Part shown: positions 1 to 46,746 of the stretch, in pieces
Position numbering within the stretch: the first letter of the stretch is position 1
Layout of the letters: every line of letters begins with the position of its first letter
Source: an uncultured Bacteroidia bacterium
GTDB taxonomy: Bacteria; Bacteroidota; Bacteroidia; Bacteroidales; UBA932
Assembly: GCA_902784965.1 (NCBI GenBank)
Contig: CACZWU010000009.1
Coordinates: 1 to 46,746 of the forward strand
Length of the DNA stretch: 46,746 nt
Direction of reading: 5' to 3'
Notes under the pieces: model-generated
What the model saw: only the letters and a program-made list of their open reading frames with translations
The model's database searches: none
What the model was told of the DNA's origin: nothing
Position numbers and translations under genes: made by a program

Positions 1-850
1 TGCGGACGCCTATTTACAGCTGAAGTACAAATGGAACGACATGTTCATCGTCAATGCCGGTGTCAGATACGACTACAAACGCCGGTATAACTATCTGGAA
101 GACAAGCACGAGAAAATCAACGTGCTGTCACCGCGTGTCGCATTCATCATGAACCTCCCTGCGTTGACCGCCAAGCTGTCGTATTCCCGGGCGTTCGTGG
201 ATGCCCCCTACTTCTATCGGAACGGCCGGTTTGACACCTCCTGGGGAGGCGGACTCGAACCCGAGTACCTGCATTCCCTCCAGGCTTCCTTCTCTTCTAA
301 TAAGATCGCCCCGAACCTGGGGGCGGAAGTGAACGTCTTCTACAACATGTTCACGAATCTGGTTTTTTACGATGCCGGGGCGCTGATCTATCTCAATGGC
401 GGTTCCTTGAAGAACTTCGGCACGGAACTCTCCCTCCGTTATACGGGAAAGAAATTTCAGGCGGAAGGCAACCTCACCTGGCAGAGAGTTCTCGAGGCCG
501 AATTCTATCAGTATGCGATGGGCCACAATATGGCGAATATTCCGGCGTTCATGTCGAATGTGGTTCTCCAGTATGAAGTGCTGAAGGGGCTGAAGCTGCA
601 CACCCATCTTACCGGCTTCGGCCGTCAGCATTCTCAGACCACGAATTGGTTTACCGAGGAAATCACCGAACATGAGCTTCCCGGCCGCGTCATCGTGGAC
701 CTCGGCATCAACTATGGCTACAAGAAGTTCGGCGTAGGCCTCAACTGCCACAATCTTTTCAATACAAAGTTTGAACAAGGCGGTGTCTCGACCGGCTTCA
801 TCCGTCAACAGGGACTTTGGCTGATGGCGGAAGTTTCGTACCAATTTTAA
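1..850 (+). CDS. TonB-dependent receptor, C-terminal barrel (5' truncated by window)
   Basis: The reading frame is open from base 2, before the first ATG at 41, so this is the 3' part of a longer gene. About 282 residues are visible. They alternate aromatic and polar residues in beta-strand pattern, with phrases typical of the barrel of a TonB-dependent outer-membrane receptor (VNAGVRYDY, LSPRVAF, VNVFYNMFTNLVFYD, VDLGINYGY, GLNCHNLFN). The chain ends in a strand with terminal Phe (AEVSYQF), the usual C-terminal signature of Bacteroidota outer-membrane barrels. The plug and any N-terminal domain lie outside the window, so the ligand cannot be inferred. The adenylation-enzyme gene begins 6 nt after the stop, so the receptor may share a transcript with it. 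Confidence 0.88.
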   Translation, partial: ADAYLQLKYKWNDMFIVNAGVRYDYKRRYNYLEDKHEKINVLSPRVAFIMNLPALTAKLSYSRAFVDAPYFYRNGRFDTSWGGGLEPEYLHSLQASFSSNKIAPNLGAEVNVFYNMFTNLVFYDAGALIYLNGGSLKNFGTELSLRYTGKKFQAEGNLTWQRVLEAEFYQYAMGHNMANIPAFMSNVVLQYEVLKGLKLHTHLTGFGRQHSQTTNWFTEEITEHELPGRVIVDLGINYGYKKFGVGLNCHNLFNTKFEQGGVSTGFIRQQGLWLMAEVSYQF

Positions 851-855
851 GATCT

Positions 856-3360
856 ATGAAGTACCAATATTATAATCATCTGGATGTCTGGCGTCATATC
901 CAGGAAAGTGTTGAGCAAGTACCCGACAAGGCTGCCGTCTATGTGGGTGAGAAGTGTCTTTCATACCGGGATCTGTTCCTGCTTACGGACCAGTTTGCTT
1001 CGTGCATACACGATTTCCTCTCCCGGAGAAACTGGGAAAAGGGCCGTCCCGTCCGCATCGGCGTCTTTGTCCGCCGCAACGAATGGCTGGAGGCTTCGCT
1101 CCTCAGCATCATCAAACTTGGCTGCACCTATGTGCCCATCGATACGGAAACCCCGGTCGAACGGGTTGCCTTCATTGCAGAAGACGCATCGCTGGCTTTC
1201 TTCCTGACCGAGGAAGCGGTCAAGGATCAATTGCCCCAGGGCATTCCGACACTGACCGTCGAAGAGATCCTGCAGAAAGAGCCCCGTGAAGTCACTGAGG
1301 ACTATGCAACGGACGGCAACGAGGCCTATATCATCTTTACTTCGGGTACGACAGGGAAGCCCAAAGGCGTACCGATCAATTATACCAATCTCTATCATTT
1401 CCTGCTCACCTGCATGCGGGAAGACAATTTCCATATTCATCCCGATTCCGTCGTCCTCCATTATGCGAGCGTCAACTTCGATATGTCCGTCAACGAGCTG
1501 TACTGTCCCTTTTTCAGTGGTTCGACGCTCGTCGTCGTCAATGAAGAGGAAAGGAAGGATGTAAAGCAGGTATACAGGATCGTCAACAGGCGGAAAGTGA
1601 CCTTCATGACACTGACTCCCACGATGCTCTCCCTCTTTACGGAGTTCAATTTTACCGCCTTGGAGACCCTCTGCGTGGGCGGTGAAGCCATGTCCCGCTC
1701 GCTGGCGGAACGCATCGGAGAGCGCCCCTACCGGCTCATCAATGCCTATGGCCCCACCGAATGCACGCCGTGGTCCAGCATTCGCGTCGTCACCAGCCCG
1801 GATATCTGCCGCAATATCGGATGGGCTACCCATTATGCCACCCTCGAGGTAGTGAATGACCAGATGCAACGGGCACGCCCTGGGGAAGAGGGAGAAGTTC
1901 TCATCGGCGGCCCGCAAGTTTTCAGCGGCTATCTGAACAGGCCCGAACTCACAAAGGAGAAACTGATTGACAATCCCTTTGCCGATACGCGGGATAAAGC
2001 GCCCAAACTCTATCGTACCGGAGACATCGTCCGGCCTTTGGAGGATGGAAGCTGCGAATTCGTGGGAAGAATGGATTCTCAAGTAAAGTTGTTCGGACAC
2101 CGCATCGAACTGGGAGAGATCACTATCCGGATTGAGAAATGCAAAGAGGTCCGCGGAGCCTATATCCGGATTGAAGAGAACGGCTTCAATAAACACATCG
2201 TGGCCTACATCCAGCCGACGGATCCGGAGGTATGCCATTCCAACGAGGCTATCATCGATACCATTGGCAAGATCAAGAAGCAGATCCGCATCGAACTCCC
2301 CGACTACATGATTCCTAACATGTGGAATTTCCTTCCGGAATTTCCTCGCACTATCAACGGAAAGATTGACGGAAGGAAACTTGTGAACAGGCCTTTCTAC
2401 TACATCGAAAATGACGATGAAGAGAGTTTGACCAACGACGAACGGGTCCTGAGGCAAGAGATGTGCAGGGTGATGGGTTTTGATAATATCTCCGTCCATG
2501 AAGACCTGTTCGAAGTCTACGGGCTCACTTCCATCCAGACCATGCAGGTCTCCGTGGACCTGAACCGTATGGGTATGCAGGTGTCGGTCCTTGAGATGTA
2601 CCGGCATCGCACCATCCACGAAATCATCAAGCACCGGGATGCCCGTTTGAATTATTGGTATAACGACGGCGATGACACGAAGAAACCTGTCATCATCGTC
2701 ATCGCCGGTTATACATCCTTCGGCAATATGTACACACAGCTGGCTGACCGGCTTACCGACAAGTTCTCCATTTATGTGGTGGATTATTATCACGCCATCC
2801 TGGATAACAGGAGGGTGAAGGACCTGGAGGAACTGATGGCCATCTACCGGGAGATGGTCGCTCCGGTTGTCGCCAAACACAGGGTCTGCTGTATCACGGG
2901 CATCTGCCTGGGTGGAGAGCAGGCGCTGCTGCTGGCCCATCAGCTCTATGCCGACAAGGCGGAAAAGCCGCATGTCATCGTCATGGATGGAGAGATAGAC
3001 CGGGATACCCGACGCGAGACCAATGGCAACCTGCATTTCGATTTCCTCACGAAGGAAGAGAACGACCTGCGCATCGACAACGATTTCACGTTGATGGGAA
3101 CATACCCCGATTTCCAATACGAAGGAGAACTGACCGTCTTCCTCTGCAGGGATTATGTGGCTTACGATGCCTGGTTCGACCCGGATTGGACCGAAGTGAA
3201 GGCAACAGGCTTGCGCCACGCCTTCGACACCGCACGCGAAAGATGGGAAAAGCACTATCCGGATTGCCACATCAGTATCCTGCCCTCCGACCATCCCAAT
3301 TTCTGGAATTCAGAACCTTCCCTGACCATTCTGTCTGACTACTTCTTGGAGAATGTCTAA
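856..3360 (+). CDS. NRPS-like monomodule: adenylation-carrier-thioesterase (A-T-TE), Cys-type thioesterase
   Basis: This 834-aa protein activates an acid as its adenylate, loads it on a carrier domain and releases it through an alpha/beta-hydrolase thioesterase. Seen: core motif TSGTTGKPKG at 162-171, FDMSVNEL at 208-215, NAYGPTE, YRTGD, GRMDSQVKLFGHRIELGEI, and the catalytic Lys in RTINGKID (K503). The carrier serine is in GLTSIQ (S559). The thioesterase elbow reads GICLGG, so Cys684 stands where Ser is usual; the likely catalytic His is H813. My manual pocket code by GrsA alignment is D-M-N-T-C-G-A-P-W-K; the first Asp and last Lys fit an alpha-amino acid, but I do not name the substrate. 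There is no condensation domain. ATG 856 is preferred to TTG 817, which overlaps the receptor gene. The next gene starts on the base after the stop. Confidence 0.85.
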   Translation: MKYQYYNHLDVWRHIQESVEQVPDKAAVYVGEKCLSYRDLFLLTDQFASCIHDFLSRRNWEKGRPVRIGVFVRRNEWLEASLLSIIKLGCTYVPIDTETPVERVAFIAEDASLAFFLTEEAVKDQLPQGIPTLTVEEILQKEPREVTEDYATDGNEAYIIFTSGTTGKPKGVPINYTNLYHFLLTCMREDNFHIHPDSVVLHYASVNFDMSVNELYCPFFSGSTLVVVNEEERKDVKQVYRIVNRRKVTFMTLTPTMLSLFTEFNFTALETLCVGGEAMSRSLAERIGERPYRLINAYGPTECTPWSSIRVVTSPDICRNIGWATHYATLEVVNDQMQRARPGEEGEVLIGGPQVFSGYLNRPELTKEKLIDNPFADTRDKAPKLYRTGDIVRPLEDGSCEFVGRMDSQVKLFGHRIELGEITIRIEKCKEVRGAYIRIEENGFNKHIVAYIQPTDPEVCHSNEAIIDTIGKIKKQIRIELPDYMIPNMWNFLPEFPRTINGKIDGRKLVNRPFYYIENDDEESLTNDERVLRQEMCRVMGFDNISVHEDLFEVYGLTSIQTMQVSVDLNRMGMQVSVLEMYRHRTIHEIIKHRDARLNYWYNDGDDTKKPVIIVIAGYTSFGNMYTQLADRLTDKFSIYVVDYYHAILDNRRVKDLEELMAIYREMVAPVVAKHRVCCITGICLGGEQALLLAHQLYADKAEKPHVIVMDGEIDRDTRRETNGNLHFDFLTKEENDLRIDNDFTLMGTYPDFQYEGELTVFLCRDYVAYDAWFDPDWTEVKATGLRHAFDTARERWEKHYPDCHISILPSDHPNFWNSEPSLTILSDYFLENV

Positions 3361-4347
3361 GTGAACGCGAAGCTAAAAACGGTTCTGAAGTATGTGCTGT
3401 CGCTATTGCTGGCGGGCGTGCTGCTTTGGCTGGCCCTCCGAAGAGTCGACTGGACTGCTTTCATGGAAGGACTGAAACAGACCCGCTGGGGATATATCTT
3501 CCCTTTTGTCGGTGCTTCTCTCGGGGCATTGGTCTTCCGGGCGTTTCGCTGGAAGTTGCTGCTCAACGCTGCGGGGTTCCGCAGCAAGTGGCTGGAAGTA
3601 TGGGATGCCAACAACATCGGCAACCTGGGCAACCTGGCCGTTCCCGGAGCGGGCGAGCTGATTCGCTGCGGCTATGTGAACGGCAAGTCCGGGTATGCGA
3701 ACGTATTGGGCACCGTCCTGGTGGAGCGGGTATGGGACATTTTGTTCATCGTCTTGATGATCGTCTTTTCTCTGGTACTCGACCAGGCGGATTTCGGTCC
3801 TTTCTTCTCCGAGAACATCTGGGAACCGCTGGCCGGAAACCTGAATTTTTCGCTCTGGTGGCTGATTGCCGCACTGGGAATCGTCCTCATCGTTTTATTG
3901 GTGCTGGTGTTCCGCTATCGCGGCAACAGCCGCTTCTGCGCCAGGATCGCCGATGCCCTGTCCAATATCGGGAAGGGTTTCACCAGTTTCCTGCGGATGA
4001 AGCGGAAGGCGTTGTTCCTTTTCTATACCGTGGCCATCTGGTTCATGTATCTGCTGATGACCCTGAGCATCCAGAAGGCGATGCCGGAACTCTCCGACCT
4101 GGGCCTGGTGGACGCGTTGTTCTTCTGTGTGCTGGGTAATATCGCCTCCATCATCCCGGTCCCCGGCAGCATGGGTGCCTATCACTACCTGATGGCGCTG
4201 GCCGTTTCTGCGATCTTTGCGAAATCCTGGGAGACGGGCATCCTGTTCGCCACGCTGCAGCACGAGCTGCACGCGGTGCTGGTCCTGATCCTCGGGGCCA
4301 TCTCCTATACGCGCCATTCCCTGAAAAAGCGTCAGCAAACGGCGTAA
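3361..4347 (+). CDS. Flippase-like membrane protein (LPG_synthase_TM / UPF0104 family)
   Basis: This 328-aa integral membrane protein has about eight hydrophobic segments and the layout of the lysylphosphatidylglycerol-synthase transmembrane family, the MprF flippase-like domain. Family-type phrases are seen: FRAFRWKLLL near residue 60, NNIGNLGNLAVPGAGELIRCGYV at about 81-103, VLVERVWDILFI, and VPGSMGAYHYLMA near 270. Start is GTG at 3361, adjacent to the TAA of the A-T-TE gene, so the two are probably translationally coupled. No soluble aminoacyl-transferase domain is fused, unlike full MprF. The context suggests that it handles a lipid or lipid-linked product of the upstream enzyme, but that is inference; many family members have no known substrate. 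Confidence 0.82.
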   Translation: MNAKLKTVLKYVLSLLLAGVLLWLALRRVDWTAFMEGLKQTRWGYIFPFVGASLGALVFRAFRWKLLLNAAGFRSKWLEVWDANNIGNLGNLAVPGAGELIRCGYVNGKSGYANVLGTVLVERVWDILFIVLMIVFSLVLDQADFGPFFSENIWEPLAGNLNFSLWWLIAALGIVLIVLLVLVFRYRGNSRFCARIADALSNIGKGFTSFLRMKRKALFLFYTVAIWFMYLLMTLSIQKAMPELSDLGLVDALFFCVLGNIASIIPVPGSMGAYHYLMALAVSAIFAKSWETGILFATLQHELHAVLVLILGAISYTRHSLKKRQQTA

Positions 4348-4349
4348 AA

Positions 4350-4370
4350 AAGGGCTGTCACGCAGCCCTT
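4350..4370. terminator. Bidirectional intrinsic terminator
   Basis: An 8-bp perfect stem (AAGGGCTG at 4350-4357, CAGCCCTT at 4363-4370) with a 5-nt loop sits between two convergent stop codons (4347 and 4376). The A-run at 4346-4351 becomes a U-tract for transcripts from the minus strand, so it is strongest as the terminator of the 4376-4870 lipoprotein gene. Plus-strand read-through has only a short pyrimidine tail. Confidence 0.8.
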
Positions 4371-4375
4371 CTCTG

Positions 4376-4870
4376 TCATTCCAGTTTGTAGTCGCTGAGA
4401 TTGGTCAGCGACGGATGATTTTTGTAGGTCGTCGCTTTCCCGCGGATGTAGAGGGTGCGATGGAGCACCTTTGATTTGTTGGCCCCGCTGACATCCAACA
4501 CCTCCTTGTGCGCTTTCTTGGTCATCTGCAGGACGAGGCACGCATCGGGATCGTCGCAGTCTTTGTCGTCGGCCAGGACGACGCATTTCTCCATCACCTC
4601 GCCTTCGCATCCGAAATCGATGCTGCCGTCGGATGCCAAGCCGCCGACAATGACGCCCTTGACCCAGAGGGTGTCGCCGGAAAAGCCGCCCGCAATGAAC
4701 TCTTCCACGCGCAGGACCTTGTCCATCGGGATGACGGGCGTCTCCGCCTGGTCTTTCCCTTCATTGTACGTCGCCCATACTTCATCCATCCAGGTGCAGG
4801 ACGTGGTCAGAACGGCCGTGGCCGCATACATCATGGCGGAGATTATCACCGCCATCACAATTCTTTTCAT
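4376..4870 (-). CDS. Small lipoprotein, OB-fold-like (DUF6359-like)
   Basis: 164 aa. It begins with MKRIVMAV, has a hydrophobic stretch and a lipobox-like LTTSC, so it should be lipidated and held at the envelope. The start at 4870 is supported by a perfect AGGAGG at 4875-4880, 4 nt upstream; a longer frame to 4897 is less likely. The mature part (VEEFIAGGFSGDTLWVKG, then VLQMTKKAHKEVLDV, then LHRTLYIRGKATTY) resembles the small OB-fold lipoproteins common in Bacteroidales, in which 'the thing has been moved to a nucleic-acid-type OB fold' is only a fold statement, not a function. Family name is from memory and moderate. It stands alone, convergent with the flippase-like gene and divergent from the sugar operon. 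Confidence 0.7.
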   Translation of the reverse strand: MKRIVMAVIISAMMYAATAVLTTSCTWMDEVWATYNEGKDQAETPVIPMDKVLRVEEFIAGGFSGDTLWVKGVIVGGLASDGSIDFGCEGEVMEKCVVLADDKDCDDPDACLVLQMTKKAHKEVLDVSGANKSKVLHRTLYIRGKATTYKNHPSLTNLSDYKLE

Positions 4871-4898
4871 ATAACCTCCTTTGTTAATGTATGTCAAG

Positions 4899-4917
4899 GA
4901 CGGGGACCATCCCCGTC
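4899..4917. promoter_or_regulatory. Perfect hairpin in the divergent intergenic region
   Basis: GACGGGG and CCCCGTC form a 7-bp perfect stem around a 5-nt loop (ACCAT). On the minus strand it would lie about 30 nt before the lipoprotein start, within its probable leader. On the plus strand the nearest T-run (4934-4940) is too far to make a classical terminator. The role is unknown. Confidence 0.45.
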
Positions 4918-4983
4918 ATCGCAAAGGAAGGCGTTTTTTTCGAGACTTCAGCCGCAAAAAAGCAATTTATGCGAGAAAAGTGT

Positions 4984-4991
4984 TAAATTTG
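4984..4991 (+). promoter_or_regulatory. Putative -7 element of the polysaccharide operon
   Basis: TAAATTTG matches the Bacteroides -7 consensus TAnnTTTG and lies 22 nt before the rfbF-type start codon. No clear TTTG is found at the expected 19-21 nt upstream spacing, so the promoter assignment is tentative. Confidence 0.4.
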
Positions 4992-5013
4992 AAATTCGAT
5001 AGAAATTAATGCG

Positions 5014-5784
5014 ATGAAAGCCGTAATCCTTGCCGGCGGATTTGGTACGCGGTTCAGCGAAGCGACCGTCCGGATTCCCAAGCCGATGATCGAAATCGGG
5101 GACAAACCGATACTCTGGCACATCATGAAGTTGTACAGCCATCATGGCATCAATGACTTCATTATCTGCTGCGGGTACAAGCAGTATGTCATCAAAGAGT
5201 ATTTCGTCAACTATTTCCACCACAATTGTGACCTGACGGTCAATCTGGCCACCAACGAAGTGGAAATGCTCGACAACCATTCCGAGAACTGGCGGGTAAC
5301 GATGGTCGATACCGGACTCAATACCATGACTGGCGGCCGTGTCAAGCGGATTCAGAAGTACATTGGAGACGAGCCGTTTCTCCTGACGTATGGAGATGGG
5401 GTTTCAGATCTGGACGTCACGGCAACGATCCATGCGCACCAGGCTTCGGGCAAGATTCTTTCGATGACGGCCTATCAGCCCGGTGGAAGACTGGGTGTGC
5501 TGGATGTCAACGAACACGGAATCCTTACTTCTTTTGTGGAAAAGCCCAAGGAAAGCGGTACTTGGATCAATGCCGGCTTCTTCGTTTGTGAGCCGCAGAT
5601 TTTCGACTACCTGACCGGCGACGAAGAAATGTTTGAGAAGGAACCCATGCAGCGGCTGGTCGCCCGGCAGGAAATCCACGTGTATAAGCACACGGGTTTC
5701 TGGAAGCCGATGGATACCCTGCGAGACAATCAGGAACTCAACAAATTGTGGAATGAGGGCAATGCCCCCTGGAAAGTCTGGTGA
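5014..5784 (+). CDS. rfbF: Glucose-1-phosphate cytidylyltransferase
   Basis: This 256-aa nucleotidyltransferase makes CDP-glucose from glucose-1-phosphate and CTP, the first committed step to CDP-3,6-dideoxyhexoses. The N-terminal signature MKAVILAGGFGTR and the following RIPKPMIEIGDKPILWHIM are the nucleotide- and sugar-phosphate-binding parts of the family; YGDGVSDLD at about 129-137 carries the metal-binding Asp. Length is typical of RfbF/DdhA. It is the first gene of a seven-gene plus-strand operon, and its TGA overlaps the ATG of the next gene (TGATG). Confidence 0.95.
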   Translation: MKAVILAGGFGTRFSEATVRIPKPMIEIGDKPILWHIMKLYSHHGINDFIICCGYKQYVIKEYFVNYFHHNCDLTVNLATNEVEMLDNHSENWRVTMVDTGLNTMTGGRVKRIQKYIGDEPFLLTYGDGVSDLDVTATIHAHQASGKILSMTAYQPGGRLGVLDVNEHGILTSFVEKPKESGTWINAGFFVCEPQIFDYLTGDEEMFEKEPMQRLVARQEIHVYKHTGFWKPMDTLRDNQELNKLWNEGNAPWKVW

Positions 5785-7130
5785 TGATGGAAAGGAAGGA
5801 ACAGCTCAAGCAGGAGATCCTCGAACTGACGCGGGAATACTACCGGGAAGTCCATGGCCAGCCGAAGGAATTCATCCCCGGCAAGACCCGGGTGAATTAT
5901 GGCGGTCGCTTCTTTGACGATGCCGAGATGGTCAATCTGGTAGACGCCTCCCTGGATTTCTGGCTGACGGCCGGACCTTGGGCACACAAGTTTGAAACCC
6001 GCCTCGCCCAGTGGCTGGGCGTGAAATACTGCTCGCTGTGCAACAGCGGCTCCAGCGCGAATCTGCTGGCTTTCAGTGCGCTGACGGCCCATGAACTGGG
6101 AGAGAGACGCATCAGGCGCGGGGATGAGGTGATTACCGTGGCAGCCAGTTTTCCGACCACCGTGGCCTGCATCGTACAGTTCGGCGCCGTGCCGGTGTTT
6201 GTGGATATGAGCGAAGCGGAGGGCAACATGGATGTCACGCAGTTGGAAGCCGCCTTCAGCCCCCGGACCAAAGCTGTGATGGTGGCGCACTCCCTGGGCA
6301 ATCCGTTCAACCTGGAAGCTGTCGTCGCGTTCTGTAAGAAACACAAGCTCTGGTTGGTCGAGGATAACTGTGATGCGCTGGGTTCAGAGTATTTCATTGA
6401 CGGTGAATGGAAAAAGACCGGTACCATCGGTGATATCGGAACTTCGTCGTTCTATCCTCCCCATCACATGACCATGGGAGAGGGTGGTGCCGTCTATACC
6501 AACAACCGTGAACTGGACAAATACGTAAAGAGTTTCCGTGACTGGGGACGTGACTGCTGGTGCATGGGTGGAGTCGACAACACTTGCGGATGCCGTTTTA
6601 CAGGGCAGTTCGGAAAGCTCCCTCAGGGCTATGACCACAAATATGTGTACAGTCATCTGGGTTACAATCTGAAGGCTACCGATCTGCAGGCTGCCATCGG
6701 TTGCGCCCAATTGGAGAAACTCGACTTCATCGTGCACCGCCGCCGTGAAAACTTCCAGACTTTGTATGACGGGCTGAAAGGCACCCCGGGTCTGTTGCTT
6801 CCTGAACCTCAGAAAAACAGCCGGCCCAGTTGGTTCGGTTTCTTTATCACGGTGAAAGAAAACGCCGGATATACCCGCAACAAACTGACCCGTCATCTGG
6901 AAGAGCATCAGATACAAACCCGCAACCTTTTTGCCGGCAATCTGCTGATGCATCCCGCATTTGAAGAGTATGCGGAAGGGAAGGACTACCGCACCGTTGG
7001 GGAATTACCCGTGACCACCCGCATGATGAAGAACAGCTTCTGGCTGGGTGTCTATCCCGGCATGACACCTGAAAAGCTGCAGTATATGATAAATACCATC
7101 AAGGCTTTCGTGGCGACAAAAACCAGGTAG
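5784..7130 (+). CDS. rfbH: CDP-4-keto-6-deoxyglucose 3-dehydratase (E1, RfbH/DdhC type)
   Basis: 448 aa. It belongs to the aspartate-aminotransferase-fold sugar family but uses PMP and an iron-sulfur cluster to remove the C3 hydroxyl. The family hallmark is visible: the Schiff-base Lys is replaced by His in FYPPHHMTMGEGG (His-His at 227-228). Cys residues of the cluster region are in RDCWCMGG and NTCGCRF. GSSANLL near 91-97 binds the cofactor phosphate. The start could be GTG 5781, ATG 5784 or ATG 5787; 5784 overlaps the previous stop and is preferred. The E1 enzyme normally needs a reductase partner (E3, DdhD), which is not in this window. Confidence 0.94.
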   Translation: MMERKEQLKQEILELTREYYREVHGQPKEFIPGKTRVNYGGRFFDDAEMVNLVDASLDFWLTAGPWAHKFETRLAQWLGVKYCSLCNSGSSANLLAFSALTAHELGERRIRRGDEVITVAASFPTTVACIVQFGAVPVFVDMSEAEGNMDVTQLEAAFSPRTKAVMVAHSLGNPFNLEAVVAFCKKHKLWLVEDNCDALGSEYFIDGEWKKTGTIGDIGTSSFYPPHHMTMGEGGAVYTNNRELDKYVKSFRDWGRDCWCMGGVDNTCGCRFTGQFGKLPQGYDHKYVYSHLGYNLKATDLQAAIGCAQLEKLDFIVHRRRENFQTLYDGLKGTPGLLLPEPQKNSRPSWFGFFITVKENAGYTRNKLTRHLEEHQIQTRNLFAGNLLMHPAFEEYAEGKDYRTVGELPVTTRMMKNSFWLGVYPGMTPEKLQYMINTIKAFVATKTR

Positions 7131-7131
7131 C

Positions 7132-8223
7132 ATGATCGATTTATTCCAAAATTTCTATAGCGGCAAGAAAGTCCTTGTAACCGGACATACCGGTTTTAAG
7201 GGTTCTTGGCTTAGCATATGGCTCCACGAACTGGGTGCAGAGGTGGTTGGCGTAGGCCTTGAACCATATTCAGAGAAAGATAACTTCGTTCTCTCCGGCA
7301 TAGGTAAGAAGATTAAAGCTGACATCCGAGCAGACATTCGTGACGGAGAAAAGATGAAGGAAATCTTCAAGCAGTACAAGCCTGAGATTGTCTTCCATCT
7401 TGCGGCACAGCCCTTGGTGCGCCTCAGTTATGAGATTCCCGTTGAGACCTACCAGACCAACGTGATGGGAACCATCAACATCATGGAAGCCATCCGTGCT
7501 ACGGAAAGTGTCAAGGTTGGCGTTATGATTACCACCGACAAATGCTATGATAATAAGGAGCAGATGAGAGGCTACAAGGAGGATGACCCCTTTGGCGGTT
7601 ACGATCCTTATAGCTCCAGTAAAGGCGCTTGTGAGATAGCTATCCAAAGTTGGCGAAGGAGTTTCTTCAATCCCGAGGATTATGGCAAGAAACATCATGT
7701 AAGCCTTGCCAGTGTTCGTGCCGGTAATGTGATTGGTGGGGGCGACTGGGCCAAAGACCGTATCATTCCTGATTGCATCCGGGCGATCGAGGCGGAAAAA
7801 CCCATTGAAATCCGCAGTCCCAAGGCTGTCCGTCCATGGGAACATGTGCTGGAACCTTTGAGTGGCTATCTGCTGCTTGCACGGAAAATGTGGGAATGTC
7901 CAACCGATTATTGTGAGGGTTGGAACTTTGGACCGGAGGCGGAATCCATCGCTACCGTTTGGGAGGTTGCCAGCCAGTTGGTGCAACGTTTGGGCAAAGG
8001 GGAGCTGAAAGACGCGTCCGATCCCCATGCCCCGCATGAAGCGAACCTGCTGATGCTGGATATTGCCAAGGCGAAGACCCGCCTGGGGTGGAAACCCCGC
8101 ATGGATGTTTCACGGACCATCGACCTGGTGGCAGACTGGTATCAACGCTATAGGCAGGAAGATATCTATGGCCTTTGTGCCCGACAGATTGAACAATATG
8201 TGGAGGAGGGTTTATGGAAATAA
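7132..8223 (+). CDS. rfbG: CDP-glucose 4,6-dehydratase
   Basis: This 363-aa extended short-chain dehydrogenase turns CDP-glucose into CDP-4-keto-6-deoxyglucose, the substrate of the RfbH-type enzyme. Seen: the Rossmann motif VTGHTGFKGSWL near residue 16, LAAQPLVRLSY, TTDKCYDN, and the catalytic YDPYSSSK (Tyr-x3-Lys). GNVIGGGDWAKDRIIPD is a family-specific segment. By eye its wording is somewhat more AT-rich than that of its neighbours. It begins 1 nt after the rfbH stop and overlaps the next gene by 10 nt. The gene order rfbF-rfbH-rfbG differs from the Salmonella rfbF-rfbG-rfbH order. Confidence 0.95.
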   Translation: MIDLFQNFYSGKKVLVTGHTGFKGSWLSIWLHELGAEVVGVGLEPYSEKDNFVLSGIGKKIKADIRADIRDGEKMKEIFKQYKPEIVFHLAAQPLVRLSYEIPVETYQTNVMGTINIMEAIRATESVKVGVMITTDKCYDNKEQMRGYKEDDPFGGYDPYSSSKGACEIAIQSWRRSFFNPEDYGKKHHVSLASVRAGNVIGGGDWAKDRIIPDCIRAIEAEKPIEIRSPKAVRPWEHVLEPLSGYLLLARKMWECPTDYCEGWNFGPEAESIATVWEVASQLVQRLGKGELKDASDPHAPHEANLLMLDIAKAKTRLGWKPRMDVSRTIDLVADWYQRYRQEDIYGLCARQIEQYVEEGLWK

Positions 8224-8750
8224 GCAGGACACCGATTCCGGGCCTGCTGCTTCTGCAGGCTGTCCCTTTTCAGGATATCCGGGGAGGATTTCAGAAACCT
8301 TTCAACGAAACTTTTTTTCGGGAAAATGGACTGGCGGCCGATTTCAAGGAGTTTTACTATTCGGTCAACAGGAAGGATGTGATCCGGGGCATGCATTTCC
8401 AGACTCCGCCTTGTGATCACGAGAAACTCGTTTATGTGAGCAAGGGCCGTATCCTCGACGTGGTGGTGGATATCCGCAAATCGTCGCCCACTTTTGGCAA
8501 GTACTTCGAAACGGAACTGAACGACAGGGAGGGATGCTATCTATATATTCCCAAGGGTCTGGCGCATGGATTCTGCGCGTTGGAAGAAGGATCGGTCGTC
8601 CATTATGCCCAGACTTCCTGTTATGACCCGGAACACGACGCCGGCATTTCCTTCCGTTCGTTCGGTTACACATGGCCCGTATCCGACCCGATCGTGTCGG
8701 AGCGGGACCGCTCTTTCCCCGACTGGCAATCATTCAATTCCCCTTTTTGA
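8214..8750 (+). CDS. RmlC-type cupin, probable CDP-4-keto-dideoxyhexose epimerase
   Basis: 178 aa with the cupin fold of dTDP-4-dehydrorhamnose 3,5-epimerases: QDIRGGFQKPF near the N terminus, YYSVNRKDVIRGMHFQ containing the catalytic-type RGMHFQ His, VVVDIRKSSPTFGKY, and IPKGLAHGFCALEE. The context makes a C5 epimerase acting on the CDP-linked keto sugar likely, as in the ascarylose pathway of Yersinia; that is inferred from neighbours, not from residues unique to one substrate. ATG 8214 lies inside the end of rfbG, giving a 10-nt overlap. Confidence 0.85.
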   Translation: MEISRTPIPGLLLLQAVPFQDIRGGFQKPFNETFFRENGLAADFKEFYYSVNRKDVIRGMHFQTPPCDHEKLVYVSKGRILDVVVDIRKSSPTFGKYFETELNDREGCYLYIPKGLAHGFCALEEGSVVHYAQTSCYDPEHDAGISFRSFGYTWPVSDPIVSERDRSFPDWQSFNSPF

Positions 8751-8751
8751 T

Positions 8752-9636
8752 ATGAATATCATCGTAACAGGAGCTACCGGTTTCATCGGCACCCATTTGG
8801 TAAACAGTTTGCGGGAAAAGCACAACTTGTTTATTCTGGGGCAGTTCCCGGGAGATGCTGAAAAGCTGGGACTTCCCGGGACGGTCGCTGATGGTAATAT
8901 TCACCGTCTGTCCGCCTATCTCCGGGACTATGAAATTTCGGGCATCATCCACCTGGCTTCCCTGTACCTGTCGGTCCACAAGCCGGAGGAGGTGAAAGAC
9001 CTTGTGGCGTCGAACGTCGGCTTCGGGACGGAGGTGTTGGAGGCGGCTTCGCTGTCGGGCAGCGTGAAATGGTTCCTGAACACGGGTTCCATCTGGCAGA
9101 ACTATCGTTCGAAAGGGATGGAATACAACCCCGTAAACCTGTATGCCGCCACCAAACAGGCCTTTATCGATATGGCCCGGTATTATGTCGATGCGTTTGG
9201 TATCCGCTTTTGCACCTTGAAGCTTTGCGATACCTATGGCCCCTGCGATCCGCGTCCGAAAATCTTCAAGTTATTCAAAGACTATTCGGAAAGTGGTGAA
9301 ATACTGAAAATGTCGCCGGGCGAACAATTGCTGGACGTTCTGTTCATTACCGACATCGTATCCGGTTTCAGCCGTCTCGTGGACATGCTCTCCTCGGGTA
9401 AGCCCGTGGACGAACAATATGTCCTTTCTTCGGGCCAGCAGCGCACACTCCGTTCGCTCGCTGAGGACTTTGCCCGGATTTCCGGCCGTGAACTGCAAAT
9501 CGAATGGGGCGGACGTCCGTATCGCGACCGTGAGGTGATGGTTCCCTGGAAAGGTCCCGTACTTCCGGGCTGGGAGCCGAAGGTCGACCTGGAAACGGGA
9601 ATCCGCCTGTTTTTAAACGACACTGCCCGTGGCTGA
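8752..9636 (+). CDS. NAD(P)-dependent sugar reductase/epimerase (SDR), probable CDP-sugar C4 reductase
   Basis: 294 aa. The Rossmann motif VTGATGFIGTH begins at residue 5, with IIHLASLY, LNTGSIWQNY and the Tyr-x3-Lys pair NLYAATKQAF. The C-terminal part (DVLFITDIVSGF, YVLSSGQQRTLRSLAEDF) matches extended SDR sugar enzymes. In this operon the expected job is the last step, reducing the 4-keto group to give the final CDP-3,6-dideoxyhexose, as abequose, paratose or ascarylose synthases do. The exact sugar cannot be read from sequence. The frame is open back to 8566, but ATG 8752, one base after the previous stop, is the natural start. Confidence 0.82.
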   Translation: MNIIVTGATGFIGTHLVNSLREKHNLFILGQFPGDAEKLGLPGTVADGNIHRLSAYLRDYEISGIIHLASLYLSVHKPEEVKDLVASNVGFGTEVLEAASLSGSVKWFLNTGSIWQNYRSKGMEYNPVNLYAATKQAFIDMARYYVDAFGIRFCTLKLCDTYGPCDPRPKIFKLFKDYSESGEILKMSPGEQLLDVLFITDIVSGFSRLVDMLSSGKPVDEQYVLSSGQQRTLRSLAEDFARISGRELQIEWGGRPYRDREVMVPWKGPVLPGWEPKVDLETGIRLFLNDTARG

Positions 9637-11050
9637 GATCAACATATCGAAAAAAGACGTCATCTGGGGCTATATTGCCACCTTTTTCCAGGTGGCTTCC
9701 GGCCTGATCGTCCTGCCGTTCATCCTGCATTTCCTCACCAAGGAGGAAGTGGGTCTCAACTATATCATGTTGACGGTGGGTGCGATGGTGTCGCTTTTCG
9801 ATTTCGGGTTTACGCCACAGTTCAGCCGCAACTTCTCCTATATTTTCAGCGGCGCCCGCGACCTGGCCAAAGAAGGACTTCAGGATGATGTCGGGGAAGG
9901 AACTGATTATCATCTGCTCCGCATTTTGATTGATGTGGCTAGGCGGGTGTACAGCCGGATCTCCATCATCGTCCTGTTGCTGATGCTGACGGCTGGCGTC
10001 GTTTATATCAGCCACGCGACGGATGGCTTTACGCTGGTCCGGAATACGCTGGCCATCTGGATCGTCTATTCCCTGTCCACCTTCTTTAATCTGTATTATA
10101 CCTATTATTCTTCGCTATTGGTGGGGAAGGGGCTGGTCATGGAATCGAAGAAGGCGATGATAGCTTCCCGGATCGCCTATATCATCCTGGCCGTCGGCTT
10201 TATTTATGCCGGACTGGGCCTCCTGGGTGTGGCGCTGGCCAATCTGCTGTCTCCCTTTGTGTTGCGATATATGGCCTACCGTTATTTCTTCACACCCGAG
10301 ATGAAGTTGAGGTTGGCAGGACATCGTTCCACGAAGGAAGAGATTGCACATTATTTCGGCGTCATCTGGCATAATGCGCGGAAGATCGGGCTGGTGATGG
10401 TGGGCAGCTACGGCATCAACCGTTTCGGCCTTTTCCTGGCCGGTCTTTTCCTTACGCTGGAAGAGGTGGGCTCATATGGGTTGATGACTCAGCTGGTGAA
10501 TGTGACCATTGCTCTTTCGGCCAATTATTTCTATGTTTCCGAACCACAGTTCGCCATGTTCAAAGTGCGGGGAGAAACCGAACGGTTGCTCCGCCGCTTC
10601 GCGCTGACGATGAACGTGTTTTATCTGGTTTTTATCGTCGGTACCCTGTTCCTCATTTTCTGCTGTCCGCCCTTGCTGGAACTCATCCGTTCGCAGTCCG
10701 TGCTGCCCGCCATATCGGTAATGCTGGTCTATTCGGTCGTTGCCCTGTTGGAGCAGAATCATTCGCTCTTTTCCAGTATCATCGTCGTGGGCAACAAGGT
10801 CCCCTACGTCAAGCCGGCGCTGATTTCCGGCTGCGTCATCGCGATAGGAAGCTATCTGGTGCTGCGTTTCACGGATTACGGGCTGATGGGCCTTGTCGTG
10901 GTCCAGGGCGTGGTGCAACTGGCCTACAACAACTGGAAATGGCCCTCGGTGGTTTGCCACGATTTCCAGATTTCCTTCCCGCGCTTTTTGCAGATCGGTG
11001 CGGAAGAAGCCTTGAAGAAAGTGGGAGATTTCATCCATCATCGCTTGTAG
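9629..11050 (+). CDS. Wzx-type polysaccharide flippase
   Basis: A 473-aa multi-spanning membrane protein with about 12 hydrophobic segments, in the MATE/MVF-like polysaccharide export superfamily. The N-terminal FFQVASGLIVLPFILHFLT followed by GLNYIMLTVGAMVSLFDFGF is typical of O-antigen flippases, which move undecaprenyl-linked repeat units to the periplasm. The start is GTG 9629, overlapping the end of the reductase gene by 8 nt. Its place in the operon fits export of a unit that carries the dideoxy sugar. No Wzy-type polymerase is seen in the window. Confidence 0.85.
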   Translation: MAEINISKKDVIWGYIATFFQVASGLIVLPFILHFLTKEEVGLNYIMLTVGAMVSLFDFGFTPQFSRNFSYIFSGARDLAKEGLQDDVGEGTDYHLLRILIDVARRVYSRISIIVLLLMLTAGVVYISHATDGFTLVRNTLAIWIVYSLSTFFNLYYTYYSSLLVGKGLVMESKKAMIASRIAYIILAVGFIYAGLGLLGVALANLLSPFVLRYMAYRYFFTPEMKLRLAGHRSTKEEIAHYFGVIWHNARKIGLVMVGSYGINRFGLFLAGLFLTLEEVGSYGLMTQLVNVTIALSANYFYVSEPQFAMFKVRGETERLLRRFALTMNVFYLVFIVGTLFLIFCCPPLLELIRSQSVLPAISVMLVYSVVALLEQNHSLFSSIIVVGNKVPYVKPALISGCVIAIGSYLVLRFTDYGLMGLVVVQGVVQLAYNNWKWPSVVCHDFQISFPRFLQIGAEEALKKVGDFIHHRL

Positions 11051-11053
11051 CTT

Positions 11054-12043
11054 ATGGACCATTTCCCCCGGCAAGACTTTTTCGCTGAAAAGGCGTCTGT
11101 CCCTTCTCATTTGGAATGGGGAGACAGAGCTCTCTGCCCGGAACCGCGTGTCTCGGTCATCATGCCGGTCTACAAACGTCCGGAAATGTTTGCGCTGGCG
11201 CTCGCTTCGGTGTTGGCACAAGACTATGAATCATTCGAGGTGGTGGTGGTCGACAACAACGAGGACCCGGCGCGGCCCAACCGGGCAGTCGTCGAGAAAG
11301 CGGCGGATGACCGTGTCTTCTATTACCGGAACGAAGAAAATCTCGGGATGTTCGGCAACTGGAACCGGGGCATCGAACTGTCGCGCGCTCCTTTCGTGAC
11401 CTTCTGTCACGACGACGACCTGCTGCTGCCAGGCGCGTTGACTCGGTTGATGGATCTGCAGCCCAAGGCTGGGGAGGCTTGCATCCTTTCCGCATTCAAC
11501 GAGATCGATGCGGAGGGCCGCCAAACGGATACGACCGTTTTGAGCAAGGAAATCTGGCCGTTGCGTCCAAAGGACCACTATCGTTATACGCTGACGGGCC
11601 AGTTGCTGGCGAACATTTCCTGTGGAGATGGTTCTCTCTACGGTCGGGAGCAGCTCATCGCCTTGGGCGGATATGACGCGGGCTTCTATCCTTCCAGCGA
11701 CTACGAATTGAACATCCGTTACGCGCAGCGATACGGTGCCGTTGTGAACAACATGCCGACCAGCTGCTACCGGGTGGCTGACAACGAATCGAAACAGGTT
11801 TTCAGGCAGTTTCCGGCAGCTAACCGCCGCGTCCATGAGCAGTGGCTGTTGCCGGCAGGCCGTCCGAAATGGCTGGTGCGCCGCCTGATCGAAACCATCT
11901 ACCGGAACGCGATGGCCAGTGCCGAAAAGATGTGGTCCCAACCCGGCGTGTCGGACCAGGCCGTACGCCTTTCCTGGTCGGACAAGGCCTTGCTTTGGAC
12001 GACCCGAACTTTGGATCGGGGGCATAAATATACGCTGAGATAG
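11054..12043 (+). CDS. Family 2 glycosyltransferase
   Basis: 329 aa, GT-A fold. VSVIMPVYKRPEMFALALASVL near residue 33 and VVVDNNEDP are the nucleotide-binding start of the family, and HDDDLLLPGAL gives the DxD-like metal site. SSDYELNIRYAQRYG is a typical mid-domain acceptor segment. It starts 3 nt after the flippase stop and ends the plus-strand operon. It probably adds a sugar to the same glycan as the upstream enzymes; donor and acceptor are unknown. Confidence 0.87.
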   Translation: MDHFPRQDFFAEKASVPSHLEWGDRALCPEPRVSVIMPVYKRPEMFALALASVLAQDYESFEVVVVDNNEDPARPNRAVVEKAADDRVFYYRNEENLGMFGNWNRGIELSRAPFVTFCHDDDLLLPGALTRLMDLQPKAGEACILSAFNEIDAEGRQTDTTVLSKEIWPLRPKDHYRYTLTGQLLANISCGDGSLYGREQLIALGGYDAGFYPSSDYELNIRYAQRYGAVVNNMPTSCYRVADNESKQVFRQFPAANRRVHEQWLLPAGRPKWLVRRLIETIYRNAMASAEKMWSQPGVSDQAVRLSWSDKALLWTTRTLDRGHKYTLR

Positions 12044-12056
12044 AGGGGATTAGAAG

Positions 12057-13022
12057 TCACTCCTCAAAATAATTCGCACAATAGAACGGATAGAACAGCG
12101 CCTTGAAAAACAGGGCGAGGGGATTCATTTCGGCCGTGGCCAGGATATGTCGGCGGCGCCGGACGCAGAGCCGCTCCAGGCGGAAGAATGAGCCTAGGCC
12201 GCGCTTCGACGAAAGTAGGGTAAGCTGCCGGGCGTTGTCCAGATGCTCATTCGACTCGGGGAAGCTGCAGAGAAAATCGTATTTCTTCCGGAATCCTTCG
12301 GTGATGGCCTTCTTCTTCCGAAAATACAGACGGATCGATTTTGCGACATATCGGAGCGGGTGGGCCGCGGGCTTCGCTTTCTCCATGTCGGCCGTGATCT
12401 GGGCGGCGTGCCTCCGGTAGGAGACCAGGTATTTGTCGCAGAAGTCCAGCTGGTCGCAGGCGGCAGCCGTCACGGCGATGTATTCATCGTAATACCAGCC
12501 GTCGATCTGCTCGAATGCGGCGAGGGAGAGGCGTTCCGTAAAAGATTTCTTCATGAGCAACGTGTGCCCGGGAACGATGTTGGCCAGGATCAGGCGTTCG
12601 ATGGAGTAGTTGGGCGTACGCGGATCGAAGAAGTCCACTTCTCCCGTCTCATCGGAGAAGGCACGGCTGCGGCTGAAGCAGGCGGCTTTTCCCGAAGACT
12701 GCAGGACCTCCAGCAGAGAAGCGATCTTGTCGGGAGCCCAGATGTCATCCTGGTCGGAGAGGGCGACATAGTCGCCGGAGGCCTGGGAAATGGCCGAGAG
12801 AAAATTCCGGTTGAAGCCCAGGTTCCGCTCGTTCCGGATCAGACGGATGAAGGGATGGTCTTGCTGGTAGCGGCGGACGATGTCGCAGGTGGTGTCGGTC
12901 GAACCGTCGTCCTGGATGAGGATCTCGTGCAGGGGATAGGTCTGCTGCAGGATGGAATCCAGCTGCCGGGCGAGGTATCGTTCGCCGTTGTAGGTACACA
13001 TGACGATGCTGACGCGGAACAC
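12057..13022 (-). CDS. Family 2 glycosyltransferase
   Basis: 321 aa from GTG 13022. VSIVMCTYNGERYLARQLDSIL at the N terminus, IQDDGSTD and LSDQDDIWAPDK (DQDD metal site) place it with rhamnosyl-type GT2 enzymes of Gram-negative O-antigen clusters. The frame continues upstream to a TTG at 13085, but a good -7 element (13040-13047) lies inside that extension and the extra residues do not belong to the family, so GTG 13022 is chosen. It is convergent with the operon-ending glycosyltransferase, with a 13-nt gap, and divergent from the next gene. Confidence 0.83.
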   Translation of the reverse strand: MFRVSIVMCTYNGERYLARQLDSILQQTYPLHEILIQDDGSTDTTCDIVRRYQQDHPFIRLIRNERNLGFNRNFLSAISQASGDYVALSDQDDIWAPDKIASLLEVLQSSGKAACFSRSRAFSDETGEVDFFDPRTPNYSIERLILANIVPGHTLLMKKSFTERLSLAAFEQIDGWYYDEYIAVTAAACDQLDFCDKYLVSYRRHAAQITADMEKAKPAAHPLRYVAKSIRLYFRKKKAITEGFRKKYDFLCSFPESNEHLDNARQLTLLSSKRGLGSFFRLERLCVRRRRHILATAEMNPLALFFKALFYPFYCANYFEE

Positions 13023-13039
13023 GGGGACAATCTTTTCTG

Positions 13040-13047
13040 CAAATGTA
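13040..13047 (-). promoter_or_regulatory. Putative -7 promoter element for the minus-strand glycosyltransferase
   Basis: On the minus strand the bases read TACATTTG, a full match to TAnnTTTG. An ATTG lies 20 nt upstream, in the place of the -33 TTTG. Transcription would start only about 10 nt before GTG 13022. Confidence 0.55.
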
Positions 13048-13057
13048 ACGAAAATCG

Positions 13058-13065
13058 TATCTTTG
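13058..13065 (+). promoter_or_regulatory. Putative -7 promoter element for the plus-strand glycosyltransferase
   Basis: TATCTTTG is a full match to TAnnTTTG and lies 19 nt before ATG 13085. The -33 region is weak (TCTG at 13036-13039). It is 10 bp from the opposing -7 element at 13040-13047, so the two promoters overlap. Confidence 0.55.
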
Positions 13066-13084
13066 TCCAATAAAAGACTTTGCA

Positions 13085-14107
13085 ATGCGCAGCGTGCTGA
13101 TCATCGGCCCCAATTATTACAACTTCCTGCCGGCAGTGGCGGAAGCTTTCCGGACGTTGGGATGGAAGACTGCCGTCGAGGGTTATGACATGCCCGTCCA
13201 CCCGTATTCCGGGCTGATGCGGGTGCGCTACAAGCTGCGCCGCGACCGTCAGCGCATGCAGCAGGAAAGCCGGGCCGCGTACCGGGCTTATATTGAGGAG
13301 CGGTTCGATACCGTCCGTCCCGATTTCGTGTTTGTCCTCAACGGCGACATGCTGGAAAGCGCTACGCTCGACCATTTCTGCAGCAAAGCCCAGGTAGCCC
13401 TTTGGATGTTCGACAGCCGGACCCGGCTCCCGATGGCCGTCGGGCACGTCGACCACGTCGATACCTTGTTCTGCTTCGAACAGGCCGACGTCCGCTGGTA
13501 CCAGGCGCAGGGCAAGCAGGCTTTCTTCCTGCCCCAGGCCTGCGATACGGCGAAGTATTATCCCATCGAAGGCTGCCGGAAGGACATCGACATCCTGTTT
13601 GTCGGCAACCTGTTTTATTCTCCGCGCCGGAAGCAGCTGATGAATGCGGTCATCGACCGTTTCCCGGACCGCCGGATTGTCGTCTACGGCTGGTATCAGC
13701 CCTGGTTCAAGGGCATTGGTGCCTGGCTGCGCCGACCGCACAAGGAGATTTTCAAGAACGTGAACGTGTCGAGCGAGCAGGCCAACGTGCTGTACAACCG
13801 GGCCCGGGTGGTGCTCAACATCCACCAGGAGCACCAACAGGACGGCGCGAACCCGCGGGTGTTTGAGATCTGTGGAGCAGGCGCCTGGCAGGTCTGCGAC
13901 CGGAATCCCTATATTGCGTCGTTGTTCCCCGACGGGGAACTGGGCCTGTATGGCGATGAGCAGGAATTGTTCGCCCGGATAGCGGAGGGTCTTTCCTGCG
14001 ACAGGTCGGAAGCAGCGCACCGGGCCTGTGAGCTGGTCCGGACAGAACATTCCTTTGAAAAGCGGATGGCGGAAGTGGTCCGGACGGTCTACGGATCGTC
14101 CCGTTAA
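13085..14107 (+). CDS. CgeB-like glycosyltransferase (GT-B)
   Basis: 340 aa. MRSVLIIGPNYYNFLPAVAEAF is the N-terminal Rossmann start. The middle, WMFDSRTRLP then DTLFCFEQADVRWYQAQG, and the C-terminal half, DILFVGNLFYSPRRK, VLNIHQEHQQDGANPRVFEICGAGAW, match the CgeB/DUF3880 plus Glyco_trans_1-type family. The conserved Glu in RVFEICGAG is the sugar-nucleotide-binding Glu of GT-B enzymes. Members glycosylate spore coats or surface polymers; the substrate here is unknown. Its TAA overlaps the TAA of the convergent next gene. Confidence 0.8.
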   Translation: MRSVLIIGPNYYNFLPAVAEAFRTLGWKTAVEGYDMPVHPYSGLMRVRYKLRRDRQRMQQESRAAYRAYIEERFDTVRPDFVFVLNGDMLESATLDHFCSKAQVALWMFDSRTRLPMAVGHVDHVDTLFCFEQADVRWYQAQGKQAFFLPQACDTAKYYPIEGCRKDIDILFVGNLFYSPRRKQLMNAVIDRFPDRRIVVYGWYQPWFKGIGAWLRRPHKEIFKNVNVSSEQANVLYNRARVVLNIHQEHQQDGANPRVFEICGAGAWQVCDRNPYIASLFPDGELGLYGDEQELFARIAEGLSCDRSEAAHRACELVRTEHSFEKRMAEVVRTVYGSSR

Positions 14108-14925
14108 CCCAGGTTGTTTTTCAGGAAATCTTTTGCGGCCAGCAGCCAGCCTTTCTTGAAGATGAGCAGGCGGAGGGTGGCCCGGTAGGGACGCCACAGG
14201 CCTTTGGCGCGGGCGAAGGCTTCCAGGTGGCCGAAACTCGCAAGACGGTTCGACCAGCGCTGCGGGTCGCGCCGCTGGCTGACGGAGCCGGGCTGGATGG
14301 CGTAATGATAGCCAACTTCGGCGCTGGCGATGCTTTCGGCACAGAGCAGGCTGCAGAGGAGGAAACAGCTGTCCTCTGCGCTGTGGGTGCCGGGGAAGCG
14401 GATATCGTTGTCTGTCAAGAGGCTGTGACGGTACAGATAGGTGGTAAAATACGACTTGACCTGCTGCAGGTACCGGCGTTTGGCCTTGCCCGTGAAGGGT
14501 CCGGCTGTCACGCCGGGATTGTGCCGTACCTCAGAAGTTCCGTCGGGCCGGTCGAAAGAGATGTATCCGAAAGCCATGTCGGCATCGACCGCCTGTGCCG
14601 CTTCATAGAGTGCCTGGCAGAAGTTCGGGTCGATGGTGTCGTCGGCATCAAGGAAGGCCACGTAGTCGCCGGTGGCGGCTTCGATGCCGCGGTTGCGGGC
14701 GGCTCCGGGTCCTTCGTTGACCGGGGTCTCGGTGAAGACGACGGTCTTGGAACCCGTGTAGGAGGCCAGGCGTTTCCGCGCCTTGTCCATGCTGAAGTCA
14801 AAACCGTGGTCGTCGACCAGCACGATTTCCAGTTCGTCGAGGGTCTGGGCCAGGACGGAGTCGAGACAGGTCGCGATGGTCGTGGCGGCGCGATAGACGG
14901 GGATGATGACGGATACTTTAGGCAT
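14104..14925 (-). CDS. Family 2 glycosyltransferase
   Basis: 273 aa. VSVIIPVYRAATTIATCLDSVL, LVDDHGFDFS, GPGAARNRGIEAA and FLDADDTIDP (DADD metal site) are the canonical GT2 motifs in order. The C terminus is basic and short (FKKGWLLAAKDFLKNN). It is the last gene of the minus-strand run that begins at dnaN, and overlaps the gene before it by 8 nt. It is probably a surface-glycan transferase. Confidence 0.87.
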   Translation of the reverse strand: MPKVSVIIPVYRAATTIATCLDSVLAQTLDELEIVLVDDHGFDFSMDKARKRLASYTGSKTVVFTETPVNEGPGAARNRGIEAATGDYVAFLDADDTIDPNFCQALYEAAQAVDADMAFGYISFDRPDGTSEVRHNPGVTAGPFTGKAKRRYLQQVKSYFTTYLYRHSLLTDNDIRFPGTHSAEDSCFLLCSLLCAESIASAEVGYHYAIQPGSVSQRRDPQRWSNRLASFGHLEAFARAKGLWRPYRATLRLLIFKKGWLLAAKDFLKNNLG

Positions 14926-15724
14926 GGTTTTGACGGCGTGCGAGACGGCGTTTGAGTTTATAGGGCCAGCGGGATACGCGCTGCGGCACTTTCACGATCC
15001 AGCGGATGAATTTGTTCCAGGCGAAGGCCAGGCGGTCGCCGACGCCAAAATGCGGCAGTTCTTTGCCACGCGTGTCGTATGTCTCCCGGATGATGGCATC
15101 GATGCGAGTTTTCTGCATGCCCTGTGTGGGCTCGATGCGCCGTACGATCCACGAGGGCGTCGAGTAGAAACGCGAGAACCAGGTATGGAGGCAGAGCGGC
15201 CGTCCGTCGGGGTGCAGGGCGATGGTCGTAATTCCGTCGGCGTGCCGGCGGGCGGGAAGATAGAGAGTGGGGAAGGTGGCGGCCATCCAGTGAAAGAACG
15301 GGTAGTAGGGTTCGCGGTCGTCGAGGCGGCGCACCAGGGCCTTGCGGTCGAACTTCGTGCGGATCAGCTGCAGGTTGAAGACGTTGAAGAAAGGGTTGGT
15401 GACCACCGGGTCGCGTCCCGTGGTGGCCTCATCCCCGTCGGAGCAGCCGATATTGGCGTATCCGCCTTCCAGCAGGAGGTCGACCAGCGAGAGCACGGCC
15501 TGCGGGTCGACGATGAACGCGTCTTCGTCGACATTGATGGCGATGTCACATTCTGTGTCGCGCAGCATCGTAAAGAAATACCCGTCGGCGCTCTGGTCGG
15601 TAAGCCGCACACAGGGGATCGGCCGTCCTTCCGCGTCTGTCCAGTCGCAGAAGAGTCCTTTCGCCAGGCGGTAGAGCCGGAGGTCGAACGAACGGGTATA
15701 GATTTTAATGCGTGGCCGCGGCAT
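14918..15724 (-). CDS. Putative glycosyltransferase-like protein, unassigned family
   Basis: 268 aa from ATG 15724, which has AAGG just upstream and overlaps the yfhO-type gene by 20 nt; a TTG at 15763 is less likely. I do not recognise the family. It has an acidic INVDEDAFIVDP segment that looks like a GT-A metal site, flanked by FFTMLRDTECDI and GGYANIGCSDGDE, and later HADGITTIALHPDGRPLCLHTWFSR. The C terminus is very basic (KLKRRLARRQ), suggesting contact with the membrane. Tight packing between a YfhO-type protein and a GT2 supports a role in surface glycan assembly. Confidence 0.6.
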   Translation of the reverse strand: MPRPRIKIYTRSFDLRLYRLAKGLFCDWTDAEGRPIPCVRLTDQSADGYFFTMLRDTECDIAINVDEDAFIVDPQAVLSLVDLLLEGGYANIGCSDGDEATTGRDPVVTNPFFNVFNLQLIRTKFDRKALVRRLDDREPYYPFFHWMAATFPTLYLPARRHADGITTIALHPDGRPLCLHTWFSRFYSTPSWIVRRIEPTQGMQKTRIDAIIRETYDTRGKELPHFGVGDRLAFAWNKFIRWIVKVPQRVSRWPYKLKRRLARRQNHA

Positions 15725-18164
15725 CCTTGCGTGTCTTGATATTGCCGTATATGCTCCAACCAATGGCAGCGAGGATCAGCAGGTACATCAGCACCACGCA
15801 GATAGTAGCGATGGTGTCGCCCTTCCGGACACTGTCGGGATCGAAGAGGAAGGTGATATGGTGGCTGCCGGCCGGTACGTTGAGGGCGCGGAGGGTATAG
15901 TCGACCCGGAAATGCTCCACCGGTGCTCCGTCGATGCTGGCTTTCCAGCCGTACGGGTAGTAGATTTCCGAGAAGACCAGGGTGCCCGGCTGGGAACTCT
16001 GGTAATCATAGTCCAGCTGTTTCGGCGTGAATGCGGTCAGATGGACCTCGGCATCCGGCGCGATGCCGGGCGCGGGATCCGTGGCGAAGGATTCGAAGGT
16101 CCGGTCGAGGACGGCCGTATTCGAGAGGTCGACGCGGTCGAGTGCGTCGATTTCCGCGCGGGCGCCGTCGACCACCCGGAGTTCCCCGACGAACCAGGCG
16201 TTGCCCATGGCACCGGGATTCCGCTGGACGACGGCCTTTCCGTCTTCAGGCACGATCAGGTATTTGGTATTGAGCATGTTGATGGCGGACAGATGGTATT
16301 TCGACAGGTGCTCGTCGATGAGGTCCTGGTAGCGGCGCAGCTTGGCGGCGTGGTAGCCGCCGACCGATTTGAGCCGATAGGAAGTACGGGCGTCGTTGAA
16401 CGTGTTCGTGGTCAGGTTCATCACGCGGAAATGCAGATCGGGATCCTGCAGGATGACGGATTCCCAGGGTTGCTCTGCGAAAGAGCTCTGGGTATTGCGG
16501 GGCAGCTGGAAATAGCTGTCGTTGAAATAGCGTTTGTCGACGGGCCACATGTCGGCGAGCACCAGGACGCCGAGGATGGCGATCATCGCGGCCCGCGGCA
16601 CTTTCTTCTCCAGGAACAGCCACAGCAGCAGGGCGGCCGCGGCGACAAAGGCGAAACTGCGCAAGGAATCCGAGACGAAGAGGGAGGCCCGGTCGGCCAC
16701 GATGGCGTCCATGACCGAGGCGGGGAGCTGGGCGCTGTAGGCAGCGTCGCTCGGTCCCACGAAGGAATAGAGGCTCTTCCCCAGCAGCGCGAAGACCAGG
16801 CACAGGCCCGCTGTCACGCCGGCCGAAATGTAGATACTCTTCCGCATCTTTTCCTTGGGAACGGATCCCTCCATCAGTGCCTTGACAGCCAGGAATCCCA
16901 GCAGTGGCATGGCGATTTCCGCCACGATCAGGATCGAAGAAACGGCCCTGAACTTGTTGTACATCGGTACGTACTTGAAGAAGAATTCGGTGAGCCACAT
17001 GCAGTTGTGGCCCCAGGCCAGCATGACGGAAAACACGGTTGCAGCCAGCAGCGCCCATTTATAGGGCCCTGTCACCACCAGGCAGCCCAGCAGGAAGAGG
17101 AAGCACACGATGGCGCCCACGTAGACGTTTCCGGCCGTGAAGGGCTGCTCGCCCCAGTACAGGGGCGTGTTGGCCGCGAAATCGCGCGCCTGAGAAGCGC
17201 TCAGGCCGAGTGCCTTGACCGACCGGTAGGTATGGGATTTCGGACCCAGGGGATAGTTGGAGGATCCGCCTTTGAAGCCGGGAATCAGGAAAGTAAAGGT
17301 CTCGTCGATGCCGTAGCTCCACTGGGTGGCGTATTCCAGGTCGAGGCCGTTCGAAGCGGCGACTTCCTCCCCATCGGCCACGAGGTCGGAATGGCCGCCG
17401 CGGATCGTTTCACGGGAATATTCCTGGTTGGCAAAGATATTGGCACAACCGGTACCCAGTCCGATGCCGAGCGAAACGACAAAGATCAGGGTGGCGATGC
17501 CCAATTCTTTCCAGCGTTTGTCGCGGATGTGGATCCAGAGTTCCGCCAGGAAGAACAGGCCGATCATCAGGAACAGGTAGTAGGCCATCTGGGGATGGAT
17601 GCTGAATCCGACGGCGGTGAAGAGCATCACGAATACAGATCCCAGCGCATACCGTCCCCGGAAGATCAGGTAGAAACCAGCCGCCACCAGGGTAATGTAG
17701 GAGATGGCGATGGTTTTCCCGCCGTGCCCCGCCGCGATGATCACGATGAAATAGGAGGAGAGGGCGACGGCGATGGCGCCGACGATCGACAGCCAGCTGC
17801 CGACGCCGAAGCTGCGCATCAGGATGAAGAAGCAGATGAAATAGAAGATCAGGATCCAGGCCGGATGGGCGGGCCCTCGCTTGAGGAATCCGTCGATGGG
17901 GCCAAGCAGCCGGTCGGCCTGATACTGGCCGCCGCCGATCTGGTAGTTCGGCATGCCGCCGAACATCGATTCGTTCCACCAGCTGTGGTCGCCCGTCTCT
18001 TCGGTATAGCGCACGCTTTCCTGGACGGCAGAGACAGCATTGACATCGTCGGCCGACTGGAGTACTTTCCCGCTGAGCACGGGTTTGCAGTAGATGAAGG
18101 CCAAGACGACGAATAGGACGATGGCGAACAGGGTGGCGCCGTATTTTTGGAGGAAGGTTTTCAT
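15705..18164 (-). CDS. YfhO-family integral membrane protein (GT-C-like)
   Basis: 819 aa with about 12 to 14 membrane spans and a large extracytoplasmic C-terminal part before a final span. The N terminus (KYGATLFAIVLFVVLAFIYCKPVL) and the loop after it (WWNESMFGGMPNYQ) are typical of Bacteroidota YfhO-type proteins. GHGGKTIAISYITLVAAG follows. The C-terminal soluble part (PYGWKASIDGAPVEHFRVDYTLRALNVPAG) is the usual family ending. Related Gram-positive proteins glycosylate lipoteichoic acid; here it is probably a polyprenyl-phosphate-sugar-dependent transferase. Its ATG overlaps the upstream stop (ATGA). Confidence 0.82.
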   Translation of the reverse strand: MKTFLQKYGATLFAIVLFVVLAFIYCKPVLSGKVLQSADDVNAVSAVQESVRYTEETGDHSWWNESMFGGMPNYQIGGGQYQADRLLGPIDGFLKRGPAHPAWILIFYFICFFILMRSFGVGSWLSIVGAIAVALSSYFIVIIAAGHGGKTIAISYITLVAAGFYLIFRGRYALGSVFVMLFTAVGFSIHPQMAYYLFLMIGLFFLAELWIHIRDKRWKELGIATLIFVVSLGIGLGTGCANIFANQEYSRETIRGGHSDLVADGEEVAASNGLDLEYATQWSYGIDETFTFLIPGFKGGSSNYPLGPKSHTYRSVKALGLSASQARDFAANTPLYWGEQPFTAGNVYVGAIVCFLFLLGCLVVTGPYKWALLAATVFSVMLAWGHNCMWLTEFFFKYVPMYNKFRAVSSILIVAEIAMPLLGFLAVKALMEGSVPKEKMRKSIYISAGVTAGLCLVFALLGKSLYSFVGPSDAAYSAQLPASVMDAIVADRASLFVSDSLRSFAFVAAAALLLWLFLEKKVPRAAMIAILGVLVLADMWPVDKRYFNDSYFQLPRNTQSSFAEQPWESVILQDPDLHFRVMNLTTNTFNDARTSYRLKSVGGYHAAKLRRYQDLIDEHLSKYHLSAINMLNTKYLIVPEDGKAVVQRNPGAMGNAWFVGELRVVDGARAEIDALDRVDLSNTAVLDRTFESFATDPAPGIAPDAEVHLTAFTPKQLDYDYQSSQPGTLVFSEIYYPYGWKASIDGAPVEHFRVDYTLRALNVPAGSHHITFLFDPDSVRKGDTIATICVVLMYLLILAAIGWSIYGNIKTRKDAAATH

Positions 18165-18610
18165 ACGATGGTGATGTTGTCGAGGGTTTGTCCTCGCTGA
18201 AGTTCGGCGGGGGAATCGTATTCGAGGAGAAGGAAGTCGCCGATGCGCAGCGAAAGCTGGCTGCTCACACGGGAGAGTGCCTCGAGGGCAGACTCAACGC
18301 TTGCTTCGGACAGCGATGCGAGGGGCTGGAATTCGCGCGCGACCCAGGTGGATCGGTCCAGGTATGGCGTGCAGCTGCTGTCGGCACGTTGTCCGTAAAA
18401 GCAGATGCCGGGCGCCCACTCGCTGACATAACGGCGGGCGAAACGGGGCACGACGGCCTTGCCGGCCTTGTCGATGCGGAAGCAGCGGCAGCGCCAGGCG
18501 CGGGCTCCGCTGAAGTCGTCAGGCAGGCAGAAGCGGTCGGCATCGCGTACCAGGGTGATGTCCGGGCGGACATACCAGCTTCCGTCGGGTCTGACGACAT
18601 AGAGGTTCAT
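18161..18610 (-). CDS. Unidentified 149-aa protein between dnaQ-type gene and yfhO-type gene
   Basis: The start ATG at 18610 overlaps the exonuclease stop as ATGA, and the end overlaps the yfhO-type start the same way, so it is a translated operon member. I do not recognise it with confidence. Seen: WYVRPDITLVRDADRFCLPDDF, FARRYVSEWAPGICFYGQRADSSC and a C-terminal IGDFLLLEYDSP. The last part and the general pattern remind me faintly of FAH-type hydrolase fragments, but the length is half of such enzymes and no metal site is clear. No signal peptide or membrane segment is visible. Confidence 0.65.
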   Translation of the reverse strand: MNLYVVRPDGSWYVRPDITLVRDADRFCLPDDFSGARAWRCRCFRIDKAGKAVVPRFARRYVSEWAPGICFYGQRADSSCTPYLDRSTWVAREFQPLASLSEASVESALEALSRVSSQLSLRIGDFLLLEYDSPAELQRGQTLDNITIV

Positions 18611-19398
18611 TGCATTGAGAGCTTGATCTTGGTGAGCTGCTGCTTGGTGTCGAGCGTGAAATCGCCTTCCATCATCCAGCTGTAGTAGGAGGGTTCCTTG
18701 GCCAGGACGTCGACGACGCGGCGGCCCTTGTGCTTGCCGAAGTTGAACACGGGCTCGTCGTTGTCGTCGAGTGCGATGCGGCCGGCATAGTCGACCAGGC
18801 GGTTCTGGCAGGAGTATTTGGCCAGGAAAGCCACATCGTTCTGAAGCGGGTCTTCCTCGTCGTTCGCATAGCGGTCGAGCTGGGCTTCCAGCACCTCGTA
18901 GGTGGCCATCGTGTCGGCTTCGGCCGAGTGGGCGTTGTCGAGGTTCTGTCCGCAGTAGAACTTGTAGGCGGCCTTGAGGGTGCGCTGCTCTTTCTTGTGG
19001 AAGATGTTCTGCACGTCCACCAGCTTGCGCTTGCGGAAATCGAATTCGACGCCGGCACGGAGGAACTCCTCGGCCAGCATCGGGATGTCGAATTTGAGGG
19101 AATTGTAGCCGGCGATGTCGCAACCCTCCATCAACCTGGCCAGGGACTTGGCCACCTGCTTGAAGGTGGGGCAGTCCTTCACGTCCTCGTCGCTGATGCC
19201 GTGGACGGCCTGGGCGCCGGGCGTGATGGGGATGGTGGGGTTGATGCGGCGGGTTTTGACTTCCACGTCGTTGGGCTGTCCGGGGCCGCCGGGCGACACT
19301 TTGACGATGGAGATTTCCACGATGCGGTCGGACGCAACGTTCAGTCCTGTACTCTCGATGTCGAAGAACAGGAGCGGGTTCTTGAGGGCAAGCTGCAT
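18607..19398 (-). CDS. DnaQ-type DEDDh 3'-5' exonuclease with ExoX-like C-terminal domain
   Basis: 263 aa. The three exonuclease motifs are complete: FFDIEST (D13, E15), YNSLKFDIPML (D104), and AHSAEADTM (H157, D162), giving a DEDDh active site. A separate C-terminal segment with FNFGKHKGRRV and YYSWMMEGDF resembles the small domain at the end of ExoX-like exonucleases. It probably acts in proofreading or repair beside the clamp encoded just upstream. Start is ATG 19398, 11 nt after the dnaN stop; the much longer frame to 19833 runs into dnaN and is not real. Confidence 0.9.
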   Translation of the reverse strand: MQLALKNPLLFFDIESTGLNVASDRIVEISIVKVSPGGPGQPNDVEVKTRRINPTIPITPGAQAVHGISDEDVKDCPTFKQVAKSLARLMEGCDIAGYNSLKFDIPMLAEEFLRAGVEFDFRKRKLVDVQNIFHKKEQRTLKAAYKFYCGQNLDNAHSAEADTMATYEVLEAQLDRYANDEEDPLQNDVAFLAKYSCQNRLVDYAGRIALDDNDEPVFNFGKHKGRRVVDVLAKEPSYYSWMMEGDFTLDTKQQLTKIKLSMQ

Positions 19399-19409
19399 GG
19401 AAACCCTGT

Positions 19410-20537
19410 TTAAGCGTTGATCATCACCGGCATCAGCAGGGCACGGATATCCTGGGCGGCGGCCGATTCGTCGGCGGGGACGATCAGGGCTGCGCGGGCC
19501 GGGTCGGCGAGCTGCATGCAGATGTTCTGGTAAGGCAGGTTGTTGAGGATCTCGAGCAGGAACGGCGCCTTGAAGCCGATTTCCATCTCCTGGCCGTCGT
19601 ACTGGCAGGGGAGGGTCTCGTGGGCCGACATCGAGAAGCCGAGGTCCTGGGCCGAGATGAGCACTTCGTTCTGCGAGAGTTTCAGGCGGATCTGGTTGGA
19701 GATCTGGTTCGAACACACGGCGATACGTTTCACCACGCCGAGCAGGTCGGTACGGCCGATCACCAGGTGGTTGTCGTTGTTCCTTGGGATGACGCTGCGG
19801 TAAGCCGGGTAGTTGCCTTCGATCAGGCGGCATACCAGGATGCTGCTGCCGAAGCTGAAATAGGCGTTCTTGTTGTCGTAGCGGATGGTGATGTCCTCGT
19901 CGACCTTGGCCAGGATGCTCTTGAGGATCGCTGCCGGTTTCTTGTGGAGGATGAAGTTCGACTTCTGGGAGACCTCGGCACCTTTGAAACTGTAGCAGAT
20001 GAGCTTATGGGCGTCGGAAGCGACCAGGGTGGTCTCTTCCGGGTCGATGTCGAAGAAAATACCGTTCATCACCGGGCGGAGTTCTTCCTCAGCGGCGGCG
20101 TAGATGGTGTTGTTGATGCCGTCGAGCAGGATTGACGAAGGGATGATCACGCTTTCGGAGATCTCGGCGATGCGCGGGAGCTCGGGGAAATCGGCTGCGT
20201 CAAAGCAGGGGATCTTGGAGGCGCCGCTGGCCCAGACGATGTCCATCACAGAGCTGCCTTCGCTGACGCTGAAGGAGAGGGGCTGGTCGGGGAATTCCTT
20301 GAGGGAGTCGGTCAGCAGCTTGGCGGGGACGGCGGTGGATCCTTCTTCGGACACCTGTGCGATGTCGATGGTGGTCTTGAGCGTGGTCTCACCGTCGGAT
20401 GCCGTGACGGTCAGGGTATTTCCTTCCAGCTGGAAAAGGAAGTTCTCCAGGATGGAATTGGTGGGTTTGGGGACGATGACCTTGGAAACGGACATCAGTC
20501 CGCTGAGAAGCTCGGAACTTGATACGGCGAATTTCAT
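19410..20537 (-). CDS. dnaN: DNA polymerase III beta subunit (sliding clamp)
   Basis: 375 aa, the usual length. MKFAVSSSELLSGLMSVSKVI is the conserved N terminus. FLFQLEGNTLTVTASDGETTL, PAKLLTDSLKEFPDQPLSF, VASDAHKLICYSF and the C-terminal ending IRALLMPVMIN (hydrophobic tail, as in other clamps) are all present. The frame is open upstream to 20654, but ATG 20537 starts the conserved protein. It is the first gene of a six-gene minus-strand run that continues to 14104. Confidence 0.96.
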   Translation of the reverse strand: MKFAVSSSELLSGLMSVSKVIVPKPTNSILENFLFQLEGNTLTVTASDGETTLKTTIDIAQVSEEGSTAVPAKLLTDSLKEFPDQPLSFSVSEGSSVMDIVWASGASKIPCFDAADFPELPRIAEISESVIIPSSILLDGINNTIYAAAEEELRPVMNGIFFDIDPEETTLVASDAHKLICYSFKGAEVSQKSNFILHKKPAAILKSILAKVDEDITIRYDNKNAYFSFGSSILVCRLIEGNYPAYRSVIPRNNDNHLVIGRTDLLGVVKRIAVCSNQISNQIRLKLSQNEVLISAQDLGFSMSAHETLPCQYDGQEMEIGFKAPFLLEILNNLPYQNICMQLADPARAALIVPADESAAAQDIRALLMPVMINA

Positions 20538-20554
20538 GTTTGGTATAATTTTTA

Positions 20555-20562
20555 TAATTTTG
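20555..20562 (+). promoter_or_regulatory. Putative -7 element for the HtrA-type gene
   Basis: TAATTTTG matches TAnnTTTG, 43 nt before ATG 20606, in the AT-rich gap (20538-20605) shared with dnaN. The -33 match is poor. Confidence 0.4.
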
Positions 20563-20581
20563 TCAAAAGAAGTTCGAATTA

Positions 20582-20589
20582 CAAATATA
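20582..20589 (-). promoter_or_regulatory. dnaN: Putative -7 element for dnaN
   Basis: The minus strand reads TATATTTG, a full match to TAnnTTTG, 44 nt before the dnaN start. No good -33 is visible. It faces the element at 20555-20562, so the two leaders would overlap. Confidence 0.4.
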
Positions 20590-20605
20590 ATTAAAATTTG
20601 ATGAG

Positions 20606-21736
20606 ATGGGTAAAAAAGTTCTCTATTTGATTCTAACTGTCGTAATATCAGCACTTATCGGATATATGACCGCTACATGGACCGTCAATCGCCGTCTCCC
20701 CGCTGATGCGGAGGAAGCCGAGGTTATGTCCGTGGCGGGGACGGAGCGGAAGGCTCCCCAGCGTCGCATTGAGCTGAAGGAAGTGGCCAATCTGTCAGAC
20801 GCGGCCGAGTCGGCCTTGCCGGCGGTCGTCTATGTCAAGGTGACGCAGAAGGCCCGGTTTCAGCAGCCCAACTCGATTTTCGACCTGCTCTTCGGCTTTG
20901 CTCAGACCCCGCGCGACCAGGTGGGCCTGGGTTCGGGCGTCATCATCCGCCCCGACGGCTACATCGTGACCAACAACCATGTGGTTGCCGGTGCCGACGT
21001 TATCGAAGTGACCCTCGAAAACAACAAAGTCTATCAAGCCAAGTTGGTGGGTACTGACCCGGCCACCGACATAGCCCTGATCAAGATCGATGCGGAAGAC
21101 CTGCCTGCCATTCCAATCGGCAACTCCGACGACCTGCGCCTCGGCGAATGGGTGCTGGCCATCGGCTCGCCCTACGACCTGCGCTCGACCATCACGGCCG
21201 GCATCGTGAGTGCAAAGGGCCGTTCGATGCCGAACTACGACGGCCAGTTCCGCGTGGAATCGTTCATCCAGACCGATGCGGCCGTCAACCCCGGCAACAG
21301 TGGCGGCGCGCTGGTCAACGCGTTGGGTGAACTGGTGGGTATCAATACTTCCATCATCTCCCTGACCGGCTCGTATGCCGGTTATTCGTTCGCCGTTCCG
21401 GTAAACATCGTACGGAAGGTAGCGGACGATTTCATCGAATACGGCGCGGTGCAGCGGGCGATGCTCGGCGTGGGCATTGCCGACGTGAACGCGCAGATCG
21501 CGGCCCAGGCCAATCTGACGGATATTGCTGGTGTGTATGTGACCACTGTCCAGAAAGACGGCCCGGCTTACAAGGCAGGCATCATCCAGGGCGACGTCAT
21601 CATCGAGATCAATTTGAATCCCGTCAACAACAGCGCTGCCTTGCAGGAACAGCTGAGCAAGCTCCGCCCCGGCGAAAAAGCCGTCGTCACAATCCTCCGC
21701 GAAGGCAAACAGCACGAACTGATTGCTACACTTTAA
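20606..21736 (+). CDS. DegS/HtrA-like serine protease, one PDZ domain
   Basis: 376 aa. An N-terminal hydrophobic segment (VLYLILTVVISALIGYMTATW) anchors or exports it, so the protease acts in the periplasm. The trypsin-like triad is complete: His125 in NNHVVAG, Asp155 in ATDIALI, Ser232 in NPGNSGGAL. One PDZ domain (about 285-370) follows, with GVYVTTVQKDGPAYKAGIIQGDVI. Most Bacteroidota HtrA proteins carry two PDZ domains, so the single one and the membrane anchor make this DegS-like. It probably degrades or senses misfolded envelope proteins. It is monocistronic, and R1 copy 1 begins directly after its stop. Confidence 0.92.
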   Translation: MGKKVLYLILTVVISALIGYMTATWTVNRRLPADAEEAEVMSVAGTERKAPQRRIELKEVANLSDAAESALPAVVYVKVTQKARFQQPNSIFDLLFGFAQTPRDQVGLGSGVIIRPDGYIVTNNHVVAGADVIEVTLENNKVYQAKLVGTDPATDIALIKIDAEDLPAIPIGNSDDLRLGEWVLAIGSPYDLRSTITAGIVSAKGRSMPNYDGQFRVESFIQTDAAVNPGNSGGALVNALGELVGINTSIISLTGSYAGYSFAVPVNIVRKVADDFIEYGAVQRAMLGVGIADVNAQIAAQANLTDIAGVYVTTVQKDGPAYKAGIIQGDVIIEINLNPVNNSAALQEQLSKLRPGEKAVVTILREGKQHELIATL

Positions 21737-21737
21737 T

Positions 21738-21968
21738 GCTTGTGCTTGGTTGCTCTGGGAGTTGCTTGTCAGACCTTCGCTTCGCTCATCCCTCCCACCG
21801 CTACGCGGCGGGCCCCTCCCGCTATCAAGCGCGGGTGCTTAGGGTCCTCCAAGCAAGCTCCCACCCGCAACTGGCGCACAAGCGAGCGAAGCGGCGGGTG
21901 TGTTTCCGGTGAAGCGACCTTTTTTCGGGAGCAAGACGGAAACCAGAGCCGCGAAGCGAGCGAAATAT
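21738..21968 (-). repeat. R1 element, copy 1 (modules A+B, minus orientation)
   Basis: About 230 bp that match R1 copy 2 end to end when read on the minus strand. Module A is 21864-21968, module B 21738-21863. Paired arms seen: GCTCTGG at 21752-21758 with CCAGAGC at 21943-21949 (ends of the element); outer arms of B at 21756-21775 and 21843-21863; P2 CCCGC 21818-21822 with GCGGG 21831-21835 around an 8-base loop; P3 CCCACCGC 21794-21801 with GCGGCGGG 21805-21812 around TAC; CACCCGC 21862-21868 with GCGGGTG 21894-21900. The one P3 mismatch is A-C on the plus strand but G-U if the minus strand is transcribed. The whole 302-bp gap to rpoD holds this, a -7-like site and a hairpin. Confidence 0.8.
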
Positions 21969-21973
21969 TTTTG
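21966..21973 (+). promoter_or_regulatory. rpoD: Putative -7 element for rpoD
   Basis: TATTTTTG matches TAnnTTTG at the edge of R1 copy 1, 65 nt before the rpoD start. A -33 match is not seen. Confidence 0.35.
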
Positions 21974-22002
21974 AAACATTCATAATCAATATTCGTATAA
22001 GT

Positions 22003-22027
22003 AAGTGTCGCGATTTTTGCGGCACTT
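22003..22027 (+). terminator. Hairpin with T-rich tail just before rpoD
   Basis: AAGTGTCGC (22003-22011) pairs with GCGGCACTT (22019-22027) through 9 bp with one G-T pair and a 7-nt loop. TATTTTT follows and the rpoD ATG is 11 nt further on. It looks like an intrinsic terminator, and could stop upstream transcription or attenuate rpoD expression, or mask its translation start. Confidence 0.5.
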
Positions 22028-22038
22028 TATTTTTCTAT

Positions 22039-22899
22039 ATGCGTCAGTTAAAGATTACCAAGTCGATCACCAACCGCGAGAGCGCATCGCTCGACAAATA
22101 CCTGCAGGAGATCGGCCGTGAAGAATTGATTACCGTCGAAGAAGAAGTCGAACTCGCCCAGCGGATCAAGAAAGGCGACCAGGCCGCTCTCGACAAACTT
22201 ACCCGCGCGAACCTCCGGTTCGTCGTCTCCGTAGCCAAACAGTACCAGAACCAGGGCATCAGCCTGCCCGACCTCATCAACGAAGGCAACCTCGGCCTGA
22301 TCAAGGCCGCCGAAAAGTTCGATGAGACCCGCGGTTTCAAGTTCATTTCGTATGCCGTGTGGTGGATCCGCCAGTCGATCCTCCAGGCTCTGGCCGAGCA
22401 GAGCCGCATCGTGCGCCTGCCCCTCAACCAGGTAGGATCGCTCAACAAGATCAACAAGGCCCTCTCCCAGTTCGAGCAGCAGTATGAACGCCAGCCGTCG
22501 CCCGACGAACTGGCCGACATGCTCGAAATCCCGCGCGAGAAGATTGCCGACACCCTCCGCGTGTCGGGACGCCATGTCTCTGTCGACGCCCCGTTCGTGG
22601 ACGGCGAAGACAACAGCCTGCTCGACGTGCTGCCCAACAACGATTCGCCGAATGCCGACAAAGGCCTTGTGAACGAATCGCTCAACACCGAGATCGAACG
22701 CGCCCTCTCTACGCTGACCGAGCGCGAACGCGACATCGTGAAATATTTCTTCGGCATCGGCTGCCAGGAGATGACCCTCGAAGAGATTGGCGAGAAATTC
22801 GGCCTGACGCGTGAACGCGTCCGCCAGATCAAGGAAAAAGCCATCCGCCGTCTCCGCCACAGCGCCAGAAGCAAACTGCTCAAGGGTTACCTGGGCTAA
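22039..22899 (+). CDS. rpoD: Primary RNA polymerase sigma factor (RpoD/SigA)
   Basis: 286 aa, the normal short length in Bacteroidota, where region 1.1 is absent. [22 protein letters not shown] is the conserved Bacteroidota N terminus. Region 2 ([49 protein letters not shown]) covers -7 recognition and melting; region 3 is [11 protein letters not shown]; region 4 ([29 protein letters not shown]) binds the -33 element. It matches the TAnnTTTG promoters suggested in this window. Only a 12-nt gap separates its stop from the symporter gene, which may be co-transcribed. Confidence 0.96.
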
Positions 22900-22911
22900 T
22901 CGTTCCGGGTT

Positions 22912-24312
22912 ATGGGCGGCTTCTGGGATTCCATCGGAAGGGGTATCGCCGCATTCAGTGATTTTATCTGCGGCTATCCGCTCTTCTTCCTGCTCATCGG
23001 CGGGGGACTCTTCTTCCTCGTCTATTCGAAATTTGCACCGCTGCGCTACTACGGTCGCGCCATCGGAGCACTCCGCGTGAAAGACGACCAGGCCGCCGGC
23101 CAGATTTCCTCGTTCGAGGCGCTGACCAGCGCCATCGCCGCCACGGTCGGGATGGGCAACATCGCCGGCGTGGCGGTCGCCCTGTCGATCGGCGGGCCCG
23201 GTGCCATTTTCTGGATGTGGATCAGCGCCATCGTGGGCATGGCCACCAAGTTTTTCGAAGGTACCCTCGCCGTGATGTACAAGGGGAAAGACGATGCCGG
23301 CGAGACCCAGGGCGGTCCAATGTACATGATTACGGAAGGCCTGGGCAAGCAGTGGAAGCCCCTTGCTGTGTTCTTCTCCATCTTCGGCCTGATCGGTACG
23401 CTTTGCGTGATGCAGGCCAACCAGCTTACTGAGTCGGTCACTACGATCTTCTTCGACGCAGCTACCACGACCCTCGCTCACCGGCTGGTCATCGGCCTGG
23501 TCATCATGGCCATCGTCTCGGTCGTGGTCATCGGCGGCATCAGCCGCATCTCCAAGATTGCCACGAAGCTCGTGCCGACGATGGTGGCGCTCTATTTCCT
23601 CCTGGTATTCTATATCATCATCCGGCATGCCGGTCTGGTACCGGGCGTGGTGGGCAGCATCTTCACGGGTGCGTTCACCCCGCGCGGCGCGTTGGGCGGC
23701 GGCATCGGCTCGATCATCATGATCGCCCTGACGGGTGTACGGAGGGCCGCGCTGGTCAACGAGGCCGGCGTGGGAACCGCCTCGATGATGCACGGCGCCT
23801 CGAAGAACAACGAGCCCGTGCGCGAAGGACTGGTCGCGATGATCGGCCCGTCCATCGACTCGGGCCTGGTATGCACCCTCACGGCCCTGGCCATCCTCAT
23901 CGGCTCCGCCATCGATCCGGCCATCATTCCGGCCGGTTCCGGCATGAACTCGATGGAAGGGCTCCGTTACGCCCTGCTGGCGTTCGGGGCGGCCATTCCC
24001 GGGGTGGGTGAGTACCTGCTCTTTGTGATGGTCATCCTGTTCGCGTTCAGCACGATGTTCTCGTATTCCTACTATGGACAGAAATGTACCGGCTTTCTCT
24101 TCGGATCCCGGTATGCCAAATACTACAATTACTTTTTCCTGGCAATGCTGGTGGTGGCTGCCATCATCCCGCTCAAGGTGGCGGTCAGCCTGATCGACGC
24201 CGCCTATGCGCTGATGGCCTTCCCCACGATGTTCACCCTCTTCATGCTCGCGCCCAAGGCCCGCAGGGAGATGGACCGCTATTTCGCCCGGAATACCAAA
24301 AAGAAATCCTAA
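22912..24312 (+). CDS. Alanine/glycine:cation symporter (AGCS family)
   Basis: 466 aa with about 11 membrane segments. The AGCS signature is seen: ALTSAIAATVGMGNIAGVAVALSIGGPGAIFWMW near residue 66, and GGPMYMITEGLG. Sodium-coupled uptake of alanine or glycine is the known family role. Between rpoD and argS it sits as the middle of a same-strand set with gaps of 12 nt and 1 nt, so argS probably shares its transcript. Confidence 0.92.
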   Translation: MGGFWDSIGRGIAAFSDFICGYPLFFLLIGGGLFFLVYSKFAPLRYYGRAIGALRVKDDQAAGQISSFEALTSAIAATVGMGNIAGVAVALSIGGPGAIFWMWISAIVGMATKFFEGTLAVMYKGKDDAGETQGGPMYMITEGLGKQWKPLAVFFSIFGLIGTLCVMQANQLTESVTTIFFDAATTTLAHRLVIGLVIMAIVSVVVIGGISRISKIATKLVPTMVALYFLLVFYIIIRHAGLVPGVVGSIFTGAFTPRGALGGGIGSIIMIALTGVRRAALVNEAGVGTASMMHGASKNNEPVREGLVAMIGPSIDSGLVCTLTALAILIGSAIDPAIIPAGSGMNSMEGLRYALLAFGAAIPGVGEYLLFVMVILFAFSTMFSYSYYGQKCTGFLFGSRYAKYYNYFFLAMLVVAAIIPLKVAVSLIDAAYALMAFPTMFTLFMLAPKARREMDRYFARNTKKKS

Positions 24313-24313
24313 T

Positions 24314-26092
24314 ATGAATCCGCTCGACTATATTACCACCGCGGCCTGCAAGGCTGTCGCCGCGCTTTATGGCGTGGAACCTGCCGCAGGCCTGATCCAG
24401 GTGCAGCCCACCCGCAAGGAATTCGAAGGTGACGTGACGCTCGTCGTTTTTCCGTTGCTGAAAACCAGTCACAAGGCCCCTGAGGCTACGGCCACGGAAA
24501 TCGGGACCTGGCTGCAGGAGAACGACCCGCAGGTGGCCTCGTTCAACGTGGTCAAGGGATTCCTGAACATCAAGCTGGCTGGGACGTTCTGGTCGCAGAC
24601 CCTTGCAGAAATCGCGCTGCAGCCCGATTTCGGGCAGTTGCCGCCTTCGGGCCAGACCGTGATGGTGGAGTTCTCGAGCCCGAACACCAACAAGCCGCTC
24701 CACCTGGGACACATCCGCAACAACCTGCTGGGCTGGTCGGTGAGCCAGTTGCTGGCGGCCTGCGGCCACCGGGTGATGAAGGTCAACCTGGTCAACGACC
24801 GTGGCATCCACATCTGCAAGTCGATGCTGGCCTGGCTGAAATGCGGGAACGGCGAGACGCCGGAATCGTCGGGCAAGAAGGGCGACCATCTGGTGGGCGA
24901 CTATTACGTGAAATTCAACGACTTGCTGAAAGCCGAAGTGGCGGAACTCGTGGCGGGCGGCATGGATCCCGCGGAGGCGGAGAAAAATGCGCCGATCCTG
25001 CGGGAGGCCCAGGAGATGCTGGTCAAGTGGGAACAGGGAGATCCCGAAGTGCGTGCGCTCTGGGAGAAGATGAACGGCTGGGTCTATGCCGGCTTCGACG
25101 AGACCTACCGCCGGCTCGGCATTTCGTTCGACCGCATCTACTACGAGTCCCAGACCTACAAGGACGGCAAGGCGCTCGTGGAGGAAGGTCTTAAGAAAGG
25201 CGTGTTATACCGCCGTGAAGACGGTTCGGTGTGGTGCGACCTGACTTCTGACGGCCTCGACGAGAAATTGCTCCTGCGCAAGGACGGCACGTCGGTCTAC
25301 ATGACGCAGGACCTGGGTACGGCGAAGCAGCGCCACGACGAATACGCTTTCGACGAGATGATCTATGTGGTGGGCAACGAACAGAACTACCACTTCCAGG
25401 TACTGAAACTCATCCTGGGCAAGTTGGGCTTCGATTGGGCCGAGACCATCTACCACATGTCCTATGGGATGGTGGAGCTGCCGGAAGGCAAGATGAAGTC
25501 GCGTGAGGGCACGGTGGTCGATGCCGACGACCTGCTCGACCGGATGTATGCCACGGCGAAGGAGACTTCGCTCGAGCTGGGCAAGCTCGAAGGGATGTCG
25601 GAGCAGGAGCAGGATGCGCTTTTCACGATGCTGTCGCTCGGTGCGCTCAAGTATTTCATCCTGAAGGTCGATCCCAAGAAGACGATGCTCTTCGATCCGA
25701 AGGAGTCGATCGATTTCAACGGCAATACGGGTCCGTTCATCCAGTATACGCACGCCCGTATCTGCTCGATCCTGCGCAAGGCGGCCGAAGCAGGCTATGA
25801 GCCGAAGGTGACCGGTGCGGCGCTGCTGCCGAAGGAAGAAGGGATCGTGCAAATCCTCAGCGGCTATCCCGACAAGATCCGCGAAGCGGGTCTGGCGCAT
25901 TCGCCGGCTCTGATTGCGAACTTTGCCTACGATCTGGCGAAGGAGTTTAACCAATACTACCACGACACGCAGATCTTGCGTGAGGAAGATGCGGCCGTCC
26001 GCGACCAGCGCCTCATGCTGATCTCCGTCATCGCCCGTACCCTCCGCCACGCGATGCACATCCTCGGCATCTCGCTTCCGGAGCGCATGTAG
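24314..26092 (+). CDS. argS: Arginyl-tRNA synthetase
   Basis: 592 aa, class I synthetase of the usual length. The HIGH motif is HLGH at 130-133 in SPNTNKPLHLGHIRNN, and the KMSK-like motif is GKMKSR near 392-397, preceded by MSYGMVELPE. The N-terminal Add-1 tRNA-binding domain and the C-terminal anticodon domain (FNQYYHDTQILREED, ending LGISLPERM) are complete. It begins 1 nt after the symporter stop. R1 copy 2 begins on the base after its stop. Confidence 0.96.
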   Translation: MNPLDYITTAACKAVAALYGVEPAAGLIQVQPTRKEFEGDVTLVVFPLLKTSHKAPEATATEIGTWLQENDPQVASFNVVKGFLNIKLAGTFWSQTLAEIALQPDFGQLPPSGQTVMVEFSSPNTNKPLHLGHIRNNLLGWSVSQLLAACGHRVMKVNLVNDRGIHICKSMLAWLKCGNGETPESSGKKGDHLVGDYYVKFNDLLKAEVAELVAGGMDPAEAEKNAPILREAQEMLVKWEQGDPEVRALWEKMNGWVYAGFDETYRRLGISFDRIYYESQTYKDGKALVEEGLKKGVLYRREDGSVWCDLTSDGLDEKLLLRKDGTSVYMTQDLGTAKQRHDEYAFDEMIYVVGNEQNYHFQVLKLILGKLGFDWAETIYHMSYGMVELPEGKMKSREGTVVDADDLLDRMYATAKETSLELGKLEGMSEQEQDALFTMLSLGALKYFILKVDPKKTMLFDPKESIDFNGNTGPFIQYTHARICSILRKAAEAGYEPKVTGAALLPKEEGIVQILSGYPDKIREAGLAHSPALIANFAYDLAKEFNQYYHDTQILREEDAAVRDQRLMLISVIARTLRHAMHILGISLPERM

Positions 26093-26319
26093 ATTTTTCG
26101 CTCGCTACGCTGCTCTGGTGTTTGTCCCGCTCGCGAAAAAAAGCTCGCGGCTCCAAACACCACCCGCCGCTTCACTCGCTTGCGCCATGGCGCGGGTGGG
26201 ACATTGCTTCGAGGACCCTAACCACCCGCGGTTGATAGCGGGAGGGGCCCATGCACAGCATGGGAGGGAGACGCGAAGCGTCGGTCCGAGAAGCAATTCC
26301 CAGAGCGCCCAAGCAAGCA
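26093..26319 (+). repeat. R1 element, copy 2 (modules A+B, plus orientation)
   Basis: About 227 bp, the clearest copy. Ends: GCTCTGG 26112-26118 with CCAGAGC 26300-26306. Module A hairpin: GGTGTTTG 26117-26124 with CAAACACC 26154-26161. CACCCGC 26161-26167 with GCGGGTG 26192-26198. Module B: outer stem TTGCTTC 26204-26210 with GAAGCAA 26290-26296, a GA/GA internal loop, GGACC 26213-26217 with GGTCC 26283-26287. Inside: P2 CCCGC 26225-26229 with GCGGG 26238-26242 around GGTTGATA; P3 CCCATGC 26248-26254 with GCATGGG 26258-26264; P4 GACGC 26270-26274 with GCGTC 26278-26282. 55 of 58 bases of the module A core equal copy 4, 16 kb away. Confidence 0.85.
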
Positions 26320-26329
26320 AACTTTTTGC

Positions 26330-26337
26330 TATCTTTG
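26330..26337 (+). promoter_or_regulatory. Putative -7 element for the ygiQ-type gene
   Basis: TATCTTTG is a full match to TAnnTTTG and ends 5 nt before ATG 26343, so the transcript would be leaderless or nearly so. No -33 is seen; R1 copy 2 occupies that place. Confidence 0.5.
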
Positions 26338-26342
26338 CAAAG

Positions 26343-27866
26343 ATGAGCCAATTTTTGCCGACATCGAAGAAAGAGATGGACGCGTTGGGCTGGGAGCAGG
26401 CCGACGTGATCCTTTTCATGGGCGACGCCTATGTCGACCATCCTTCGTTCGGCGTGGCCGTCATCGCGCGCGTACTCGAGGACAAAGGGTATAAGGTGGC
26501 CGTCGTGCCGCAGCCCAACTGGCGCGACGACCTGCGCGACTTCCGCAAGCTCGGAAGACCGCGCTTGTTCTTCGGCGTGGGCGCCGGCGCCATGGACTCC
26601 ATGGTCAACCATTATACGGCCGCCAAGCGCCTGCGCAGCGACGACGCCTATACGCCCGAAGGCCGCGCCGGTGCCCGCCCGGACCGGGCGACCATCGTCT
26701 ATACGAAGATACTGAAGCAGCTATGGCCCGATGTCCCCGTGGTTATCGGCGGCGTTGAAGCTTCGCTGCGGCGCGAACGGCACTACGACTATTGGGACAA
26801 CTGCATAAAGCCGCCGATCCTCGAAGAGAGCGGCGCAGATTTGCTGGTCGCCGGCATGGGCGAGATGCCCATGATCCAGGTGGCGGAGGCCTGCGAGAAC
26901 GGCACCTTCGCGCAGTTGCCCCGCATCCTTTTCGGCCCCGTGCTGACCACCGAAGAGATGGACTGGATCTACGACCTTCCGTTCACCCGGCTGCCGCACC
27001 CCCGCTACAGAGGCAAGCGCATCCCTGCCTACGACATGATCAAGTTTTCGATCACCACGCACCGGGGCTGCTTCGGCGGCTGCAACTTCTGCGCGATCAC
27101 GGCCCATCAGGGCAAGCTCATCCAGTCGCGCAGCGAAGCCTCGATCCTGCGCGAGGTCGAAGCGCTCACGCGCCATCCCGAGTGGAAGGGCACCATCTCG
27201 GACCTGGGCGCTCCGACCGCCAACATGTACCGCATGGGCGGCCGGAACAAGGAGCTCTGCGCGAAATGCCAGCGGCCTTCGTGCCTCTATCCGAACCGCT
27301 GCAAGAACCTCAATTACGACCACACGCCCCTGCTGCAGCTCTACGAAAAGGTGCTCCGCGTGCCCGGCGTCAAGCACGTGTTCATCGGAAGCGGCATCCG
27401 CTACGACCTCTTCCTCGACGCGAACGGCTTCCTCGACGCGACCTGCCGCCGCTACTTCGAAGAGCTGGTGACGAAGCACACCAGCGGCCGGCTGAAAGTG
27501 GCTCCTGAGCATACGGAGGACAAAGTCCTCGACGCCATGGGCAAGCCCTCTTTCAAGCTCTTCGTCCGCCTCGAAAAGGAGTTCCGGCGGCTCATCCGCG
27601 AAAAGGGCCTGAAATACGAGATCATCCCATATTTCATCTCCGCCCATCCGGGCTGCACCATGCAGGACATGGAGGCCCTCTCGAAGAATTCCGCCCTGCA
27701 TGGCGTGCGCACCGAGCAGGTCCAGGATTTCACGCCCACGCCCATGACCGTTTCGACCGAGATGTTCGCCACCGGCCGCGACCCGCGCACCGGCAAACAT
27801 ATCTTCGTGGAGCGCGACATCGCCAAAAAACAGCGTCAGAAGTCTTTCTTCTTCAAGAAACGATAG
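26343..27866 (+). CDS. YgiQ-family radical SAM protein
   Basis: 507 aa from ATG 26343. The N-terminal domain starts MSQFLPTSKKEMDALGWEQADVILFMGDAYVDHPSFG, typical of YgiQ. The radical SAM cluster motif is C243-x3-C247-x2-C250 in RGCFGGCNFC. A second Cys group (CAKCQRPSCLYPNRC) and VAPEHTEDKVLDAMGKPS follow, as in the family. E. coli YgiQ has a C-terminal DUF3362-like part of about 200 residues which is absent or much reduced here; the ending is a basic QRQKSFFFKKR. Reaction unknown. The frame is open back to 26118, but that part only translates R1 copy 2. Confidence 0.9.
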   Translation: MSQFLPTSKKEMDALGWEQADVILFMGDAYVDHPSFGVAVIARVLEDKGYKVAVVPQPNWRDDLRDFRKLGRPRLFFGVGAGAMDSMVNHYTAAKRLRSDDAYTPEGRAGARPDRATIVYTKILKQLWPDVPVVIGGVEASLRRERHYDYWDNCIKPPILEESGADLLVAGMGEMPMIQVAEACENGTFAQLPRILFGPVLTTEEMDWIYDLPFTRLPHPRYRGKRIPAYDMIKFSITTHRGCFGGCNFCAITAHQGKLIQSRSEASILREVEALTRHPEWKGTISDLGAPTANMYRMGGRNKELCAKCQRPSCLYPNRCKNLNYDHTPLLQLYEKVLRVPGVKHVFIGSGIRYDLFLDANGFLDATCRRYFEELVTKHTSGRLKVAPEHTEDKVLDAMGKPSFKLFVRLEKEFRRLIREKGLKYEIIPYFISAHPGCTMQDMEALSKNSALHGVRTEQVQDFTPTPMTVSTEMFATGRDPRTGKHIFVERDIAKKQRQKSFFFKKR

Positions 27867-27868
27867 CG

Positions 27869-27955
27869 GCTGGCCAAGAAATTGGGCACTTTTTATGGCC
27901 AGAGTCAGTCGGAGCCCACTTCTAGCCATGAAAAAAGGGCATATTCTTGGCCAGG
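27869..27955 (+). repeat. R2 element, copy X: two TGGCCA-ended dyads
   Basis: Two imperfect 35-bp inverted-repeat units 3' of the ygiQ-type gene. Unit 1 is flanked by CTGGCCA (27870-27876) and TGGCCAG (27896-27902). Unit 2 runs from TCTAGCCA (27921-27928) to TGGCCAG (27948-27954). The 18-bp spacer between them resembles that of copy Y. The rest of the gap to 28033 holds a T-run and a promoter. No protein-coding sign. Confidence 0.7.
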
Positions 27956-27977
27956 CGCACGGCTGCGATGATTTTTT

Positions 27978-28009
27978 TTTGCGAAGAATAAAAAAAACAT
28001 CTATACTTG
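27978..28009 (+). promoter_or_regulatory. Best-formed Bacteroides-type promoter of the window
   Basis: TTTG at 27978-27981, a 20-nt spacer, and TATACTTG at 28002-28009 match TTTG-N19-21-TAnnTTTG with one mismatch. It lies 24 nt before ATG 28033 of the small acidic protein. Confidence 0.65.
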
Positions 28010-28032
28010 CACCACCAAACGTAAATCGAACT

Positions 28033-28386
28033 ATGGCAGGACAGAATATCCCTAAGAAACGTGCTGTAATCAGCTACGAGAACATGTCGGATGCTTTGAT
28101 GGAGGCTTTCAAGGAGAAGTATCCGCACGGCTACGCCGACTACATGGGCGATATTTTCAAAGTGGACAAACCGGACGGCACTTCTTTCTATGCCGTTACC
28201 CTGGAAATTCCGGACGCGCTTTACCTGGTCAAGATCAAGGTAAGGGTGGACGACTACGAAGATGCTGAAGAAGTATTCAAGAATGAGGATGGAGATGATG
28301 GAGAGGAGGGAGAAGGCGGAAGCTTCCCGGCATCGGACGATGATATCGCCGCGGCCGAAGCTGCCCAGGAAGAAGGTGAAGACTGA
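28033..28386 (+). CDS. Small acidic protein, Bacteroidota-specific, unknown function
   Basis: 117 aa. The N-terminal half is a compact domain (AVISYENMSDALMEAFKEKYPHGY, then FYAVTLEIPDALYLVKIKVRV). From about residue 85 the chain is a very acidic Glu/Asp/Gly tail (EDGDDGEEGEGG). I remember similar short proteins with acidic tails as conserved in Bacteroidota but know no function. It has no signal peptide. A clear promoter lies upstream. Its 3' end overlaps the start region of the ClC gene in another frame, so the two are probably co-transcribed. Confidence 0.75.
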   Translation: MAGQNIPKKRAVISYENMSDALMEAFKEKYPHGYADYMGDIFKVDKPDGTSFYAVTLEIPDALYLVKIKVRVDDYEDAEEVFKNEDGDDGEEGEGGSFPASDDDIAAAEAAQEEGED

Positions 28387-30121
28387 TCGAGTCAGATTTC
28401 TTTCGGAAAATACCAAACTGCTTTTGCTTGCGGTATTGGTGGGATTGCTGTGCGGATGTGCGGCCATCCTGCTGAAAACCCTGATCCACTGGATCCAGGC
28501 CGGGCTCACTTCATGGTTCGATTCCCCCGATGACAGCCTGTTGCTGCTGGTCTATCCCGGCGTGGGTATGCTGCTCTCGCTGCTTTTTGTGCGTTACCTG
28601 CTGAAAGACAACATCAGCCATGGTGTGACGAAGGTGCTCCAGGCCGTCTCCAAACACGATTCCAACATCAAGCCGCACAACACCTGGTCGTCGATCGTGG
28701 CCAGCGGCGTGACCATCGGCTTTGGCGGCAGTGTCGGCGCCGAGGCCCCGATCGTGTATTCGGGTGCCGCCATCGGCTCGGTCATCGCCCGACGGGCCGG
28801 ACTCTCCTACAAGAACGTGACCACGCTCCTGGGCTGCGGTGCCGCCGCGGCCATCGCAGGCATTTTCAAGGCCCCGCTGGCAGGAGTGCTCTTCACGCTG
28901 GAGATCCTGATGTTCAATATGTCGATGAACGCCATCCTGCCGTTGCTGCTCTCGTCGGTCACGGCCACGGTGGTGACGTATCTGTTCATGGGTACGGAAG
29001 TGCAGTTCGCCGGTTCGATCGAAGCGTTCCGGATGGCCCGCATCCCGTTCTACCTGCTGCTGGGCGTCTTCTGCGGTTTTATTTCGCTCTGGTTCATCCG
29101 GATGACCCTGAAGATGGAAGACCGGATGCGGCATATCGTCAATCCCTTCGGCCGCTGGGCCGTGTGTGCGGTACTGCTGGGTGTGCTGATCTTCCTGTTC
29201 CCGCCGCTGTACGGCGAGGGCTACAGTTCGCTGACCCTGATGCTCAACAACGACCCGAGTTCGGTACCGTCGGTCTTTGGCGATTCGCTGCATGCAAGCC
29301 CCTGGCTGTTCCTGCTTTATTTTGCCGCCATCATGCTTTTCAAGGTTTTCGCCACGGCCTTTACCAATGCCGGGGGCGGTGTGGGCGGTACCTTCGGTCC
29401 CACGCTGGTGACGGGCGGACTGGCCGGTTTCGTGGTGGCCCGTTTCATCAACTTGCTGGGCTTTGCTGCCGTGCCGGAGGCCAATTTCGTACTGGTGGGC
29501 ATGGCGGGACTGATGGCCGGGGTGATGCAGGCCCCGATGACGGCCATCTTCCTGATCGCCGAGATTACGGGCGGCTATGAACTGCTGATTCCCCTGATTG
29601 TATCGGCCACGGTGAGCTACGGCACCATCCGTATTTTCGAGCGCTATTCGATCTATACCAAGCGGATCGCCGCGCAGGGAGAACTCCTGACCCACGACAG
29701 CGACCAGGCCGTGCTGACCCTGCTCAAGACCTCCGAACTGGTGGAGCGCGATTTTACCACTGTCTGCTATACGGATACCCTGGGTACTTTGGTACAGGCC
29801 ATTTCCAACTCCCGGCGCAACCTCTTCCCCGTGCTCGACGAGCAGGGGCGTTTCCAGGGCATCGTGACGCTCGACGACGTGCGCCAGCTGATGTTCGACC
29901 GGGCCAGCTACGACAAAATCAAGATGTTCAATATCATGAAAAGCTCCCCGGCTTTCGTCTACCTCGACGAGAAGATGGAGAGCGTGATGGAAAAATTCGA
30001 GTCGACCCAGGCATGGAACTTGCCGGTGCTCGACGACGAGAACAAATATCTGGGGTTCGTGTCGAAGAGCAAGATCTTCTCTTCGTACCGCGACCAGCTC
30101 AAAGCCGTTTCCGATGAATAA
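28340..30121 (+). CDS. ClC-type chloride channel/antiporter with CBS domains
   Basis: About 593 aa from ATG 28340. The ClC signature elements are seen: GFGGSVGAEAPIVYSGAAIGS near 140-160, AAAIAGIFKAPLAGVLFTLE, and GGGVGGTFGPTLVTGGLAG. The hydrophobic core has about 10 spans, followed by two CBS domains (LVERDFTTVCYTDTLGTL and SSPAFVYLDEKMESVMEKF), probably nucleotide-sensing. Start is uncertain: ATG 28262, ATG 28340 and GTG 28376 are all in frame; 28340 gives a normal cytoplasmic N terminus, but any of them overlaps the small acidic gene. The ATG of tex lies inside its last 8 nt. Confidence 0.88.
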   Translation: MISPRPKLPRKKVKTDRVRFLSENTKLLLLAVLVGLLCGCAAILLKTLIHWIQAGLTSWFDSPDDSLLLLVYPGVGMLLSLLFVRYLLKDNISHGVTKVLQAVSKHDSNIKPHNTWSSIVASGVTIGFGGSVGAEAPIVYSGAAIGSVIARRAGLSYKNVTTLLGCGAAAAIAGIFKAPLAGVLFTLEILMFNMSMNAILPLLLSSVTATVVTYLFMGTEVQFAGSIEAFRMARIPFYLLLGVFCGFISLWFIRMTLKMEDRMRHIVNPFGRWAVCAVLLGVLIFLFPPLYGEGYSSLTLMLNNDPSSVPSVFGDSLHASPWLFLLYFAAIMLFKVFATAFTNAGGGVGGTFGPTLVTGGLAGFVVARFINLLGFAAVPEANFVLVGMAGLMAGVMQAPMTAIFLIAEITGGYELLIPLIVSATVSYGTIRIFERYSIYTKRIAAQGELLTHDSDQAVLTLLKTSELVERDFTTVCYTDTLGTLVQAISNSRRNLFPVLDEQGRFQGIVTLDDVRQLMFDRASYDKIKMFNIMKSSPAFVYLDEKMESVMEKFESTQAWNLPVLDDENKYLGFVSKSKIFSSYRDQLKAVSDE

Positions 30122-32231
30122 ACTGTATGTCAATCATATTGCCGGCCAACTGGAGACAGCTGCCTGGCAGGTGGAGCATTGTATCGAACTCTTCGAAGAA
30201 GGTGCCACCATCCCCTTCATCAGCCGTTACCGCAAGGAGCGCACGGGTGCGCTCGACGAGATGCAGGTGGCGGCCGTCCGGCACTACTGGCTGCGTTTTA
30301 CGGAGCTGGCCAAGCGCAAGGAGGCCATCCTCTCGAGCATCGGGGAGCAGGGAAAACTCACGCCGGAACTGCGGGAGGCCATAGAGAATGAGGTGGATGC
30401 GCAGACGGTCGAAGACCTGTACCTGCCCTACCGTCCCAAGCGCAGGACCCGTGCTTCCGTGGCCCGGGAACAGGGCTATGAGCCCCTGGCGATGAAACTG
30501 TGGGCGATGCAGCTCGACCATCCGGAGCGCGAGAGGGAGGAAGCCCTGGCCGGCGCCCGCGACATCATCGCCGAGATGGTGTCCGAAAGCCAGCCCGTGC
30601 GTGCCGAGCTCCGCGACCTGTATACCCGCTGGGGGACGGTCACTTCGCACGTGGTCCGCGGAAAGGAAGACGATGCCGATGCGCAGAACTACCGCAACTA
30701 TTTCGATTTCTCGCAGCGTCTCGACCGTATCCCCTCGCACCGCCTGCTGGCGATGCTGCGGGCCCAGGAGCAAGGTGCCGTGAAGGTGCGGATGGAGGTC
30801 AACCCCGACCATGCCCTGGAGCGCATCGGGCGCAAGGTCTATGCCGGGAAGGCGCGTCCGACCCCGGCCTGCCGGACCCAGGTCGACACGGCGCTGGAGG
30901 ATTCTTACAAGCGCCTGCTGCATCCGTCCATTGAGAATGAGGTGCTCGCTGCGGCCAAGGAAAAGGCCGACATCGAGGCCATCCGGGTCTTCGGAGAGAA
31001 CCTGCGCCAGCTGTTGCTCGCGCCGCCGGTGGGACAGAAACGGACCCTGGCCATCGATCCCGGTTTCCGCACGGGTTGCAAGGTGGTGTGCCTCGACGCG
31101 CAGGGGAACCTGCTGCACAACGACACCATCTATCCGCATCCGCCTGTGAGCGAGAAGATGACGGCCATGAAGAAGATCTCCCAGATGGTGGAGGCCTACA
31201 AGATCGAGGTCATCGCCATCGGCAACGGAACGGCCGGCCGCGAGACCGAAGCGTTCATCCAGAAGATCGCCCTCCCGGAGGGCGTGCGGGTTTATTCGGT
31301 GAGCGAGGACGGTGCATCGGTGTATTCCGCTTCCGATGTGGCCCGGGAGGAGTTTCCCGACTACGACGTAACGGTACGTGGTGCGGTGTCGATCGGCCGG
31401 CGGCTGATGGATCCGCTCTCCGAACTGGTAAAGATAGACCCCAAGAGCATCGGCGTGGGGCAGTATCAGCACGACGTCGATCAGGGACTGCTCAAGGAAC
31501 GGCTCGACGAGACGGTCGAGAGTTGTGTCAACAGCGTGGGCGTGAACCTCAATACCGCCAGCAGCTGGCTGCTGCGCTACGTGTCGGGCATCGGCCCGGC
31601 GCTGGCCCGGGGTATCGTGGACTACCGCAGCGAGCACGGCCCGTTTGCCGCCCGCAGTGAACTGATGGACGTCAAGCGCCTGGGAGCGAAGGTATACGAG
31701 CAGTGTGCGGGATTCCTCCGCATTCCCGACGCCGCCAATCCGCTCGACAATACGGCCGTTCACCCCGAGCGCTACGGCCTGGTGCAGCGGATGGCCGCCG
31801 ACGCGGGCGTGCCGGTCGATGCTTTCATCGCCGACGCCCGCCTGCGCGAAGGCGTCGACCTGCGGCGCTATGTGTCGGACGAGGTGGGCATGCCGACGCT
31901 CACCGATATCATGACGGAGCTGGCCAAGCGCGGCCGCGATCCCCGCGGAGAGATCAACGTTTTCGAATTCTCGCAGGAAATCCAGTCGATCGAAGATGTC
32001 CGGGTGGGGATGATTCTTCCGTGTATCGTGACCAATGTCACAGCCTTCGGGGCCTTCGTCGACCTCGGCATCCACGAGCACGGGCTCATCCACGTCTCCC
32101 AGATGGCAGACAAGTATGTGTCCGATCCTTCCAAGGTCCTGAAAGTCCACCAGCAGCTTGAAGCGCGGGTGATCCAGGTGGATCTCGACCGGAAACGGAT
32201 CGGCTTATCGTTGAAAGGAATGAAAAAATGA
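30114..32231 (+). CDS. tex: Tex-family S1 RNA-binding protein
   Basis: 705 aa, normal length. The N-terminal helical part begins with FEEGATIPFISRYRKERTGALDEMQV. The YqgF-like domain follows (TLAIDPGFRTGCKVVCLD, around 310-330), then helix-hairpin-helix (LLRYVSGIGPALARGIVDYR), and a C-terminal S1 domain near 631-700 (GMILPCIVTNVTAFGAFVDLG). Tex proteins bind nucleic acid and take part in transcription; the precise role is unclear. ATG 30114 overlaps the ClC gene by 8 nt, and its TGA overlaps the ATG of the TonB receptor (ATGA). Confidence 0.94.
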   Translation: MNKLYVNHIAGQLETAAWQVEHCIELFEEGATIPFISRYRKERTGALDEMQVAAVRHYWLRFTELAKRKEAILSSIGEQGKLTPELREAIENEVDAQTVEDLYLPYRPKRRTRASVAREQGYEPLAMKLWAMQLDHPEREREEALAGARDIIAEMVSESQPVRAELRDLYTRWGTVTSHVVRGKEDDADAQNYRNYFDFSQRLDRIPSHRLLAMLRAQEQGAVKVRMEVNPDHALERIGRKVYAGKARPTPACRTQVDTALEDSYKRLLHPSIENEVLAAAKEKADIEAIRVFGENLRQLLLAPPVGQKRTLAIDPGFRTGCKVVCLDAQGNLLHNDTIYPHPPVSEKMTAMKKISQMVEAYKIEVIAIGNGTAGRETEAFIQKIALPEGVRVYSVSEDGASVYSASDVAREEFPDYDVTVRGAVSIGRRLMDPLSELVKIDPKSIGVGQYQHDVDQGLLKERLDETVESCVNSVGVNLNTASSWLLRYVSGIGPALARGIVDYRSEHGPFAARSELMDVKRLGAKVYEQCAGFLRIPDAANPLDNTAVHPERYGLVQRMAADAGVPVDAFIADARLREGVDLRRYVSDEVGMPTLTDIMTELAKRGRDPRGEINVFEFSQEIQSIEDVRVGMILPCIVTNVTAFGAFVDLGIHEHGLIHVSQMADKYVSDPSKVLKVHQQLEARVIQVDLDRKRIGLSLKGMKK

Positions 32232-34636
32232 GAAGAGAGATGAAGCGAAAGAGAAACACATGGTTCGCCGCCCTGACAGCGGCGTTCCTCGTCCTGGCGG
32301 CGACCCCTGCCACCGCCCAGAAATGTACCATCAGCGGCTATATGACCGACGTGGCGTCGGGCGAGTCGCTGATCAGCGCCGCCCTGCTGGAACAGCTGTC
32401 CCGTCAGGGTACGGTGACCAACAACTTCGGATTCTATACCCTGACCCTTCCCGCCGGGAAGGTGTCATTGGAATGGTCCTACATCGGTTACGAAACGCAG
32501 ACGGCCGAATTCACGCTTGTGCGTGATACGGTGATCCACGTGGCGCTCCAGCCGGTGGCCGAAACCCTGATCGGCGCCGCCGTCACCGCCTCCCGCTCCG
32601 AAATGGGCGTGCGCGGCTCCCAGATGAGCGCCGTCGAGATTCCGGTCTACCAGATCAAGCACGTGCCCGCCCTGGCCGGTGAGGTTGACGTGATCAAGGC
32701 CATCCAGCTGTTGCCGGGCGTACAGTCCGGTACGGAAGGCTCAGCCGGCCTCTATGTCCGCGGCGGCGGTCCCGACGAAAACCTGCTGCTGCTCGATGGC
32801 GTGCCCATCTACAACGTCAACCACATGATGGGCTTCTTCTCCGTGTTCAATGCCGACGCCATCAAGAATGTGACCCTCTACAAAGGCAGTTTCCCGGCCC
32901 GTTTCGGCAGCCGCCTGTCGAGCATCGTCGACGTCCGGATGAAAGATGGCAACGACAAGGAATTCCACGGCAGTGCCTCCATCGGCTTGTTGTCGGCCAA
33001 GTTCCAGCTGGAAGGTCCCATCGTCAAGGGGAAGACGACCTTCAACGTCTCGGCCCGGCGTACGTACTACGACGTGCTCTCGCAGCCGCTGATCCTCCTC
33101 TACGAGAAAATCACCAAAATGCCCGAGCAGGGAACCGGCGGCTATTATTTCTACGATGTGAATGCCAAGGTGACCCATACCTTCTCGAACCGGGACAAGC
33201 TGTACGGCAGCTTCTACATGGGCGACGACCGGGTGTATGCACGCATCAAGGTGAAGGACGACTATACCAAGACCGCCATGAACCTGGGTTGGAACTGGGG
33301 CAACATCGTGGGATCCGTCCGGTGGAACCATGTCTTCGGGCCGAAGATCTTCGTCAACACCACGGTCAACTACACCCGGTACCGCCACAGGCTCGACGTG
33401 GGAGGAACCGAAGAGTATCCTGGCAACTATACTTCCGATTTCAGCATGGGTTATCACTCCCTGATCAACGATATCTCGGCGGCGATGGACTTCGAGTACA
33501 ACCCCAGCCCGAAACATGACATCCGATTCGGTGCCACCTACATCCGGCACTCCTTCAAGCCTTCGGTCACGACGGTGCGCTTCGCCACGCAGGACGTCGA
33601 CCAGCCCGAGCATGCGGTCGACACGACGTTCGGCGACAAGAATCTCTATACGAACGAAGCAGCCGTCTATGTGGAGGACAACTGGTCGATCGCCCGCTGG
33701 CTGAAGGTCAATCTCGGCGTACGTTACGTGATGTACAACACCGACCACCGGACCTATCACTCCGTGGAACCGCGCGTGAGCGTGCGGGCGCTCTTTACGG
33801 ACAACCTTTCCTTCAAGGCCTCCTGGGCGAAGATGAGCCAGTCGGTCCACTTGCTGAGCAACAGCAACATCTCCCTGCCCACCGATCTGTGGGTGCCGGC
33901 CACCAGCCTGATCGAGCCGATGCGGTCGTACCAGACCGCCGCCGGCTTCTTCTACAGCCTGGGTCCGGTGGATTTCTCCCTGGAGGGCTACTACAAGATC
34001 ATGGAAAACGTGCTGGAATACCGCGACGGCGCCTCTTTCTTCGGCTCATCCACAGGTTGGGAGCAGAAGGTGGCCATGGGCCGCGGATGGGCCTACGGCG
34101 TGGAATTCCTGGTCCAGAAAAAGACGGGCAAGCTGACCGGCTGGATCGGTTACACCTGGGCGAAGACCATGCGCCAGTTCGACCGGGAGGGGAATATCAT
34201 CAACCTGGGCCAGCCTTTCCCTGCCCGGTATGACCGACGGCACGACCTGAGCGTCACGGCTTCCTATGCGATCAACCGGAAGATCGACGTGGCGGCTACG
34301 TTCGTATTCGGGACCGGCCTCTGCGGTTCACTGGCCTTCCAGACCCTCAGCCTGCAGCCGGGATACAGCAGCATACTGAACAGTTATATGCCGACGGTCC
34401 AGGTCGACTACCTGGAGGGTCGCAACAACTACCGCATGCCCGCCTACCATCGCCTCGACCTGGGTGTGAATTTCAAGCGGGAATTCCGGAACGGCCACCA
34501 CCGCACCATCAGCGTGAGCGTCTACAACGCCTACAACCGGAACAACCCGTTCATCGTCTACCGCGACGGCACGGACCTCAAGCAGCTGTCCATCTTCCCG
34601 ATCATGCCGTCGGTTTCTTATAATTATGAGTTTTAG
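32228..34636 (+). CDS. TonB-dependent receptor with CarbopepD_reg-like N-terminal domain
   Basis: 802 aa. A signal peptide (NTWFAALTAAFLVLAATPATA, then QK) sends it to the outer membrane. The N-terminal regulatory-like domain (TISGYMTDVASGESLISAALLE) precedes the plug (VIKAIQLLPGVQSGTEGSAGLYVRGGGPDENLLLLDGVPIYN). A barrel follows, ending in PSVSYNYEF with terminal Phe. The start overlaps tex. The DUF4249 lipoprotein gene follows after 12 nt, the usual pair in Bacteroidota. Ligand unknown; no SusC/SusD arrangement is present. Confidence 0.93.
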   Translation: MRREMKRKRNTWFAALTAAFLVLAATPATAQKCTISGYMTDVASGESLISAALLEQLSRQGTVTNNFGFYTLTLPAGKVSLEWSYIGYETQTAEFTLVRDTVIHVALQPVAETLIGAAVTASRSEMGVRGSQMSAVEIPVYQIKHVPALAGEVDVIKAIQLLPGVQSGTEGSAGLYVRGGGPDENLLLLDGVPIYNVNHMMGFFSVFNADAIKNVTLYKGSFPARFGSRLSSIVDVRMKDGNDKEFHGSASIGLLSAKFQLEGPIVKGKTTFNVSARRTYYDVLSQPLILLYEKITKMPEQGTGGYYFYDVNAKVTHTFSNRDKLYGSFYMGDDRVYARIKVKDDYTKTAMNLGWNWGNIVGSVRWNHVFGPKIFVNTTVNYTRYRHRLDVGGTEEYPGNYTSDFSMGYHSLINDISAAMDFEYNPSPKHDIRFGATYIRHSFKPSVTTVRFATQDVDQPEHAVDTTFGDKNLYTNEAAVYVEDNWSIARWLKVNLGVRYVMYNTDHRTYHSVEPRVSVRALFTDNLSFKASWAKMSQSVHLLSNSNISLPTDLWVPATSLIEPMRSYQTAAGFFYSLGPVDFSLEGYYKIMENVLEYRDGASFFGSSTGWEQKVAMGRGWAYGVEFLVQKKTGKLTGWIGYTWAKTMRQFDREGNIINLGQPFPARYDRRHDLSVTASYAINRKIDVAATFVFGTGLCGSLAFQTLSLQPGYSSILNSYMPTVQVDYLEGRNNYRMPAYHRLDLGVNFKREFRNGHHRTISVSVYNAYNRNNPFIVYRDGTDLKQLSIFPIMPSVSYNYEF

Positions 34637-34648
34637 GAGGATACAGAG

Positions 34649-35608
34649 ATGAAAAAGATATTGACAGGAATCATGGCGGTGGCAGTGCTCCTTTTCTCCG
34701 CCGGATGTGAGAAGATCATCGAATTCAAGGGAGATGTGACGGAGCCGCGCCTGACCCTCTCTTCCTATGCCGAGGTGGGGGAACCCCTGACGGTGTATGT
34801 CGCTTCCTCCATCTTCTTTCTTTCAGACCAGAAATACGGTCGCGCCTTCACGGAAGGACTCGACACGACCCGTGGTTCGGTCCGCTGCTTTGTCAATGGC
34901 TCGAATACGCCCCGCGAACTGCAGCTGGTTCCCGGAGCAGATGTTTCCAGCCTCTGCTATCGGGATCCGTCATATGCTCCGGCTCCGGGCGACCACATCC
35001 GCCTCGAAGCGGAATTCCCGGGTTTCGATCCCGTATGGGCCGAAACCGACGTTCCCCTGATGCCCGCTTTCGAAGTGGTTTCCGCCCAATGGCGGCTCAC
35101 GGACATGAGCGACTGGGTGGATATTGACGACGATTGGGTCCTGTATGATCTCGATCTCACACTGGCCGTCACAGATGATGGGAAATATGACAAATACTAT
35201 TATCTGCAGCCCATTACCATCTACCAGAGCGAGTGGGCTGAGGAGAATTATACCGTGTTCTATTCCTTCTCCAGCAACGACATCATTTTCAAGGAGATGT
35301 CCGGCGGAAACGCTTTGTCGCTGCTCAACAGGTACGGAGGCTATTTTTCGGACGAACTGATCAAGGGCCAGCGCCATACCTTCACCATCACCATCTCAGA
35401 AATCAGTGACCGGGAGGACATTCTCTATTTCGGCTTGATCGCTTCGACCGTCAACGAACACTTGTACTGGTATGACGTTTCCTATCAGCAGACCTTGAGC
35501 GCCATGGGCGGCCTGTTTGGAGAGGGTGCGACCCTGTATTCCAACGTGCATGGCGGTTACGGCTTTTTCGCCGCATCCGCCCCGGTGCTGCTGGATGTAG
35601 AATGGTAG
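34649..35608 (+). CDS. DUF4249-type surface lipoprotein
   Basis: 319 aa. The signal ends in a lipobox (LLFSAGC) so Cys is lipidated. Next come EPRLTLSSYAEVGEPLTVYVASSIFF and a beta-rich domain, as in DUF4249 proteins, which are co-encoded with TonB receptors of the upstream type. AGGAGG at 34635-34640 overlaps the stop of the receptor and lies 8 nt before ATG, an unusually full Shine-Dalgarno for this phylum. The likely role is binding a ligand or partner at the outer face for the receptor; no substrate is known. Confidence 0.85.
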   Translation: MKKILTGIMAVAVLLFSAGCEKIIEFKGDVTEPRLTLSSYAEVGEPLTVYVASSIFFLSDQKYGRAFTEGLDTTRGSVRCFVNGSNTPRELQLVPGADVSSLCYRDPSYAPAPGDHIRLEAEFPGFDPVWAETDVPLMPAFEVVSAQWRLTDMSDWVDIDDDWVLYDLDLTLAVTDDGKYDKYYYLQPITIYQSEWAEENYTVFYSFSSNDIIFKEMSGGNALSLLNRYGGYFSDELIKGQRHTFTITISEISDREDILYFGLIASTVNEHLYWYDVSYQQTLSAMGGLFGEGATLYSNVHGGYGFFAASAPVLLDVEW

Positions 35609-35619
35609 GAAATTATTCC

Positions 35620-35627
35620 TATCTTTG
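35620..35627 (+). promoter_or_regulatory. Putative -7 element for the polyprenol-P-mannosyltransferase gene
   Basis: TATCTTTG is a full match to TAnnTTTG, 25 nt before ATG 35653. A -33 match is not evident; the element is only 11 nt after the stop of the DUF4249 gene. Confidence 0.45.
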
Positions 35628-35652
35628 CAAGATGGGTTAACATGCAGGTAAT

Positions 35653-36375
35653 ATGGACAAAAAAGTCATCATCATCCCTACCTACAACGAGAAGGAGAAC
35701 ATCGAAAAAATGATCCGGGCGCTGCGTGCCCTGGATGGAGACTATCACATCCTGGTCATCGACGACGGCTCGCCCGACGGTACAGCCGACATCGTCAAGG
35801 GACTCCAGCAGGAGTTCCCCACGCAGTTGCACCTGATCGAGCGGGAGGGGAAGCTGGGGTTGGGCACCGCCTACCTGACGGGCTTCCGCTGGTCGCTCGA
35901 GCACGGCTACGATTATATTTTCGAGATGGATGCCGACTTTTCCCATAAGCCCAGCGACGTGCCGCGCCTGTATGCGGCCTGCCTGGAAGGCGCCGACGTG
36001 GCCATCGGTTCGCGCTACTGCAACGGTATCAGCGTCATCAACTGGCCTATCGGGCGGGTAATCATGTCGTACTTTGCATCCACCTATGTACGTACGGTGC
36101 TTCGCATGAAGGTCTACGACACGACCGCCGGCTTCAAGTGCTATTCCCGGAAAGTGCTGGAAACCATCGATCTCGACCGCATCAAGATGCATGGGTACGG
36201 TTTTCAGATCGAGATGAAATACAATGCCTACAAACTGGGCTTCAAGATTGTCGAAGTCCCCATCATCTTCGAGGACCGCAAGGAAGGAACCTCCAAGATG
36301 AGTTCCGGCATTTTCGGCGAGGCCTTCTGGGGCGTGATCCAACTGCGTTTCCGTAAAATCCGTCCGCGTCCATGA
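35653..36375 (+). CDS. Polyprenol monophosphomannose synthase-like glycosyltransferase
   Basis: 240 aa, GT2 family. IIIPTYNEKENIEKMIRAL starts the domain, followed by IDDGSPDGTADIV and the metal site in FEMDADFSHKP. The GSRYCNGI and YDTTAGFKCYSRKVLETID segments match bacterial dolichyl-phosphate-mannose-synthase-like proteins without a membrane-anchor domain. It probably loads a sugar from a nucleotide donor on polyprenyl phosphate for envelope glycosylation. Its stop overlaps the next start by 4 nt. Confidence 0.9.
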   Translation: MDKKVIIIPTYNEKENIEKMIRALRALDGDYHILVIDDGSPDGTADIVKGLQQEFPTQLHLIEREGKLGLGTAYLTGFRWSLEHGYDYIFEMDADFSHKPSDVPRLYAACLEGADVAIGSRYCNGISVINWPIGRVIMSYFASTYVRTVLRMKVYDTTAGFKCYSRKVLETIDLDRIKMHGYGFQIEMKYNAYKLGFKIVEVPIIFEDRKEGTSKMSSGIFGEAFWGVIQLRFRKIRPRP

Positions 36376-37289
36376 GGAAAGGCAGGGGCAGCGGCTGGAT
36401 CTGGTACCTGGCGATCCTGGTGACCGTCTTCTTCTGGGGGATGTCGTTCCTCTGGAGCGATTCGGTACTGGACCAGGGCGTGCCCGTCTTCACGTTCATC
36501 TTTACCCGCATGGTGCTGGCCGCTACGGCCCTGACGCTCTTCAGCCTGCTGACGGGGCGCTTGCAGAAGATCCGCCGTGGCGACTGGAAATGGTTTGCCG
36601 CGATGACGGCCTTCGAGCCGTTCCTGTACTTTCTGGGCGAAACCTTCGGGCTGAAGATCACGGGGTCGCCGACCCTGTGTTCGGTGATCATTGCCACGAT
36701 TCCGGTCTTTACCCTGATCGTGGGTCAGATCTTCTTCCGGGAGAAACTCTCGCTCCTGAACCGGATCGGCATCTTCATCGCCGTGGCAGGCGTGATCGGT
36801 TTCATCGTGCTGGGGGGCTCCCTGCACACGGAGTATCTCTACGGGATCGGGGTGCTTTTCCTGGCCGTCATCGGCTCGACCGGCTACACGGCCATCTGCA
36901 AGAAATTGGTTGACAAACAATACAACGCTTTTACCATCGTCACCTGGCAGTTCATCCTGGCCATGGGGTATTTCCTGGTTCCCTTCCTGATATGGGATGC
37001 TCCGACCTGGACGCCGGCATACCTGTCCTGGTCTGTGCTGCGGCCCATTCTTGCGCTGGCGGTGCTTTGTTCGGGCGTGGCCTTCGTCTTGTATGCCGCG
37101 TGCGTCGAGCACATCGGCATGACACGCACGGTGGTGTTCCTGCCGCTGGTGGCCATCGTCTCGGCGGTGGCGGCTTCCGTGATGGGCCAGGATACGATCC
37201 TGCCGCTGCAGATGGCGGGAATCGTGATTGCAATGGCCGGGGTGGTGATGGCGCAATATACAAAAACGGAAACGGGCAATGAAGCATAA
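36372..37289 (+). CDS. DMT-superfamily transporter (EamA)
   Basis: 305 aa with about ten membrane segments and the internal two-fold EamA repeat: WYLAILVTVFFWGMSFLWSDSVL near the N terminus and YGIGVLFLAVIGSTGYTAICKKLV at the start of the second half. The conserved EPFLYFLGETFGLK and VVFLPLVAIVSAVAAS segments fit drug/metabolite exporters. Substrate unknown. It overlaps both neighbours, by 4 nt upstream and 11 nt downstream, so the run from 35653 to at least 41418 is probably one transcript. Confidence 0.87.
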   Translation: MRKGRGSGWIWYLAILVTVFFWGMSFLWSDSVLDQGVPVFTFIFTRMVLAATALTLFSLLTGRLQKIRRGDWKWFAAMTAFEPFLYFLGETFGLKITGSPTLCSVIIATIPVFTLIVGQIFFREKLSLLNRIGIFIAVAGVIGFIVLGGSLHTEYLYGIGVLFLAVIGSTGYTAICKKLVDKQYNAFTIVTWQFILAMGYFLVPFLIWDAPTWTPAYLSWSVLRPILALAVLCSGVAFVLYAACVEHIGMTRTVVFLPLVAIVSAVAASVMGQDTILPLQMAGIVIAMAGVVMAQYTKTETGNEA

Positions 37290-37986
37290 TGGTCTGACAT
37301 TGGGTGTGCTGGGCGGGATGGGTCCTGCGGCGACGGCAGAGTTCCAGCGGCTGCTGGCCGTGAAGGCGCCGGCCGATTGCGACCAGGAACATCCGCGGAT
37401 GATCGTCTATTCCTATACCGCGATTCCCGACCGCACCACCTTCCTGCTGGGGAAGGGGCCTGATCCGGAACCCGGTCTGCTCGACGGGCTCAAGACCCTC
37501 GAAAGCTGGGGCGCCGACCGTCTGGCGGTAACCTGCAACACGGCGCACCATTTCATCGACAAGTTCCTGGCACAGGGACTGCTGTCCGTGCCCGTGATCC
37601 ACATCATCGACGAGACGGTGCGAACCTGCCGGGAACGCAGCCCCGAGGGTGCCTGGCTTACCGCCACGCTCGGAACGATGAAAACGGGCCTGTACCAGGA
37701 TCACGGAGCGGCATCGGGCTATCGCTTCCGTATCCCCACACCCGAAATGCAGGAGCGGATCCATGCCGTGACCGACCTGGTCAAGGCGGGCCGGCAGGAG
37801 GAGGCGGGGGCGCGCTTTGGGCAGATTGTAACGGAACTGTGGCAGGAGGAACGCATCCCGATCGTGTGTGCCTGCACCGAGCTCCCCGTGGCTTACCAAA
37901 AGGCCGGGCTGCCGCCCGAAATGGGCATCTCCTCGCTGGAGGCACTGGCGGACGGCTGCATCAGAGAACTCTATAAACCTTTGTGA
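37279..37986 (+). CDS. Aspartate/glutamate racemase-family protein
   Basis: 235 aa. LGVLGGMGPAATAEF begins the fold. The two catalytic Cys of PLP-independent racemases are both present: Cys86 in TCNTAH and Cys199 in CACTELP. The family interconverts L- and D-aspartate or related acids; the D-amino acid could go to peptidoglycan, but the gene is not in a cell-wall cluster. The ATG lies within the end of the transporter gene. Confidence 0.87.
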   Translation: MKHNGLTLGVLGGMGPAATAEFQRLLAVKAPADCDQEHPRMIVYSYTAIPDRTTFLLGKGPDPEPGLLDGLKTLESWGADRLAVTCNTAHHFIDKFLAQGLLSVPVIHIIDETVRTCRERSPEGAWLTATLGTMKTGLYQDHGAASGYRFRIPTPEMQERIHAVTDLVKAGRQEEAGARFGQIVTELWQEERIPIVCACTELPVAYQKAGLPPEMGISSLEALADGCIRELYKPL

Positions 37987-37987
37987 T

Positions 37988-38944
37988 ATGGGACTTTTCA
38001 ATTGGAAGAAGAAAGAGAAGGCGGAGGAACGCCCCCTGGACAGCGGCCTGGAGAAGACCAAGCGTTCACTGTTTGAGAAACTGTCCTACGCCGTAGCGGG
38101 CAAGAGCGTGGTCGACGACGAGGTGCTCGACTCGCTGGAGGAAGTGCTCATCGCTTCCGATGTCGGCGTGGAGACCACCCAGAATATCATCGAGCGGCTG
38201 GAAGCGCGGGTGGCCCGCGACAAATACCTCAATGCCGATGAAGTGAACCGCTATCTTTGCGAAGAGATTGTCGATCTGCTCGACACGGCGGCCGATGGCA
38301 AGAATACCGAGCCTTTCGACTTTTCCAAGAAGCCCTATGTGATCATGGTGGTGGGCGTCAACGGCGTGGGCAAGACCACGACGATCGGCAAGCTGGCGGC
38401 CCAGCTCAAGGCGCAGGGCAAAAAGGTGGTGCTGGGCGCCGCCGACACCTTCCGCGCCGCCGCCGTCGACCAGCTGGTCATCTGGGCGGAGCGTGCCGGG
38501 GTTGACATCGTGAAGCAGGAGATGGGCTCCGACCCTGCCTCCGTGGCCTACGACACGGTGAAGAGCGCCGTGGCCAAGGATGCCGACGTGGCGATCATCG
38601 ATACGGCCGGCCGCCTGCACAACAAGGTGAACCTGATGAACGAGCTGACCAAGATCCGCAACGTGATGCGGAAGGTCATCCCCGACGCGCCGCACGAGGT
38701 GCTGCTGGTCATCGACGGATCGACGGGCCAGAATGGCTTCCTGCAGGCGAAAGAGTTTACCCGCGCGACCGACGTGACGGCGCTGGCCGTCACCAAGCTC
38801 GACGGCACCGCCAAGGGCGGCGTGGTGATCGGCATCAGCGACCAGTTCAAGATTCCCATCAAGTTTATCGGCGTGGGCGAAAAGATCGAGGACCTCAAGG
38901 TCTTCGACAAGAAAGAATTCGTGGAATCCCTGTTTGAATCATAA
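37988..38944 (+). CDS. ftsY: Signal recognition particle receptor FtsY
   Basis: 318 aa. [14 protein letters not shown] is the conserved start, so ATG 37988 is correct although the frame is open to 37868. The helical N domain ([19 protein letters not shown]) is followed by the GTPase domain with [34 protein letters not shown] and [10 protein letters not shown]. The acidic A domain found in E. coli is almost absent, as is usual in this phylum. It targets nascent membrane proteins to the translocon. Starts 1 nt after the racemase. Confidence 0.96.
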
Positions 38945-38958
38945 AAAAGTTATACGAT

Positions 38959-41418
38959 ATGAATATCTCATTCAACTGGCTGAAGGATTATCTGAAATTT
39001 GACTTGACGGCGGAGCAGGTGTCGGCCATCCTGACCTCCACGGGCCTGGAAGTGGAACACATGGAGACCGTCGAGCAGATTCCCGGCGGACTCGCCGGCG
39101 TCATCGTGGCCGAGGTGGTCGAGTGTGTGGCACACCCCGATTCCGACCATCTTCACATCACAAAACTCAATACCGGCGAAGCTGAACTCCTGCAGGTGGT
39201 CTGCGGTGCACCCAACGTGGCGCAGGGGCAGAAGGTCCTGCTGGCCACCGTCGGCACAGAACTTCCCACCGACGACGGCAGCAAGTTCAAGATCAAGCGT
39301 TCCAAGATCCGTGGCGTCGAAAGCCTGGGTATGATCTGTGCGGAAGACGAACTCGGTATCGGCGACGACCACTCCGGCATCCTGGTCCTCGACCCCTCGG
39401 CCGTGGTGGGAACCCCGGCCCGCGAGCAGTTGAAGCTCAAGGAAGATACGCTCTTCGAAATCGGCCTGACGCCGAACCGCGTGGATGGCGCCAGCCACAT
39501 CGGCGTGGCCCGCGACCTCTACGCCTGGTGCCGGCAGAACGGCGTTCCCGTGGAATGGACGCTGCCCGACGTGAGCGCGTTCCGTCCCGGGGCGGGGGAG
39601 GCCATTCCCGTTGAGGTACAGGCCCCCGACCTGGCACCCCGCTACATCGGCATCACGCTCAAGGACGTGAAGGTGGGCCCTTCGCCCGACTGGATGAAGG
39701 AGCGCCTGATGGCCATCGGCCAGCGTCCCATCAACAATATCGTGGACATCACCAATTTCGTACTCAACGAGATGGGCCATCCGCTCCACGCCTTCGACGC
39801 AGCCAAGATCAAGGGCCGCAAGGTGGTGGTGCGCCGCAGCACGCCCGGCTGCAAGTTCACGACCCTCGACGAGGTGGAGCGTACGCTCTGCAGCGACGAT
39901 CTGGTGATTTGTGACGTTGAGAAGCCGATGTGCATCGCCGGTGTGTTCGGCGGCGCCGATTCCGGCGTGACGGCCGACACCACGGAAATCTTCCTGGAAG
40001 CGGCCTATTTCAATCCCGTCTCCATTCGCAAGACGTCCAAGCGCCAGGGACTGAAGACCGACGCTTCGTTCCGCTATGAGCGCGGCATCGATCCTACGGC
40101 CACGATGACCGCTGCCCGCCGGGCCGCCCTGCTCATCCAGGAGCTGGCAGGCGCCACGGTGGTGGGTACGCCGCAGGAAGTCTGCGCGAAGCCGTTCGAG
40201 CCTGTCAAGGTCGCGCTGGACTATGCCCGCATGGACGGCTTGATCGGCAAGAAACTGGGTGCCGATACGTACAAGAATATTTTGGAAAGTCTTGATTTCG
40301 AGATTCTTTCGTCCGACAGGGCCGGCTGCACCGTGGCCGTTCCGGCTTACCGTGTGGATGTGACGCGCGAATGTGACGTGGTGGAGGAAGTGCTCCGCAT
40401 CTACGGCTACAACAACATCGAGCTGCCCGTGAGCATGAAGGCCTCCATCAATCCGTCGGAGCATCCCGATCCGGAGAAGGTGCGCAAGGCGGTCTCCGAC
40501 CTGCTTGCCGACCGCGGTTTCATCGAGATCATGAACAACTCCCTGACGAAAGGGGAGTACTACGACAAGTGCAAGACCTATCCCGCCGAGAATCTGGTGC
40601 ATATCGTCAATCCGCTCAGCAGCGACCTGAACGTGATGCGACAGACGCTGATCTTCAATGCGCTGGAGGTGGTGGAACGCAACATCAACCATCAGAACAA
40701 CAACCTCCGTCTCTTCGAGATCGGCAACTGCTACAGTTTCAAGCCGAAAGAGGGTTCGGAGAACCCTGTGGCGGAGCTCAAGAGTTACCGCGAGGAGCAG
40801 CGGCTCTGCATGGTGGTTACGGGCCCGGGCGCCAAGTCATGGCGCAACGAGCTGGGTGCGGGCAACTATTTCGCCCTCAAGGGCTATCTGGAGCTGCTGC
40901 TGCGCCGCTTCAAGTCCGATCTCTACGACCTGGAGATGGAGGCCGCTCCGGCCGATCTCTTTGCCGAAGGCCTGACCTACAAGCTGGCTGGCAAGCGCCT
41001 GGCGGTGGCCGGCACCGTGTCGAAGGCCCTGCTGAAGATGTTCGACATCAAGCAGCCGGTGTTTGTGGCCGAAATCGACTGGCCGGTGTTCTTCGAACTG
41101 GTGAAGCGCGACAAGATCAAATACAAGGAGCTGCCGAAGTTCCCGGAGGTGCGGCGCGACCTGGCGCTGCTGCTCGATGAGGGCGTTTCCTTCGCGGAAC
41201 TGCGCAAGGCCGCTTTCCAGACGGCCCGCGGCATCCTGCGGCAGGTGAGCCTGTTCGACGTATACCGGGGTCCGAAGATCCTCTCCGACAAGAAGCAGTA
41301 TGCCATCAGCTTCATCCTCCAGGACGAGGAGAAGACCCTTACGGATGCGGCCGTCGAAGCCACGATGGCCAAATTGCTGAAGACTTTCGAAACGAAGTTT
41401 GGTGCAACATTGCGTTAG
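38959..41418 (+). CDS. pheT: Phenylalanyl-tRNA synthetase beta subunit
   Basis: 819 aa. MNISFNWLKDYLKFDLTAEQ is the standard start. The tRNA-binding domain (VVECVAHPDSDHLHITKLNTGE) comes first, then the B3/B4 editing domain (DTLFEIGLTPNRVDGASHIGVARDL), the B5 and catalytic-like core (VVEEVLRIYGYNNIEL), and the C-terminal FDX-ACB domain (KFPEVRRDLALLLDEGV, ILSDKKQYAISFILQDEEKTLTD). Length is normal. The alpha subunit gene pheS is not in the window, as is common in Bacteroidota. R1 copy 3 follows, 25 nt after the stop. Confidence 0.97.
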   Translation: MNISFNWLKDYLKFDLTAEQVSAILTSTGLEVEHMETVEQIPGGLAGVIVAEVVECVAHPDSDHLHITKLNTGEAELLQVVCGAPNVAQGQKVLLATVGTELPTDDGSKFKIKRSKIRGVESLGMICAEDELGIGDDHSGILVLDPSAVVGTPAREQLKLKEDTLFEIGLTPNRVDGASHIGVARDLYAWCRQNGVPVEWTLPDVSAFRPGAGEAIPVEVQAPDLAPRYIGITLKDVKVGPSPDWMKERLMAIGQRPINNIVDITNFVLNEMGHPLHAFDAAKIKGRKVVVRRSTPGCKFTTLDEVERTLCSDDLVICDVEKPMCIAGVFGGADSGVTADTTEIFLEAAYFNPVSIRKTSKRQGLKTDASFRYERGIDPTATMTAARRAALLIQELAGATVVGTPQEVCAKPFEPVKVALDYARMDGLIGKKLGADTYKNILESLDFEILSSDRAGCTVAVPAYRVDVTRECDVVEEVLRIYGYNNIELPVSMKASINPSEHPDPEKVRKAVSDLLADRGFIEIMNNSLTKGEYYDKCKTYPAENLVHIVNPLSSDLNVMRQTLIFNALEVVERNINHQNNNLRLFEIGNCYSFKPKEGSENPVAELKSYREEQRLCMVVTGPGAKSWRNELGAGNYFALKGYLELLLRRFKSDLYDLEMEAAPADLFAEGLTYKLAGKRLAVAGTVSKALLKMFDIKQPVFVAEIDWPVFFELVKRDKIKYKELPKFPEVRRDLALLLDEGVSFAELRKAAFQTARGILRQVSLFDVYRGPKILSDKKQYAISFILQDEEKTLTDAAVEATMAKLLKTFETKFGATLR

Positions 41419-41443
41419 TATTCAGGCCTGGGTGTAAGTGGAG

Positions 41444-41565
41444 AAGGAATATGTTTCGAAGACCCTAACCACCCTCGGTTGATAGAGGGAGGGGCCCGGA
41501 ATCGGCGTAGCCGATTTTGGGAAGGAGACGAGCCTTGGCGAGTCGGTCTGAGAAACATATTCCTT
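41444..41565 (+). repeat. R1 element, copy 3 (module B only, plus orientation)
   Basis: About 122 bp, filling the gap between pheT and the ubiA-type gene. Outer stem arms are 41444-41464 and 41545-41565 with 14 bp, a GA/GA internal loop, then 5 bp. P2 is CCCTC 41472-41476 with GAGGG 41485-41489 around the same GGTTGATA loop as copy 2; P3 AATCGGC 41500-41506 with GCCGATT 41510-41516 around GTA. The linker CCCTAACCACC is identical to copy 2. Nothing of module A is present here. Confidence 0.8.
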
Positions 41566-41593
41566 AGGAACTGGAGCACAGGCCGGATAGTAG

Positions 41594-42484
41594 ATGAATC
41601 CATTGTCGACCATAAAGCGTTACGCATCGCTGGTGAAGTTTGCGCATACGATCTTCGCCCTGCCGTTTGCGTTGGTCGGCTTCCTGCTGGGATTGAAGGA
41701 GCCGGGGGCGCATTTCAGTTGGGTGCTCCTGCTCCAGATCCTGGGCTGCATGGTTTTCGCCCGCAGCGCTGCGATGGGCTTCAACCGCTGGGCCGACCGG
41801 GAGATCGACGCGCGTAATCCCCGCACGGCAGGTCGGGACATTCCCACGGGGCGCATTTCGCCCCGCCATGCATTGATCTTCTCGCTGGTCAACGTTGCAC
41901 TCTTTGTGGCGGTGGCATGGACCATCAATCCGCTCTGCGGCGGCCTGTCCTTCATTGCGCTGGTATTCTTGCTAGGCTACAGCTATTTGAAACGCTTTAC
42001 CTGGCTGTGCCATTTCGGGGTAGGGGCGGCGCTGGGCATCGCGCCGGCCGGCGCTTTCATCGCCGTGACAGGCTACATGACCCTGCCGATCGTATTGCTG
42101 AGCCTGATGGTCTTTTTCTGGTCGAGCGGCTTCGATATCCTCTACGCCCTGGCCGACGAGGAGGTCGACCGCGCCCAGGGCCTGCATTCCATCCCGCAGC
42201 GTTTCGGCCGCAAGCGGGCGATGGCCATCGCGTGGGCGGTCCATGTGCCGGAGTTCGCGCTGGTTCCGTGGTTCCTGATGGCGGCCGGCTGGGCCAATCC
42301 CGCCCTCTGCCTAACCGACGGCTGGGGCATCGCCGCCGGCGTCTTCTTCCTCGCCATGCTGGTCTACCAGCACGTCATCATCTCTCCGAAAGACCTCTCC
42401 CGCCTCAACGCCGCCTTCTTCACCGCCAACGGCCTGGCCTCCCTCGTCTTCGCCGTCCTCATCTACCTTTCGGTGCTGCTCTGA
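41594..42484 (+). CDS. UbiA-family prenyltransferase, possibly MqnP-like
   Basis: 296 aa, about nine membrane segments. The first Asp-rich site is NRWADREID (N64, D68, D72), the second DILYALADEEVD near 180-191, both needed for Mg-diphosphate binding. HTIFALPFALVGFLLGLK near residue 18 is typical of the 4-hydroxybenzoate polyprenyltransferase branch. In Bacteroidota such proteins act in quinone biosynthesis, and this subgroup includes MqnP of the futalosine menaquinone route; neighbouring genes do not decide. R1 module B lies 28 nt before its start and module A 5 nt after its stop. Confidence 0.88.
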   Translation: MNPLSTIKRYASLVKFAHTIFALPFALVGFLLGLKEPGAHFSWVLLLQILGCMVFARSAAMGFNRWADREIDARNPRTAGRDIPTGRISPRHALIFSLVNVALFVAVAWTINPLCGGLSFIALVFLLGYSYLKRFTWLCHFGVGAALGIAPAGAFIAVTGYMTLPIVLLSLMVFFWSSGFDILYALADEEVDRAQGLHSIPQRFGRKRAMAIAWAVHVPEFALVPWFLMAAGWANPALCLTDGWGIAAGVFFLAMLVYQHVIISPKDLSRLNAAFFTANGLASLVFAVLIYLSVLL

Positions 42485-42489
42485 GCATT

Positions 42490-42582
42490 GTCTGCGCTCG
42501 CTCCACGGCTCTGGTGTTCGTCCCGCTCGCAAAAAAAAGCTCGCGGCTCCGAACACCACCCGCCGTTACGCTCGCAACGGCC
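42490..42582 (+). repeat. R1 element, copy 4 (module A only, plus orientation)
   Basis: Starts 5 nt after the ubiA-type stop. GGTGTTCG 42513-42520 pairs with CGAACACC 42550-42557 (8 bp). GCCGTT 42562-42567 pairs with AACGGC 42576-42581 around an 8-base loop. In copy 2 the first hairpin is GGTGTTTG/CAAACACC, a compensated change. Nothing of module B follows; instead the sequence continues to the R2 element. Confidence 0.8.
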
Positions 42583-42630
42583 ATCCGTTCCTCACGGGAG
42601 ATAAGTGCCCTTTCAGGCCGTCACCATCAC

Positions 42631-42647
42631 GCCTAGCCTGTCTAGGC
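42631..42647. repeat. Short palindrome upstream of R2 copy Y
   Basis: GCCTAG and CTAGGC make a 6-bp stem with a 5-nt loop, 4 bp before the R2 element. It has no T-tail. It may be part of R2 but has no match at copy X. Confidence 0.4.
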
Positions 42648-42651
42648 CTCG

Positions 42652-42738
42652 TCTGGCCATAGAAACCCCGCATTTCCTTGGCCAGAAGCCAGTTCGAGCT
42701 CATTCTGGCCATAAGAATGGCCGTTTTTCTTGGCCAGA
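42652..42738 (+). repeat. R2 element, copy Y: two TGGCCA-ended dyads
   Basis: Unit 1 runs TCTGGCCA 42652-42659 to TGGCCAGA 42679-42686, and unit 2 TCTGGCCA 42704-42711 to TGGCCAGA 42731-42738. Each unit is 35 bp with a 19-base interior that also partly pairs (AAGAA with TTCTT). The 17-bp spacer is similar to copy X. Whole length about 87 bp as in copy X. Confidence 0.75.
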
Positions 42739-42986
42739 CACCTTCTACTTGACGCGGACGATGCGCCGGAAGGCGGACGCTCCTCCCTTTATGGAAAGCA
42801 TTTTTATGTACGAGTCAGACCTTCGGGAACCGTTTGTCAGATAAAAATGAGTAAACGCCCGCAAAACAATCTCGTAGAATGCTGAATATCTGATTATTGC
42901 GAAAATAGGTGTAATGTCCGTTTGTCAGGTCAAACAGCATCCTTGCTATAGGAAAAGACAGGCGTATTCCTTAACTTTGTCAAGTG
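42739..42986. other. AT-rich intergenic part with an 11-bp direct repeat and a small minus-strand ORF
   Basis: No convincing gene. CCGTTTGTCAG occurs twice, at 42830-42840 and 42918-42928. On the minus strand a 41-codon frame (42940 down to 42815, beginning MLFDLTNGHYTYF) is open, and another frame ends GGASAFRRIVRVK with TAG at about 42750. Both could be remnants of a decayed gene. I assign no function. Confidence 0.4.
42972..42979 (+). promoter_or_regulatory. Putative -7 element for the membrane regulator gene
   Basis: TAACTTTG matches TAnnTTTG, 7 nt before ATG 42987, so the mRNA would be nearly leaderless. No -33 at the right distance. Confidence 0.45.
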
Positions 42987-44024
42987 ATGCAGAGAGGTTT
43001 ACCCGTTTGTCTGGCGCTTTGTGCCTTGTCGCTGCTTTCGTGTGGAAAGCAGCAGGAACGACTGTCCTATGACCAGGCGCAGGCGAACTACGCGGCGGGC
43101 GTGCTGGCGCACGTAAATGGGAACTATCTGGAGGCCATCCTTTCACTGACCGAGGCGGAGAAATGCATGCCGGAGAGCGTCAATCCCGCATTCAAGATTG
43201 CGCTCTACCAGGAGCTGGCCGCCACCTCCACCGCCGCCGGCGTCTTCGAAGATGGCATGCGCTACGCCGATTCCGCCGAGGCATACTCGCTCCGCATAGG
43301 CGACACGCTCCGCGCTGAGGAAGCCCGGCGCACCAGGGCACTGGCTTTGGAATACCTGTGCCGGAGCCGGGAGAACCGCCAGCCCATCCTCCAGGCCCAG
43401 CGCAAACAGCTTGAGGAGCAGAACGCCCAGCTGGAACGGCAGGCCCGCAGGCAGCAGGGAACCTTCGCGGCTGTGGCGGGGATTCTGCTATTGTTGCTGC
43501 TTGCTATCCTCCTGTATTTCAGACGCCGCAACCGTATGCTGATGCAGGAAAAGGAATCCCTGCTTGAGACTTGCCGAGCCTTGACCGCCCACACAACCGA
43601 ACCGCAAGACGCACAGGAAGCCCTTCGCCAGCGCTATGCAGAACTCTGCCGGATGCACCAGCTGGACCGAATCGCAGAAACACTCCTGTTCTCACACGAA
43701 GCCGATCCCCGGCTCTACCAAGAGATGAAAAAGGCTGTCAAGGACATCCGCCTGGATGCGGAGAGCCAGCAAGCCTTTGAGCGCATGATCGACACTTCGC
43801 TCGACGACGCCATGACCCACTTCCGGGAGACCTTCCCCGGGCGAAAGTCGTCGTTCTACCAGTTTGCCGGCTACCTGTTCGCCGGCTTCGATGCGGCCAC
43901 CATCAGCACATTGCTCTACGACATGGCCAAAGACCGCATCTACGTGAAGAAATACCAGCTCAAGCAGCTGATTGCCAAGACAGAAACCCCTTACCAACAG
44001 CAATTCCTTCAACTGATCCGATGA
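42987..44024 (+). CDS. Envelope-anchored regulator-like protein (TPR-like helices, TM, cytoplasmic coiled coil)
   Basis: 345 aa from ATG 42987 (GTG 42984 also possible). It begins with a signal and lipobox-like LLSCGKQ, then helical TPR-like repeats (AQANYAAGVLAHVNGNYLEAILSL), a membrane span at about 165-185 (FAAVAGILLLLLLAILLYF), a coiled coil and a cytoplasmic C-terminal domain. The end (SSFYQFAGYLFAGFDAATISTLLYDMAKDRIYVKKYQLKQLI) resembles the HTH-like ends of Bacteroidota membrane regulators that sit next to 6-bladed propeller genes. Its stop overlaps the next start by 4 nt. Signal and target genes are unknown. Confidence 0.7.
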   Translation: MQRGLPVCLALCALSLLSCGKQQERLSYDQAQANYAAGVLAHVNGNYLEAILSLTEAEKCMPESVNPAFKIALYQELAATSTAAGVFEDGMRYADSAEAYSLRIGDTLRAEEARRTRALALEYLCRSRENRQPILQAQRKQLEEQNAQLERQARRQQGTFAAVAGILLLLLLAILLYFRRRNRMLMQEKESLLETCRALTAHTTEPQDAQEALRQRYAELCRMHQLDRIAETLLFSHEADPRLYQEMKKAVKDIRLDAESQQAFERMIDTSLDDAMTHFRETFPGRKSSFYQFAGYLFAGFDAATISTLLYDMAKDRIYVKKYQLKQLIAKTETPYQQQFLQLIR

Positions 44025-45079
44025 AATACCATTGTCTTATAAGTCTGATCGCGGCACTTCTTCTGCTGGGCTGCAGCCGCGAAACCGTGGAGCAGGTCCC
44101 GGTCGATTTCGATGCAACGGAGCAGGCATTCGAGGACCTGGTGGCATCTATCGAATTGCTACCACTGCAGGGCACTCCGGATTCACGGATGGGTTACGCG
44201 CCTGGCCTCTATACAGCGGATGGCAACTGGTTCCTGCTGCAGCGTGACCCGATGCCCGAGCCGGACTTCCGCCGCTACAAACTCTATCGCTACGACAGCG
44301 AAGGCCACTTCCTGAACGCCATCGGCCGGAAAGGCGAGCGGCTCGACGAAATTTTCGACATACAGGGCATTCAGTTCCGCGACGGACATATTGTCGTGTT
44401 TTCGCTCGAGCCCGCGGGCGGAGGACAGAAAGCCATCACTTATGATTACGAAGGGAATGTGCTGGATGCGCGCCATTATCCATTTGCCGGAGGCCAGTCA
44501 CTCCAGTTACCCGATGGTATCCTAACCTACTATGGCCACGGCGACCGGCACGGACGGGAGGGCCGATTGATGCTCTACTCGGAGGAAGGACTGCCCCGCC
44601 AGGCTTTCCTGACAGAGCGCACGGCAGCCATGAACTTCCAACCCAGTGCGGACGTGCTGTGTCCGACGGAAGACGGGATAGTCGTGCTCGACACCTTCAG
44701 CGACACCCTCTGGCGCTATAACGCCGGACAGCTGAAGCCTTTCATTGCATTCGATATGGGTCCGTATACCATTGACGATGAGTTCTTTGCAACAAGCGAC
44801 ATGCGGGAGGCTGCACAGCGGCTCTTCAAGGGGGCGTATGCCATGGTCAACCGCTATCTCGATGGCGGCGGCTCACGCCTGGTCGAACTCTCCGTCCAGA
44901 CAGCCGACAGGAAACGGAGCTGGCTTTACGGCCACAATGACGGCAGCGGCTGGCATTGGTTCCGAGCCTGCGCTCCCTACGCCGGTAGTTTCCAGTTGCT
45001 TGCTGGGCGTCAGGCCTGCTGCTTGCTGGAGCCTGAAAAGGACAACTATGTGATCGCTCGGATTACTTTTTCGAAATAG
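44021..45079 (+). CDS. 6-bladed beta-propeller lipoprotein
   Basis: 352 aa. The signal peptide ends with lipobox LLLLGCSRE. The repeated blade-like pattern is visible: YRYDSEGHFLNAIGRKGERLDEIFDIQGIQF, TYDYEGNVLDARHYPF, LDTFSDTLWRYNAGQLKPFIAFDMG. This matches the 6-bladed propeller family of Bacteroidota, usually next to membrane regulators as here. It is probably exposed at the outer membrane or in the periplasm and may present a signal to the upstream protein. Ligand unknown. Confidence 0.85.
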   Translation: MKYHCLISLIAALLLLGCSRETVEQVPVDFDATEQAFEDLVASIELLPLQGTPDSRMGYAPGLYTADGNWFLLQRDPMPEPDFRRYKLYRYDSEGHFLNAIGRKGERLDEIFDIQGIQFRDGHIVVFSLEPAGGGQKAITYDYEGNVLDARHYPFAGGQSLQLPDGILTYYGHGDRHGREGRLMLYSEEGLPRQAFLTERTAAMNFQPSADVLCPTEDGIVVLDTFSDTLWRYNAGQLKPFIAFDMGPYTIDDEFFATSDMREAAQRLFKGAYAMVNRYLDGGGSRLVELSVQTADRKRSWLYGHNDGSGWHWFRACAPYAGSFQLLAGRQACCLLEPEKDNYVIARITFSK

Positions 45080-45088
45080 CATTCAACT

Positions 45089-46746
45089 ATGAAGAGATTC
45101 CTACTATTCAGTATTTTGTCTATCTGTTGCAGTACACAGGCGCAAGCGACGGAACAGGTAAGGATTCATATGGACCGTTCGTTGTATGCAGCTGGAGAGA
45201 CTATATGGATGCGGGGTTGGATCACGGAAAAGGATGGAGAGACGCCGACCAGCAAATTCCTTTATGTGGAGCTGCTGCGCGACGGGATGGAGTCCGTAGA
45301 AAAGCGCATCAAGATCAAGGAACGGAACAAGATGTTCTTCGGGCAGATGGAATTGCCGGATGATTTGGACAGCGGCTGGTACACTTTGCGGGCCTACACC
45401 AAGGCCCAGAAAGATTGGCCGGCTGAGGCATTATTCCATACGCGGGTGCTGATCCGAGGCGCTGGTTCCGTACAGATCTTATATCCAATGAAAGCAGCAG
45501 CGGAGGAATCGTCTGATATTCAGGTCAATCTATCTCCTGCCGCGGACGGACGAATGACATTAACTCTTACCGATACCGACGGGAATCCGGTCCCTGGCAA
45601 CTTTTCACTGTCGGTGGCTCGAGACAGCTACGCGGATTTCGACTATCAATCTTCTGCTCCCGCCATTTTTGGAGCATATCCGGAAGGAGAGCGTGAGTAC
45701 CGGCAAGATATGGAATTCCGCATCAAGAGCCTGCACCGGAAACTTCCCAAGAAGTACGAGGTGACGGTGATGTCGCAGGACATCGGCTATTATCATACCG
45801 AGAAGGTGGCTTATGACAAGCGCATTCTGGCCAATGAAGGGCAATCGTTCCGCATCCCCGACCTGGATTATCCGGACGGGACACTGTTTGCCGTCAATGT
45901 CATCGGATCTATGTTCATCTTCCCGGGCGAAGAGCCGGATCTGTTCGCCAAGCCATTCGACTATGGCCTGACGTATCCGCAACAGGAAGTCCTTCGCGAC
46001 ACGGTCCGCATCAGCGAGCAACTGGCAGGCACCGTCGCGCCGCTGCCAGCCGACGACACGCTGACGGCCAGCAAGATAACGGCGGAGAAAAAGCGAGCCT
46101 GGTACAAGCCGGAGCGAATGGTAGGCCCCTACTCCAATTTGTTCGAGTGGCGCCAGGTGCGGTTGCGGGAGGACTTGCAGAAATACGACGACCTGGATCT
46201 GCTGACCTACATTTCCTTGAACTTCCCCAGTCTTCATATCGGATGGGGCCCGGTGGGTCGCTATTTATATACCACGCGCGGAGCATCGGTTTATGGTGGC
46301 CAGGGGCAGTATCACGGTGTCGCCATCTATATTGACGGTATGCTGATGGAAGACGGATGGTATCTGGTTCAGAACTACACGGTACGGGATGTCCAGAATC
46401 TATTTGTCTTGCGTGGCACAGAGGCGGCCCTTTACCGTGCCACCGCCGTCGTACTCTTGGAATCCCGCCGCTACGATCCCGCCTTTGCCGCCGAGGAATC
46501 CCCCGCCAGCGTCAAGACCATCGGCATCATGCCCCTCGGCTACCAGAAGCCCAAAGCATTCGATGCCGCACCCTCGCTCAACGCCGACCGCCAAGGCACC
46601 TACTACTGGAACCCCTGCATCCGCACCGACGCCTCGGGTCACGCCGACATCACCCTTCCCGAACTCCCCGAAGACTGCTACCTCCGCCTCGTCGGCCAGA
46701 CCCTCGATGGCCGCTGGTTCTCAACCCGGATGACCTCTCCTCAATC
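45089..46746 (+). CDS. MG2/plug-domain-like envelope protein (3' truncated by window)
   Basis: At least 552 codons, open to the window end. A signal peptide (MKRFLLFSILSICCSTQAQA) leads to an MG2-like domain: IHMDRSLYAAGETIWMRGWI, then YVELLRDG and SGWYTLRAYT. Later there is an Ig-like segment (LTLTDTDGNPVPGNFSLSVARD). A plug-like segment (YTTRGASVYGGQGQYHGVAIYIDGM) and a final beta domain (IRTDASGHADITLPELPEDCYLRLVG) follow. This layout is common in Bacteroidota envelope proteins of about 560-900 aa. Starts 9 nt after the propeller gene, so the three genes form a unit. Function unknown. Confidence 0.8.
   Translation, partial: MKRFLLFSILSICCSTQAQATEQVRIHMDRSLYAAGETIWMRGWITEKDGETPTSKFLYVELLRDGMESVEKRIKIKERNKMFFGQMELPDDLDSGWYTLRAYTKAQKDWPAEALFHTRVLIRGAGSVQILYPMKAAAEESSDIQVNLSPAADGRMTLTLTDTDGNPVPGNFSLSVARDSYADFDYQSSAPAIFGAYPEGEREYRQDMEFRIKSLHRKLPKKYEVTVMSQDIGYYHTEKVAYDKRILANEGQSFRIPDLDYPDGTLFAVNVIGSMFIFPGEEPDLFAKPFDYGLTYPQQEVLRDTVRISEQLAGTVAPLPADDTLTASKITAEKKRAWYKPERMVGPYSNLFEWRQVRLREDLQKYDDLDLLTYISLNFPSLHIGWGPVGRYLYTTRGASVYGGQGQYHGVAIYIDGMLMEDGWYLVQNYTVRDVQNLFVLRGTEAALYRATAVVLLESRRYDPAFAAEESPASVKTIGIMPLGYQKPKAFDAAPSLNADRQGTYYWNPCIRTDASGHADITLPELPEDCYLRLVGQTLDGRWFSTRMTSPQ

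Follow-up and report, generated by a model that had tools for sequence, protein, structure and literature searches.

R1, a family of folded, dispersed, and insertion-polymorphic intergenic repeats in Bacteroidales

Small mobile repeats of bacteria are usually simple hairpins defined by their end sequences. According to passages of PMC3733652 and PMC6006769, REP/BIME elements are intergenic palindromes located mostly downstream of coding regions, in convergent or co-directional gaps, with uneven copy number and sometimes in inverted pairs; the REPs are palindromes of 20-40 bp, most of which carry a GTAG or CGTC tag on one side. ERIC, YPAL, NEMIS/Correia, and RUP are described in part of PMC2229807 as non-autonomous long stem-loops of ~100-200 bp, and empty and filled sites are reported in the same part for a Yersinia element; the words pseudoknot and covariation are absent from the PMC2229807 text. 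In a Bacteroidales genome, that of Porphyromonas gingivalis, the MITEs (PMC4596501) are small inverted-repeat elements.

The repeat analyzed here, R1, resembles REP/BIME in being intergenic, at gene 3' ends, in both orientations, and uneven in copy number. However, R1 is ~120-200 nt long, branched, and pseudoknotted, with variable arms and no fixed ends seen, and it was not found flanking Y1_Tnp genes (31 loci). R1 is similar to MITE-like repeats in size, in its long stem-loop, and in having empty and filled sites (at the pheT-ubiA gap, 6 of 22 genomes with an intact copy and 13 without), but shows neither a target-site duplication of 4-9 nt (0/113) nor a fixed terminal repeat. The P. gingivalis MITEs, as small inverted-repeat elements in Bacteroidales, are set beside R1 by description only. 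STAXI and other RNA candidates from comparative genomics, as part of PMC2864571 presents them, are likewise pseudoknotted and repeated and raise the same question of RNA or single-stranded DNA, whereas R1 was unmatched by Rfam models and had no constant gene neighbor in the scanned sample. R1 thus behaves like REP/BIME and MITE-type repeats yet lacks tested marks of both (an adjoining cognate RAYT gene, a short simple hairpin, and a 4-9 nt target-site duplication), and we regard it as a variant form within the small mobile repeats, with an RNA-like tertiary fold.

Within the reach of our searches R1 is undescribed; it forms a real family of repeats that are folded, dispersed, and insertion-polymorphic. 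No recognizable description of R1 was found in the literature, which is weak evidence of absence, most subscription journals lying outside the search; in the PMC2267715 text, Bacteroid-, Porphyromonas, compensatory, covariation, and pseudoknot are all absent.

R1 copies in the window and their fold

The window, i.e., the whole stretch of 46,746 nucleotides that was analyzed, contains three R1 cores as determined by a covariance-model search, one in each of copies 1, 2, and 3. The original prediction had placed four copies in one family. Two repeat families are present instead: the R1 model matches three of the copies, and the fourth is an A hairpin alone. The features are as follows.

21750-21868, minus strand: R1 copy 1 (R1 covariance model, 124 bits)
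21894-21949, minus strand: diverged A hairpin adjoining R1 copy 1 (sequence, inverted repeat I3)
26112-26167, plus strand: A hairpin adjoining R1 copy 2 (sequence, repeat D1; feet GCTCTGG ... CCACCCGC)
26192-26308, plus strand: R1 copy 2, core and inner arms (R1 covariance model, 130.5 bits, E 1.8e-36)
26204-26210, plus strand: 5' strand TTGCTTC of the outer stem P0 of copy 2, partner GAAGCAA at 26290-26296 (fold, covariation)
26213-26217, plus strand: 5' strand GGACC of P1 of copy 2, partner GGTCC at 26283-26287 (fold, covariation)
26220-26223, plus strand: 5' strand AACC of the pseudoknot stem S1 of copy 2, partner GGTT at 26230-26233 (compensated forms)
26225-26242, plus strand: hairpin P2 (S2) of copy 2, CCCGC at 26225-26229 and GCGGG at 26238-26242 (fold, covariation)
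26230-26237, plus strand: P2 loop of copy 2, GGTT+GATA
26243-26247, plus strand: conserved unpaired junction AGGGG of copy 2
26248-26264, plus strand: hairpin P3 of copy 2, CCCATGC/GCATGGG (fold, covariation)
26270-26282, plus strand: hairpin P4 of copy 2, GACGC-GAA-GCGTC (fold, covariation; weakest helix)
41439-41570, plus strand: R1 copy 3, between pheT and ubiA (R1 covariance model, 98.8 bits)
42508-42563, plus strand: A hairpin alone, without R1 core, the fourth copy of the original prediction (sequence; no R1 model match)

In antisense orientation, R1 copy 1 and its A hairpin (window 21737-22038) are flanked by genes for an HtrA-like protease and an rpoD-like sigma factor.

R1 is a hairpin of ~25 bp that encloses an H-type pseudoknot and two further hairpins, P3 and P4. 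Inside the long hairpin, with its helices P0 and P1, the order from 5' to 3' is pseudoknot S1/S2, junction AGGGG, P3, junction AGGGA or similar, and P4. In the window copies, a tandem GA internal loop is located between P0 and P1, the S2/P2 consensus is CCCNC.GNGGG, L1 is A, and L3 is GATA. For P2, the stems predicted earlier were confirmed in the sequence: copy 2 has CCCGC/GCGGG and copy 3 has CCCTC/GAGGG. The outer stem and its GA/GA loop match the description given of them. The P3 stems are present as quoted, except that of copy 1, which had been taken from the other strand and reads CCCGCCGC/GCGGTGGG on R1's strand. The predicted fold is real but was incomplete: the loop of P2 (GGTT/GCTT/GGCT) pairs with AACC/AAGC/AGCC upstream of it, forming a pseudoknot that had been overlooked.

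Fold stability was compared with 200 shuffles, giving z values of -4.50 for copy 2, -7.52 for copy 3, and -2.57 for copy 1, with the A hairpin included in the stretches folded for copies 1 and 2. For copy 1, 2 of the 200 shuffles folded equally well, and the predicted fold leaves P4 open. Covariation was then scored in larger alignments. Alignment A1 consists of 39 of the 42 core matches; left out were L039, a duplicate, L009, whose core carries an insert, and L042, for which a fully paired 3' strand of P1 was not found. Both-side changes were found at 22 of 34 pairs, and the score was 0.398 compared with 0.132 +/- 0.009 for shuffled data (0/500) and at most 0.078 in the slid-partner control. 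Alignment A4 (99 distinct copies) was fitted to a nested covariance model that does not include the pseudoknot, so its helices lean towards the nested fold of that model; here, double changes were found at 27 of 34 pairs, 94.1% of the cells were paired, and the score was 0.545 (shuffled, 0.155; slid partners, at most 0.063). P4 was the weakest helix, with 80.4% of cells paired in A4. RNAalifold, applied unaided to the 39 copies, gave 25 pairs, 17 of them with double changes, and P4 was absent. The unpaired junction AGGGG was present in 125 of 132 readable copies (of 142 collected). A G-quadruplex formed from the GGGAGGGG tracts was set aside, as the tract is interrupted in some copies (GGGAAGG).

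The 142 copies were collected by a regular expression and an arm-pairing filter, and broken copies are therefore under-represented among them; with this selection, 137 copies were parsed, of which 134 have a fully paired S1. The parse failed for 5 of the 142, and a full S1 is lacking in 3 of the parsed copies; at least L173- and L190- resemble chance matches. The forms of S1 were AGCC/GGCT (57 copies), AAGC/GCTT (36), AACC/GGTT (26), TGCC/GGCA (13), CGCC/GGCG (1), and GGCC/GGCC (1). Eight distinct S1 types were observed, 6 of them fully paired, compared with a mean of 1.5 after shuffling; 6 was reached in 1 of 10,000 shuffles. The first pseudoknot loop, L1, is 1 nt long and L3 is mostly 3-6 nt, lengths that are usual for H-type RNA pseudoknots. 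These results indicate that the R1 fold is conserved in nearly all copies examined while stem letters change. The claim that covariation reflects selection on a folded single strand was thus upheld in the larger samples (39 and 99 copies) and by the S1 forms. Furthermore, the single mismatches in usable arm pairs (109 of 142) comprised 27 G.T and 9 A.C (binomial p = 0.004), and this G.T excess suggests that one strand matters. Divided by setting, the G.T:A.C numbers were small, with 15:4 in sense tandem, 6:4 in convergent, and 2:0 in antisense tandem gaps.

The A hairpin lies upstream of R1 in copies 1 and 2, and its stem next to copy 2 is GGTGTTTG/CAAACACC. A is a repeat in its own right: a relaxed pattern detected 14 distinct copies in the scanned loci, 13 of them with no R1 core within the next 260 nt, and the three A copies of the window escaped this pattern because of their spacing. 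The feet GCTCTGG ... CCACCCGC (R1 read on its minus strand) are common to A and to R1 of the type found in the window's genome, and both feet were found in 25 of the 142 R1 copies. Among the 14 A copies, 11 have both feet when one mismatch is tolerated in the first. All loci in the sample together contained 53 distinct hairpins with these feet, with an R1 top in 32, an A top in 14, and another top in 7. The R1 and A tops look exchangeable on the common feet, which accounts for the single family of the original prediction. At L107, matched arms and the R1/A feet surround a mere remnant of the R1 5' half, apparently owing to an internal deletion. At L009, ~100 nt within the P3-P4 region of R1 belong to a different intergenic repeat module (CGCTAGCGGAGG type); the repeats in these gaps form a mosaic.

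Distribution and genomic placement

The window's own genome contained R1 at 13 places by the core pattern and gave 19 matches with the covariance model. As the original prediction had proposed, a covariance model was built and Bacteroidales genomes were searched, and R1 was matched in further genomes of the genus and the order. Because only the best candidates were scored (90 per genome for the genus, 12 for the order and the class, and 9 for the phylum), the following genome counts are lower bounds: R1 was found in 32 of the 40 genomes searched in the genus, the own genome among them (E <= 0.001; at least 421 matches, 0-45 per genome), in 5 of 295 genomes of the order (the own genome, a second from its family, and three from outside that family), in 1 of 295 of the class (own genome only; first model, stricter filters), and in 2 of 395 of the phylum (own genome and G856). 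The eight alignments from the order, two per non-own genome, kept the conserved core, and both from G360 were the most diverged; an R1 form without P4 was seen by eye in G360 and G454. The three matches in G856, of the same phylum, were weak (<=26 bits) and were discounted, the two alignments inspected being without the conserved pseudoknot. R1 was convincingly found in no searched genome outside the order.

The exact R1 pattern was found in at least 110 stretches of named genomes. Among the matches listed, the 80 titles all named Bacteroidales, Bacteroidia, Cacconaster, or Cryptobacteroides, many of them with ruminants, deer, or horse; the hosts of R1 are bacteria known from rumen and gut data. 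The exact pattern had no match in IMG/VR, and no R1 match was found in the plasmids and phages searched; a phage or plasmid source of R1 was rejected on these grounds. A search against the Rfam 15 covariance models gave no match for R1 at the gathering score, the sole match being an unrelated tRNA in L016; the original prediction had likewise not recognized the family. Copy 2 had no Rfam match at E <= 5, and one G010 copy gave two far-subthreshold matches at E <= 10.

Placement was determined for 125 distinct places, with 8 others at a locus edge and 8 others overlapping a called gene. The gaps were convergent in 37, divergent in 8, tandem-sense in 45, and tandem-antisense in 35. The tandem gaps showed no orientation preference (45 sense vs 35 antisense, p = 0.31), whereas the convergent:divergent ratio was 37:8 at R1 compared with 62:76 at R1-free junctions (Fisher p = 1.2e-5); when only gaps of >=100 nt were counted, the R1-free junctions comprised 22 convergent and 41 divergent. 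Of the facing stop codons, 92 of 154 were within 30 nt of R1, compared with 18 of 96 facing start codons. R1 is therefore intergenic, at gene 3' ends, and in both orientations, which matches the placement of REP/BIME. A T-run (>=5 T in 8 nt) behind the hairpin was found in 0/113 copies on R1's strand and 6/113 on the other strand, and an intrinsic terminator was rejected on account of this scarcity. No GC-skew bias was observed (31 of 58 long flanks positive), and a lagging-strand mechanism is accordingly not favored, local skew being a weak test. No constant gene neighbor was found, the commonest Pfam families reaching 4 of the 137 neighbors scanned.

The original prediction had left three options, namely, an ncRNA, a REP-like element, and a 3' regulatory element. 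The REP-like option fits best, as R1 is intergenic, beside stop codons, in both orientations, and species-variable, and the 3' regulatory option is weakened by the absence of both orientation bias and T-runs.

Insertion polymorphism, arms, and core exchange

At the pheT-ubiA gap, 22 genomes were compared. Six carried an intact R1, one a remnant (G027, 18.3 bits), two other intergenic DNA (G026 and G003), and 13 no element. Among the intact copies, those of G000, G023, and G017 are in sense orientation; in G014, G063, and G028 the element is inverted and the arms correspond. At this one junction, R1 thus occurs in some related species and not in others, and it flips there.

L011 has exactly the core of copy 3, and L012 has it with one change; both lie elsewhere in the genome of copy 3, and their arms differ from those of copy 3 by 11. 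In the pheT-ubiA gap of G023, G063, and G014, by contrast, the arms are 2 changes from those of copy 3 and the cores 19-27. Copy 3 therefore combines a core like those of its paralogues with arms like those of its own locus, indicating that the histories of core and arms differ. In the same comparison, in which genomes were incompletely sampled, the core nearest to that of the pheT-ubiA copy was an own-genome copy in G023 (distance 6, arms 15 apart) and in G017 (distance 4, arms alike too) and lay in another genome for G063, G028, and G014 (3 of the 6 copies). Core swapping is clear for one copy, copy 3.

G000 carries the pair A+R1 between argS and ygiQ, and G003 carries the same pair beside an inverted ygiQ. 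No R1 was seen in the rest of the 30 loci viewed (36 genomes matched), some of which covered the last 350 nt only. At L310 6737-8251 (G003), ygiQ is inverted relative to its neighbors and A+R1 lies at one edge; R1 may have mediated this rearrangement.

The arms were matched over 15-43 nt in 113 copies, figures that omit arms of <15 nt and >56 nt, 15 nt being the floor of the filter. They differ between copies in length and sequence, with no fixed ends seen in the part of the arms inspected; they are inverted repeats, and no autonomous partner was noticed in the inspected loci. Target-site duplications of 4-9 nt were found in 0/113 copies, and those of 2 nt were at chance level. A 3-nt duplication was present in 8/113 copies compared with 3.3 expected, a level reached in 7 of 500 shuffles, and a few R1 copies may have a target-site duplication of this length. 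Several copies in G010 have almost identical arms at different loci, a sign of a recent burst. Two contigs of G001 (L342 and L343, approximately the first 560 bases) open with nearly the same longer repeat containing R1. In this repeat, R1 lies between 22-bp inverted repeats, perfect in L343 and with one mismatch in L342, and the whole may be a larger composite element. By eye, no longer autonomous element was noticed around the contig-end R1 copies.

Probable mobilization of R1 and alternative explanations

R1 is dispersed, present or absent between species, and found in both orientations with one pseudoknotted branched fold. We consider it probable (~0.6) that R1 is a short (~120-200 nt) non-autonomous REP/MITE-like mobile repeat of Bacteroidales that is recognized as a folded single strand. 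A trans-acting factor would recognize this strand, either as single-stranded DNA freed in replication or transcription or as RNA, and new copies would settle just behind stop codons, where insertion would be tolerated. The long arms might stay matched through compensatory change and template switching in the hairpin, and cores would be swapped between copies by recombination. R1 keeps its RNA-like tertiary fold despite many stem changes, and the histories of core and arms are separate in at least one copy; if confirmed, R1 would allow experiments that separate selfish spread from the function of a structured nucleic acid.

It is possible, if doubtful, that R1 is instead a structured RNA that serves the cell and reached many copies by duplication, either as an ncRNA acting in trans or as an element at mRNA 3' ends by which transcripts are protected or processed. 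The 1-nt first loop and 3-6-nt last loop are the ordinary geometry of H-type RNA pseudoknots, the AGGGG junction is nearly invariant (125/132), the G.T excess is greatest in sense tandem copies (15 G.T, 4 A.C), and copies lie close behind stop codons. In addition, even copies that share an old site have near-fixed unpaired core letters, a possible sign of a cellular function and not of mobility alone. A cellular RNA is, however, at odds with the lack of orientation preference (45 sense vs 35 antisense), with the scarcity of T-runs (0/113 on R1's strand, 6/113 on the other), and with 0-45 matches per genome inside one genus beside diverse flanking genes; an intergenic element in many copies may covary strongly without being a housekeeping ncRNA. 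It is unlikely that the pseudoknotted core itself moves, as a folded RNA or single-stranded DNA cassette exchanged and flipped between locus-bound palindromic arms by a dedicated enzyme; were this the case, R1 would owe its identity as a mobile element to a tertiary nucleic-acid fold and not to end sequences. Compensated changes in a short non-nested pseudoknot are poorly predicted if the covariation is a product of template switching in a DNA palindrome and the fold is not under selection, as are the near-invariant unpaired AGGGG and the 27:9 polarity of G.T to A.C. Template switching as the only cause is thus disfavored and highly improbable, although part of PMC8794818 reports that it creates and maintains perfect stems in a single event, and the R1 arms are long, near-perfect, and different between copies. 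Template switching may act on the arms.

With regard to the mover of the REP/MITE-like repeat that we favor, 27 of the 40 genomes searched in the genus carry Y1_Tnp (RAYT-like) genes, so that the RAYT/IS200-type transposases suggested earlier are common there, but no R1 was found close to them in 31 loci. The number of these genes correlates with that of R1 (Spearman 0.55, p = 2.6e-4, phylogeny and completeness not corrected), and a passage of PMC6006769 reports a Bacteroidetes RAYT subclass, 2.6, with atypical flanking structures. Nevertheless, R1 as the REP of resident RAYT transposases is decidedly unlikely: no R1 match was found at E <= 1 in 31 Y1_Tnp loci (95,361 bases), and seven R1-bearing genomes, among them G020 with 26 R1 matches, had no Y1_Tnp match at E <= 0.001. 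At these loci (L014, L015, and L119-L147), other palindromes, simple and of 28-47 nt, adjoin the gene in 19 of 31, on both sides in 12; 9 of 31 had no palindrome and 3 of 31 no HUH frame, these palindrome counts being without chance control. A pairing of R1 with RAYT is thus unsupported at close range, despite the correlated copy numbers. Several sequence types were observed among the palindromes beside Y1_Tnp genes. Reverse transcriptase (PF00078), with matches in 12 of the 40 genomes, was rejected as the mobilizer because it was not found in the window's own genome (78% complete) or in G010 (95% complete), the genome with the most R1 matches (45).

A second small repeat was observed in the window at 27866-27958 and 42651-42737. 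It consists of paired hairpins around TGGCCA/TGGCCAG, and a similar stretch was seen by eye in G023 (L348).
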